NCBI RefSeq assembly: GCF_014697475.1 | Contig: NZ_JACJRV010000053.1 | Location: forward strand, 1 to 48,426 | Source of the DNA: Nostoc sp. FACHB-152 | GTDB lineage: Bacteria; Cyanobacteriota; Cyanobacteriia; Cyanobacteriales; Nostocaceae | DNA: 48,426 bases | Direction of reading: 5' to 3' | Part shown: positions 1 to 48,426 of the stretch, one piece after another | How positions within the stretch are numbered: the first letter of the stretch is position 1 | Layout of the letters: every line of letters starts with the position of its first letter | Made by a program: the position numbers and the translations under genes | The notes under the pieces: generated by a model | What the model was told of the DNA's origin: nothing | The model's input: only the letters and a program-made list of their open reading frames with translations | Databases searched by the model: none

Positions 1-71
1 ATTCGGTTTATAGCTTGGGTTTTCTCTATTAACCAATCTAAATTATCTAAGTTTTATTTAATTTTCTTATA

Positions 72-353
72 TTATTTTACCATAGTTACTCTGGGAGAGC
101 CATATTTTTTATCTAAATCTCTTCCTCCAAAACCGTTTGGCAGTTCAGCTTTGTGATACCTAATATCCTGAGATGGGTGTAAAATTTTATGCACTAAAAG
201 AGTAATTAATACAGTATAGACTGCCTTTCTTTCAAAGCATTTTTTAGCAACTTCCGCTACATAATTTTGATATTCTTCAGGTAATTGAATTTGATTAATT
301 TCAAATTCAGATAGATTTTGATAAATTTCTAGTAGTTTTTCTCTATGATTCAT
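72..353 (-). CDS. Shortened ORF behind the C5 methyltransferase, possible restriction-enzyme stump
   Basis: A 93-residue ORF that starts 2 bp after the methyltransferase stop, so the two are very probably one transcription unit. The distal part has the segment QDIRYH...LPNGFGGRDLD..Y, which resembles the N-terminal part of proteins encoded beside C5 methyltransferases (DUF4928-like or restriction-enzyme-like, from memory). Such proteins are several hundred residues long and continue past this motif; here a TAA follows at once and a second in-frame TAA lies 15 nt further on, after which the frame stays open to the window edge. I read it as the 5' stump of a restriction endonuclease or accessory protein that has decayed or been cut. 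The family assignment is weak. An intact small accessory protein cannot be excluded. Confidence 0.5.
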   Translation of the reverse strand: MNHREKLLEIYQNLSEFEINQIQLPEEYQNYVAEVAKKCFERKAVYTVLITLLVHKILHPSQDIRYHKAELPNGFGGRDLDKKYGSPRVTMVK

Positions 354-355
354 TA

Positions 356-1426
356 TTAAAGGGGCGATTCTAGTTGAATAGGTGACTCAATATGAGAGTT
401 TTCATAATCATGAGAGATGACATTTTCAATATCTGAATGGTAAAAAAATTGTTTCTTAATTTGATTAGCAAGTTCATACATTACTGGTATAGCAACGGAA
501 TTACCTATTTGCTTATAACACTCTCCTAAATTACTATGGATTTTAAAACTAGTAGGGAAACCCATAATTCTATAACACTCTTTAATAGTTAATTTCCGAA
601 CAGCTTTTTCTTCAGGGATATAAATAAAAAATCTACCGGAAGTCTCTTGAGAAGGTATTGTTGGATGTACACCTTTAATAGAATATATTCTATTCGGTTG
701 ATGATGAACCCTAGATAAATGTTCTGTGTTTGGTCTAATACCTGTTTTCCAAATATTTTTATTGCGATAACCTACAAAAATTAAGCCAGATGCTTGTTGT
801 TTTGGGTTTTCTATCATTGTGTAGTCTTGAGGATTTAAATATTCAAAATCTCCCCCAGTACACAAAAATTCTTTTAGAGTAGGAAACGGATAAGTTTTTT
901 TGAGAAGACCAAAATCAAATTTTCTATTTTTCGTAGCAACAAATACTACTCTTTCTCTATTTTGTGGAAGTCCGAAATCTTTAGAGTTAAGTATCTCATA
1001 ATTTACTACATAACCTATATCTTCCAAAGAATATAATATAGTCTCTAATGTTCTTCCTTGATTGTGATGTAATATATGCTTAACGTTTTCAAGTACAACC
1101 ACAGGAGGCTTAATATATTCAATAATTTCGCAAATATGAAAAAATAGAGTACCTCTAGTATCGTGAAATCCTTTTCTTCTTCCACAAATACTAAAAGGTT
1201 GGCAAGGAAAACCAGCTGTCAAAACATCGAAGTAAGGTAAATTGTGTATATCTATCTTTCTAATATCATGTGCTGGCATATCTCCAAAATTACTAAAGTA
1301 AACTTGTCGGCAAGCTTCATTAAGTTCACAGGAGAATACACATTCATATCCGGCTTGTTCAAATGCTAATCTAAAACCTCCAATTCCAGCAAACAAATCA
1401 GCAAATTTTAGTTTTGCTTCCTCCAT
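356..1426 (-). CDS. DNA (cytosine-5)-methyltransferase (Dcm/M.HpaII class)
   Basis: Transfers a methyl group from S-adenosylmethionine to C5 of cytosine within a specific DNA site. All diagnostic motifs are present in the usual order: motif I ADLFAGIGGFRLAF (residues 9-22), motif IV GFPCQPFS with catalytic Cys75, motif VI ENV (113-115), motif VIII QNRER (155-159), a target-recognition region (about 185-270), motif IX RKLTIKECYRIMGFP (277-291) and motif X GNSVAIPV (308-315). At 356 residues it is full length for the class. The gene is AT-rich and HIP1-poor compared with the window, which suggests acquisition by transfer. It stands upstream of a shortened ORF that may be the partner nuclease, so it is either the survivor of a type II restriction-modification system or half of one whose nuclease lies outside the window. 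The recognition site cannot be read from the sequence. Confidence 0.93.
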   Translation of the reverse strand: MEEAKLKFADLFAGIGGFRLAFEQAGYECVFSCELNEACRQVYFSNFGDMPAHDIRKIDIHNLPYFDVLTAGFPCQPFSICGRRKGFHDTRGTLFFHICEIIEYIKPPVVVLENVKHILHHNQGRTLETILYSLEDIGYVVNYEILNSKDFGLPQNRERVVFVATKNRKFDFGLLKKTYPFPTLKEFLCTGGDFEYLNPQDYTMIENPKQQASGLIFVGYRNKNIWKTGIRPNTEHLSRVHHQPNRIYSIKGVHPTIPSQETSGRFFIYIPEEKAVRKLTIKECYRIMGFPTSFKIHSNLGECYKQIGNSVAIPVMYELANQIKKQFFYHSDIENVISHDYENSHIESPIQLESPL

Positions 1427-1570
1427 AAAAATTACTAAAATAATCTTCTAAACACCTGAGTAAAAAATTATAACATAAGCTTTTTTTCATACAATGATTT
1501 TTCCCTAATTTAAAACGAGACAACATAAAGTATCTACATCCAAAAAAGCTCGTTCACTGTGCTAACTCAT

Positions 1571-1771
1571 TCAGTACGTTTTTATATTTATCACTTTTCT
1601 GTAAGCTTCCATTGCCTTTGCAAAATCAGGGTTACAAGCAGTTTGAGTATTAGAGGGAGTTTCAGTGACAAACACATTGTCTATTTGTCTCACTCTCAAC
1701 TTTTGCAGAGCTTCTTTAGGTAGTATTACACCTAAAGAGTCTCTAACTCTACGAATTTTCAAGGTGTACAT
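1571..1771 (-). CDS. AbrB/MazE-type antitoxin with a frameshifted C-terminus
   Basis: A 66-residue protein whose first 45 residues (IRRVRDSLGVILPKEAL then a VFVTETP strand) form a swapped-hairpin AbrB/SpoVT DNA-binding domain, as in antitoxins that pair with Doc/Fic toxins. The tail is odd. After AMEAYRKV (about position 1592) the present frame gives only INIKTY and stop. The next frame reads DKYKNVLNELAQ and stop (ending at 1554), a typical C-terminal helix for this family. One lost base near 1592 would explain this. In the restored arrangement the TGA overlaps a GTG at 1557-1555 that opens MNELFWM and then meets TAG, resembling the start of a Doc-type toxin. The module therefore looks dead: antitoxin frameshifted, toxin essentially gone. 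Confidence 0.7.
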   Translation of the reverse strand: MYTLKIRRVRDSLGVILPKEALQKLRVRQIDNVFVTETPSNTQTACNPDFAKAMEAYRKVINIKTY

Positions 1772-1839
1772 AAATCAATAGGCTTTTAAAAGGAGTAATA
1801 CTATTGTAATCAAAACTTTTGCGTATAAATTCATAAATA

Positions 1840-1877
1840 AAAGACACGGCATCCTTTAAGCAGAAACCGTGCCTTTG
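1840..1877 (-). terminator. Rho-independent terminator of acsF
   Basis: On the minus strand AAGGCACGG pairs with CCGTGTCTT (one G-T pair) across a loop of about 17 nt, followed by TTTATTTAT. It lies about 35 nt beyond the acsF stop codon and before the antitoxin gene, so it separates the photosynthesis gene from the accessory edge. Confidence 0.7.
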
Positions 1878-1910
1878 AAATAGAATCTTTATCTTTCTTT
1901 ATCTTTCTAT

Positions 1911-2987
1911 CTAACGAGCCATTCCGTGAGCATTAGCAGCATCAATTGGCTTCATTAAGTACAATTTCAAGAACTGCCAACCATTAGAAATGTATAATGG
2001 CAACTTCTGGAAGAATTGTAAGAATTTGGGTGTGTTAGAGTTAGCGATCGCAGTCAATTTTTCGTTATTCTGAATACATAGATCTAGGCGATCGTAAAAC
2101 TCAGGATTGTCAACATCCAACATTACCGGGAAGACTCTACCTGCGGTTTCATTGGTTTTCTTGATGACGTAAATATCGTATTCACGTGCATCTAAACCAA
2201 TAGAGGCGTAAAAGTCTTTGCGTTGGATGTCATTAAGATACATTGTCACAAACACAGACAACAGGAAGAACCGACTCCACAGTTTGGCTTTCCAGTCATT
2301 CAGCATTTGTGGTTGCGCTCTCATGATGGCATCAAAGAAGTCACCATGACGGTTTTCATCCTGACACCAATTTTCAAAGAACCGGAAAATTGGATAAATT
2401 CTGTCTTCGGGATGCGCTTCTAAATGGCGGTAAATGGTGATGTAACGCCAGTAACCGATTTTTTCGGAAAGATAGGTAGCGTAGAAAATGAATTTTGGTT
2501 TAAAGAAGGTATAATTGCGGCTCTTTGTCAAAAACCCTAAGTCTAGAGACAAGTTAAAGTCTGACATCGCTTTGTTCAAAAAGCCAGCGTGACGTGCTTC
2601 ATCCCGTGACATCAGGTTGAAACATTCTGCTAGGACGGGGCTTTTATCTTTTAAGCGGCGGCCTAACTCCTTGTACAACAAGAAGCCAGAAAATTCTGCT
2701 GTACAAGAACGCTCTAGAAATTCGATGAACAACTGGCGAGTTTCCCCGTCGATGTGATCCCAGGATTGTTCAAACTCGGCATCCCGAACGAAATGATGGC
2801 GGTTATAGTCAACGCGGAACTCTTCTAAGATGGCTCTTAACTCATCTTCGTTTACAGAGATGTCCATCCGCGCCATCTCATCAAAATCGGTAGTATAAAA
2901 CCGTGGTGTTAATAAGGTTTCTTTTGCCGGGACTTTAATCCCTGGCCGTATTTCTTCAAAGCCTGGTTTTTTGAGGGAATCTACCAT
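1911..2987 (-). CDS. acsF: Mg-protoporphyrin IX monomethyl ester oxidative cyclase (aerobic)
   Basis: Catalyses formation of the fifth (E) ring of chlorophyll, converting Mg-protoporphyrin IX monomethyl ester to divinyl protochlorophyllide with O2. It is a membrane-associated di-iron enzyme. The 358 residues match the cyanobacterial AcsF/ChlAI length. Diiron ligand motifs are visible: Glu98 in [16 protein letters not shown] at 129-133 and DENRH at 210-214. Translation starts at an ATG giving [12 protein letters not shown]. The gene is monocistronic, with a 348-bp upstream gap and its own terminator, consistent with independent regulation of chlorophyll synthesis. Cyanobacteria often carry a second low-oxygen isoform elsewhere, so the paralogue number (chlAI or chlAII) cannot be settled here. 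Confidence 0.95.
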
Positions 2988-3335
2988 GTCTTGATTGCCA
3001 CGAGTGTATTATCTTGATTACGCCAGAAAGCCAAAAGTAATGCTCTCATAAGGCGCAGCAAAGGACAATAATTAATTTGTATAAAATTCAGTCTACCAAG
3101 GCATAGCGGCAAACTGGTATGTGAAACGTTAAGAGTTGCAACAATACTTCAAGCTTTCGGGGATTGCACAGCCAGTGTCGGTAGTTGTGATTTGTATAGT
3201 TAGCGAACTTTAGCTCGCTTATTTCTAAGAGTAATGCTGTATCCTACCTGAAACATCTCACACAATTTTTGTCTTTTTTGCAACTAGTGATTCGTTAGAA
3301 TTTTTAGAGAAGCTACAAAAGCGATAGGGCTATCA
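2988..3335. other. Divergent spacer between acsF and the TM2 protein gene
   Basis: This 348-bp gap must hold the promoters of the leftward acsF and the rightward gene at 3336. I see only short imperfect inverted repeats (AGCGA...TCGCT near 3201-3220 and GATAG/CTATC near 3324-3335) and no convincing sigma-70 hexamer pair, RNA gene or ORF. Confidence 0.4.
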
Positions 3336-4319
3336 ATGAGTAATCATTTGAATAAGCTGCATTTAGGCTGGGAAAGATTACAAAAAGCCGGGGATGACCC
3401 AGAATTGCTAGGTTATGCACTGGTAAGTTTTCATGGTGCTTTGGAAGACTATTTTCGAGACTGGCTGGCTACAAACCATTCTTTGCCTATAGAACAACGT
3501 CAAAGGGTACAAGACAGACAGCAAGTTCAATGGAGAGAATTAGCTGATCTCATGCAACAGTATGGCGGTTTGAGTGATGAAGCTCGTCGTACTATCTTCA
3601 CCGCCAATAGGCAGCGTCAAGAGGTTGCTCATGGAAATCAATTTCAGGGAACGCGTGCAGATGTAGAAAACTACGGCAAATTTGTACAAGAACTTATAGA
3701 TAATCCCTACTCGCCAACGCCTGCTTCACGAAATAGGTATGCTGCGTCTTACGAGACAAACCAAGGCATCTCTGAAGTATCCAAAGTTTTTACAACAATC
3801 AGCAATGGCATCAATCGTTTAGATAACGAGATTAATCCTACAGGAAATAACCGTTTAACTATTTCTTATCTCTTGTGTGGAGTTGGGTTTATTGGTTTGG
3901 GAGGGTTACACCGTTTATACAATGGCAAGATTGGTACAGGCTTGCTTTGGTTGTGTACAGGCGGTTTGTTTACTGTAGGGCAAATTTTTGACTTGTTTCT
4001 CTTGCCTAACATGGTAGAAGAATACGAACAAAAATTACGTGCCAAAGCTGGTATATCTTCTTTTGGTGTGCCACAGAATCAACCAGTTGTTGCTTCCCAA
4101 GTTTATCACCCCAGTGGAAATCAACTAATGATTAAACTCATAGAAGTTGCAGAAAGTCGAGGTGGTAGTCTAACTGTGACGCAAGGTGTGAAAGCAACAG
4201 GAGCCAGCTTTGCTGATGTGGAACTGGCACTTAAAGAAATGCTGAAATCAGGCTACGTAAAAATAGATAACGACCCCATTACTGGAGCCGTCACCTACTA
4301 TTTTCACGAACTGGGCTAA
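3336..4319 (+). CDS. HEPN-like/TM2-domain membrane protein with C-terminal winged-helix-like region
   Basis: A 327-residue protein with three visible parts. Residues 1-125 are alpha-helical and contain RQEVAH (Arg94 to His99), which fits the R-x4-6-H signature of HEPN nucleases. Residues 171-225 are a TM2 domain: two hydrophobic helices around GLGGLHRLYNGKIGTGLLWL, the turn typical of that family. Residues 262-325 (LMIKLIEVAESRGGSLT to VTYYFHELG) look like a winged-helix domain. The likely topology has both soluble parts on one side of the membrane. Its stop codon overlaps the stop of the convergent gene by 4 bp. TM2 proteins with extra domains are known in cyanobacteria but their role is not. 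The HEPN reading rests on one motif plus helical character. Confidence 0.7.
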   Translation: MSNHLNKLHLGWERLQKAGDDPELLGYALVSFHGALEDYFRDWLATNHSLPIEQRQRVQDRQQVQWRELADLMQQYGGLSDEARRTIFTANRQRQEVAHGNQFQGTRADVENYGKFVQELIDNPYSPTPASRNRYAASYETNQGISEVSKVFTTISNGINRLDNEINPTGNNRLTISYLLCGVGFIGLGGLHRLYNGKIGTGLLWLCTGGLFTVGQIFDLFLLPNMVEEYEQKLRAKAGISSFGVPQNQPVVASQVYHPSGNQLMIKLIEVAESRGGSLTVTQGVKATGASFADVELALKEMLKSGYVKIDNDPITGAVTYYFHELG

Positions 4320-4936
4320 TTTCTGCCTAGCCACTTTTGGCTGTTTAAGCGTCGTACTAAGCCAAACACCAGCAAATCAAGTGTGGTTTTACGCTCGTCG
4401 ATTAAAAAGGATTCCAAAGTGCTGGTTTTTTTGCCTTCATTACAAGAAAAACCCTTTTTCCCTTGAATATCTTCATCGGGGAAGTAGACATTAAACTGAC
4501 GCTGACCACTTTGCCAACTGCCGATAACTTGCCAGTATTCTTCATTTGAGGAAAAACCAGCAATAGGAAGCTTCTGCTTGGCAAAAGATAATTGTAAATC
4601 TTTTACACCTTCTTCGGCGATCGCTTTTTGCAAAGCTGGTAAGTAGTCTTGCTCAATAAATTGTTGAAATGGCTTATCTTCAACAGATGGGGCTTTCTCT
4701 TTTTTCGCAGCTTTAGCGGCGGCTGGTTTATCTTCTGTAGCTGCGGCTGGTTTAGCAGCGTTGGGGTTAACTTTTGGGTTGGCTGCTTTGGGATCTGGAG
4801 TATTGGCAGTAGGTAAATCTGTCGCTACTGGTTCGCTGGTGCTGGGGGCATTTTCTTCGGCGACAGAGGGAGCTTGTTTGTCTACAGTGCTGGGAGCTAC
4901 TTCTCCCGCTTGATTGTGATTGGTTTCGTCTGCCAT
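4316..4936 (-). CDS. DUF2996-type conserved cyanobacterial protein
   Basis: A 206-residue protein with a low-complexity N-terminal half (residues 1-85) rich in Ala, Pro, Lys, Thr and Glu, probably disordered. The folded C-terminal half has FIEQDYLPALQKAI, RQFNVYFPDEDIQGKKGFSC and FLIDERKTTLDLLVFGLV, ending in LNSQKWLGRN. From memory this matches the DUF2996 family conserved across cyanobacteria, whose function is unknown to me. No signal peptide or membrane helix is visible, so it should be cytoplasmic or peripheral. It converges on the TM2 gene with overlapping stop codons and no room for a separate terminator. Confidence 0.7.
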   Translation of the reverse strand: MADETNHNQAGEVAPSTVDKQAPSVAEENAPSTSEPVATDLPTANTPDPKAANPKVNPNAAKPAAATEDKPAAAKAAKKEKAPSVEDKPFQQFIEQDYLPALQKAIAEEGVKDLQLSFAKQKLPIAGFSSNEEYWQVIGSWQSGQRQFNVYFPDEDIQGKKGFSCNEGKKTSTLESFLIDERKTTLDLLVFGLVRRLNSQKWLGRN

Positions 4937-5020
4937 TGCTCAGGTCAATCCTTTATCTAGCTTTCGGAGCGATCGCTCACCTTTCAGTACTAATTTATCT
5001 TGATTTTGACATAGGAGAGC

Positions 5021-5076
5021 TAGTTGATAGTCAAGAGTTTATCGTTCATAGTCAATAATCAATAGTCAACAGTTAA
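5021..5076. repeat. Heptad (STRR-type) repeats
   Basis: Imperfect 7-nt units of the TAGTCAA/TAATCAA kind, with one opposite-sense GATAGTC at the left. They are related to the repeats in the ribosomal spacers further along. They lie in a 290-bp gap between two minus-strand genes that otherwise shows nothing but AT-rich sequence. Confidence 0.7.
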
Positions 5077-5226
5077 ATCTCTTATGTTGATCAAGAGAAA
5101 ACTTGTATTATTGAGTACTACTTATGCCAATATTTAAAATTTTAAATATTTTACTAGTGCAGCTTGACAGCAATCAGGATTGAATGAAAAAGCTAATTAT
5201 AGAAACAGTTGTATCCTTGTGCTATT

Positions 5227-6297
5227 TTAGGCGATCGCTTCCTCAATATCCCTGATTAATTCATCCATTCTGGCTCTAGTTGTGTTCCAAGAACACATAA
5301 AACGTACTCCTCCTACACCAATAAATGTATAAAATTGCCAGTTTTTACCTTTTAATTTCTGAATAACCTCCTCAGGTAATTTTGCAAACACAGCATTGGC
5401 TTCTCGCGGAAACATAATTTCCACACCATCTATTTGTAATAATTTATTTTCTAAATATTCTGCACATTGGTTAGCGTGTCGGGCATTTTTTAGCCATGCA
5501 CCAGTTTCTAACAAACCCAACCAAGGAGCCGAAATAAAACGCATTTTAGATGCTAATTGTCCGGCTTGCTTACAGCGATAATCAAAATCTTCCGCTAAGG
5601 CTTTATTAAAGAAAATAATTGCTTCTCCTAAAGCCATGCCATTTTTAGTACCACAAAAACACAGCACATCTACGCCACTTTTCCAACTAATCTCGGCAGG
5701 GCTTTTATTGGTAGCAGCAACGGCATTCGCAAATCTAGCACCATCCATATGAATCTTTAATTTATATTTATTAGCAACTTCTTTAATCGCCAAAAGCTCG
5801 TCAACAGAATATACAGTGCCTAACTCTGTTGCTTGGGTAATACTAACAACCTTAGGTTTAGGAAAATGGATATCTGTACGCTTGATAACTATCGCTTCTA
5901 TATTTTTCGCTGTTAACTTGCCGTTTTCTCCGGAAGCCAAAAGTAATTTAGAACCGTTAGAAGCAAATTCAGGCGCACCACATTCATCTGTTTCTATATG
6001 GGCTGTCTCATGACAAATCACACCATGATATGACTGACATAATGCTGCTAAAGATAGAGAATTAGCTGCTGTACCGTTAAAAGTAAAAAACACCTCACAA
6101 TCAATTTCAAACAATTCCCGAAAATAGTCACTTGCTTTTTGAGTCCATATATCATTCCCGTAAGCTGGCGCACTACCAAGATTAGCTTGCAGCGTATATT
6201 CTAGTGCTTCTGGGCAAATACCTGAGTAATTATCACTGGCAAACTGTTCTACATTAATACTCATATTATTTAATTCCATAACGTGAACTATATTCAT
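5227..6297 (-). CDS. ltaE: Low-specificity L-threonine aldolase
   Basis: A PLP enzyme that cleaves L-threonine or allo-threonine to glycine and acetaldehyde. The fold-type I signatures are clear: NGTAANS (74-80), HETAHIETDECG (96-107), HMDGAR (183-188) binding the cofactor, and FCGTKNG with Schiff-base Lys218. The length (about 345-356) fits the family. Two starts are possible: the ATG at 6297 used here, or an internal ATG at codon 12 (6264, MSINVEQFASDN), which would put the conserved SDNYSG motif closer to the N-terminus as is usual. No good Shine-Dalgarno precedes either. The gene stands alone, 290 bp from its upstream-strand neighbour, and may share a threonine theme with thrC nearby. Confidence 0.9.
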   Translation of the reverse strand: MNIVHVMELNNMSINVEQFASDNYSGICPEALEYTLQANLGSAPAYGNDIWTQKASDYFRELFEIDCEVFFTFNGTAANSLSLAALCQSYHGVICHETAHIETDECGAPEFASNGSKLLLASGENGKLTAKNIEAIVIKRTDIHFPKPKVVSITQATELGTVYSVDELLAIKEVANKYKLKIHMDGARFANAVAATNKSPAEISWKSGVDVLCFCGTKNGMALGEAIIFFNKALAEDFDYRCKQAGQLASKMRFISAPWLGLLETGAWLKNARHANQCAEYLENKLLQIDGVEIMFPREANAVFAKLPEEVIQKLKGKNWQFYTFIGVGGVRFMCSWNTTRARMDELIRDIEEAIA

Positions 6298-6552
6298 GAG
6301 TTTTCTGCCATTCTAAAAAGCTCATGATTTATCACAAGTAAAAATCTAATATAACAATCCTATTTAAGTTGTGTTCAAAGAATACTTTGTAACATCAGTA
6401 GAGCTTGTTATGTCTTAGGCTAACGTACCTATGTAAATAATATAAAGATAGTTGGTGGTGCTAAATAACAAAGAACCAATTTTACATTCAAAGTTAGCAA
6501 CAGTAATTGTTGGGGAATACTAGAAGACACATTATTGAGAGACAGATTAATT

Positions 6553-6900
6553 ATGCAGTTAAGTATAGTTGAAGAAAAATTGCAAATTGAATTTACTTGG
6601 AAAGAAAAACTTTTGGCTGCTCGTTTTCACAAACTTTGGCAAATACCATTAGCTAATATTAAAAATGTGACAACAGCCAAGCCTCAAAGTACCTGGAAAG
6701 AACTACGCGCCCCCGGTACATTAATTCCTGGTGTAATTAAAGCTGGAACTTACTACACTGACCGAGGCAAAGAGTTTTGGTATGTAAATAAAGATAGCGA
6801 TTATTTAAATATTGAATTACAAGATGAATCCTATGAGAGGATTATCCTGACAGTTGAGAACAATAATTACTGGCAACAACAACTTACCCAGCTTTCCTAG
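6553..6900 (+). CDS. Small PH-like domain protein
   Basis: A 115-residue protein made largely of predicted beta-strands with a final helix (YWQQQLTQLS). Conserved-looking core: IPLANIKNVT, LRAPGTLIPGVIKAGTYYT, GKEFWYV, YERIILTVEN. This layout resembles small bacterial PH-like proteins, but I assign it by shape only and give no function. I chose ATG at 6553 because GAGAGA sits 9-14 nt upstream; the frame also opens at a TTG at 6535, adding six residues. No signal peptide. It is flanked on both sides by minus-strand genes. Confidence 0.6.
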   Translation: MQLSIVEEKLQIEFTWKEKLLAARFHKLWQIPLANIKNVTTAKPQSTWKELRAPGTLIPGVIKAGTYYTDRGKEFWYVNKDSDYLNIELQDESYERIILTVENNNYWQQQLTQLS

Positions 6901-6994
6901 CTAGCTGGGCGATAGTTTTTCTCCAATGACCAGGAGAATTGAGAATATATTTTATTTTAAAAAGTCGTGTTTTACTAATCTAAATTTCACCCTA

Positions 6995-7270
6995 TTAACC
7001 ACCTGCAACAGCAGGGACAATACTTACTTCATCACCATCTTTTAATGGCGTATCTGTGCCATCTAAAAAGCGGATGTCTTCGCTATTAACATACAAATTT
7101 AAAAAGCGTCGTGGCTGCCCTTGTTCATCACACAAGCGAGATTTAATACCAGGACAATTTGCTTCTAAAGAATCGAACAACTCAGAAATACTACTACCAT
7201 TACATTCTATGGTAGCTTGATTGTTTGTGAACTTTTGGAGAGCAGTGGGAACTAAAACAATTACAGACAT
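6995..7270 (-). CDS. MoaD/ThiS-family ubiquitin-like sulfur carrier
   Basis: A 91-residue beta-grasp protein ending in VPAVAGG. The terminal Gly-Gly is the residue pair that is adenylated and thiocarboxylated in MoaD, ThiS and CysO. The core strands are visible ([42 protein letters not shown]). It lies 70 bp downstream of threonine synthase on the same strand and is probably cotranscribed. That pairing recalls carriers that deliver sulfide to PLP enzymes making cysteine or homocysteine (CysO with CysM, HcyS with MetY), so a role in sulfur amino-acid synthesis is an inference. Molybdopterin MoaD is less likely given the absence of moa genes nearby. Confidence 0.85.
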
Positions 7271-7273
7271 AGT

Positions 7274-7300
7274 TGAAGTATGAAGTGTGAAGTATGAAGT
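7274..7300. repeat. Tandem GAAGTAT/GAAGTGT heptads
   Basis: Four consecutive 7-nt units of the form TGAAGTA/TGAAGTG between the sulfur carrier gene and thrC. The same unit recurs as both arms of the palindrome at 22484-22519. Confidence 0.75.
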
Positions 7301-7339
7301 AAAAAAAATCAGCTTTTTTAGCCTTGAGCTTTCATACCT

Positions 7340-8644
7340 TTAGACTAGAACTTGTTGCCATTCCAAGCGGTCAAGTGTACGAGAACGCTCTAGCGCACGT
7401 TCAAAACTATCGAGTTTAGCATCAATTGTCAATGGTTCACCAATGTAGCCTTGAACTGCTTCTTGGGTTTTCAAACCATTACCGGTAATGTAAACAACGG
7501 TAGTTTCATCTGGATCAATCTTGCCAGCTTCTACCAATTTTTTCAGCACAGCGACAGTTGTACCACCAGCTGTTTCTGTAAAGATACCTTCGGTTTCGGC
7601 TAATAGCTTGATGCCTTCAATGATTTCTGCATCGGTGACTGATTCTATATTACCGCCTGTTTTCTTAGCGATTTCGACAGCATATACACCATCTGCTGGA
7701 TTACCAATTGCGATCGATTTAGCTATTGTATTTGGTTTTACGGGTTTGATGAAGTCGCGCTCTTCTTTAAATGCTTGGGCGATAGGCGAACAGCCTTCAG
7801 CTTGCGCGCCACTGAAACGTACTTGTTTACCTTCTACTAAACCAACTTCCACAAATTCTTGGAAGCCTTTATAGATTTTGGTGAATAGCGAACCAGAAGC
7901 CAGAGGTGCAACTATATGATCTGGTAGTTCCCAACCCAGTTGTTCAGCAACTTCAAAGCCTAAAGTTTTGGAACCTTCAGAATAGTAGGGACGTAGGTTG
8001 ATATTTACAAAACCCCAACCATGTGTATTCGCAACTTCAGAACACAGGCGGTTAACTTGGTCGTAGTTGCCTTTGACAGCCATAAGAGTTGGGCTATAAA
8101 TCAAGCTGCCTAAAACTTTTCCTGCTTCTAAGTCAGAGGGGATAAATACGCAGCAATCTAAACCTGCATGGGCAGCGATCGCTGCTGTAGAATTTGCTAA
8201 GTTGCCGGTGCTTGCACAAGATACTGTAGTAAAACCTAATTCTCTAGCGCGAGAAAGTGCCACTGATACTACCCGATCCTTGAAGCTGAGGGTGGGCATA
8301 TTGACGGCATCATTTTTAATGTAAAGCTTATTTAAACCCAGGCGACGGGCAAGACGGTGAGAACGTACTAAAGGAGTCATCCCAGTTCCCACATCAATTA
8401 CATTATCAGTTGCAACAGGTAAAAATTGACGATAACGCCAAATAGAATTTGGCCCTGCTTGAATTTTTTCGCGGCTAACACTCAGGCGTAAGTTGTTATA
8501 GTTGTATTTCACTTCCAACGGCCCAAAGCAAAACTCACAAACATGGCTAGCTTTGAGTTCGTATTCTGCACCACATTCCTTACACTTCAAAGCTTCTAAG
8601 GTAGCGGTGGTTGTTTGGGTATGTGTGGAGGTTGCCTGAGTCAT
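7340..8644 (-). CDS. thrC: Threonine synthase
   Basis: Converts O-phosphohomoserine to threonine with PLP. The N-terminus carries a rubredoxin-like zinc ribbon (CKEC...CEFC, Cys 21, 24, 36, 39), as in the longer bacterial and archaeal forms. The PLP lysine lies in TLSFKDRV (Lys122), followed by CASTGNLANSTAAIAAHAG. I chose the ATG at 8644 (MTQATSTHTQ), which gives 434 residues; the frame continues upstream to an ATG at 8716, but those 24 residues (MFDWYFYPCYYQ...) do not look like this family and cross a HIP1 site. The gene is followed by the MoaD/ThiS-like carrier, so an alternative thiolation activity of this paralogue should be kept in mind. Confidence 0.93.
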   Translation of the reverse strand: MTQATSTHTQTTTATLEALKCKECGAEYELKASHVCEFCFGPLEVKYNYNNLRLSVSREKIQAGPNSIWRYRQFLPVATDNVIDVGTGMTPLVRSHRLARRLGLNKLYIKNDAVNMPTLSFKDRVVSVALSRARELGFTTVSCASTGNLANSTAAIAAHAGLDCCVFIPSDLEAGKVLGSLIYSPTLMAVKGNYDQVNRLCSEVANTHGWGFVNINLRPYYSEGSKTLGFEVAEQLGWELPDHIVAPLASGSLFTKIYKGFQEFVEVGLVEGKQVRFSGAQAEGCSPIAQAFKEERDFIKPVKPNTIAKSIAIGNPADGVYAVEIAKKTGGNIESVTDAEIIEGIKLLAETEGIFTETAGGTTVAVLKKLVEAGKIDPDETTVVYITGNGLKTQEAVQGYIGEPLTIDAKLDSFERALERSRTLDRLEWQQVLV

Positions 8645-8714
8645 AGCGATCGCTTTCCCTGTTTGTCCGTCAACTGTCGCTTGATAGTAGCACGGGTAAA
8701 AATACCAGTCAAAC

Positions 8715-8791
8715 ATACCCGATAAAAATTGTCGGGTATTTTGTGGCTGACTTCGTAAATACTTATTTTCATCAGTCTGAAAATAAGTATT
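8715..8791. promoter_or_regulatory. Two tandem hairpins upstream of thrC
   Basis: Two perfect inverted repeats lie 70-150 nt upstream of the chosen thrC start. ATACCCGA/TCGGGTAT (8715-8722 with 8732-8739) has a 9-nt loop. AATACTTATTTTCA/TGAAAATAAGTATT (8758-8771 with 8778-8791) has a 14-bp stem and 6-nt loop. They may be a structured 5' leader or operators of thrC, or a boundary element between thrC and the surface gene block. Confidence 0.55.
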
Positions 8792-9203
8792 ACTGAATCC
8801 TTATGTTTTTAGTATAAAAAAACAGAAAACTTTCTTAAGTACTTACGTATTAATATTTAGTTTTTGTAAGTATGAATTTTTGACATACCAGTACTCTAAC
8901 TGTTTTATAAACATATATACTTGATTTAACGTTGTTATTATTCTAATTTTGCTTTGTAACAACTAACTCATTGATATATCAGTAAATCAAACTGATTTAC
9001 CTAAAAGCGTTACACCATGTTTATACGTTTTTAGATGAAATCAATAGTATTCCGGAGTAATTAAAATTGCTTTGGAATTTTTTCGTCTTGCAAAAAAAAT
9101 AAGGCAATATACATCAAACCTGAATTTGAAAGATCAACTTATTACTTTGCATTGATGTTGAGTGAAATTAATCAGTCTGCACTACATAAAGCAACGGAAT
9201 TAA
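8792..9203 (+). promoter_or_regulatory. AT-rich upstream region of the surface-protein block, with adjacent palindromes
   Basis: About 410 bp without a gene. Two palindromes touch each other: TGATATATCA (8972-8981) and GTAAATCA-aac-TGATTTAC (8982-9000), about 200 bp before the first surface gene. Their position and symmetry fit a regulator-binding site, but no regulator is encoded nearby. I see no confident sigma-70 promoter. Confidence 0.4.
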
Positions 9204-11762
9204 ATGAAATCTCGTTATAGTTACAAAATTAATAAGACTAAAAATCGTGTATTTTATCGAAATTTAATAGCAATAGCCATACTATCTAACGGCTGGTTTC
9301 AATTTCTCCAACCAGTCTTAGCTCAGACTACATCTACAGCTGCCGGTACAGCTATCAACAACCAAGCGACAGCCACCTACGAAGATCCTAACAATCCAAA
9401 CGTACCAATTAATAGTACTTCTAACACTGTAACTGTCACCATTGCGGAAGTAGCTGGTATTTCTCTTGTAGCTGGTACACCCGTAGACAACAACGGTGGA
9501 AATCTTCAAGCAGGTGATCTCGTATATTTTCCTTTTACTATCACTAACGTTGGTAACGACCCAACCCGTTTTCAAATTCCTACCCAGGCTGGGATTACCG
9601 GCCCAGGCACAATAGGCACATTACAATACAATAACAACGGAACATGGACAGATGTTCCTGCTGGGGGCTTCACTACATCTTCTATACCTGTTAATGGTAC
9701 GGTTCAAGTAAGAGTCCCCGTAACAATCAATTCAGGTGTAACATCTGGTCAACAGATTAAAGTTACTTTAGGAGAAACTAACCCGACTGAGACTGCAAGC
9801 AACTCTCCAAGAGCAGGATCTGTTAATGATACTAGAGATGTTTACACTGTTGATAATCCTGATGGTACATCTGGAGAAGTGGCAGGTACACCTGTTAACG
9901 GTGTAGTAGAAGGTAGTACCTCAGCGACAATAACTATTGATCCAAAATATTATTCTTTGGCTACGATACTCAAAACTCGTGGCGTTTATAGCAATAACAA
10001 TACATCAGCAGACATCACAGACGATACCATCAACTACAACTTGAGTTTGCGTGTAGAGTCTACTGACGTTACAGGACAAAGCATCACGCCTTCGCCTTTA
10101 GCAGGTTCTAGCTTACCTGGTATTCCTGGCACAAATATCTTAGTTTCCGATGCTATTCCACTTGGGACACAACTAGCAGCAGCACCAACACCTCCCACTG
10201 GTTGGCAAGTCGTTTACTCCACTACTGCTGTCAGCACATCTGCAAATGCAGCCACTTGGACAACCACGCAACCAGCAGATTTATCTACAGTTACTCGTGT
10301 TGGTTTTATTAAACCAACTATAGATGGTGATGCGGCAACATACCTACCTGCTGATGGACAACTGACGCAATTTTCTATTCAGGTAAAAATCAGAACAGGA
10401 CAGACTGCACCTTTAACCATAGCTAATATCGCTCAGGTATTCGGTAAAACACCACAAACAAATACTCCTGTACTTGATGAGTCGGGTGATGCAAATCCCA
10501 GCAACTTTGACGGGACTCCTGGTAACATGACACCTCCGCCCGATACAGATACTAATGGGGATAACGTACCAGATCAGTTACCGCGCACTGTGCCAGATGG
10601 TTATATCAACGACCCGACTGATCTTAATACAACAGGAACTGATACTGCTGGGAATAATACGGGTGATACGAATAACTCAACAGCAAACCAAGGTGGTGAA
10701 GCTAACGTATTTACAATCAGCTTGTTCTCACTCCTGAACGGGCCAAATGGTTTTCCTAGCGCAGTTGGGCCAACAAATAATAATGATGACTTTACTAATA
10801 AGTCTAGCAATGTACCGGCTAATACTACTCCGGGTTCAACATTTGATCCAAACGTAGTGAGTTTTAGTAATACTGTTAGCAATACAGGTAATCAAGCAGC
10901 TAATATCTCATTACTACCCACGCCACCAGCTAACACAGCTGATCTGCCTACAGGCACCATCGTGACAGTATCTTATAACAACGGTACTACGACAATATCA
11001 GCTACTTATACATACAACGGCACAACTTTTGCATTCACTAGTGGTACTGGTACTGTAGGAGGCAACCCAATTAGTGCAACAAACCCCATACGTATTGATG
11101 GAGTAGCTTCAAATGGTACAGCTAACTATACTGTCGTCGTTGATTTACCTGCTGGTACTCCACTTTCAACAGATACTAATATTCAACGTGGCTTCCCTGT
11201 CCCAATCACCGCATTCATTGATGGTAATAGCAATGGTTTGCTAGATGATGGAGTCACAAACATCTCTATTGATCGCGTGTATACTGGCTATTTGCAACTG
11301 ATAAAACAGTCACGGATTTTATTAGGAACTGGGCCAGCAGTTCAAGGTACTGATGGCACTTTGAGTACTACACCAAAAAAACCTGCACCAGGAAACATTA
11401 TTGAGTACGTTATCCAGTACAAAAATATTTCTGAATCACAACCAGCAAGTGGTAACAATAATGTGATTTTGAATGCAGGCAGTGTAGTAATAACTGAAGA
11501 CGGTACTGTAGCTCCTAATAACTGGGCGAAAGATAATACACCTACCAATAATGTAATTGATACGAGCCATGTTGCTAATTCGGCTCAAGATTCTGGAGGA
11601 ACAATCACATTCTTTAGTGGTGATCCTGCTACAACTCCTGCTACTAATGCCACTAGCGGTACTACTGCGACCACTGATGTCACTAAATATGTAGATACTT
11701 TGACTAATCCGGTTGCTCCTGGTGAGTCAGGAACATTTACCTTCCAACGCAAGGTTAACTAA
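9204..11762 (+). CDS. Secreted DUF11-type repeat surface protein
   Basis: An 852-residue secreted protein. A signal peptide spans residues 1-40 (hydrophobic NLIAIAILSNGWFQFLQPVLA, cleavage likely at VLA-QTT). The mature part is rich in Thr, Asn, Gly and Pro and low in charge. It begins with INNQATATYEDPNNPN, a motif shared with the gene at 12521, and contains Ig-like beta-sandwich modules of the DUF11 kind, for example AGDLVYFPFTITNVGND (about residues 102-118) and PGNIIEYVIQYKN (about 730). An Asp/Asn-rich stretch near residues 430-495 (DTDTNGDNVPDQLP) looks like calcium-binding repeats. No LPXTG, PEP-CTERM or membrane anchor is seen at the C-terminus. Probably exported and attached to the envelope; its partner may be the predicted outer-membrane protein of the same block. 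Confidence 0.8.
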   Translation: MKSRYSYKINKTKNRVFYRNLIAIAILSNGWFQFLQPVLAQTTSTAAGTAINNQATATYEDPNNPNVPINSTSNTVTVTIAEVAGISLVAGTPVDNNGGNLQAGDLVYFPFTITNVGNDPTRFQIPTQAGITGPGTIGTLQYNNNGTWTDVPAGGFTTSSIPVNGTVQVRVPVTINSGVTSGQQIKVTLGETNPTETASNSPRAGSVNDTRDVYTVDNPDGTSGEVAGTPVNGVVEGSTSATITIDPKYYSLATILKTRGVYSNNNTSADITDDTINYNLSLRVESTDVTGQSITPSPLAGSSLPGIPGTNILVSDAIPLGTQLAAAPTPPTGWQVVYSTTAVSTSANAATWTTTQPADLSTVTRVGFIKPTIDGDAATYLPADGQLTQFSIQVKIRTGQTAPLTIANIAQVFGKTPQTNTPVLDESGDANPSNFDGTPGNMTPPPDTDTNGDNVPDQLPRTVPDGYINDPTDLNTTGTDTAGNNTGDTNNSTANQGGEANVFTISLFSLLNGPNGFPSAVGPTNNNDDFTNKSSNVPANTTPGSTFDPNVVSFSNTVSNTGNQAANISLLPTPPANTADLPTGTIVTVSYNNGTTTISATYTYNGTTFAFTSGTGTVGGNPISATNPIRIDGVASNGTANYTVVVDLPAGTPLSTDTNIQRGFPVPITAFIDGNSNGLLDDGVTNISIDRVYTGYLQLIKQSRILLGTGPAVQGTDGTLSTTPKKPAPGNIIEYVIQYKNISESQPASGNNNVILNAGSVVITEDGTVAPNNWAKDNTPTNNVIDTSHVANSAQDSGGTITFFSGDPATTPATNATSGTTATTDVTKYVDTLTNPVAPGESGTFTFQRKVN

Positions 11763-11777
11763 AAGTAATTTATTAGG

Positions 11778-12350
11778 GTGATAAAAATGAAACAGCTTTT
11801 GATAACTGGAATAGGAACAATTTTAATCCTGGGAACCGCTTCATTTATTACTTATTTACCAGGGGTAATTCATGGATTACAATCTAACAGCGCAGTTGCA
11901 CAAAATACTCAAAATAAACAGGCTTTAAAGCTAATTTTAACAGCAGAAAAGCAAGTTTTGCTCAAAGATAAACAAGGTAAGCAAAAAGTTATATGGCAAG
12001 CCTTGAAAGATAAACAAATTGTCAAACCAGGAGATATATTACGTTATACGTTAACTGGAGAAAACACAAGCGATCGCCCTTTGAAAAACATCATTCTCAA
12101 TCAACCGATTTCCCAAGGTATGATTTATATTTTGAAATCTGCCAATTTTATAGGTAATGCCAAAATTACTTATAGCATTGATGGCGGACAGAGTTTTTCA
12201 GAAAATCCCACTATTAAAATTCCTCTACCTAATGGCAATGTAGAAACTAAATCTGCACCTGCAAGCGCTTATACTTCTATTCGTTTTTATACCCCAAATG
12301 TAGCAGCAAAAACTACAGTCAAAGCGACTTATCAAACTCAAGTACGTTGA
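11778..12350 (+). CDS. Small secreted DUF11-like protein
   Basis: A 190-residue protein with a signal peptide (hydrophobic LLITGIGTILILGTASFITYL, cleavage probably after AVA). The single folded unit carries VKPGDILRYTLTGENTSDRPLKNIILNQPI and SIRFYTPNVAAKTTVKATYQTQV, the pattern of one DUF11-like beta-sandwich. It starts 15 bp after the preceding stop and is followed by a terminator-like hairpin, so it forms a two-gene unit with the 852-residue protein. A minor subunit or cap of a surface fibre is possible, but that is inference. Confidence 0.75.
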   Translation: MIKMKQLLITGIGTILILGTASFITYLPGVIHGLQSNSAVAQNTQNKQALKLILTAEKQVLLKDKQGKQKVIWQALKDKQIVKPGDILRYTLTGENTSDRPLKNIILNQPISQGMIYILKSANFIGNAKITYSIDGGQSFSENPTIKIPLPNGNVETKSAPASAYTSIRFYTPNVAAKTTVKATYQTQVR

Positions 12351-12365
12351 AAAATCAATATAAAG

Positions 12366-12408
12366 AAGGATAAATCCTGAAACTCATATTTCAATATCAT
12401 CCTTTTTT
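12366..12408 (+). terminator. Nested hairpin with U-run after the first two surface genes
   Basis: AAGGAT (12366-12371) pairs with ATCCTT (12399-12404), enclosing a second stem TGAAA/TTTCA, and ends in six T residues. It begins 16 nt after the stop codon. Confidence 0.55.
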
Positions 12409-12520
12409 AGCCAACTTATTTCCTAAATCCAATTATTTTATTAAACAGATAAATCTTTAGTGATCAAAATTTAATGAAATTGAAAAATGTTTGTTTCCTA
12501 CATAAAAAATATATAAATAA

Positions 12521-14038
12521 ATGAATGTCTTGATTATTTATAAAAAAGCAAAGCAGACTATCTTTAGGAGTATTTGGTATAAGCAGTTAGCTACCACTCT
12601 TGTATTAGGAAGCTTTATAACAACAGGATTACAGCTAAAATTAACAGCACAAGAAGCCCCAACTATTATTACTAATCAAGCTAGTTATACTTATACTGAT
12701 CCAAATAGTAGTTATAAATACCAAGGAATTTCTAGCCAACTACAACTAGTACCCGCTCCATTAATTAGTAAATTAGGAAAAATTTTAGGTTGTGCTGGTA
12801 CAATCTTACCCGACTATACAGGTGTCTCTGTAGGACTATATGAAACTAATATCAATGATCCCACAGGAACAGAATTAGGAAAGTTAGTTGCCTTAACTCG
12901 TACAGAACTACCAGATACGCCTAATAATAAAGTTCCGCAAGGAACTGCACCAAATATCGAAAATTCTAACCCTTATTTTCTGAGTAACAACCCAGCAGGT
13001 GTTTATAATTTTCTGCTTGATGCGAATAGAGGACAAACTACCTCAGGTAAAACTTATATTTTGGTAGTCTATTCTCCACCAAATTCTATATACCAACAAA
13101 GACGGGTAAAAATTCAGATTGTTGGCAATGACCAAACTAATAACAGTGTGAAGTATATAGCTTCCTCTTTAGATGGGCAACCTTTAAATAGTACAGGTGC
13201 AACTACAGTAGAGGATACATTGTTTGCTATTTCTAACGGGGAAAGACCACAACTTAACTTATTGAGTTTGGCATTTACGACCAATTTGTGTCAGGCGCGG
13301 CAATTGCAGATTATCAAAACAGGCGATCGGGCTACAGCCGAACCAGGAGATACAGCTATTTACCGCATATCAGTGCGAAATTTGACTGATATTGGTCTAA
13401 AGAACACAGTTGTTACAGATAACTTGCCTCTGGGTTTCCAATTTATACCTAAATCGGTGCGTGGAGAGTTAGAAGGTCAAGCTATCAACATTACCACCGA
13501 TCGCAATGGCAATACAATTACTTTCCGTACAGATGCGACTATCCCACCAGAAAAAATTCTGAATATTGCCTACGCTGCACAATTAACACCTGATGCACTG
13601 CGCGGTAATGGTCGTAATAGTGCGATCGCTAATGCACTCAGAATTGACAACCGTCTCAGCACTAAAGATGGCCCTGCCACTCACCAATTATTGATTCGTC
13701 CTGGAATTGTCGCTGACTGCGGCACAATTATCGGTCGTGTGTTTGAAGATAAAAACTTCGACGGTGAACAGCAAACTGGTGAACCCGGAATAGCGAATGC
13801 AGTAATTTTCCTGGAAGACGGTAATCGCATTACTACAGATCCTAACGGCTTGTTTTCTGTCGCTAATGTTCTACCCGGAAGCCATAGCGGTGTCCTCGAC
13901 CTCAGCAGCATCCCTGGCTACACCCTAGCGCCCAACCGTAAATTCCGAGAACGCAATAGCCAATCTCGTTGGGTACGTCTTGAACCAGGCGGCTTAGTCA
14001 GAATGAACTTTGCTGTCACCCCCAGCAGGAGTAAATAA
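12521..14038 (+). CDS. Secreted DUF11 plus SdrD/CnaB-like protein
   Basis: A 505-residue secreted protein. After an N-terminal hydrophobic signal (LATTLVLGSFITTGLQLKLTA) comes IITNQASYTYTDPNSSY, matching the NQATATYEDP start of the gene at 9204. Middle region: about 170 residues with Tyr-, Thr- and Asn-rich strands and Cys residues. Residues about 265-365 are a DUF11 module (GDTAIYRISVRNLTDIGLKNTVVTD...PLGF). Residues about 395-500 are an SdrD-B/carboxypeptidase-regulatory-like fold (GRVFEDKNFDGEQQTGEPGI, then PNGLFSVANVLPGSH). The stop lies 3 bp before the start of the large predicted barrel gene, so the two products are very likely made together. Likely role: an envelope-exposed partner of that outer-membrane protein. 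Confidence 0.8.
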   Translation: MNVLIIYKKAKQTIFRSIWYKQLATTLVLGSFITTGLQLKLTAQEAPTIITNQASYTYTDPNSSYKYQGISSQLQLVPAPLISKLGKILGCAGTILPDYTGVSVGLYETNINDPTGTELGKLVALTRTELPDTPNNKVPQGTAPNIENSNPYFLSNNPAGVYNFLLDANRGQTTSGKTYILVVYSPPNSIYQQRRVKIQIVGNDQTNNSVKYIASSLDGQPLNSTGATTVEDTLFAISNGERPQLNLLSLAFTTNLCQARQLQIIKTGDRATAEPGDTAIYRISVRNLTDIGLKNTVVTDNLPLGFQFIPKSVRGELEGQAINITTDRNGNTITFRTDATIPPEKILNIAYAAQLTPDALRGNGRNSAIANALRIDNRLSTKDGPATHQLLIRPGIVADCGTIIGRVFEDKNFDGEQQTGEPGIANAVIFLEDGNRITTDPNGLFSVANVLPGSHSGVLDLSSIPGYTLAPNRKFRERNSQSRWVRLEPGGLVRMNFAVTPSRSK

Positions 14039-14041
14039 AGT

Positions 14042-17000
14042 ATGAAACTTAAACTGCACAGTGCAACTATCTTTAATCTCAGGCTGATGGGTGCTGTAGC
14101 AGGTACAATCAGCTTTGTGGTCTATCCAACTGTAGTGAAAGCAGAAGCATTCATTCCTGAACCAGAAAATATTGTTCAGGAGGATTTTCAGGCTTCTACC
14201 TTGGATATTGCCCAATCTGAAACTGAGCAAAAGCTTTATCTATTTGATACATTTTTAAATGAGCCTTCTGTCAATACATCAACAGAAGCTCAAAAAGTAT
14301 ATGAAAAGGATTCTTCAGATTCGGATAATAGCAAACTCAATGTCGTTGAACCTCCCTTAACAAAAATCACCCTACAACCGTTCCAACCAGCAACTGATAT
14401 TCAATTGCCTAAAGGGTTACAGAAAATTTCCGCCTCTGTAGACAATCAGCAAAAGCCTGCTTCGGTTCCTACAGCCATCAAAATTCTCAGCCCAGCTACT
14501 GATAGTGTAGTTGATGTGCCGGCGGCTAGTGTCAGTGTGCAATTTCCTAGTGGTAGCCCAGTAGAATTGCGGGTTAATGGTATTTTGGTAGACTCTTCTT
14601 TAATAGGAAGGACAGAAACTGATAGTAATACCAACTTAGTAACGCAGACATGGTACGGGGTTTCACTTAAAGAAGGAGAAAACCTCGTTTCTGCACAAGA
14701 GACAGGTAAAACAGAGTCATCTGTAACAGTACGGATATTAGTGCGGAGTGCGCCAACAAAACTCACGGTAGAAACAGTAGAGTCCCGTATTCCTGCTGAT
14801 GGACGTTCGACTGCAACTGTGAGGGGTCAGTTAATTGATAAGAATGGCAATCTGTCTAACCACGATGCTGTTGTGACTCTGATACCTACTGCTGGAGAGT
14901 TTGTTGAGAAAGATTTCAAACCTGATGAACCGGGATTTCAGGTAGAAGCCAAAGCTGGAGAATTTACAGCAACATTACGATCGCAGTTGCAAGCGCAAAC
15001 AGTGAGAATACGCGCCCTAGCGAATAATTTAGAAGCATTTACTCAATTCCAGTTTGAAACAGCGTTGCGTCCTAGTCTATTGACTGGTGTTGTAGATGTA
15101 CGTCTGGGTGCTAGAGGTACAGATTATTACAGTAGTTTTCGAGATTTTATCCGTCCTGACAAAGATAAAAGCACTCAATTAGATTTTCACTCAGCTGTAT
15201 TTGCTACGGGTGCGTTAGGAGAATGGTTGTTTACAGGTGCATATAACAGTTCACGCAACCTTAACGAAGATTGTAACTGTGATAATCGCCTGTTTGGAAC
15301 CTACCAATTTAACGAGCAAAACTATCCAGTCTATGGTGATAGTTCCACAGTAGATGTTGTTGCACCTTCCATTGATAGTGTATTTTTGCGGTTTGAACGA
15401 ACCTCGAAAATTCCTAATGCTGCTCCTGATTATTTCATGTGGGGTGATTACAACACAGAAGAGTTTGCCCACACATCTCAGCAATATACTGCTATCACCC
15501 GTCAATTGCATGGCTTTAAAGCTAACTACAACTTAGGGAATCTGCAATTCACAGGTATTTATGGCAATCATCTAGAAGGATTTCAACGAGATACAATTGC
15601 GCCTGATGGTACCAGTGGTTATTACTTCCTCTCTCGAAGGCTATTGGTTCCTGGAAGTGAAAATGTCTTTGTTGAATTAGAAGAATTGAATCGTCCTGGT
15701 ACTGTACTGAATCGGAAACAACTGAATCGCGGCCCAGACTATGAAATCGACTATGATCGCGGTACGTTAATATTCCGCGAACCTATTCTGCGTACAGATA
15801 TAGATAGCACTGGACAAGTCTTAGTAAGACGTATTGTTGTTAGCTATCAATACGAAAGCCAAAACTCTGACAGCAATCTATACGCAAGTCGGTTGCAATA
15901 TAATCTCTCGCGTAGCTTGAACCAAGAAAGCTGGTTAGGTGCAACCTACGTCCAAGAAAATCAGGGGGCGCGTGACTTTCAACTTTACGGTGCAGATGCT
16001 CTGATTTCTTTAGGTTCTAATGGTAAGTTAATTGCTGAATATGCCCATTCTACGAATGATTCAGAAGTTATGGGTAAAGTCAGTGGTAGTGCTTACCGTT
16101 TGGAAGCTGATGGACAAATTACCAATGCTATTCAAGGACGTGCTTATTATCGTTTTGCAGATACAGGCTTTGCTAATAATGCCACAGTTAGCTTCGTCCC
16201 CGGACAAACCCGCTATGGAGCGCAATTAACAGGTAGACTTTCGACAACAACAAATCTCCGAGCGCAATACGACCACGAAGACAATTTTGGGATTGCGCCT
16301 CAACCTCTAGATACTTTTGAAGAGCTATTTGCACCACGTTCTGAAGCTATACCAGGGAGTAAAGTTGATAACTCTTTAACAACGATTTCAGCTGGGGTTC
16401 AACAACATTTAGGTAAGGCTACGGTTGACGTTGATTGGATTCATCGCCATCGAGAGGATAGGATTCCAATCAATGCTTTAACTAGTGATTCTAATCAATT
16501 GCGATCGCGTCTGGCTTTTCCTCTTGCCAAAAACCTGACCTTCGCAGCTCAAAATGAACTGACTCTATCTTCTAGTGCGGATGCTGTTTACCCAGACCGT
16601 ACTATCTTAGGACTAAATTGGGCTGCAATCCCTGGTGTGAATATCAGTCTCGCCCAACAGTTTTACAGTAGTGGTCAATTAAGTGGGAATTCGATCACCA
16701 GTTTAAGTATTAATGGTGAACACAAGCTCGGCACAGATACTACTTTGACCGCTCGTTACTCAATTTTAGGAGGTGCTAACGAACTCACCACTCAAGGAGC
16801 GATTGGTCTGAATAATAATTGGACAATAGCTTCTGGTTTACGGCTGAACCTTGCTTACGAACACGTATTTGGCAGCTTCTTTAATCGCACTGCAACAGGG
16901 CGACAATATGCCCAACCTTTTACAGTCAGTCAAGCCGCTTCATCTATTGGTTTTGAGAGTGGCGATAGTTACAGTGTGGGTTTAGAATACAGTGATAACC

Positions 17001-17713
17001 CTGAATTTCAAGCGAGTGCGCGTTATGAGCATCGCACCTCTGCTAGTGGTTCTAATACTGTAATTTCAGCAGCAGCAACCGGGAAAATTTCGCGCTCTAT
17101 TACTGCCTTAGCACGTTATCAACAGGCAAACTCTGCCAATCAAAAGCTAACAGGCTTGGGAGATACGGTAAACTTCAAGTTGGGTTTAGCCTACCGCGAC
17201 CCAAGCAATGATAAATTTAATGCTTTGCTACGTTATGAATACAGAGAAAATCCCGCAATCATTCCTGACACCCTTCTTTTAGGCAGTGGTACAGGTTCTC
17301 AAGACCATACCTTTGCTTTAGAAGCTATTTATGCGCCTAACTGGAAGTGGGAATTTTATGGCAAGTATGCCTTGCGTAATAGCACTTCTTACTTAGCTAA
17401 CGATTTGATAGGGACTAGTACCGTTAACTTAGGTCAACTTAGAGCTACCTATCGCTTGGGATACAAGATGGATGTAGTAGGAGAAGCACGTTGGATAGGA
17501 CAATCTGATTACAGCGAAACGGGCTTTGTTATCGAAACTGGTTATTATTTATCTCCTAATCTGCGCCTAGCTGCTGGATACGCCTTTGGCAATGTTGATG
17601 ACCGTGATTTTTCTGGTACACGTTCCGCAGGTGGGCCTTATTTAGGGTTGACGTTGAAACTCAACGAATTGTTTGACGGTTTTGGACAGCAAAAAATTCC
17701 ACCACCACGGTAG
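14042..17713 (+). CDS. Large Ig-domain plus predicted outer-membrane beta-barrel protein
   Basis: A 1,223-residue envelope protein with signal peptide (cleavage near VVKA-EAF). Residues about 35-145 are Pro/Thr/Ser-rich. Residues about 150-235 form an Ig-like domain (SVQFPSGSPVELRVNG...GENLVSAQE), and residues about 236-345 a Big-1/invasin-like domain (PTKLTVETVESRIPADG...). From residue 350 to the end there are many alternating amphipathic strands rich in Tyr, Gly, Asn and Arg. They include GPDYEIDYDRGTLIF (about 563-577) and a C-terminal run ending LGLTLKLNELFDGF, typical of an outer-membrane barrel. I infer that the barrel anchors or exports the neighbouring DUF11/SdrD proteins. No POTRA, TonB-box or plug domain is recognisable, so it is not an ordinary Omp85 or TonB receptor. 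Translational coupling with the upstream gene is likely. Confidence 0.75.
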   Translation: MKLKLHSATIFNLRLMGAVAGTISFVVYPTVVKAEAFIPEPENIVQEDFQASTLDIAQSETEQKLYLFDTFLNEPSVNTSTEAQKVYEKDSSDSDNSKLNVVEPPLTKITLQPFQPATDIQLPKGLQKISASVDNQQKPASVPTAIKILSPATDSVVDVPAASVSVQFPSGSPVELRVNGILVDSSLIGRTETDSNTNLVTQTWYGVSLKEGENLVSAQETGKTESSVTVRILVRSAPTKLTVETVESRIPADGRSTATVRGQLIDKNGNLSNHDAVVTLIPTAGEFVEKDFKPDEPGFQVEAKAGEFTATLRSQLQAQTVRIRALANNLEAFTQFQFETALRPSLLTGVVDVRLGARGTDYYSSFRDFIRPDKDKSTQLDFHSAVFATGALGEWLFTGAYNSSRNLNEDCNCDNRLFGTYQFNEQNYPVYGDSSTVDVVAPSIDSVFLRFERTSKIPNAAPDYFMWGDYNTEEFAHTSQQYTAITRQLHGFKANYNLGNLQFTGIYGNHLEGFQRDTIAPDGTSGYYFLSRRLLVPGSENVFVELEELNRPGTVLNRKQLNRGPDYEIDYDRGTLIFREPILRTDIDSTGQVLVRRIVVSYQYESQNSDSNLYASRLQYNLSRSLNQESWLGATYVQENQGARDFQLYGADALISLGSNGKLIAEYAHSTNDSEVMGKVSGSAYRLEADGQITNAIQGRAYYRFADTGFANNATVSFVPGQTRYGAQLTGRLSTTTNLRAQYDHEDNFGIAPQPLDTFEELFAPRSEAIPGSKVDNSLTTISAGVQQHLGKATVDVDWIHRHREDRIPINALTSDSNQLRSRLAFPLAKNLTFAAQNELTLSSSADAVYPDRTILGLNWAAIPGVNISLAQQFYSSGQLSGNSITSLSINGEHKLGTDTTLTARYSILGGANELTTQGAIGLNNNWTIASGLRLNLAYEHVFGSFFNRTATGRQYAQPFTVSQAASSIGFESGDSYSVGLEYSDNPEFQASARYEHRTSASGSNTVISAAATGKISRSITALARYQQANSANQKLTGLGDTVNFKLGLAYRDPSNDKFNALLRYEYRENPAIIPDTLLLGSGTGSQDHTFALEAIYAPNWKWEFYGKYALRNSTSYLANDLIGTSTVNLGQLRATYRLGYKMDVVGEARWIGQSDYSETGFVIETGYYLSPNLRLAAGYAFGNVDDRDFSGTRSAGGPYLGLTLKLNELFDGFGQQKIPPPR

Positions 17714-17759
17714 TAGAGACGTTGCATTTGTAGAGACGTTGCAATGCAACGTCTCTACA
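17713..17759. repeat. REP palindrome with an extra half copy
   Basis: A perfect 15-bp inverted repeat (arm TGTAGAGACGTTGCA) around a single A at 17729-17759, preceded by a direct half copy at 17713-17727. The identical core recurs at 18102-18127. It lies between the barrel gene and the transposase remnant, as expected for REP elements mobilised by RAYT proteins. Confidence 0.85.
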
Positions 17760-17788
17760 GGGTAGAAATTTTGGAAATTTGAATAACT

Positions 17789-18133
17789 ATGACACAGCCA
17801 AAATTTAAGGGTAAATACCGAGTCGAGTCCACTCGTTTAATGAATCGTAATTATGCTGCAAATGGTTGGTATTTTGTCACCGTTTGTACAGGCGATCGCA
17901 ACCCTTTTTTTGGGAATGTTAATAATAGTCAAGTCCAACTATCCGCAATTGGCGAAATAGCTCAAAATTTTTGGGCAGATATTCCCAATCATTTCGATTA
18001 CACATACATTGATACCTACGTCATTATGCCTAATCACGTACACGGCATCATTATTATTGACCGACCCAACCAAATCAACGAAAATACGCCACCCGAAAAT
18101 CTAGAGACGTTGCATTGCAACGTCTCTTTGTGA
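17789..18133 (+). pseudogene. Truncated REP-associated tyrosine transposase (RAYT, Y1/HUH family)
   Basis: A 114-residue N-terminal part of a single-stranded DNA transposase of the IS200/IS605-like RAYT group. The family start (RLMNRNYAANGWYFVTVCTGDR) and the metal-binding HUH motif MPNHVHGIIII (His83, His85) are intact. Family members continue for another 70-100 residues to a motif of the type WQRNYYEHIIR containing the nucleophilic tyrosine. Here the frame runs into a REP palindrome (18102-18127) that supplies the last residues (ETLHCNVSL) and a stop, and the next gene begins 25 bp later. Without the tyrosine it cannot be catalytic, so this is a remnant. It splits the surface-protein block. 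Confidence 0.85.
18102..18127. repeat. REP palindrome inside the RAYT 3' end
   Basis: Arms AGAGACGTTGCA/TGCAACGTCTCT around one T, the same core as the element at 17729-17759. It forms the final codons of the truncated transposase. Confidence 0.85.
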
Positions 18134-18157
18134 TCGTACAAATTATAAAAAATATTT

Positions 18158-21100
18158 ATGAAAAGAAAGTTAAAAAATATATTATCTAACAGCAACCTAC
18201 AACAATTAATTACCAGACTTACCATTGGTTTCTGTATTCTGGGACAGGGAATACAGCCAAGCCAAGCTGAAGGTAGCCGTACACTTTACCCTAGTTCTGC
18301 CACTGGCAATAGAGCTAACCTAGAATGGAGTACTGATTTATGGGGCAATCTGATTAGGCGGCGAACTATACTGAAAGTATATGCCCAAAAAGATGAATAT
18401 ATTCTTTTAGGATCTAGTGCTGTCAGAGTCAATAATGGCGATATCCTAGTTTTTAAACCTGGTAACAACGTCTCTGGTAGCATTGGTAGTGAAAATATTC
18501 CCGCAACACCAGATTTTCAATGTTCTACTCAAACAGGACGTGGGGTTATTTCATCTCGCAACCAAGAATTAGCAGGGCCTAAATCTATTTCTGGTACAGG
18601 TAACACTAATGGATATACACCCTGTTACTATCAGGCCCCGTCAACGGGCATATATGACATCATTTTTTATGGCCCAGCTGGCAGTAACAGTACCACATCG
18701 ACAAATATTTTGCCTACTGGTGAGATTAGTTTAAGTGATAGCAAAAATTTTAATACTAATCAGTCAACTACTATTGCAGCGTGGGATGTCACTGTACGCA
18801 GTAGCGACCAAAACTCCATAATAGATATAAATGGTAGATTATTCAGTTACTATCTTTCACTATTTACTGGCCTCAACGGCCGACCGCTCAACTTTTCTGT
18901 CTATCCAGTCACGACAGATGGTTATCGCTACAAAATAGATTTAAGAGGTACAGATCCAAATGGATTCGTTCTTTACGGTAATCAAGTAGGATTTTTTGAT
19001 AGTGATGGGAAAACACCCCTCTATCATGATATCCTGGCGAATGATGCTGTACTTACTAACATAGACGGCAGTACTAGCTTATCTCGTCCTCAATTTCCGA
19101 CATTTTTTACTACCCCAGATACTAACGTACTTCCATATATTGATCGCTACAAACCTGATGGCGCATTTGATAGCACTGGGATTCCTCTTATTCCAATCGC
19201 ACCCACTGTAAACAATTTAAACTTTACAGGTACCGTTGTGGGAAGTACCAGTTCTTTAGGCACAGGTGGTACTTTTACTTTTAACACTAATGTAGCAGGC
19301 AACTACGAAATTATTATCAGTCGAGACGGTGTAAATTTTGATCCCACTAACAGCCAAAACCGTGTACTGCGAGGTGTTATGAACACAGCAGGCGCACAGT
19401 CAGTTACTTGGAACGGTAAGGATAATAGTGGCGATAATTTTCCGGTTGGTACTAACTATCCAGTCCGGGTTAACATTCATGCAGGTGAATACCATTTTCC
19501 CTTGCTGGATGCAGAGAATAATTTTTCTGGTGGCCCTAGCATTACGCTTCTAAATGCTAGTAATCCTTTGGGAAATACAACAGCATTTTATGATGATCGC
19601 GGATACACAACTATTGGTGGTACAAATGTTGGTACTCCAGGTACTGTACTTTGCGGTACTAATCCGCCAAATCCAACCTTTAGCAACACAATTTCTGGGT
19701 TTGACAGTACAACCAATAATAGAAAATTTGGTCAGTCTGGTAATAGTGGCAATACCAATACAAAATGCACTGGTTCTTTTGGAGATACTAAAGGGCTGGA
19801 TTTATGGACTTTTTTCCCTAGCAACACTGAACAAACCCCAATAAATATCGTAGACTTTGGTGTCACCATCTCCGGCACTTTATATCAAGATCTTGATCAT
19901 GGAGATGACTTTGATGCAGGTGAACCTACTTTACCTGCTGGTATTAATGTCAAATTACTGAGATCTAGCGATAACTCAGTTGTTACTGTTACTAGCACCA
20001 AAGCCGATGGTACTTATACCTTTACAGGTGTGGTAAATGGTAGTTATAAAATTCAAGTTGATACTACCAATAGCAACATTCCTAATGTGATGTCTTTGGG
20101 AACACCTAATGACTTAGCTATTACTGTCTCTGGAAGTGCAATAGGAAATCAAAACTTTGGCTTTGATGTCTACAAAGTTTCGCCTCAAGCAGGTAAGGTG
20201 ATTATCAATGAAGTGCTGTACAACGAAACAGGGACAGGAAGTAATGCTAGTACAAACGATGAGTTTATTGAACTCTACAATGCTTCTTCTTCACCCGTTG
20301 ATTTAAGTGGTTTCAAGTTAGCAGATAGTAATCTCATAGCTAACGATAATGTTAGTGAAAGTAAATTTAATTACTCATTTCCTAATGGTACAACTTTACA
20401 ACCAGGACAATACGCCGTTATTTGGATAGGTAGTTCTAGCAACACCAACGCCCAGGCTTCTGGAGCAGCTTTTCAAGCTTGGGTAGGGCTTTCTGCTACA
20501 CTGAGTAACTCTGGTGATGATGTTTGGTTATACGATAACCAAAATCAGATTATTGATTACATTGCTTATGGTACAGGCAGTGCTATTAACACACCCCCCC
20601 CAAGTTCTCTTAATCTTTGGGACAGTACTTATCAGTCTTCCTTATCAGGGGCAGCAGATGCTCAGTCTATTAGCCTAACCCGCAATGGCAACGATACCAA
20701 CATTAGTGCTTGTTGGGAACAAACTACTAGTACCAACGCCAGCCTTAGATGTCCTAGCTATTTACCAACTATAGATACTGATAATACAGGTAATCGAATT
20801 ACTAGTGTTGGTTACAACAACAATGGTAGTAATGCAAAGCTGTTATTAATCAAACGTATTACCCGCATTAATAATGTAGATTTAACTGATATTGTGGATG
20901 GTCGTAGTGATGTGGCCACAAATGCTAACAATTACGTTCCATCACCTTATGATGTTGATGATGATAATTCCAAATGGCTTACCAATTACTTGCGAGGACA
21001 GATAAATGCTGGTGCTGTTAAACCAGGAGATGAACTGGAATATACTATTTATTTCCTCTCAGCAGGTTTGAATAGTGTTAGTAATATTAAATTCTGTGAT

Positions 21101-21430
21101 TTAGTTCCACCTAATACTACTTTTATACCTACAGCTTTTAATGGACAAACGCCTAATGATGGTATTTCAGGAGCAGATCAAGGTATTGCACTAGCTGTTG
21201 GTTCTACTACACCCACAGTCTATTTCAGCAATGCGGCAGATTCAGACCGTGGAGTATTTTACGCAGCAAATGCTCCAGCTACGCCTGCAAGCTGCGGTAG
21301 TAATACTAATGGGGCTGTAGTAGTTAATATTACAAAAAGTTCTGTTTTGCCTAATTTACCTGCGGCTACTGGGCGAGGAACACCAGCTAATTCTTATGGC
21401 TTTGTTCGCTTCCGTGCTAAGGTCAAATAA
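18158..21430 (+). CDS. Large secreted protein with SdrD-like, lamin-tail and DUF11-like domains
   Basis: A 1,090-residue exported protein. The signal peptide ends near QPSQA-EGS. Residues about 40-370 are a unique Tyr/Ser/Gly/Asn-rich beta region. Residues about 376-455 resemble a FlgD-type Ig fold (SVTWNGKDNSGDNFPVGTNYP). Residues about 568-670 are SdrD/CnaB-like (SGTLYQDLDHGDDFDAGEP). Residues about 677-815 are a lamin-tail domain (KVIINEVLYNE...DEFIELYNASSSPVDLSGF, SNSGDDVWLYD). Residues about 950-1090 are DUF11-like (VKPGDELEYTIYFLSAG). It shares module types and composition with the genes at 9204-14038 and follows them across the RAYT remnant, so it probably belongs to the same surface system. 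No C-terminal anchor is evident. LTD domains are common in secreted nucleases and adhesins, but no nuclease domain is visible. Confidence 0.8.
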   Translation: MKRKLKNILSNSNLQQLITRLTIGFCILGQGIQPSQAEGSRTLYPSSATGNRANLEWSTDLWGNLIRRRTILKVYAQKDEYILLGSSAVRVNNGDILVFKPGNNVSGSIGSENIPATPDFQCSTQTGRGVISSRNQELAGPKSISGTGNTNGYTPCYYQAPSTGIYDIIFYGPAGSNSTTSTNILPTGEISLSDSKNFNTNQSTTIAAWDVTVRSSDQNSIIDINGRLFSYYLSLFTGLNGRPLNFSVYPVTTDGYRYKIDLRGTDPNGFVLYGNQVGFFDSDGKTPLYHDILANDAVLTNIDGSTSLSRPQFPTFFTTPDTNVLPYIDRYKPDGAFDSTGIPLIPIAPTVNNLNFTGTVVGSTSSLGTGGTFTFNTNVAGNYEIIISRDGVNFDPTNSQNRVLRGVMNTAGAQSVTWNGKDNSGDNFPVGTNYPVRVNIHAGEYHFPLLDAENNFSGGPSITLLNASNPLGNTTAFYDDRGYTTIGGTNVGTPGTVLCGTNPPNPTFSNTISGFDSTTNNRKFGQSGNSGNTNTKCTGSFGDTKGLDLWTFFPSNTEQTPINIVDFGVTISGTLYQDLDHGDDFDAGEPTLPAGINVKLLRSSDNSVVTVTSTKADGTYTFTGVVNGSYKIQVDTTNSNIPNVMSLGTPNDLAITVSGSAIGNQNFGFDVYKVSPQAGKVIINEVLYNETGTGSNASTNDEFIELYNASSSPVDLSGFKLADSNLIANDNVSESKFNYSFPNGTTLQPGQYAVIWIGSSSNTNAQASGAAFQAWVGLSATLSNSGDDVWLYDNQNQIIDYIAYGTGSAINTPPPSSLNLWDSTYQSSLSGAADAQSISLTRNGNDTNISACWEQTTSTNASLRCPSYLPTIDTDNTGNRITSVGYNNNGSNAKLLLIKRITRINNVDLTDIVDGRSDVATNANNYVPSPYDVDDDNSKWLTNYLRGQINAGAVKPGDELEYTIYFLSAGLNSVSNIKFCDLVPPNTTFIPTAFNGQTPNDGISGADQGIALAVGSTTPTVYFSNAADSDRGVFYAANAPATPASCGSNTNGAVVVNITKSSVLPNLPAATGRGTPANSYGFVRFRAKVK

Positions 21431-21529
21431 TGAAAAATTGAGAATATTAAGTGGTAAGCGATCGCCATACCCATATACTCTATTGTGGTATTAGTTAGCT
21501 CAAATAGCTAACAATCAAGTCTACAGGGT

Positions 21530-22471
21530 ATGGCAAAACCAATTCGGATTCTTTTGCAAACTACAATTCCCACTACTGAAGACGACTGGAGCATTTTTCG
21601 TTTCTCAATGCTACAGGATTATTTGGCATCTCTTCAAGATGAAGCGGGTAATTATTTATTTTCGGTTGTAGCGCGCGATGTCTGCCGACAAGCCGCTTCT
21701 CCGATAGGAGACGCTTCGCGAACGCGTCTACGCCAATCAGACGCAGAAGGTAATGATCCTATTTTAGGTAGCCTTGACCAATCTGATTTTGATGAACTTT
21801 GGTTATTTGCTTTAGATGTTGGTGACGGTTTAACAGCAAAAGATATTGCTGGAATTAATGCTTTTCGCCGACGTGGTGGTGGTATTTTAACCACACGCGA
21901 TCATCAAGACATGGGCTGTTCCATGTGCAGTTTAATTGATATTGGCGACATTCATTATTTCAATACCAAAAATCCTGACCCTGATGAATCTCGGTGGAGC
22001 CGAGATGACCCTTACACAACTTATATTTCTTGGCCTAACTATCATTCGGGTGCAAATGGCGACTATCAAAAAATTACTGTTGTTGAACCTGTTCACGAAC
22101 TATTAAAAAATCCCAACTCACCTTCAGGAGTAATTGAACTTTTCCCTGCACATCCTCACGAAGGCGGTATTGGCATACCTCCCAGTAACCCAAATGCACG
22201 AGTCATTGCTTTAGGAAAAAGCTTAGTCACAGGTCGTGCATTCAATCTCATTGTGGCAGTTGATCATCATCCCGATGCAGAAGGTAACATTTTAGGACGT
22301 ACCGTAGCTACTTCTAGTTTTCATCATTTTGTTGATTACAACTGGGATATTACAAAAGGCTGTCCTAGTTTTGTTGATGAACTACCAGGTGAGGGCATGA
22401 AAAACGAGCCACGCGCTTTAGAAGATATTAAAACTTATGTTCGTAACCTAGCTTTGTGGTTGGCAAATTAA
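21530..22471 (+). CDS. Unrecognised protein with a class I amidotransferase/ThuA-like core
   Basis: A 313-residue protein without signal peptide. DELWLFALDV (about residues 87-96) and INAFRRRGGGILTTRDHQDMGC (about 108-129) resemble the strand and nucleophile-elbow region of ThuA/GATase1-like folds. Several His-rich motifs follow: ELFPAHPHEGG, VAVDHHPDAEG, SSFHHFVDYNWD. I do not recognise a named family and assign no reaction. Residues 51-70 (CRQAASPIGDASRTRLRQSD) are encoded by a palindromic interspersed repeat inserted in frame and are probably absent from relatives. The ATG at 21530 follows 99 nt after the LTD gene stop. It is the last plus-strand gene before the convergent pgk. Confidence 0.65.
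   Translation: MAKPIRILLQTTIPTTEDDWSIFRFSMLQDYLASLQDEAGNYLFSVVARDVCRQAASPIGDASRTRLRQSDAEGNDPILGSLDQSDFDELWLFALDVGDGLTAKDIAGINAFRRRGGGILTTRDHQDMGCSMCSLIDIGDIHYFNTKNPDPDESRWSRDDPYTTYISWPNYHSGANGDYQKITVVEPVHELLKNPNSPSGVIELFPAHPHEGGIGIPPSNPNARVIALGKSLVTGRAFNLIVAVDHHPDAEGNILGRTVATSSFHHFVDYNWDITKGCPSFVDELPGEGMKNEPRALEDIKTYVRNLALWLAN
21681..21736. repeat. Interspersed palindromic repeat within a coding sequence
   Basis: A GC-rich insert containing TCTCC-gata-GGAGA and GACGC-ttcgcgaac-GCGTC inverted repeats, with the palindrome TTCGCGAA at its centre. Its composition differs from the AT-rich flanks. From memory, related GCTTCGCGAACGCGTCTACG elements are scattered through Nostoc genomes. It keeps the reading frame. 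Confidence 0.7.
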
Positions 22472-22483
22472 AACGCAAATTGC

Positions 22484-22519
22484 GAAGTATGAAGTAGAAA
22501 ATTTTCTACTTCATACTTC
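22484..22519. repeat. Perfect 36-nt palindrome between convergent genes
   Basis: An uninterrupted perfect palindrome built from GAAGTAT/GAAGTAG heptads (arm begins GAAGTATGAAGTAG, centre AATT). It lies 12 nt after the stop of the gene at 21530 and 80 nt before the pgk stop, and may serve as a two-way transcription barrier although it lacks a U-run. Confidence 0.8.
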
Positions 22520-22525
22520 ATCCTA

Positions 22526-22577
22526 GCCTGCGGCAAGCCTTGACGCTCCTACGTCACTACCGCTACGCTAACACCAC
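22526..22577. repeat. GC-rich interspersed repeat
   Basis: A short GC-rich segment (GCCTGCGGCAAGCC ... CTACCGCTACGCTAAC) unlike its AT-rich surroundings and similar in style to the element inside the neighbouring gene at 21681-21736. It looks like a degenerate copy of a Nostocales interspersed repeat. Confidence 0.5.
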
Positions 22578-22599
22578 TGCACGTCTACAAACTTCTAAA

Positions 22600-23808
22600 T
22601 TACGCATCATTTAAAGCCGCGATACCGGGCAGAACTTTGCCTTCGAGTAATTCTAAGCTAGCACCGCCTCCGGTGGAGATATGACTCATTTGGTCAGCCA
22701 AACCTACCTTTTCTACAGCCGCTACAGAGTCACCACCACCAATAATAGTGGTTGTGCCTGTTTTGCTAATATCTGCAAGAGTATGAGCGATCGCTTCTGT
22801 ACCAGCAGCAAATTTATCAAACTCAAATACACCCATAGGCCCGTTCCAAATTACAGTTTTGCAATCAGCTAAAGCTTCTTGGAAGACTTTTACAGAGTCT
22901 GGGCCAATATCCAAACCCATACCATCGTCAGGGATGTTGTCAATGCTAACGGTGGTTGCATTTGCATCAGCAGCAAATTTATCAGCCGATACAATATCTG
23001 TAGGTAGTAAGAAGGTAACACCTTTTTCCTTAGCTTTTGCTTCCAAAGATTTCGCTAGTTCCAGCTTGTCTTCTTCCACCAAAGATTTACCAACATTTAA
23101 ACCACGGGCTTTGTAGAAGGTAAAAATCATCCCACCACCAATGATTAGCTTGTCGCACTTCTCTAGCAGAGTTTCGATAACACCGATTTTGCTAGAAACT
23201 TTGGAACCACCGACAATTGCTGCCAAAGGACGTTGGGGATTTTCAATCGCACTTTGGAGATATTGCAATTCTTTTTCGATGAGATATCCAGCAACAGAAG
23301 GACTCAGATAATGAGTCACACCTTCTGTAGAAGCATGGGCGCGGTGTGCTGTACCAAAAGCATCATTTACGTAAAAATCAGCATTAGATGCTAGTTTCTT
23401 CGCAAATTCTGGTTCGTTTTTCTCTTCTTCTGGATAAAAGCGGACATTTTCTAATAAAAGCACTTGGCCATTTTCTAACGCCGCTACTTTAGCCGCCACT
23501 TCATCACCAATACAGTCATCAGTTTTAACGACTTCTTGCCCTAACAACTCAGAAAGACGCTTGGCAACAGGTGTTAGGCGCAGTTTCTCATCTACGCCTT
23601 TGGGACGACCAAAATGGCTTGCTAGAATGACCTTAGCACCCTTCTGCGTCAAATCTTTAATGGTTGGTAGAGCGGCACGAATGCGAGTATCATCTGTAAT
23701 GTTGCCTTGGTCATCCACAGGCACGTTAAAGTCAACCCGCACGAAAGCGCGTTTACCAGAAATATCAGCCGCAGATAAACTTGCTAAAGTTTTTTTGGAC
23801 ACAGCCAA
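22600..23808 (-). CDS. pgk: Phosphoglycerate kinase
   Basis: Interconverts 3-phosphoglycerate plus ATP and 1,3-bisphosphoglycerate plus ADP; used in the Calvin cycle and in glycolysis. Full length at 402 residues. Signatures: [15 protein letters not shown] (about 21-35), SHFGRPKG (about 64-71), [11 protein letters not shown] (about 200-210), [14 protein letters not shown] and the nucleotide-binding [11 protein letters not shown] near the C-terminus. The start ATG ([12 protein letters not shown]) lies 82 bp from the divergent universal stress protein start, so the promoters share this gap. AACCCTCCTGATT on the plus strand corresponds to an AGGAGG-type Shine-Dalgarno for pgk. Confidence 0.98.
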
Positions 23809-23890
23809 ACCCTCCTGATTGCCTTTTTGTTATTGTTTTGAAAGTAGAACCATCAAGATTTTACCGGAGTCTGGGGTGCGGAGGAGAGAT

Positions 23891-24298
23891 ATGTTTAAGA
23901 CAGTATTATTTCCAATCGATCAAAGTCGGGAAGCACGAGAAGCTGCTGATGTAGTTTCTAACATCGTGCAGAAGTATGGAAGCCGCTTGGTATTGCTATC
24001 TGTGGTAGAAGAACCGCCCGCAGAGGCGACCAGTGCCGATCCAATGGTGTCACCAGAGGTAGTTGCTAAACTACTAGAAAATGCTCAAGTCTTGTTTTCT
24101 CAGGAGGGTATTCAGTCCGAAGTTCTGGAAAGACAGGGTAAACCAGCCTTTACTATCTGTGATGTCGCTGATGAAATTGGTGCAGATTTAATAATTATGG
24201 GCTGCCGAGGTCTAGGTTTAACGGAAGAGGGTGCAACTGATAGCGTGACAACACGGGTGATTAATCTTTCTCCTTGCCCGGTGTTAATAGTGCCTTAG
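23891..24298 (+). CDS. Universal stress protein (UspA family)
   Basis: A 135-residue cytoplasmic USP-fold protein: MFKTVLFPIDQSREAREAA (beta1-alpha1), LVLLSVVEE (beta2), ADLIIMGCRGLG (beta4) and PCPVLIVP (beta5). The ATP-binding pattern G-2x-G-9x-G-S/T is nearly met (GCRG...DS), but the third glycine is Asp, so nucleotide binding may be weak. I chose the ATG at 23891 because GGAGGAGAG lies 4-12 nt upstream. The frame extends back to a TTG at 23819, but those 24 residues are not family-like and overlap the pgk promoter. Divergent from pgk; ends before a strong terminator. Confidence 0.92.
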   Translation: MFKTVLFPIDQSREAREAADVVSNIVQKYGSRLVLLSVVEEPPAEATSADPMVSPEVVAKLLENAQVLFSQEGIQSEVLERQGKPAFTICDVADEIGADLIIMGCRGLGLTEEGATDSVTTRVINLSPCPVLIVP

Positions 24299-24362
24299 TA
24301 GGGTTAAGCACTAAATTCTTAGTGTGTCAATTTGACTTTAAAGCAATCAGAAAAATCATTTT

Positions 24363-24390
24363 AAAAACTCTGAGTTTTCAGAGTTTTTTT
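24363..24390 (+). terminator. Rho-independent terminator after the universal stress gene
   Basis: AAAAACTCTGA (24363-24373), loop GTTT, TCAGAGTTTTT (24378-24388) and T-run. It starts 65 nt beyond the stop codon. The rest of the 286-bp gap up to 24584 is AT-rich and must hold the promoter of the next gene. Confidence 0.85.
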
Positions 24391-24584
24391 AATCACGATT
24401 TTGGGTTGATCGCTCAGAGGATTTAAATATTGTCTTGCTTGTTGGCAAAAAATCAGGTTTTTTTCTGTCAAAATTGCTGACATTAATTTAATTAGGGCTT
24501 AAGTTTTAACTTTAGATGGATATTTTTATTCAAGCTTTTGTTTAAAGTCCAGAGTCTAAAATTCTTTGATTTTAGGAGTATGCT

Positions 24585-25574
24585 TTGATCAACAATATCC
24601 GTAATCGCTTTAGGAATTTTAAGCAGACAAGGGTTGAACCTGCACGATTAAAACAACTGGTGGATGAGTTGTTGGAAGAATCTACTCCTGATGCCACATA
24701 TTTGATTTTAATTGTTTGTTCTTGTGCGATCGCTACTTTTGGACTACTCACTAATAGCACTGCTGTAATTATTGGCGCAATGATTATCGCACCCTTGATG
24801 TTGCCAATCAGAGGTTTAGCTTTTGGTGCATTGGTTGGCAATGTCAATCTATTTAGCCGAGGCATAATAGCAGTATCATTAGGTACATTCTTGGCACTGG
24901 TAATTTCTTGCAGTGTAGCTTGGCTAGTTAATATCTCTAGTTTTGGTAGTGAAGTGCTATCTCGCTCTCAACCTACTCTGCTGGATTTGGGTATTGCCGT
25001 TGTGGCAGGTGGTATCAGTGGCTATGCCAAAGTGAATTCCAAAATTTCTGGTAGTGTGGCAGGAACGGCAATAGCAGTTGCGCTCATGCCGCCAATTTGT
25101 GTTATCGGTTTAGGCCTAGCAAAATTTGATTGGTCTCTTAGCTTAGGCGCAACTCTACTATATCTAACAAATCTTTTGAGTATTAGTCTTGCCTGTATGC
25201 TGACATTTTTAGTCACCGGCTATTCTCCCTTACATCGCGCACGCAAAGCACTGTTGTGGGCGTTGGGATTAACGGGTGCTTTACTTGTACCTCTAACTGT
25301 GAGCTTTACCCAATTAGTTACACAAGCACGACTCGAAACCAATTTAAGAAAGGCTTTGCTAAACCGAACTGTAACTTTTCAACGCTTGGCATTGCTGAAA
25401 ACAGATACTAATTGGTTGAGTACACCGCCTCAAGTTCGTTTGAGTGTTCGCGCACAGAAAACTGTAACTTCTAAACAAGTAGGTCTTTTAGAAGCTTTTT
25501 TAGAAAAGGAGATGGGGCGACCTTTCACTCTAATTTTTGAAGTTAGTCAAGTGCAAGAAGTCAGACGAAAATAA
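24585..25574 (+). CDS. DUF389-family membrane protein
   Basis: A 329-residue integral membrane protein. Conserved DUF389 features: DATYLILIVCSCAIATFGLLTNS, VIIGAMIIAPLMLPIRGLAFG, and AVVAGGISGYAKVNSKISGSVAGTAIAVALMPP, with about six membrane helices between residues 38 and 245, then a soluble tail (about 255-329). Its role is not established. The start is a TTG at 24585 with AGGAG 7 nt upstream; an ATG at 24580 gives only Met-Leu-stop (ATGCTTTGA), whose stop overlaps the TTG. Followed by an MscS-type channel in the same direction, so the pair may act in envelope or osmotic stress. Confidence 0.85.
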   Translation: MINNIRNRFRNFKQTRVEPARLKQLVDELLEESTPDATYLILIVCSCAIATFGLLTNSTAVIIGAMIIAPLMLPIRGLAFGALVGNVNLFSRGIIAVSLGTFLALVISCSVAWLVNISSFGSEVLSRSQPTLLDLGIAVVAGGISGYAKVNSKISGSVAGTAIAVALMPPICVIGLGLAKFDWSLSLGATLLYLTNLLSISLACMLTFLVTGYSPLHRARKALLWALGLTGALLVPLTVSFTQLVTQARLETNLRKALLNRTVTFQRLALLKTDTNWLSTPPQVRLSVRAQKTVTSKQVGLLEAFLEKEMGRPFTLIFEVSQVQEVRRK

Positions 25575-25743
25575 TAACAAGCAAGGATCAAAGATAAGAA
25601 TTCTAACTCATAAAATTAATTTTATTTGGATTACAATTTGATTTTTCATCCTATTTATAGACAATAAAAACTTACTGTGGAGGGAATTAAACAACAAGTA
25701 TTTATTTTTATTATCAGCAATGCTGAATCACTAAGCAAGTTTC

Positions 25744-26757
25744 ATGAAAGCTGATATATCCGCACTCTGGAATAAAATCCAGGGAATGATTAACGGATTG
25801 ATTATCCTGCTGCCGAATATCGTGCTGGCCTTGATTGTTTTTGCAATCTTCTTCTTTATTGCTAGATCAATTAAGAGACTGGTCAAACGATTAACTCGCG
25901 ATCGCCATCAAGCCCGGAATCTAGGCTTGGTACTAGGACGATTGGCTCAAGGTACAACACTGTTGGTAGGGTTATTTGTAGCTTTGTCAATTGTGATTCC
26001 ATCCTTCCGCGCCAGCGACTTAATACAATTGCTGGGAATTAGTGGTGTCGCAATTGGCTTTGCCTTCCGTGACATTTTGCAAAACTTTTTGGCTGGCATT
26101 CTGATATTATTGACTGAGCCGTTCCGCATCAATGACCAAATAGTTTTTAAAGACTTTGAAGGAACTGTAGAAAATATTGAAACACGGGCGACAACACTTA
26201 AAACTTACGATGGTCGCCGCATTGTGATTCCTAATTCAGAATTGTTTACTAATTCCGTGACAGTGAATACTGCTTTTGAAAGTCGTCGACTACAGTACGA
26301 TGTTGGGATTGGTTACGGCGATGATATTGACTATGCAAAGCAGCTAATGCTTGCAGCATTACAAAGCATTCCAGAGGTAATGAAAGACCCTGCGCCTGAT
26401 GTGTTGGTCATGGAACTTGCTGAAAGCACTGTGAATCTTCGCGTTCGCTGGTGGATTAAACCGCCTCGACGAGCGGATGATCTGGTCTCGCGTGACAAGG
26501 TACTGTCAACAATTAAGAAGACTTTAGTCGAAAATGGTATAGATTTACCCTTTCCGACGCAGCAAATTTTGTTCCACGACCAAACAGAAGACACAGATGG
26601 CGATCGCTCCCGTCAGCGTGAAGGTTGGCCTGCTGGTAAAAAAGAAGTACCAAAACCCCGCTCGATCAGTGATTCACTGCGGTTAGTTGCCCAAATGCGA
26701 TCGCAAAGAGATGGTAACGGTAAGGTAGATTCTGCAACAGCCAAAAAAGATAACTAA
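25744..26757 (+). CDS. mscS: Small-conductance mechanosensitive channel (MscS family)
   Basis: A 337-residue inner-membrane channel that opens on membrane tension to release solutes. Hydrophobic helices: GLIILLPNIVLALIVFAIFF (about 18-38), LAQGTTLLVGLFVALSIVI (about 68-86) and the pore-lining IQLLGISGVAIGFAFRDIL (about 95-115), followed by NFLAGILILLTEPFRINDQI, the MscS signature leading into the beta domain. The alpha/beta C-terminal domain (YDVGIGYGDDIDYAKQLM) is complete, and a charged tail (about 280-337) has no clear domain. Length is near that of E. coli MscS (286) plus this tail. It sits 169 bp downstream of the DUF389 gene and convergent with the aldo/keto reductase gene. Confidence 0.93.
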   Translation: MKADISALWNKIQGMINGLIILLPNIVLALIVFAIFFFIARSIKRLVKRLTRDRHQARNLGLVLGRLAQGTTLLVGLFVALSIVIPSFRASDLIQLLGISGVAIGFAFRDILQNFLAGILILLTEPFRINDQIVFKDFEGTVENIETRATTLKTYDGRRIVIPNSELFTNSVTVNTAFESRRLQYDVGIGYGDDIDYAKQLMLAALQSIPEVMKDPAPDVLVMELAESTVNLRVRWWIKPPRRADDLVSRDKVLSTIKKTLVENGIDLPFPTQQILFHDQTEDTDGDRSRQREGWPAGKKEVPKPRSISDSLRLVAQMRSQRDGNGKVDSATAKKDN

Positions 26758-26822
26758 ACAGCAACTAGTATAGTAAATCTCTTGTGCAGAATTACCATAA
26801 CTATAACCAACAATCAGCACTT

Positions 26823-27860
26823 CTAAGGTGCTGGGTTAGGATTTTGCAGGTGAATTGCATCCAACTCTGCCAAAATTTCTTTGTCGAGAATAACATTCAC
26901 ACTTTCTAGATTTTCTTGGAGTTGTTCTAGGGTTGTTGCACCAATAATTGTGCTACTAACAAACCAGCGACTCCGCACGAATGCTATAGCTAACTGTGCA
27001 GGACTAAGTTGGTGATGTTTGGCTAGTTCTACATAAGCTGCTATTGCTTCGGTAACTTTTGGTTTAAGGTAGCGTTGACCAAAGTTTTCAAACAATGTAA
27101 TTCTCGTATTCTCTGGCTTGCCGTTAAGATATTTACCAGTTAAAAAACCAAAAGCCAAAGGACTGTAAGCTAATAAACCAATGTTTTCGTAATAGACTGC
27201 TTCAGCTAAAGCTCCATCAAATACGCGATTAATTAAGTTGTAAGCATTTTGAATAGAAATGACTTTGGGTAATCCTAACTGTTTGGCAGCACTACTAAAT
27301 TGAGTAACTCCCCAAGGTGTTTCATTACTTAATCCTAGATAACGAATTTTTCCAGCTTGGATAACATCAGCAAATGCTTCTAATTGTTCAACGATGGGAA
27401 CTGATGGCTTTACTTGAGTAGGATCAAAAACTGTTTGACCAAAACGTGGAACATAGCGGTCGGGCCAATGAATTTGGTATAAGTCGATATAGTCTGTTTG
27501 TAATCTTTTCAGACTATCATCTACAGCTTGTTTAATGTTATCGCGCTCTATAGCTTCGGCTCCTCCACGCAACCATTTAAAGCCTCTACCAGGGCCAGCA
27601 ATTTTGGTAGCTACGATGACTTTATCTCGCTGTTGATTTTTTAACCATTCGCCAATATATGTTTCCGTTAAGCCATAAGTTTCGGCTCTAGGTGGTACTG
27701 GGTACATCTCCGCAGCATCAATAAAATTAACGCCGTTAGCAATAGCATAGTCTAGCTGTTGATGGGCTTCTTCAATACTATTTTGCCGCCCATATGTCAT
27801 AGTCCCAAGGCAAATCTCCGAAACTTTTAAGTTACTCTCGCCTAATTGGTTATAACGCAT
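26823..27860 (-). CDS. Aldo/keto reductase (Tas-like)
   Basis: A 345-residue NAD(P)H-dependent oxidoreductase with the TIM-barrel AKR fold. The catalytic tetrad is visible: Asp48 and Tyr53 (NFIDAAEMY), Lys86 (VIVATKIAGPG) and His131 (YQIHWPDRY). The cofactor region near the C-terminus (RSRWFVSSTIIGATTLEQL) is intact. The insert PVPPRAETYGLTETYIGEWL and RGGAEAIERDNI resemble the E. coli Tas subgroup. The substrate is unknown. It stands alone, with a 619-bp gap upstream. Confidence 0.92.
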   Translation of the reverse strand: MRYNQLGESNLKVSEICLGTMTYGRQNSIEEAHQQLDYAIANGVNFIDAAEMYPVPPRAETYGLTETYIGEWLKNQQRDKVIVATKIAGPGRGFKWLRGGAEAIERDNIKQAVDDSLKRLQTDYIDLYQIHWPDRYVPRFGQTVFDPTQVKPSVPIVEQLEAFADVIQAGKIRYLGLSNETPWGVTQFSSAAKQLGLPKVISIQNAYNLINRVFDGALAEAVYYENIGLLAYSPLAFGFLTGKYLNGKPENTRITLFENFGQRYLKPKVTEAIAAYVELAKHHQLSPAQLAIAFVRSRWFVSSTIIGATTLEQLQENLESVNVILDKEILAELDAIHLQNPNPAP

Positions 27861-28062
27861 ATTTTTGTGTTATGTACCTTTGTAGATTATTAGGAAATGA
27901 TTACAGTATCTTGATTTTTAGAGTTTTAATTACAGGCTTTCTTTGAAGATTTTTCAAAAAATCCTGGCTAAATACTGTATAACTACCGATTTATCGTAGA
28001 TTTTATCAGAATTTGTCAATATTTTTCATTTATAAAAATTTTTCCAGCTTCCAGAAGAACGT

Positions 28063-28085
28063 AAAAAAGCAATAATGCTTTTTTT
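28063..28085. terminator. A/T-rich terminator-like hairpin
   Basis: AAAAAAGCA (28063-28071), loop ATAA, TGCTTTTTT (28076-28084) with U-run. The stem is symmetrical and could act on either strand. It lies in the gap upstream of the aldo/keto reductase gene, not after any gene, so it may be a relic of the mobile element upstream of the IscB stump. Confidence 0.4.
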
Positions 28086-28256
28086 CAGCAACTATACAAC
28101 GCAGTTGGTTTTATAAGCTTTTTAGCGACTTCAGACGCAGATTTATTGATCTGTGCTGCAATAACTTTTTTACAAGCAGCTGCTGCATTTTACAGAGTTC
28201 TGCTTATTTGCTTGCTTTTTTAAATGGTATGTGATAGATTTTGCATGAAAACAAAC

Positions 28257-28479
28257 AACGGTAAACCAATCGATAAACCGATGTTTGGCATCACTGATAA
28301 CACAATGGGCGGTAATTTAAGAGAGTACTGGAGTTTATCTCTAGACTCTCATCTTTCTGATCAATAGTAGAGATTATGCTACATGGCTAATAAGATGCGT
28401 TGCCTAAAAGCAGAAGTACAACCATGAAACAAGCAACTGCGAGCTTGTAAGAACTTGACCTTACAGTATTTTTTTACCC
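28257..28479 (+). ncRNA. Candidate omega-RNA-like structured region before the IscB stump
   Basis: About 220 nt of non-coding sequence immediately upstream of the IscB-like fragment. It can form GAGAGT...ACTCTC (28321-28326 with 28345-28350) with inner CT/AG and GAG/CTC pairs, and an imperfect CCAATCG...CGATGTTTGG stem near 28264-28290. IscB omega RNAs lie in just this position. The assignment is positional plus foldability only; no conserved omega-RNA sequence was recognised. The rest of the gap (27861-28256) is AT-rich without genes. Confidence 0.2.
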
Positions 28480-28707
28480 ATGACTAAAGTTTTAATTCTT
28501 GATGTCAATCAACAACCGCTATGTCCAGTACGTATTAGCCATGCTAGGTTACTGTTATCTAGAGGTAAAGCTGCTGTCTTTCAAAGATACCCCTTCACAA
28601 TTATTTTGAAAGAATCTGTTTCACAAATTAAGTCAGAGCCACTTGGCTTGAAACTCCAACTTAGTGCTGTTGCTGTCAAAAACAAAAAAGCGATCGCTGA
28701 TAATTGA
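28480..28707 (+). pseudogene. IscB-like (RRXRR/PLMP) N-terminal fragment
   Basis: A 75-residue ORF. Residues 1-45 (KVLILDVNQQPLCPV...HARLLLSRGKAAVFQRYPFTIILK) match the N-terminal PLMP/RRXRR domain of IscB, the RNA-guided nuclease ancestral to Cas9. Complete relatives have about 400-500 residues and continue at once with the RuvC-I motif of the type LKIDPGSKTTG. Here the text goes PLGLKLQLSAVAVKNKKAIADN and stop: the catalytic Asp motif, bridge helix, HNH and the remaining RuvC parts are all missing, which suggests a large internal or 3' deletion. Start ATG at 28480. It cannot cleave DNA alone. Confidence 0.8.
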
Positions 28708-28810
28708 TTAACGCATCTGATATCAGTCATCACCAGAGTCAACACTTTTAAATCTTCAACAACTACTAGTAAATAGTTAAATTCCAAACAAAGCGCGAGC
28801 GCAATTTAAT

Positions 28811-28852
28811 TAAAAAAGGCGATCGCACTCAGAACTAAAAGTAGCGATCGCC
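28811..28852 (-). terminator. Terminator of ndhN built from two HIP1 sites
   Basis: On the minus strand GGCGATCGC and GCGATCGCC (28844-28852 and 28818-28826) form a perfect 9-bp stem with a 17-nt loop, followed by TTTTTTAATT. It begins 16 nt after the ndhN stop. Each arm contains the octamer GCGATCGC. Confidence 0.75.
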
Positions 28853-28867
28853 CATTTAATCAAGCAG

Positions 28868-29356
28868 TTACACAGCCTGATAACTAGCAGAGAATGTAGC
28901 GGTTAGAGGCTTCCAGGTGAAAGCGCGATCACCCCCTCTTTCAACAACCACCTTTACACGAGGTTCTTGATTAGGTAATCCTGCTAAAAAGTCAACTTCT
29001 TGATCAGAAAGAATATGCCCTTCAATGATCCACAGCACCAAACCCTTAGATTTTGGTGGTAGTTGTTCTAGCTGGTAGTTAACAATTGGCGGAAGATACA
29101 AGACATTACCTACAGCAGCACCATTACTACTATTTTTCTTACCCAGATGGGCCGGTCTAACCCCATGAATACCTGTGAGATAGGCGGCTACATCGCCTAG
29201 TCCCCTAGCACTCATGTGTAGAGTTATATAGCCAGCTGCACGCAGCCGGCGGCGATATCGACCTTCAAAACCGCCTTCCAAAGGAACATACACACCAAGA
29301 GCGCCAAATTTCTGCAAATCTCGGATTAAAGCATTGCCAGTGGTAATCAGTGCCAT
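28868..29356 (-). CDS. ndhN: NAD(P)H-quinone oxidoreductase subunit N (NDH-1)
   Basis: A 162-residue peripheral subunit of the cyanobacterial/chloroplast NDH-1 complex, which drives cyclic electron flow and respiration at the thylakoid membrane. Recognised by MALITTGNALIRDLQKFGALGVYVPLEGGFEGRY at the start, AAYLTGIHGVRPAHLGK, KGLVLWIIEGHILSDQEVDFL and KVVVERGGDRAFTWKPLTA. Length matches the family (about 150-165). Monocistronic, with its own terminator, and divergent from the ribosomal operon across a 934-bp gap. Confidence 0.95.
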   Translation of the reverse strand: MALITTGNALIRDLQKFGALGVYVPLEGGFEGRYRRRLRAAGYITLHMSARGLGDVAAYLTGIHGVRPAHLGKKNSSNGAAVGNVLYLPPIVNYQLEQLPPKSKGLVLWIIEGHILSDQEVDFLAGLPNQEPRVKVVVERGGDRAFTWKPLTATFSASYQAV

Positions 29357-29556
29357 AGATTTTTGTTTATCCTATCCCACTTACATATCTCTATTATTTA
29401 CTGTTAAGTAAAATATTTAAGTTACAGTAAAAGAGCAACTAGCCTAAAAGTTTCTGAAACACTGGCTAATCAAGCAAGTCGCTTGAGTAAATTTCCAATT
29501 TCTATTGGATATGGTCTTTGCTTTCCACAGCGTTGTCAAAACTCTGGAAAAATTTA

Positions 29557-29586
29557 TCGACAAATGTTACACATCTCATCTATAAT
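29557..29586 (+). promoter_or_regulatory. Candidate sigma-70 promoter of the ribosomal superoperon
   Basis: TCGACA (29557-29562), an 18-bp spacer and TATAAT (29581-29586). It points toward rplC. If used, transcription would begin near 29593 and leave a leader of about 700 nt. The 200 bp before it (29357-29556) must contain the ndhN promoter. Confidence 0.4.
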
Positions 29587-29592
29587 TTGAGA

Positions 29593-30290
29593 TTGTGACC
29601 AAATAGCCAAGTTCAACTTTTCTCTTTACAGCACTTAATTTAGTGTTATCATCTACAACGGATATAAAAAATCGGGTGTATGATTCTGACCTAAGCTAAC
29701 AAGAGACTGGTAAACTAAAAAAGCTTAAGGTACACTAAAGAGCTTATGGCTAAATAAATCATAGCCAGATCCTAGCTCCAAATATAGATTCACTCCTGTA
29801 GCCCGGATTAACCAGGCAAAACCTTGAACATTAGTTTAAGGTATTCATTAAAGTAGAAACTGAGCAGCAATATTAGCACTGTAGTATTGCAAAAGCCTTA
29901 GTCAAAGGATACTGAGTAGTAAATAACTACTTAAGTCCTACTACAAAACGGCAGTAGCCAGTTGAGAAAGCCCACAGGTGCTGCCTTAAGAGAGTGCCTA
30001 AGCAATTGCTTGGACGAGAGCATTGCTGCACAAAGTGCAAAGCTTTAGAGCATTGCCTTAAAGTCAAAAGTTTGCACTTCCCCTTGGGAAGAAACTTATG
30101 GCTGCCTTAGTAAGCAACAGAATCAAAGTAAACGGATTCAACCAAAAGTAAGGGAACGGTTTTTGTTTTCCGGATAAGAGAAAGCAGAATTAGCTGCTGG
30201 AATTTGCTGAGGATCGTCCTCCCTCAGTCGGAGCATCACCAAAGTATCCCGATGAATCTGCTCAGTAAGTAAAAAGGAGAACCAGGAACT
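29593..30290 (+). promoter_or_regulatory. Long structured leader of the ribosomal operon
   Basis: About 700 nt without a gene, unusually rich in short perfect stems: TGGCTA/TAGCCA near 29748-29766, GCAATA/TATTGC near 29869-29890, GTAGT/ACTAC near 29916-29930, GGCAG/CTGCC (29950-29985), the self-complementary AAGCAATTGCTT (about 30000-30011), AAGTGCAAA/TTTGCACTT (30033-30041 with 30071-30079), CTTCCC/GGGAAG (30077-30091) and competing GAGGA/TCCTC and CTGAGG/CCTCAG near 30207-30227. A six-codon reading frame (30252-30272) ends just before the rplC Shine-Dalgarno. It may be the site of autogenous control, by analogy with the S10 leader of E. coli; no sequence similarity to that leader is claimed. 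Confidence 0.4.
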
Positions 30291-30926
30291 GTGTCTGTAG
30301 GCATTCTCGGCACCAAACTGGGCATGACCCAAATATTTGACGAGGCAGGAGTATCAATTCCTGTAACTGTTATTCAAGCGGGTCCATGCACTGTCACACA
30401 AGTTAAAACCAAACAGACTGATGGCTACGCCGCCATTCAGGTTGGTTATGGCGAAGTCAAGCCAAAAGCACTGAACAGACCCCTGTTAGGACACTTAGCA
30501 AAATCATCTGCTCCAGCATTGCGACATTTAAGTGAGTATCGCACAGAAAATTCTAGTGAATATACTCTAGGTCAAGAAATTAAGGCAGATATATTTAGTG
30601 CTGGCCAAATTGTAGATGTAGTCGGTACTAGCATTGGTCGCGGTTTCGCAGGCAACCAAAAGCGCAATAACTTTGGTCGCGGGCCGATGTCCCACGGTTC
30701 TAAAAACCACAGAGCACCCGGTTCAATTGGTGCGGGTACAACACCAGGTCGTGTTTACCCTGGCAAAAGAATGGCTGGGCGTTTAGGCGGTACTCGCGTC
30801 ACTATTAAAAAATTAACAGTAGTGCGTGTAGACGCTGAACGTAACTTATTACTCATCAAAGGTGCAATTCCTGGTAAACCAGGTGCCCTAGTGAGTATCG
30901 TCCCTACAAATAAAGTTGGTAAATAG
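30291..30926 (+). CDS. rplC: 50S ribosomal protein L3 (uL3)
   Basis: An early-assembly 23S-binding protein whose extended loop reaches toward the peptidyl-transferase centre. The 211 residues are standard. [17 protein letters not shown] at the N-terminus and [37 protein letters not shown] in the loop are diagnostic. It starts at GTG (30291) with AAGGAG 12-17 nt upstream. First gene of the cluster: rpsJ, which precedes it in most bacteria, is absent, as in other cyanobacteria. Confidence 0.98.
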
Positions 30927-31016
30927 TCAAAAGTCAAAAGTCAATAGTCATTAGCAGTTGAACTATGGACTATTGACTATGGACTATGGACTAATGACAA
31001 AGGACAAATAACTAAA
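30927..31016. repeat. Inverted heptad arms, rplC-rplD spacer
   Basis: The left arm holds AAAGTC/TAGTCA-type 7-mers, the right arm GGACTAT/TGACTAT-type 7-mers, so the spacer can fold back on itself. The right end (GACAAAGGACAAATAAC) includes AAAGGA near rplD. Confidence 0.8.
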
Positions 31017-31649
31017 ATGGTTGAGACTGTAGTTAAAAACTGGCAAGGAGAAGAAGTCGGACAAAAAACGTTCGACTTACGGGTTGCCAAAGAGGAAACA
31101 GCGACTCATATTGTACACCGCGCCTTGGTCAGACAAATGACCAACGCTCGCCAAGGAACCGCTAGTACCAAGACTCGTGCAGAAGTTAGAGGTGGTGGTC
31201 GCAAACCCTGGCGGCAAAAAGGTACCGGACGCGCTCGTGCGGGTTCTATTCGTTCGCCACTGTGGCGTGGTGGTGGTGTAATCTTTGGGCCAAAACCCAG
31301 AGACTACAACTTAAAAATGAACCGCAAAGAACGGCGGTTAGCACTGCGGACAGCTTTTGTCAGTCGTACTAACGACTTAATTGTGGTAGAAGACTTTAGC
31401 AACGAACTGTCCCGTCCAAAAACTAAAGATTTAGTAGCAGCTCTAACACGTTGGGGCGCAAGTCCAGAACAAAAAAGCTTACTAATATTGTCGGAAATTG
31501 CAGACAACGTTTATTTGTCAGGCCGCAACATCGAAAATTTAAAGATCATTGCCGCAGATCATCTAAATGTTTACGACTTGCTGCACGCTGACAAAATTGT
31601 AGTCACAGCATCAGCACTAGAAAAAATTCAGGAGGTCTACAATGCCTAA
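31017..31649 (+). CDS. rplD: 50S ribosomal protein L4 (uL4)
   Basis: A 210-residue 23S-binding protein lining the exit-tunnel constriction. The long basic loop is visible ([18 protein letters not shown] at about residues 60-77, then [11 protein letters not shown]). The globular part carries [12 protein letters not shown]. In E. coli L4 represses its own operon; whether it does so here is unknown, but the long rplC leader makes it worth asking. Its 3' end overlaps rplW by 8 bp, indicating translational coupling. Confidence 0.98.
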
Positions 31650-31956
31650 GATTGACCCCCGCGATCTGCCTGACTTAATCCGTCGTCCAATCGTCACCGA
31701 AAAAGCGACGATTATGATGGAACAAAATCAATACACATTTGAAGTTGTTCCCAAAGCAACCAAGACAGATATTAAAGCAGCGATCGAAGACTTATTCCAA
31801 GTCAAGGTTGTCAAAGTTAATACAGCCATGAAGCCACCCAAAAAACGTCGGGTTGGTAAATTCATTGGCTATAAACCCCAATACAAGCGAGCTATTGTTA
31901 CCGTCGCACCTGGGGACGAAGAAAAGATTAGACAAGTTCTATTCCCAGAGGTCTAA
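31642..31956 (+). CDS. rplW: 50S ribosomal protein L23 (uL23)
   Basis: A 104-residue protein at the mouth of the exit tunnel, the docking site for trigger factor and SRP. Diagnostic text: [50 protein letters not shown]. The ATG overlaps the rplD stop, and AGGAGG sits 7-12 nt upstream, inside the rplD coding region. Confidence 0.98.
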
Positions 31957-31962
31957 AGTAAG

Positions 31963-32826
31963 ATGGGTACTCGTTCTTATCGCCCTTATACCCCTAGCAC
32001 TCGCCAAGTTACTATCTCGGACTTTGCAGAAATTACCAAATCTGAGCCAGAGAAGTCATTAACGACCTATAAACATCGTGTTAAAGGTCGTAACAATCAA
32101 GGGCGGATAACCAGCCGTCGTCGGGGTGGCGGACATAAACAACTTTATAGAATTATCGATTTTAAAAGAGATAAACGCAACATTCCTGCAAAAGTAGCAG
32201 CAATTGAATACGATCCCAACCGTAATGCTCGTATTGCTTTGCTGTTTTACCAGGATGGGGAAAAACGTTATATCCTTCAACCTAATGGTTTGACAGTAGG
32301 AAAAACTTTGATAGCAGGCCCAGAAGCTCCTATTGAAGATGGAAACGCCCTACCTTTGTCAAACATTCCCTTGGGTACGAGCGTTCATAATGTCGAATTG
32401 ACTCCTGGTAGAGGTGGACAGATTGTTCGGGCTGCTGGTGCTACTGCCCAAGTAGTTGCTAAAGAAGGTAATTATGTAACTCTTAAATTGCCTTCGGGAG
32501 AAGTGCGGATGATCCGGCGTGAATGCTACGCCACAATCGGGCAAGTGGGCAACACCGACTTTAGAAACCTGAGTGCTGGTAAAGCAGGACGCAATCGCTG
32601 GAAAGGTCGCCGCCCGAAAGTTAGAGGTAGCGTCATGAACCCAGTAGACCACCCACACGGTGGTGGTGAAGGTAGAGCGCCAATTGGTAGACCAGGGCCA
32701 GTAACACCTTGGGGTAAACCAACATTGGGAGCCAAGACACGCAAACCCAAGAAACCTAGCAGTAAGTTGATTGTGCGTCGTCGCCGTAAATCTTCTAAGC
32801 GCGGTCGTGGTGGTCGTCAGTCTTAA
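31963..32826 (+). CDS. rplB: 50S ribosomal protein L2 (uL2)
   Basis: A 287-residue protein essential for subunit joining and peptidyl transfer. Conserved core: [33 protein letters not shown], and the C-terminal [18 protein letters not shown] that contains the invariant histidine near the catalytic centre. It ends in a basic [15 protein letters not shown] tail. It starts 6 bp after rplW. Confidence 0.98.
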
Positions 32827-32923
32827 AATTTTAGATTTTAAATTTTGGATTTTAGATTACTCAATTATCTAAAGTCCAAATTAATAAATCCAAAATCCTA
32901 AATCCTAAATCCAAAATTTAACT
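32827..32923. repeat. Long inverted repeat in the rplB-rpsS spacer
   Basis: AAATTTTGGATTT (32840-32852) is perfectly complementary to AAATCCAAAATTT (32907-32919). Between and around them are heptads of the TTTTAGA and AATCCTA kinds. It is a separate family from the GACT heptads in other spacers but has the same inverted design. Confidence 0.8.
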
Positions 32924-33202
32924 ATGGGTCGTTCACTAAAAAAAGGGCCTTTCGTTGCCGATCACTTACTCAGCAAAATTGAAAAGCTGAACGATAAAAA
33001 CGAAAAGCAAGTTATTAAAACTTGGTCAAGAGCCTCAACAATTCTGCCCCAAATGGTAGGACATACGATCGCTGTTCACAATGGCAGACAACACGTCCCC
33101 GTTTTTATCAGCGATCAGATGGTAGGCCATAAGTTGGGAGAATTTGCCCCAACACGCACCTACAGGGGTCATGGCAAAAGTGACAAAAAAGCGGGTAGAT
33201 AG
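32924..33202 (+). CDS. rpsS: 30S ribosomal protein S19 (uS19)
   Basis: A 92-residue protein of the 30S head that contacts S13 and 16S helix 42 and the A-site side. [16 protein letters not shown] at the start and [30 protein letters not shown] are diagnostic. No strong Shine-Dalgarno is present in the repeat-derived spacer, so initiation may rely on an A/U-rich leader. Confidence 0.98.
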
Positions 33203-33280
33203 TTTGTCCTTTGTCTATTGTCATTAGTCCTTTGTAGCTGACAAATGACGATTGACAACTGACGAATGGCAAACGACAAG
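33203..33280. repeat. Inverted heptad arms, rpsS-rplV spacer
   Basis: Left arm of TTGTC/TAGTC units and right arm of TGACAAA/TGACGAT/TGACAAC units, ending in CAAACGACAAGGAG, which supplies the rplV Shine-Dalgarno. Confidence 0.75.
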
Positions 33281-33289
33281 GAGAAAAAC

Positions 33290-33649
33290 ATGGCAACTAA
33301 TACTACAGAAGTCAAAGCGATCGCCCGTTATATACGCATGTCTCCCTTTAAAGTGCGTCGTGTACTCGATCAAATTCGGGGACGGTCTTATAGAGAAGCG
33401 TTAATTATCCTGGAATTCATGCCTTACCGTGCTTGTGAACCAGTACTGAAACTAATCAGAAGCGCAGCCGCAAATGCTGAACATAATGCAGGTTTAGACC
33501 GCGCTCAACTGGTAATTACCCAAGCATATGCTGATCAAGGCCCAGTCCTAAAACGTTTCCAACCTAGAGCGCAAGGTCGAGCTTACCAAATTCGCAAACC
33601 TACGTGTCACATTACAGTAGCTGTTGCTGCTGGCGACACTGCGGAATAA
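33290..33649 (+). CDS. rplV: 50S ribosomal protein L22 (uL22)
   Basis: A 119-residue protein whose beta-hairpin reaches the tunnel constriction opposite L4, the region where macrolide resistance changes arise. Signatures: [20 protein letters not shown] and [31 protein letters not shown] chose the ATG at 33290 because AAGGAG lies 6-12 nt upstream; an in-frame ATG at 33266 would add eight repeat-encoded residues (MANDKEKN). Confidence 0.97.
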
Positions 33650-33675
33650 TTACCAGAACTTTAGAGGAAGCATTT

Positions 33676-34431
33676 GTGGGACAAAAAATTCATCCAGTTG
33701 GCTTTCGCCTCGGAATTACCCAAGAACACCAATCCCGTTGGTTTGCAGATCCTGAACGCTATCCAGAACTTTTACAAGAAGATCACAAACTTCGGAAGTA
33801 CATTGAACAAAAACTGGGTAGACTCGCTCAAAATAACGCTGGAATTTCCGAAGTCAGAATTGAGCGCAAAGCAGACCAAATTGATCTCGAAGTGCGTACA
33901 GCACGCCCTGGTGTAGTAGTAGGTCGCGGTGGACAAGGTATCGAGTCCCTACGCACCGGACTACAAGATTTATTGGGCGGTACTCGCCAAATTCGGATCA
34001 ACGTTGTTGAAGTTCAACGAGTTGATGCTGATGCTTATTTAATTTCAGAATACATTGCTCAACAATTAGAACGCCGCGTTTCCTTCCGTCGCGTAGTTCG
34101 CCAAGCAATTCAACGGGCGCAACGTGCTGGTATTCAAGGAATTAAAATTCAAGTCAGTGGTCGGCTTAACGGAGCAGAAATTGCGCGGACAGAGTGGACA
34201 CGTGAAGGTAGAGTACCTCTACATACCTTACGGGCTGATATTGACTACGCTTACTGCACAGCAAAAACCGTTTACGGTATTTTGGGCATCAAAGTGTGGG
34301 TATTTAAGGGAGAGATTATTCCTGGACAGGAAGAAACTCAACCTCAACCCGCAACCCGTGAACGCGAACCTCGTCGCCGTCAACAACAGCGCCGTCGCCA
34401 GCAGTTTGAAGACCGTTCAAATGAAGGATAG
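33676..34431 (+). CDS. rpsC: 30S ribosomal protein S3 (uS3)
   Basis: A 251-residue protein at the mRNA entry site of the 30S head, with helicase-associated function with S4 and S5. [16 protein letters not shown] opens the protein. A KH type II domain follows with [16 protein letters not shown] (GxxG loop). The C-terminal domain has [31 protein letters not shown]. The last 35 residues are a Gln/Arg/Glu-rich tail. The start is GTG at 33676 with GAGGAAG 6-12 nt upstream; an upstream in-frame ATG at 33604 lies inside rplV and gives non-family sequence. Confidence 0.97.
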
Positions 34432-34434
34432 TTA

Positions 34435-34525
34435 ATAGTCCAAAGTCCATAGTCAAATTTTCACAACCGAAATTTTTGACCATTGACCACTGACCATTGA
34501 CCACTGACCATTGACTTTTGACCCT
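34435..34525. repeat. Inverted heptad arms, rpsC-rplP spacer
   Basis: Left arm of AGTCCAA/AGTCCAT units; right arm of regular TGACCAT/TGACCAC heptads (TTGACCATTGACCACTGACC pattern). Confidence 0.8.
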
Positions 34526-34533
34526 GACAAATC

Positions 34534-34962
34534 ATGTTAAGTCCTAGAAGAACTAAATTCCGCAAACAACAGCGCGGGCGGATGGCGGGTCTAGCTAACC
34601 GTGGTAGCACCCTTAACTTTGGTGATTTTGCACTTCAAGCCCAAGAACCAGCTTGGATTACCTCCCGACAAATCGAGGCTTCCCGTCGGGCGATGACTCG
34701 TTATATTCGTCGGGGTGGCAAAATCTGGATTCGGATTTTCCCCGATAAACCTGTTACCATGCGTGCGGCAGAAACCCGGATGGGTTCTGGTAAAGGAAAT
34801 CCAGAATTTTGGGTAGCAGTAGTCAAACCAGGGCGGATTTTGTTTGAAATCGCTGGTGTTTCTGAAGAAATCGCCCGTGAAGCTATGCGCCTAGCTGCAT
34901 TCAAACTGCCAATTAAAACCAAATTTATTGTGCGCCCTCAAATAGAAGAGGAGCAGGAGTAG
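34534..34962 (+). CDS. rplP: 50S ribosomal protein L16 (uL16)
   Basis: A 142-residue late-assembly protein next to the A-site t[20 protein letters not shown] opens it; [49 protein letters not shown] and [23 protein letters not shown] follow. Standard length. It ends 3 bp before rpmC. Confidence 0.98.
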
Positions 34963-34965
34963 GTC

Positions 34966-35193
34966 ATGCCGCTTGCCAAGATTTCAGAAGCTAGAGAATT
35001 AAGTGACGAACAATTAGCAGCGGAAATTGTCGCCACTAAAAAACAACTGTTTCAGTTGCGCTTGCAAAAGGCAACCAGACAACTAGAAAAACCTCACCAA
35101 TTCCGCCATGCTCGCCATCGCCTCGCCCAACTGTTGACAGTAGAGGGAGAACGCAAACGGGCAGCAAGTCAAACTCCTAAAAAAGAGAAGTAA
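34966..35193 (+). CDS. rpmC: 50S ribosomal protein L29 (uL29)
   Basis: A 75-residue two-helix protein near the exit tunnel. ELSDEQLAAEIVATKKQLFQLRLQKATRQLEKPHQFRHARHRLAQL is the typical antiparallel helical hairpin with the conserved ARHRLAQL. It is a few residues longer than most bacterial L29 because of a basic tail (ERKRAASQTPKKEK). GAGGAGCAGGAG upstream provides the Shine-Dalgarno. Confidence 0.97.
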   Translation: MPLAKISEARELSDEQLAAEIVATKKQLFQLRLQKATRQLEKPHQFRHARHRLAQLLTVEGERKRAASQTPKKEK

Positions 35194-35199
35194 GAGATT

Positions 35200-35448
35200 A
35201 TGGCAATCAAAGAACGAGTTGGCTTGGTAGTGAGCGACAAAATGCAAAAAACGGTAGTAGTTGCCATTGAAAACCGCGCTCCCCATCCCAAATACGGCAA
35301 GATTGTAGTTAAAACCCGCCGCTATAAAGCTCACGATGAAGAAAACAAATGCAAAGTGGGCGATCGTGTACGGATTCAAGAAACCAGACCCCTAAGCAAA
35401 ACCAAACGCTGGCAAGTCACAGAAATCCTCAACACTAAAAATTCATAA
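35200..35448 (+). CDS. rpsQ: 30S ribosomal protein S17 (uS17)
   Basis: An 82-residue OB-fold protein, an early 16S binder in the 30S body. [21 protein letters not shown] and [29 protein letters not shown] are diagnostic. It starts 6 bp after rpmC and ends 39 bp before rplN. Confidence 0.98.
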
Positions 35449-35487
35449 GTTGTTACTTAACTAACAACTGCACAAGGGAGACCAATT

Positions 35488-35856
35488 GTGATTCAACCCC
35501 AAACTTACTTAAATGTGGCAGATAACAGCGGCGCGCGGAAACTGATGTGTATCCGTGTGTTAGGTGCAGGTAATAGCCGTTACGGTTTTATCGGCGACAG
35601 AATTATTGCTGTTGTTAAAGATGCCATTCCCAACATGGCTGTGAAAAAATCAGATGTTGTGGAAGCTGTGATTGTTCGCACTCGCCATAACATCCGTCGT
35701 GATAGCGGTATGACTATTCGCTTTGATGATAACGCCGCCGTGATCATCAATAAAGAAGGTAATCCTAGAGGCACACGGGTATTTGGCCCAGTAGCAAGGG
35801 AACTCCGCGACAAGAACTTTACTAAAATTGTTTCTCTGGCTCCGGAGGTGCTGTAA
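35488..35856 (+). CDS. rplN: 50S ribosomal protein L14 (uL14)
   Basis: A 122-residue protein at the subunit interface (bridge B8). [25 protein letters not shown] and [32 protein letters not shown] are hallmark sequences. GTG start at 35488 with AAGGGAG 9-15 nt upstream. The final A of its stop codon is the first base of the rplX ATG (TAATG), a sign of coupled translation. Confidence 0.98.
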
Positions 35857-36200
35857 TGGCTATCCAAAAGGAAAAAGTATTCCATAAAATGCACGTTAAA
35901 ACTGGTGACACTGTGCAAGTGATTGCTGGCAAAGATAAAGGCAAAGTTGGCGAAGTAATAAAAGCATTACCCCAACTGAGCAAAGTCGTTGTTAAAGGTG
36001 TCAACATTAAGACTAAGCACGTTAAACCCCAACAAGAAGGGGAATCTGGACGGATTGTTACCCAAGAGTACCCAATCCATAGTTCAAATGTGATGCTCTA
36101 TTCCACAAAACAAAACGTCGCTAGTCGCGTTTGCTACACCTTCACCCCAGAAGGCAAGAAGGTGAGAAAACTCAAAAAAACTGGCGAGATTATTGATTAA
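35856..36200 (+). CDS. rplX: 50S ribosomal protein L24 (uL24)
   Basis: A 114-residue assembly-initiator protein with a KOW motif ([24 protein letters not shown], about residues 10-33). [23 protein letters not shown] and [10 protein letters not shown] are typical. A CTCCGGAGGTGCTGTAATG context places the Shine-Dalgarno in rplN. Confidence 0.98.
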
Positions 36201-36251
36201 GGATGAAGCTAAAAGACTGAAGTATAAATATTACTTATTTTATCTTCATCC
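36201..36251. repeat. Nested inverted repeat in the rplX-rplE spacer
   Basis: GGATGAAG (36201-36208) pairs with CTTCATCC (36244-36251), enclosing AAGTA/TACTT. It begins right after the rplX stop codon and could be a processing or attenuation hairpin; no U-run follows. Confidence 0.7.
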
Positions 36252-36298
36252 TTCATAATCTTCCCTGACCAAGCCCAGGGATATCAGGACAAAAAATT

Positions 36299-36847
36299 AT
36301 GGCGACAACAAGACTCAAAACCTTATATCAAGAGACAATCGTCCCTAAACTCACGAATCAGTTCCAATACACCAACGTTCATCAAGTACCGAAGGTAATA
36401 AAAGTTACTGTTAACAGGGGTTTGGGCGAAGCGGCACAAAATGCTAAGGCATTGGAAGCTTCGATCAACGAAATTGCATTAATTACAGGTCAAAAACCTG
36501 TAGTTACAAGAGCGAAAAAAGCGATCGCAGGCTTTAAAATCCGTCAAGGTATGCCTGTCGGGATCATGGTCACTCTCCGAGGCGAGAGAATGTATGCTTT
36601 TCTCGACCGCCTGATCAGCTTGACACTGCCTAGAATTCGTGACTTTCGTGGTATTAGCCCTAAAAGCTTTGACGGCCGCGGCAACTATACTCTAGGCGTA
36701 AGAGAACAGCTAATCTTTCCAGAAGTCGAATACGATAGCATTGATCAAATTCGCGGTCTGGATATTTCAATCATTACTACAGCAAAAAATGACGAAGAGG
36801 GCCGCGCTTTACTCAAAGAATTGGGAATGCCCTTTCGCGATCAATAA
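36299..36847 (+). CDS. rplE: 50S ribosomal protein L5 (uL5)
   Basis: A 182-residue 5S rRNA-binding protein of the central protuberance that contacts P-site t[74 protein letters not shown] and [19 protein letters not shown] are all conserved. Length is standard. rpsN (S14), which follows rplE in many bacteria, is absent; rpsH comes directly. Confidence 0.98.
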
Positions 36848-36867
36848 GTTCATCTAAAGAGGGAACG

Positions 36868-37269
36868 ATGGCGGCTAACGACACAATTGCAGATATGCTG
36901 ACGCGCATCCGCAATGCCAACATGGCAAGGCATCAAACAACACAAGTGCCAGCCACTAAAATGACCCGTAGTATTGCCAAAGTACTACAGGAAGAAGGAT
37001 TTATTTCTGAAATTGCAGAAGATGGAGAAGGCGTAAAACGTCATCTGGTGATTTCCCTAAAATATAAGGGTAAAAATCGTCAGCCTTTGATTACTGCCCT
37101 TAAACGGGTGAGTAAACCTGGTTTACGCGTTTATTCCAACAGAAAAGATTTACCCAGAGTACTAGGCGGCATCGGTATTGCCATTATTTCTACTTCCAGT
37201 GGCATAATGACCGACCGTGAAGCTCGCCGTCAAAACTTGGGTGGTGAAGTACTTTGCTACGTCTGGTAG
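36868..37269 (+). CDS. rpsH: 30S ribosomal protein S8 (uS8)
   Basis: A 133-residue 16S-binding protein of the 30S platform. [19 protein letters not shown] opens it; the C-terminal [27 protein letters not shown] is diagnostic. In E. coli S8 represses its own operon by binding an S8-site mimic near rplE; I did not find a clear mimic. AGAGGGA upstream is the Shine-Dalgarno. Confidence 0.98.
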
Positions 37270-37355
37270 TCATTAGTCATTTGTCATTAGTCATTGGTCA
37301 CTAGTAACTGGCAAATGGCAAAGGACAAATAACAAAGGACAAATAACAAAGGACA
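37267..37355. repeat. Inverted heptad arms, rpsH-rplF spacer
   Basis: Left arm TAGTCAT/TTGTCAT/TAGTCAT/TGGTCAC; right arm TGGCAAA and then AAAGGAC-AAATAAC repeated, giving three AAAGGA cores. The last lies about 10-15 nt from the rplF ATG, so the repeat supplies a plausible Shine-Dalgarno. Confidence 0.85.
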
Positions 37356-37362
37356 AAAGATC

Positions 37363-37911
37363 ATGTCTCGTATTGGTAAACGACCAATTACTATTCCCGC
37401 CAAAGTGCAAGTCACCATTGATGGCACAAAGGTTGTGGTAAAAGGCCCCAAAGGTGAACTTTCACGAGATCTACCTGTTCATGTAACAGTGAGCCAAGAA
37501 GGGGAAACCTTACAAGTAGTTCGTAAAGATGATTCCCGTACCTCTCGCCAAATGCACGGTTTAAGCCGGACATTGGTTGCCAACATGGTAGAGGGAGTTT
37601 CCCAAGGTTTTCAACGTCGTTTGGAAATTCAAGGGGTTGGTTATCGCGCACAAGTACAAGGGCGTAACCTAGTTTTGAACATGGGTTTCAGCCATCAAGT
37701 ACAAATTGAGCCACCAGATGGAATTCAGTTTGCTGTAGAAAACAACACTAACGTTATAGTTAGTGGCTATGACAAAGAAATAGTAGGTAATACAGCAGCT
37801 AAGATTCGTGCCGTCCGACCACCAGAACCTTACAAAGGTAAAGGTATTCGCTATGCGGGTGAAGTAGTCAGACGCAAGGCTGGTAAGACCGGAGGTAAAG
37901 GTAAGAAGTAA
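37363..37911 (+). CDS. rplF: 50S ribosomal protein L6 (uL6)
   Basis: A 182-residue two-domain protein near the sarcin-ricin loop and the factor-binding site. [21 protein letters not shown] and the C-terminal [25 protein letters not shown] are diagnostic. It is followed after 2 bp by rplR. Confidence 0.98.
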
Positions 37912-37913
37912 AC

Positions 37914-38276
37914 ATGAAACTTACTCGTAGAGAATCAAAACAGCGTCGTCATCGCCGCGTTCGTGGTAAGGTTAGCGGTTCTCAAGAACGCCCACGCCTA
38001 GCCATATTCCGCTCTAACCAACATATTTATGCTCAAGTAATTGATGATACTCAGCATCATACTTTAGTGGCAGCATCTACTTTAGATGCAGAGTTAAAAA
38101 CAAATTTAGCTTCTGGTGCTAATTGCGAAGCATCAGCACAAGTTGGGAAGTTAATTGCAGCGCGCGCACTCGAAAAAGGCATTACTAAAGTAGTCTTTGA
38201 TCGCGGTGGTAACTTATATCACGGTCGAATCAAAACACTAGCTGATGCAGCACGCGAAGCTGGTTTAGATTTTTAA
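37914..38276 (+). CDS. rplR: 50S ribosomal protein L18 (uL18)
   Basis: A 120-residue 5S rRNA-binding protein. [40 protein letters not shown] and [28 protein letters not shown] are conserved. It starts 2 bp after rplF, with AGGTAAAGGTAAG as a weak ribosome-binding stretch. Confidence 0.98.
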
Positions 38277-38356
38277 AGTTGTCAAAAGTCCATAGTCCAT
38301 AGTCAACAGTAATGACTATTGACTCTTGACTCTTGACTGTTGACTCTTGACTTTTA
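38277..38356. repeat. Inverted heptad arms, rplR-rpsE spacer
   Basis: Left arm AAAAGTCCATAGTCCATAGTC; right arm TTGACTC/TTGACTG/TTGACTC ... GACTTTT. The outer ends AAAAGTC and GACTTTT are exact complements, so a hairpin of about 75 nt is possible. Confidence 0.85.
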
Positions 38357-38368
38357 AAGGCATTGATT

Positions 38369-38893
38369 ATGGCAACAGGTCGTCGTAAAGCTAACCGCGC
38401 AAAGAAAGAAGAAACCAACTGGCAAGAGCGTGTAATCCAAATCCGACGCGTGAGCAAGGTCGTTAAGGGTGGTAAAAAACTCAGCTTCCGGGCGATCGTC
38501 GTTGTTGGAAATGAACGCGGTCAAGTAGGTGTTGGAGTAGGTAAAGCCTCAGATGTAATTGGTGCTGTTAAAAAAGGTGTAGCCGATGGCAAAAAACACC
38601 TTATTGACATTCCTATTACTAAATCTAATTCGATCCCCCATCCTATTGATGGCATTGGCGGTGGTGCAAAAGTCATTATGCGTCCAGCCGCACCTGGTAC
38701 TGGTGTAATTGCTGGTGGTGCGGTGAGAACTGTACTGGAACTAGCAGGAGTTCGTAACGTTCTAGCTAAACAACTCGGTTCTAACAACCCGCTAAATAAT
38801 GCTAGAGCCGCAGTTAATGCTTTATCTACACTGCGTACTTTAGCTGAAGTTGCGGAAGATCGTGGTATTGCTATTGATAAACTCTACATTTAG
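38369..38893 (+). CDS. rpsE: 30S ribosomal protein S5 (uS5)
   Basis: A 174-residue protein at the mRNA entry and decoding region, important for accuracy. [69 protein letters not shown] and [16 protein letters not shown] are conserved. I use the ATG at 38369; a TTG at 38363 would add two residues. rpmD (L30), often next, is missing. Confidence 0.97.
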
Positions 38894-38938
38894 TAGGGTT
38901 TTGGTTACACAGTTCTTGTAAAAAATATTAATAACATC

Positions 38939-39385
38939 ATGAGACTCAACGATGTTAAGCCTCAAAAAGGCTCTAAAAAACGCCGTCGCCGTGTAGGTAG
39001 AGGTATTTCTGCTGGTCAAGGTGCTAGTGCTGGTTTAGGTATGCGGGGTCAAAAATCTCGCTCTGGTAGCAGTACAAGACCAGGGTTTGAAGGTGGTCAA
39101 CAGCCATTGTACCGCCGTATTCCTAAGCTGAAAGGCTTTCCAGTTGTGAATCGCAAGATTTACACTACGATAAATGTAGAGAAGCTAGCCTCTCTTCCTG
39201 CTAATACAGAAGTAACATTGGATTCCTTAAAAGCAGCAGGTATTTTAACCTCTGCCAAAGGGCCACTGAAAATTCTAGGTAATGGGGAATTGAACGTTGC
39301 CCTCAACGTTAAAGCGGCAGCTTTCACAGGTCAAGCTCGTAGCAAAATTGAGGCAGCTGGAGGAAGTTGTGAAGTTTTAGGGTGA
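38939..39385 (+). CDS. rplO: 50S ribosomal protein L15 (uL15)
   Basis: A 148-residue late-assembly 23S binder. [45 protein letters not shown] is the long Gly/Arg-rich N-terminal extension, followed by [18 protein letters not shown] and a C-terminal [22 protein letters not shown] domain. Start ATG at 38939. Confidence 0.98.
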
Positions 39386-39455
39386 AGCCCAACCGCGCAC
39401 TTAAATACCTGCCAACTAGCTTCCAGTGCCTGGTTCACGATAAAGGTAGCACTCT

Positions 39456-40769
39456 ATGATCAGTCGAGATAAAGCCCCAACGGCTCAAGAAACTTTTATG
39501 CAGATGGCACAAGCAGCTGGGCTAAGAGGCAGGCTGCTTGTCACTGTCGGTATTTTAATTTTGGTTCGCCTAGGTATATTCTTACCTGTCCCAGGAATTG
39601 ATAGAGCTAGATTTCACGATGCTATTTCCGGCAACAATTCCATATTTGGTTTATTGGATATCTTTTCTGGACGTGGACTTTCTACTTTGGGAGTCTTTGC
39701 TTTAGGGATTCTGCCCTTTATCAATGCGTCAATTATTATCCAATTGCTGACTGCGGCCATCCCATCTTTAGAAAATTTACAGAAAAACGAAGGTGAAGCA
39801 GGACGGCGGAAAATTTCACAAATTACTCGCTACGTGACTGTAGGTTGGGCGATTATCCAAAGTACAGCTTTTTCTGCTTTTTTCCTGCAACAATTTGCCT
39901 TAACTCCAGGCCCGTTATTTGTAGCTGAAACTGCGATCGCTCTTACCGCAGGTTCTATGTTCGTTATGTGGGCATCCGAACTGATCACAGAACGAGGTAT
40001 TGGTAATGGTGCATCACTGTTAATTTTTGTCAACATTGTCGCTTCGCTACCTAAATCTCTAGGCGACACCATCGACTTAGTACAAGTTGGCGGTAGAGAA
40101 ATCGTGGGTCGGGTAATTGTCCTAGTGTTGGTATTTCTAGCAACCATCGTTGGGATTGTGTTTGTACAAGAAGGTATCCGCCGCATCCCGATTATTTCGG
40201 CTCGTCGTCAAGTAGGGCGGAGAGTGTTGGCAGAACAGCGTAGCTATCTACCACTACGTCTCAACTCTGGTGGTGTTATGCCCATTATTTTTGCGGCTGC
40301 TATCCTCAGTTTGCCACTATTAATCGCCAACTTTACGAAGAATCCTGAGTTAGCGAATATCGTTAACACTTATCTCAGTCCTGGTGGTTCTGCGCCTTGG
40401 GTATACGCTCTGGTTTACTTAACTTCGATTGTTTTCTTTAGCTACTTCTACTCTTCATTAATTGTTAACCCAGTTGATGTAGCTCAGAACTTGAAAAAAA
40501 TGGGTTCTAGTATTCCCGGTATTCGCCCAGGTAAAGCTACAAGTGAGTATATCGAGCGGGTAATTAACCGATTAACTTTTTTGGGAGCGATATTTTTAGG
40601 CTTGGTTGCGATCATTCCCACAGCCGTGGAAAGTGCTTTGAAAGTACCAACCTTTAAGGGACTAGGTGCTACTTCATTACTCATCCTAGTTGGTGTGGCA
40701 ATTGACACAGCAAAACAAGTCCAAACTTACGTTATCTCTCAGCGATACGAAGGAATGGTGAAACAATAG
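39456..40769 (+). CDS. secY: Protein translocase subunit SecY
   Basis: The 437-residue channel core of the Sec translocon in plasma and thylakoid membranes, with ten predicted helices. Signatures: [24 protein letters not shown] (TM1), [44 protein letters not shown] (plug and TM2), [15 protein letters not shown] and the cytoplasmic loop [18 protein letters not shown], then [13 protein letters not shown]. Its last base is the first base of the adk start codon. Confidence 0.98.
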
Positions 40770-41323
40770 TGACGCGACTAATCTTCTTGGGTCCACCTGG
40801 AGCGGGTAAGGGAACTCAAGCTCAAGTTTTGGCAGAACACCTGCACATACCTCATATTTCAACTGGTGAAATATTGAGGCAAGCCATGAAAGAGCAAACT
40901 CCTTTGGGAATTAAAGCTCAAGGTTATGTTGATAGCGGTGAGTTAGTTCCAGATCAGTTGGTGCAAGACTTAGTAGAGGAACGTTTAGACCAACAAGATG
41001 CAAAATTTGGTTGGATTTTAGATGGTTTTCCTCGCAAAGTTACACAAGCAACTTTTTTAGAAGAATTGCTGACAAAAACTGCTCAAGGAGGCGAAAGGGT
41101 AGTTAATTTAGATGCACCAGATGACGTTGTGATATCACGTTTACTAGCTAGAGGACGAAAAGATGATACCGAAGAGGTGATTCGTCGTCGGCTAGAAGTG
41201 TACCGTAATGAAACTGCGCCTTTGATTGATTACTACAGTCAGCGCGAAAGGCTACTGACAGTCAACGGTAATCAATCCCAAGAAGAAGTCACTACTGAAT
41301 TGAAACACATTTTAGCTTCCTAG
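40769..41323 (+). CDS. adk: Adenylate kinase
   Basis: Catalyses ATP + AMP = 2 ADP. P-loop [10 protein letters not shown] at residues 8-17, AMP-binding [14 protein letters not shown], and [14 protein letters not shown] are visible. At 184 residues it is the short form: the LID is reduced ([15 protein letters not shown]) and has no zinc-binding insert. GTG start (40769) overlaps the secY stop by 1 bp, so translation is coupled. A hairpin about 20 nt downstream may end transcripts. Confidence 0.97.
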
Positions 41324-41344
41324 CTTGAGTTCAAGGTGTAGTCA

Positions 41345-41386
41345 TTGGGAAGTAGGAGATTCACTAGTCACTACTCCCAATTTCTC
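41345..41386 (+). terminator. Terminator-like hairpin after adk
   Basis: TTGGGAAGTAG (41345-41355) pairs with CTACTCCCAA (41371-41380) with one bulged A, followed by TTTCTC. It would divide the operon before infA, in a 202-bp gap. Confidence 0.5.
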
Positions 41387-41525
41387 ACTCCCATTTGAAA
41401 ATAGAATGCGAATCAATTTTAGCTAAGATATATTAATAAACTGTTGATATATTTCTCAAATTATGTTCTTTTGCAGATGAGTGCTGCAAGCGAACGGGAA
41501 ATTGTTGAGTTGAGGAACAAAAAAA

Positions 41526-41750
41526 TTGTCTAAGCAAGATTTGATTGAAATGGAAGGTACAGTTACTGAGTCCTTGCCAAACGCCATGTTTCGCGTTGAC
41601 TTGGACAACGGTTTTAACGTACTAGCACACATTTCTGGAAAGATTCGCCGCAACTACATCAAGATTTTGCCAGGCGATCGCGTCAAGGTCGAACTAACTC
41701 CCTACGACCTGACAAAAGGCAGAATTACTTATAGATTGCGGAAAAAATAA
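41526..41750 (+). CDS. infA: Translation initiation factor IF-1
   Basis: A 74-residue OB-fold factor that binds the 30S A site during initiation. [45 protein letters not shown] and [23 protein letters not shown] are typical. The best start is a TTG at 41526 with GAGGA 9-14 nt upstream; the first in-frame ATG (41550) would remove eight conserved residues. A rare start codon may keep its level low. Confidence 0.96.
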
Positions 41751-41848
41751 TAAAATCCAGAAAAAATTAGTTATATAAAGGGGATCTTACCATACAACTA
41801 AATTGTTGGGGGATTCTGAATTACTTAACTGAAATATTTTTCCAGAAA

Positions 41849-41857
41849 TGCTATAAT
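41849..41857 (+). promoter_or_regulatory. Extended -10 promoter candidate before rpmJ
   Basis: TGC-TATAAT at 41849-41857 forms an extended -10 element 29 bp before the rpmJ start, in a 135-bp gap. The -35 (TTAACT at 41825-41830, spacing 21) is poor. It suggests an internal promoter for rpmJ-rpsM-rpsK. Confidence 0.4.
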
Positions 41858-41885
41858 TTTATATTTGGAGTCAATTACGAAAGGC

Positions 41886-41999
41886 ATGAAAGTCCGAGCC
41901 TCTGTCAAAAAAATTTGTGAAAAGTGTAACGTGATTCGCCGTCGTGGTCGCGTTATGGTGATTTGCTCTAACCCTAAGCACAAACAACGTCAAGGATAA
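41886..41999 (+). CDS. rpmJ: 50S ribosomal protein L36 (bL36)
   Basis: A 37-residue protein, the smallest of the large subunit. [37 protein letters not shown]. The zinc ribbon is complete (Cys11, Cys14, Cys27, His32), so it is the C+ form. ATG at 41886 and TAA at 41997-41999. Confidence 0.98.
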
Positions 42000-42119
42000 C
42001 ACTCTCCACAATTGGGGAGTTAACTGTGACCCGAAAAATCACCACAAAGATTATAGATGTGGTTTTTAGTCCACATCTAAGCTAACAGAAATTGCGAGAA
42101 CAACAGGGAGAGATTAATT

Positions 42120-42500
42120 GTGGCACGTATTGCCGGCGTAGACCTGCCACGCGACAAACGCGTAGAGATTGGTCTAACTTACATTTTTGGAATTGGATTA
42201 TCTAGATCGCAGGAAATTCTTGCGGCTACAGGTGTCAATCCAGACACTCGTGTTAAAGACTTAAGTGATGCCGATGTAGCAAGCCTACGTGCAGAAATAG
42301 AAAGTAACTATCAAGTAGAAGGTGACTTGCGGCGCTTGGAAGCCATGAACATCAAGCGCTTAGTTGATATTGGTACCTACAGAGGTCGCCGTCACCGGAT
42401 GGGCTTACCAGTTAGGGGTCAAAGAACTCGTACTAATGCTAGAACCCGTCGTGGGAGAAGGCAAACAGTGGCTGGGAAGAAGAAGGCTCCTGGCAAATAA
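42120..42500 (+). CDS. rpsM: 30S ribosomal protein S13 (uS13)
   Basis: A 126-residue 30S head protein that contacts the P-site tRNA and forms bridges B1a/B1b. [25 protein letters not shown] and [22 protein letters not shown] are diagnostic. GTG start at 42120 with GGGAGAG 8-14 nt upstream. Confidence 0.98.
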
Positions 42501-42554
42501 TTGTTCATTGCTTGCTTATTCGAGCAAGTTTTTCTCTAAATTAACTAAACAAAT

Positions 42555-42950
42555 ATGGCGAGACAACCAACTAAAAAAACTGGGAGCAAAAAGCAAAAGC
42601 GGAACGTACCCAACGGACTTGCTTATATCCAATCTACTTTCAACAATAGCATTGTCACCATCACCGATCAAAATGGCGATGTCATCTCCTGGGCAAGTGC
42701 TGGTTCTAGTGGTTTTAAGGGAGCTAAAAAGGGAACTCCCTTTGCTGCACAAACTGCTGCTGAAAGCGCAGCCCGTCGAGCTATTGACCAAGGAATGCGC
42801 CAAATTGAAGTGATGGTTAGTGGACCCGGTGCAGGTAGAGAAACTGCGATTCGCGCCCTTCAAGGAGCAGGACTGGAAATTACACTGATTCGGGATATTA
42901 CTCCAATTCCTCACAATGGTTGCCGTCCGCCAAAACGCCGCCGAGTCTAG
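42555..42950 (+). CDS. rpsK: 30S ribosomal protein S11 (uS11)
   Basis: A 131-residue platform protein at the mRNA exit. [39 protein letters not shown] and the C-terminal [17 protein letters not shown] are diagnostic. No rpsD (S4) follows, unlike E. coli; a 319-bp foldable spacer leads to rpoA. Confidence 0.98.
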
Positions 42951-42972
42951 ATTCGACCTGTTGGGCATAATC

Positions 42973-43166
42973 AAAATTCACCTGTAATAGCGGTTGAAGC
43001 TTTTTTCTTTTAGCTATTATGCAGAGTGAATTTTAAATAACTACTGACGGCTTGGGCGGTAAAAGCCAGTTAGCTCTTCCTAAAGGGAGAGCTGCTGTAC
43101 TTTCCAAAACGGCATATTTATCATGGATAATCGCCCGCAGGCTTAATAAGGAGGTCAATTACCGCC
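42973..43166 (+). promoter_or_regulatory. Two-domain structured spacer between rpsK and rpoA
   Basis: Domain 1: AAAATTCAC (42973-42981) with GTGAATTTT (43026-43034), then TAATAGC (42985-42991) with GCTATTA (43013-43019), around a U-rich loop. Domain 2: GGCGGTAA (43055-43062) with TTACCGCC (43159-43166) encloses AGCTCTTCC-taaa-GGGAGAGCT (43072-43093) and TTATC/GATAA (43118-43130). GGGCG (43054-43058) could instead pair with CGCCC (43132-43136), so two folds compete. A full anti-16S match AAGGAGGT (43148-43155) lies within it, followed by a five-codon frame ATG...TGA (43172-43186). Possible alpha-operon control element. The rest of the 319-bp gap shows nothing else. Confidence 0.5.
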
Positions 43167-43269
43167 ATTGGATGTTGGCAGTTTGATAAGCCTGAAAGAA
43201 GCTTAGGGCAGAAGTAAATTGAATAGGCAATTAATTGCTAGCAGCACCTGAATTAAGGGAGGCTACTCC

Positions 43270-44217
43270 GTGGCGCAGTTTCAAATTGAATGTGTAGAGT
43301 CTAGTACAGAGGAAAGTCGGAGCCATTACAGTAAGTTTGTCTTAGAACCCCTAGAGCGCGGTCAAGGCACAACTGTTGGTAATGCGTTGCGGCGGGTGTT
43401 ACTTTCCAATTTGGAAGGGACAGCCGTTACCGCAGTGCGAATTGCAGGTGTTTCACACGAGTTTGCCACAGTTCCGGGTGTGCGGGAAGACGTGCTAGAA
43501 ATCTTGATGAGAATGAAAGAAGTTATTCTCAAAAGCTATTCTTCTCAACCCCAAATTGGTAGATTACTCGTTACCGGGCCAGCAACAGTGACAGCAGCCC
43601 ATTTTGATTTGCCTAGTGAAGTCGAAGTCGTTGATCCTACCCAGTATGTTGCTACTCTGGCTGAGGGCGGTAAGCTGGAAATGGAATTTCGCATCGAACG
43701 TGGCAAAGGTTATCGCACTGTAGAAAGAGGACGTGAAGAAGCCACTTCTTTGGACTTCTTACAGATCGACTCGGTATTTATGCCAGTGCGAAAAGTCAAC
43801 TACAGTGTCGAAGAAGCCCGTGCAGATGGCTCGATTACAAAAGACAGACTGTTATTAGAAGTTTGGACAAATGGCAGTGTCTCTCCTCAAGAAGCACTAT
43901 CTTCAGCTGCTGGTATTCTGGTAGATTTATTCAACCCTCTGAAAGATATTTCTTTAGAACCGACAGATATTGGTTCTGATGTTCCAGATGACCCAACTGC
44001 TCAGATTCCTATCGAAGAATTGCAACTGTCTGTACGGGCATATAACTGTCTCAAACGCGCACAAGTCAATTCTGTAGCAGACTTATTGGACTTTACCCAA
44101 GAAGATCTGTTAGAAATCAAAAACTTTGGTCAAAAATCAGCAGAAGAAGTTGTAGAAGCACTGCAACGACGCTTGGGGATTACTTTACCTCAAGAAAGAA
44201 GTTCCAAACACAGCTAA
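43270..44217 (+). CDS. rpoA: DNA-directed RNA polymerase subunit alpha
   Basis: The 315-residue assembly platform of RNA polymerase. The N-terminal domain has FVLEPLERGQGTTVGNALRRVLLSNLEGTAV and GVREDVLEILMRMKEV. The C-terminal domain (about 240-305) has IEELQLSVRAYNCLKRAQVNSVADLL and FGQKSAEEVVEALQRRLGI, the UP-element and activator contact surface. GTG start at 43270 with GGGAGGCTACTCC upstream. Confidence 0.98.
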   Translation: MAQFQIECVESSTEESRSHYSKFVLEPLERGQGTTVGNALRRVLLSNLEGTAVTAVRIAGVSHEFATVPGVREDVLEILMRMKEVILKSYSSQPQIGRLLVTGPATVTAAHFDLPSEVEVVDPTQYVATLAEGGKLEMEFRIERGKGYRTVERGREEATSLDFLQIDSVFMPVRKVNYSVEEARADGSITKDRLLLEVWTNGSVSPQEALSSAAGILVDLFNPLKDISLEPTDIGSDVPDDPTAQIPIEELQLSVRAYNCLKRAQVNSVADLLDFTQEDLLEIKNFGQKSAEEVVEALQRRLGITLPQERSSKHS

Positions 44218-44250
44218 AGCAAAACCTTTCATAGTTCATAGTCCACTATT

Positions 44251-44601
44251 ATGCGTCACCGTTGTCGGGTTAAAAAACTTGGTAAGCCAGCTGACCAGCG
44301 CCGCGCTCTGTTGCGTACCTTAACCACTGAGCTAATTCGTCATGGTCGAATTACCACCACTTTGATCAGAGCGAAAGCTTTGCGAAGTGAAGTAGATAAA
44401 ATGATTACCTTAGCTAAAGACGGTTCCTTAGCATCTCGTCGGGCAGCTTTAGGTTATATGTACGACAAACAACTGGTTCATGCTTTATTTGAGCAAGCTC
44501 CTACTCGGTATGGTAATCGCAGTGGTGGTTATACCCGCATTCTGCATACCATACCTCGCAGAGGAGATAATGCTGAAATGGCAATTATTGAACTAGTTTA
44601 A
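44251..44601 (+). CDS. rplQ: 50S ribosomal protein L17 (bL17)
   Basis: A 116-residue protein near the tunnel exit. [29 protein letters not shown] and [30 protein letters not shown] are typical. It starts 33 bp after rpoA. Confidence 0.98.
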
Positions 44602-44660
44602 GTCAATGGTCAAAAGTCAAAAGTATTTATACAAATGACGAATGACAAATGACACAAAAT
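44602..44660. repeat. Inverted heptad arms, rplQ-truA spacer
   Basis: Left arm AGTCAATGGTCAAAAGTC and right arm ATGACGAATGACAAATGACA. Short but with the same geometry as the other spacers. Confidence 0.75.
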
Positions 44661-44664
44661 CTGT

Positions 44665-45486
44665 ATGTTAGAAACTGACCAGCCGAAACAAACTCAAAGA
44701 GTAGCCTTGGTAGTTCAATATCTTGGTACTCACTTTCATGGCTGGCAACGACAAAAGGGGCAGCGTACAGTCCAAGAAGAAATCGAAACAGCGATCGCTA
44801 CTATTCTTGGTCATCATGTTACCCTGCATGGTGCAGGTCGCACTGATGCTGGTGTTCATGCTGCTGCACAAGTAGCCCACTTTGACGCTACAGGTTTAAT
44901 TCCCGCTCATAAATGGGCAACAGTTCTCAATAGTTATTTGCCGCAAGACATAATAATCAGGGCTTCAGCACCCGTGAGTAACGCCTGGCACGCTAGATTT
45001 AGCGCAGCTTATCGGCGATACCGTTACACGATATACACTGAAAAACGACCAAATTTGTTCGTTAAGCCCTTCAGTTGGCATTATTATCTTGAGCCTCTGG
45101 ATGAATTATTGATCCAGACTGCCATGAAACCTCTCTTGGGTAAGCATCATTTGGCGGCCTTTCATCGTGCAGGCTCCAAAAGAGCGCATTCTTGGGTAGA
45201 GGTACAAGCCGCAGAATGCCAGCGTAATGGGTCATTGATCCATTTAGAAATCCAAGCAGATGGATTTTTATATGGCATGGTTAGGCTATTAGTGGGAATG
45301 CTAGTACAAGTAGGTACTGGACAGCGATCGCTTGCTAACTTCACCGAAATTTGGCAAGAAGAGCGTCGAGAAGAAGTAAAATACGCCGCACCTGCTCAAG
45401 GTTTATGCTTGTTGCGAGTCGGCTATCCTGATTTTCCTTTTTCTCCTGATGTTTGGTACGATACCCAGCCGAAATTTAGTTTTTAG
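44665..45486 (+). CDS. truA: tRNA pseudouridine(38-40) synthase TruA
   Basis: A 273-residue enzyme that isomerises uridines 38-40 of the tRNA anticodon stem. [21 protein letters not shown] and the catalytic [11 protein letters not shown] (catalytic Asp in RTDAG) are clear, followed by [13 protein letters not shown] and [20 protein letters not shown]. The ATG at 44665 gives [10 protein letters not shown]. Its place between rplQ and rplM is the usual cyanobacterial order and links tRNA modification to ribosome output. Confidence 0.96.
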
Positions 45487-45575
<89 letters not shown>

Positions 45576-45578
45576 ACA

Positions 45579-46034
45579 ATGAATAAAACCTACCTTCCTG
45601 CTCAAGATGCTCTTGAGCGTGATTGGTACGTAGTAGATGCTACAGACCAACGCCTGGGTCGCCTCGCTACCGAAATTGCTATGATTCTTAGAGGCAAAAA
45701 GAAAGCTGAATACACTCCTCACCTAGATACTGGTGACTTTGTAATCGTTGTTAACGCTGAGAAAGTCGCAGTTACAGGTAAAAAACGTACTCAAAAAGTT
45801 TATCGTCGCCATTCTGGCCGTCCTGGTGGGATGAAGACTGAAACTTTTGCCAAGCTGCAACAGCGTCTACCCGAAAGGATTGTAGAACACGCTGTTAAAG
45901 GTATGTTACCTAAAAGTAGCTTGGGTAAGCAGTTGTTTACCAAGCTGAAAGTTTACGCTGGGCCTACTCATCCTCATGATGCTCAGAAACCCAAAGAACT
46001 AAAAATTAGTACAATTCCTGGAGCAGAAAGTTAA
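45579..46034 (+). CDS. rplM: 50S ribosomal protein L13 (uL13)
   Basis: A 151-residue early-assembly protein. [51 protein letters not shown] and [22 protein letters not shown] are typical. I chose ATG 45579 since family members start at this point and AAAGGA precedes it; the frame also opens at an ATG at 45537 inside the heptad repeat. Its stop overlaps the rpsI ATG by one base. Confidence 0.97.
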
Positions 46035-46450
46035 TGGTAGTAGCAGAAGCAAATAGCGGTCGCGCCGTGTACTGGGGTACAGGTCGCCGTAAGTCAGCAG
46101 TAGCACGAGTACGCCTTGTACCTGGTAGCGGTCAATTGACAGTAAATGGCAAATCGGGAGAGTTGTACTTCCAATTCAATGCTAATTACTTGGGAGTCAT
46201 CAAAGCCCCTCTAGAAACTTTGGGACTAGAAAGCGAATATGACATCCTAGTAAAAGCTGAAGGTGGCGGCTTAACTGGTCAAGCTGATTCTATCCGTTTG
46301 GGTGTTGCTCGCGCTTTGTGCCAGTTAGACCCAGAAAATCGCTCACCTTTAAAGACTGAAGGCTATCTAACTCGTGATCCTAGAGCTAAAGAGCGCAAAA
46401 AATATGGTTTGCACAAAGCTCGCAAAGCTCCTCAGTACTCAAAACGATAA
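46034..46450 (+). CDS. rpsI: 30S ribosomal protein S9 (uS9)
   Basis: A 138-residue 30S head protein. [42 protein letters not shown] and the C-terminal [17 protein letters not shown], whose last Arg contacts P-site tRNA, are conserved. Coupled to rplM through TAATG. Confidence 0.98.
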
Positions 46451-46472
46451 GTTACTGGGTTTGGGTATGGAA

Positions 46473-46500
46473 AAGTCAAAAGTATTTTACCTTTTGGCTT
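46473..46500 (+). other. Hairpin in the rpsI-rpmE spacer
   Basis: AAGTCAAAAG (46473-46482) pairs with CTTTTGGCTT (46491-46500), one G-T pair, loop of 8. No U-run, so probably a processing hairpin or repeat relic. Confidence 0.45.
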
Positions 46501-46565
46501 CCTAGCCTTAATCTCTAACCACATCAAAAAGTTATAATTTATATAGATTCACCACAAAAGGAACA

Positions 46566-46805
46566 ATGGCTAAACCTGATATTCATCCCAAGTGGTATCC
46601 AGATGCTAAAGTCTACTGCAACGGTCAAGTTGTCATGACTGTTGGTTCTACCAAGCCAGAATTGCACGTAGATGTTTGGTCTGGAAATCACCCTTTTTAT
46701 ACTGGTACTCAAAAGATTATTGACACAGAAGGTCGTGTAGAACGCTTCCTGCGGAAATACGGCAAGTCAAGCGAGCAAGGCTCTGGCGACAAGAAGAAAA
46801 AGTAG
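46566..46805 (+). CDS. rpmE: 50S ribosomal protein L31 (bL31)
   Basis: A 79-residue protein that bridges the subunits at the central protuberance. MAKPDIHPKWYPDAKVYCNGQ and VWSGNHPFYTGTQKIIDTEGRVERFLRKYG. The zinc-binding cysteines of the C+ form are missing: only one Cys (residue 18) remains and the usual CxxCHPFYTG reads WSGNHPFYTG. It is therefore a C- type. A poly-Lys tail closes the protein. AAAAGGAAC precedes the ATG. Confidence 0.97.
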   Translation: MAKPDIHPKWYPDAKVYCNGQVVMTVGSTKPELHVDVWSGNHPFYTGTQKIIDTEGRVERFLRKYGKSSEQGSGDKKKK

Positions 46806-46828
46806 CGGTTTGGCTCTGCTGTTAACGA

Positions 46829-46862
46829 CGACCCTGCGAATGCTGGGTCGATTGTCATTTTT
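46829..46862 (+). terminator. Terminator-like hairpin between rpmE and prfA
   Basis: CGACCC (46829-46834) pairs with GGGTCG (46845-46850), and a T-run ATTTTTT lies at 46857-46863. An outer pair TTGGCTC (46810-46816) with GAGCCAA (46864-46870) encloses everything. prfA may thus be separately expressed or attenuated. Confidence 0.5.
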
Positions 46863-46901
46863 TGAGCCAAGTTGTTATTTTAAGGAGCGATCGCACTCGT
46901 C

Positions 46902-48002
46902 ATGGCTGAAACATACCTGCTGGAAAAACTTAGATCTGTTGAACAAACTTTTAATGAATTGACTCGTCGCTTGGCCGACCCAGATACAGCTAAGAACCCC
47001 GATGAGTATCAAAAAATTGCCAAGTCTCGTTCTTCTTTAGAAGAAGTAGTCAATACCTACGAAACTTGGAAAATAGCCCAAGAAGAATTGGTAGGGGCGC
47101 GTCAAGTCCTCAAAGAGTCAAATAGTGATCCAGAGTTGCAAGAAATGGCAGCTTTGGAAGTCGATGAATTAGAGCAGAAAGTAGAATATCTCGAAAGTCG
47201 TTTGAAAGTCTTGCTACTACCCCGTGATCCTAACGATGATAAGAACATCATGTTGGAAATTCGTGCTGGGACTGGTGGTGATGAAGCGAGTATCTGGGCT
47301 GGAGATTTACTACGGATGTATTCTCGTTATGCTGATACTCAAGGTTGGCGAGTCAAACTAGTGAGCGAGTCACTAGGGGAAATGGGCGGTTTTAAAGAGG
47401 TAATTCTAGAAATTCAAGGTGACAGCGTTTACAGTAAGCTGAAGTTTGAAGCTGGAGTCCATCGTGTGCAGCGTGTACCAGCAACGGAAGCTGGTGGACG
47501 AGTTCACACCTCAACCGCAACTGTAGCGATCATGCCAGAAGTGGATGAAGTAGAAATTCACATCGACCCCAAAGATATTGAAATGACTACGGCTCGTTCT
47601 GGCGGTGCTGGTGGGCAAAACGTCAACAAGGTTGAAACAGCCGTTGACTTAATGCACAAACCGACAGGAATTCGGATTTTCTGTACAGAAGAACGTAGCC
47701 AGTTGCAAAACAAAGAACGGGCGATGCAAATTTTGCGGGCGAAACTGTATGAAATGAAGTTACGGGAACAACAAGAAGAAGTAACTTCGATGCGGCGATC
47801 GCAAGTTGGTACAGGATCGCGATCGGAAAAAATTCGCACTTATAACTATAAAGATAACCGCGCGACCGACCACCGCTTAGGTCAAAACTTTTCTCTGAAC
47901 CCTGTGCTTGAAGGTGATTTAGAGACGCTGATTCAATCTTGTATCTCTCAAGATCAGCAGGAACGTTTGGCAGAGTTAGCGGCTTCGGGAGCGATGAACT
48001 AA
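46902..48002 (+). CDS. prfA: Peptide chain release factor 1
   Basis: A 366-residue class I release factor for UAA and UAG. The stop-codon recognition tripeptide PAT lies in [16 protein letters not shown], and the catalytic GGQ in [22 protein letters not shown] (methylated Gln in the family). The sequence ends [22 protein letters not shown] upstream combines a Shine-Dalgarno with a HIP1 site. Last gene of the ribosomal cluster, followed by a terminator. Confidence 0.97.
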
Positions 48003-48030
48003 TCTTTAGTTTGAGATTAATTTAATTTGA

Positions 48031-48074
48031 AACCGTCTAGTGTGTTGCTATATTTAACGCGCAGGCGGTTTTTT
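48031..48074 (+). terminator. Terminator of the ribosomal cluster
   Basis: AACCGTCT (48031-48038) pairs with AGGCGGTT (48063-48070; one G-T pair), then TTTTTT. It starts 29 nt after the prfA stop. Confidence 0.75.
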
Positions 48075-48101
48075 AATGCAGTGCAAGATATTAGCTTTTT
48101 G

Positions 48102-48327
48102 TCAATAAGTAATAGAAATTAGTTTTTCAAATTCTTGAGAATTAAAGCTTTGCTTCTTTTTGGGAGATTTACCGTATACATAGCATTCTACCTTCTCGCC
48201 GTGAATTTCAAAGAAATAACCCGATACTAGTAATTCTTGTCCTTTAAGTTTAAAAATTATGGTGTTTAACTTATATTTTCCATACTTATTAGCAAGATAA
48301 GTAAAGCTGTTAAAATTTCCAGTTATA
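48102..48327 (-). pseudogene. 3' fragment of an unidentified gene cut by an IS630-type element
   Basis: On the minus strand an open frame of about 75 codons ends at TGA (48104-48102). Its text looks like real protein: YLANKYGKYKLNTIIFKLKG, ELLVSGYFFEIHGEKVECYV, KKKQSFNSQEFEKLISITY. No start codon exists; upstream the frame runs into the IS left end at 48328. It is the C-terminal part of a gene whose N-terminus was displaced, or lies beyond the element outside the window. I do not recognise the family; the strand-turn-strand text could come from a small transposon- or restriction-linked protein. Confidence 0.55.
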
Positions 48328-48426
48328 CAGCACTTCCTGCTGTTATGGGGTACAGTTAATAAGAATAAAAATATTATCTTTTTATGAAAGCATATTCAAT
48401 CGATCTGCGCGAAAAAATAGTTGCAG
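48328..48426 (+). mobile_element. Left end of an IS630-family insertion sequence (partial)
   Basis: A candidate TA target dinucleotide at 48326-48327 is followed by CAGCACTTCCTGCTG, in a form like cyanobacterial IS630 ends, and 41 bp later the transposase start. The element runs off the window, so the right end and the second TA cannot be checked. Confidence 0.7.
48384..48426 (+). CDS. IS630-family transposase, N-terminus only
   Basis: Fourteen codons, MKAYSIDLREKIVA, match the usual start of IS630 transposases (MKxYSxDLRxKIV), the beginning of the helix-turn-helix that binds the terminal repeats. The catalytic DDE domain lies beyond the window, so intactness is unknown. Confidence 0.8.
   Translation, partial: MKAYSIDLREKIVA

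Follow-up and report, generated by a model that had tools for sequence, protein, structure and literature searches.

The 48,426-nucleotide stretch of Nostoc sp. FACHB-152 DNA considered here (the window) contains five genes, A to E, for predicted exported proteins, among them a predicted outer-membrane barrel, D. Their order A-B-C-D is a conserved gene unit beyond chance, and proteins with an E-type terminal domain are almost confined to genomes with D, within the genomes searched. We consider the case evenly balanced that A, B, C and D, possibly with E, constitute one outer-membrane display system, in which C and D hold client proteins by their C-terminal domain and display them.

Gene order and conservation of the block

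All five open frames run in one direction, on the + strand, as a preliminary description made from the letters of the window had it. Gene A (9204-11762) encodes an 852-residue exported protein with a DUF7925 domain (Pfam, E = 1e-64, above the curated cut-off) and a C-terminal DUF11-like end (FQRKVN), a candidate client or fibre subunit. B (11778-12350) is a candidate client of 190 residues, also exported, that matches TIGR01451 above its curated cut-off at E = 6.9e-8 and ends in a DUF11-type domain (YQTQVR). The exported 505-residue protein C (12521-14038) combines an N-terminal hairpin-like segment with DUF11 and SdrD-B-like domains and may act as a periplasmic receptor or clamp for the barrel; DUF11 (Pfam) and the DUF11-type repeat TIGR01451 pass their curated cut-offs in C, and the SdrD-B match lies just under its own (28.3 versus 29.7 bits). 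D (14042-17713) is the predicted outer-membrane barrel protein, with 1223 residues and two Ig domains. E (18158-21430), a candidate tip or surface client, is an exported protein of 1090 residues with SdrD-B, lamin-tail and a DUF11-type end; lamin-tail, SdrD-B (Pfam) and TIGR01451 lie above the curated cut-off, but the FlgD-Ig-like domain previously ascribed to E falls below it. Judged by eye from their signal sequences, all five proteins would cross the inner membrane by Sec. The interval 9204-22471, previously treated as a single block, contains A to E but also spans two features that we do not count to it: a fragment similar to REP-associated tyrosine transposases (17789-18133, below the cut-off) and a protein with no family recognised in Pfam or NCBIfam (21530-22471).

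All 74 related loci for which upstream sequence exists have A, B, C and D in collinear order. In the window the stop of C lies 3 bp before the start of D, as described earlier, and in 61 of the 74 loci the two genes overlap by 4 bp. The proposed pairing of C with D held in relatives: the genes are neighbours in all 74 loci, and some distant relatives combine C and D in a single polypeptide. P0164 joins a C part (C 259-499, 28%, E = 4e-26) to a D part (D 146-1209, 25%, E = 5e-74); in P0135 an OmpA domain stands between the two parts, which is why we place C on the periplasmic side. These two, for which homology to C and D was computed, and P0136 are DUF11/OmpA/barrel fusion proteins from Proteobacteria and other groups; we found no characterization of any of the three. 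The first long open reading frame after D has an OmpA-type ending in 11 of 72 loci. The D-containing gene set is present in many cyanobacteria and altered, by fusion or rearrangement, in Deinococcota and Proteobacteria, with related loci in Deinococcus and Thermus; the D family comprised 1,623 matches among 7,991 scored candidates, the best 120 of which were listed. The ATCC 29413 lineage, which includes laboratory strains, is one that encodes a relative of D. Promoter and terminator scans stayed at the level of shuffled sequence (31 versus 35.0 and 10 versus 9.4) and were therefore not used to define a transcription unit.

The predicted barrel of D

An AlphaFold2 model of D built with distant relatives (pLDDT 79.7, pTM 0.71) features two Ig-like domains (14474..15058, + strand), similar by profile to the Ig parts of GH2 enzymes, followed by a predicted barrel (15077..17662, + strand) of about 36-40 strands, a number read from the secondary-structure line of the model. 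It replaced an earlier model of residues 39-1223, based on close relatives only, in which the barrel was poor (pLDDT 66.8, pTM 0.55). D is accordingly predicted to combine two Ig domains with an outer-membrane barrel of some 36-40 strands, which would make the barrel similar in size to, or larger than, the largest solved single-chain barrel. The Ig domains and the long barrel given in the preliminary description reappear in the model, the barrel as a long run of strands, but the Big_1 assignment, like a match to Invasin_D3, lies below the curated cut-off. The C-terminal part is predicted as barrel strands rather than a solenoid, and no known porin family was found. Against solved structures, the D profile gave weak local matches only, to small barrels, and Foldseek searches with the D models gave partial matches to large barrels with no family prominent; we take these partial, non-distinct matches as no evidence for a new fold.

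An insert of 62 residues (D 526-587; 15617..15802, + strand) follows the eighth strand and forms short strands in the model. No other stretch of the family is as conserved as the one that contains it: 12 of the 35 invariant columns of alignment A8 fall within model residues 379-437. The insert could serve as a plug or constriction of the pore. The earlier statement that D has neither plug nor TonB features stands for the families, since no plug or TonB-dependent-receptor domain was found in D (Pfam, NCBIfam, E up to 0.1), but this insert could sit in the pore. A wide barrel with a conserved insert, together with the name TonB-dependent receptor given to many database entries related to D, is what might be expected if D were a specific uptake channel fed by A to E as surface capture proteins. 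We regard such a role as improbable, given the missing receptor domains and the DUF11 and OmpA fusions in relatives, which to our knowledge are unusual for importers.

The top Foldseek rows for D are SlpA and the SDBC barrel of Deinococcus, described in PMC9388160 as a barrel of 30 strands that connects the outer membrane with the cell wall. Like SlpA/SDBC, D has a large barrel and an N-terminal part that would be periplasmic, and the OmpA domains of its relatives suggest contact with the cell wall. D might therefore be a structural anchor or tether between outer membrane and cell wall, with the DUF11 proteins bound to it, rather than transported by it, as a surface layer or a lattice in the envelope. 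OmpA peptidoglycan-binding domains, fused or co-encoded in relatives, and the related loci in Deinococcus and Thermus favor this reading, which we nevertheless judge unlikely. The TM-scores of the SlpA/SDBC rows are low (0.21-0.24), and SlpA is missing from the profile search, with no sequence match to D. An SlpA-type connector would have an SLH domain and a coiled-coil stalk; D has no SLH domain (Pfam), and in its models the N-terminal stretch is uncertain, Ig domains are present and no helical stalk appears. One OmpA companion has no relative that we could find in the window's genome. D comes with clients, and an anchor alone leaves their D-tracking C-terminal domain unexplained.

Termini of the candidate clients and their co-occurrence with D

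The preliminary description found no recognizable sorting tag in these proteins. It overlooked that A, B and E each finish in a DUF11-type domain whose last residues are conserved, and that the one in E tracks D. The DUF11-like end of A occupies 11385..11759 (+ strand; approximate limits, set by reading), and 62 of 74 A orthologues end in F[QRK]R[KRQT][VM]N; 67 of 74 B orthologues carry the end motif. The terminal domain of E (20978..21427, + strand; alignment A4), a candidate sorting or attachment domain, ends in SYGFVRFRAKVK directly before the stop. Among 30 fetched proteins, the best-scoring of 98 places with E-values below 1e-20, the E-type domain formed the C-terminus in all 30, with the stop at most three residues away. 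E provides the sole terminal-domain match found in its genome and is not conserved as a whole: matches over at least 97% of E occur in 4 of 80 loci, and elsewhere parts of it, mostly its end, are found. Of 244 genomes of the phylum, 23 contain DUF7925, and every one of these has D; 8 of 31 genomes with D have no DUF7925 match, so A is either dispensable or diverged there.

Strong terminal-domain matches were found in 63 of 67 genomes with D and in 2 of 81 without (148 genomes; Fisher test ignoring kinship), a count that favors D-linked subtypes because clients encoded next to D were used to build the profile, and in which absence of D refers to a single-sequence search, with G073 and G026 rechecked by a distant profile. 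At the genus level (81 genera), 41 had both, one had clients only, two had D only and 37 had neither. Ten genomes had weak matches only, one of them with D. D occurred without a strong client in G002 and G138, and in G037 and G060, where only a D remnant with an in-frame stop is left. G073, a 99% complete genome, has clients and no D detectable, also by the distant profile. A 26,976-residue frame in G026 is an artefact: of the 14,000 bases fetched, 6,000 are masked N, which renders the absence of D there uninformative. Clients can be encoded away from D, for example on C6 and C9 in G084, whose D is on C3.

Among the rows shown, four genera (g18, g22, g25 and g30) each mix genomes containing both D and clients with one having neither, and D and clients were lost jointly in one genus. 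This bears on the idea that A to E are co-inherited envelope genes with shared regulation and no physical cooperation. The co-occurrence is indeed partly phylogenetic, but the co-variation within genera and the joint loss, the 4-bp overlap and the single C-D chains of relatives make that idea highly improbable. Co-occurrence of the terminal domain with D does not itself show export through D.

A possible display mechanism and its counterparts

In the display system that we propose, D would insert in the outer membrane as a very wide barrel with its N-terminal Ig domains facing the periplasm, an orientation suggested by a relative in which that side bears a peptidoglycan-binding OmpA domain. 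C would dock onto D from the periplasm. The clients A, B and E would be recognized via their C-terminal DUF11-type domain, which C and D would grip at the base, leaving the remainder of the client exposed outside; exposure could result from threading through D or from outward growth into a short fibre tipped by E. The preliminary description had the barrel display or export fibre-like subunits. The C-D pairing, the barrel prediction and the terminal-domain co-occurrence speak for this; the pore, the surface location and the fibre or sheath role, and with them export, binding and fibre formation, we infer.

The least certain step is a donor-strand-like one, in which the N-terminal hairpin of C or A would complete the terminal DUF11 domain of a client. 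The hairpin-like segments span residues 48-80 of A (9345..9443, + strand; GTAINNQATATYEDP...SNTVTVTI) and residues 47-78 of C (12659..12754, + strand; NQASYTYTDP). The NQAxxTYxDP motif earlier seen in both N-termini was recovered by hhalign (86% probability, P = 4.5e-6, 19 columns). The likeness of the A segment to the final hairpin of DUF11 domains is weak: a model of that hairpin gave medians of 4.0 bits for A and 0.8 bits for C versus -3.5 bits for other proteins, low scores from orthologues that are not independent. Profile comparison of the A and C N-termini with complete DUF11 domains was not significant. Local alignment failed to place most client ends; a DUF11 model from C orthologues did not place them, and one from internal client repeats placed few. 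A segment like the hairpin of C lies near the N-terminus of fused relatives (11 of 21 by a rough pattern that misses visibly similar N-termini, in a comparison that left out 10 of 79 proteins, those of 1380-1599 residues). There are weak indications that the NQAxxTYxDP segment of A and C may be the missing last hairpin of the client DUF11 domain; if so, subunits would join by split-domain complementation. A, with a hairpin and an incomplete end, would be able to chain, and E, with an incomplete end only, would cap the tip. The most specific version of the idea is an unlikely one: an undescribed assembly machine consisting of a single-chain barrel, the periplasmic receptor C and clients whose DUF11 end lacks the last hairpin, with the client domain completed, and the client thereby anchored, by the N-terminal hairpin of mature C.

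Donor strands complete subunits in chaperone-usher pili (FimD/PapC), where the usher barrel has 24 strands; D is predicted with more strands, and no usher or pilus-chaperone family was found in the seven proteins scanned (Pfam, NCBIfam). The type IX secretion system, in which substrates with a C-terminal domain use the SprA translocon, resembles the proposed system in having a very large single-chain barrel, of 36 strands, and clients with a C-terminal beta-sandwich domain that are also encoded away from the barrel. SprA appears among the Foldseek rows for D (8gl6, E = 2e-7, TM 0.18/0.11). No SprA family was found in D (Pfam, NCBIfam), no SprA chain among 23 solved sequences (profile A3, E up to 10), and no type IX sorting domain (Por_Secre_tail in Pfam) in A, B or E (Pfam, NCBIfam). 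D differs in its N-terminal Ig domains, and the terminal domain of A, B and E is of DUF11 type, which makes the likeness one of analogy only. GhlA/GhpA grappling hooks are giant single chains: PMC13319060 describes GhlA, from Chloroflexota said to be without BAM genes, as surface filaments made of DUF11 Ig-like domains, and its passages on these proteins mention no C-D pair. No description of a C-D display system was found in the literature searched; PMC10272220 and PMC3751524, which surfaced as matches, concern other DUF numbers.

Large exported proteins with DUF11 domains are widespread, and no general route that takes them to the cell surface is known to us. If C and D handle them, cyanobacteria would have a dedicated display system, which would account for the D family, often automatically named TonB-dependent receptor without having the domains of that receptor, and would provide a tag with which proteins could be displayed on cyanobacterial cells. 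Should the assembly-machine version be true, donor-type fibre assembly would have been invented independently here, or else secretion by way of a C-terminal domain would extend beyond Bacteroidota.

Conservation of the A-B-C-D gene unit

Five collinear open frames on the plus strand, A to E, encode proteins with N-terminal signal sequences, as judged by eye. A (9204-11762) contains DUF7925. B (11778-12350) and C (12521-14038) carry DUF11-type repeats, and an SdrD-B match in C falls just under the cut-off. D (14042-17713) gives weak Ig matches (Invasin_D3/Big_1), and E (18158-21430) combines DUF11-type repeats with SdrD-B and lamin-tail domains. The barrel and Ig domains of D are predicted features; a family scan of D found no barrel family. 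The genome holds a single D, a single DUF11 family match, located in C, and a single terminal-domain client, E. We use ‘client’ for a protein that ends in a DUF11-type terminal domain and is a candidate display substrate of C and D.

A-B-C-D is a conserved gene unit. An alignment of D, used to scan named genomes, yielded 327 relatives, and the best 80 loci were kept. Six end at a contig boundary with no upstream gene, and gene order was counted in the other 74. All four genes were present, on the same strand and in order, in 74/74 of these loci. C and D overlap by 4 bp in 61 of the 74 loci and are 3 bp apart, as in the window, in four. Of 244 genomes of the phylum, 31 have D and 23 have DUF7925; all 23 DUF7925 genomes have D.

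E is not kept whole: at least 97% of it is matched in 4/80 loci, and most others match it partially. The D-E interval contains a fragment of 114 amino acids resembling a REP-associated tyrosine transposase (17789-18133), matched in 14 of the 80 related loci, in several directly 3′ of D. The 313-residue protein after E (21530-22471) belongs to no recognised family, with zero Pfam matches at E values up to 1; it and the PGK gene that follows are each matched in 3/80 related loci. For the 72 loci with a downstream plus-strand ORF of at least 300 residues, the first such ORF was classed by its ending: 45 had the E-type motif, 11 were OmpA-type and 16 ended otherwise. The E-type ending was found in 63 of 156 downstream ORFs (plus strand, at least 300 residues) versus none of 210 further ORFs in this size class, A-D excluded. 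All four OmpA-type companions scanned carry OmpA and beta-helix domains.

A second, paralogous arrangement (L154-L160) lacks A and B and has the order C′-D′-OmpA/beta-helix-client; among 13 hand-chosen regions, it occurred in six genomes of the phylum. G281, G217, G192 and G315 also have a D with DUF7925 nearby. Beyond the window’s class, the phylum has divergent relatives of D as well (L151 in G184, L152 in G171); the neighbours in L151 are A-like, C-like and E-like.

Co-occurrence of terminal-domain clients and D

By reading, A, B and E end straight after a DUF11-type strand. The end motif is F[QRK]R[KRQT][VM]N for A (62/74) and Yxx[QK]V[RK] for B (67/74); E ends in SYGFVRFRAKVK. A terminal-domain profile was made from an alignment of 20 E-type ends, every one from a D-bearing locus. 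A stop lay within three residues after the domain in 30/30 fetched loci, the best-scoring of 98 places with E < 1e-20. Upstream of the common end, six scanned clients vary, with DUF11 or DUF7933 arrays or a GEVED domain; a lectin-like match there was far under its cut-off.

Terminal-domain clients and D co-occur. The two were sought in one set of 148 genomes of the order, and a terminal-domain match counted as strong at E < 1e-20. Strong terminal-domain matches were found in 65 genomes, comprising 63 of the 67 that have D and 2 of the 81 that lack it (Fisher p 3e-34, relatedness not corrected for). Per genus, 41 had both, one the client only, two D only and 37 neither. Among the matches listed, four genera (g18, g22, g25 and g30) each include genomes having both and one having neither, and g56 is discordant. 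Of the two genomes with a client and no D, G073 yields no D with the distant profile either, and the sequence beside the client in G026 is masked. D without a strong client occurs in G002, G138 (82% complete), G037 and G060. The last two, from one genus, retain only a D remnant of ~120 codons with an in-frame stop (L201 in G037:C42; G060:C1:5804313-5804672) and lack strong clients. Among the ten genomes with weak matches only, just one bears D; DUF11-like sequence at large thus does not seem to follow the distribution of D. Clients lie partly on contigs other than that of D (for example, in G084 and G104).

Single-chain relatives and the probable orientation of D

Outside Cyanobacteria, some distant relatives are about as long as D and others combine a C-like with a D-like part on a single polypeptide. 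In P0164, residues 438-674 match C 259-499 (28%, E 4e-26) and 720-1723 match D 146-1209 (25%, E 5e-74). C and D belong together, being joined in single chains in relatives. In P0135, an OmpA domain (567-662) sits between the C-like and D-like parts. Since domains of the OmpA family are peptidoglycan binders, the barrel of D should have its N-terminal side in the periplasm. Related gene sets lie on plasmid records of Deinococcus radiodurans MP1, Thermus thermophilus pTT27, Acinetobacter haemolyticus and [Synechococcus] sp. NIES-970. DUF11/barrel sets include L162 (D. radiodurans MP1, DR_RS15635-15655) and L163 (T. thermophilus HB8 pTT27, TTH_RS10905-10925). Public annotation calls many D relatives TonB-dependent receptors, among the matches listed (P0002-P0120). 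D could alternatively be an uptake channel; domain family scans detected no plug or receptor domain in it.

A putative hairpin complementation and a proposed display model

A canonical DUF11 domain closes with a strand and then a hairpin (NTAxV...NN...; alignment A5). In clients the sequence seems to break off at that strand, and the mature N-terminal ends of A and C resemble this last hairpin on its own. An N-terminal segment of A or C may complete the terminal domain of a client. In favour, the N-termini of A and C match each other. Median hairpin-model scores were 4.0 bits for A and 0.8 for C versus −2.0 for B, −1.6 for D, −1.6 for E and −3.5 for 542 other ORFs, orthologues not being independent. 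By a strict pattern, the motif lay near the N-terminus in 11/21 relatives of at least 1600 residues versus 1/48 below 1380, with 10 of intermediate length omitted. Against it, hhalign placed the A N-terminus in the right register on complete DUF11 domains without significance (0.5%), did not place the C N-terminus, and aligned the client end with no more than the initial portion of a domain (45 columns, 60%).

No description of the A-E gene set was found in the mostly open-access literature searched, which included PMC8779699, PMC10272220 and PMC3751524. PMC13319060 concerns DUF11 hook filaments, and PMC13297417 a DUF11 protein that served as a signal-peptide source. In a rival reading, D might be a tether resembling SlpA (PMC9388160), with a surface lattice. 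In the most likely reading, a display model, we infer the location, binding and fibre of the system. A-E would leave the cytoplasm by Sec export, D would sit in the outer membrane and C would be held at its periplasmic face. Clients would be bound through their C-terminal domain and exposed outside, and a chain may be possible, with A on C and E at the tip.
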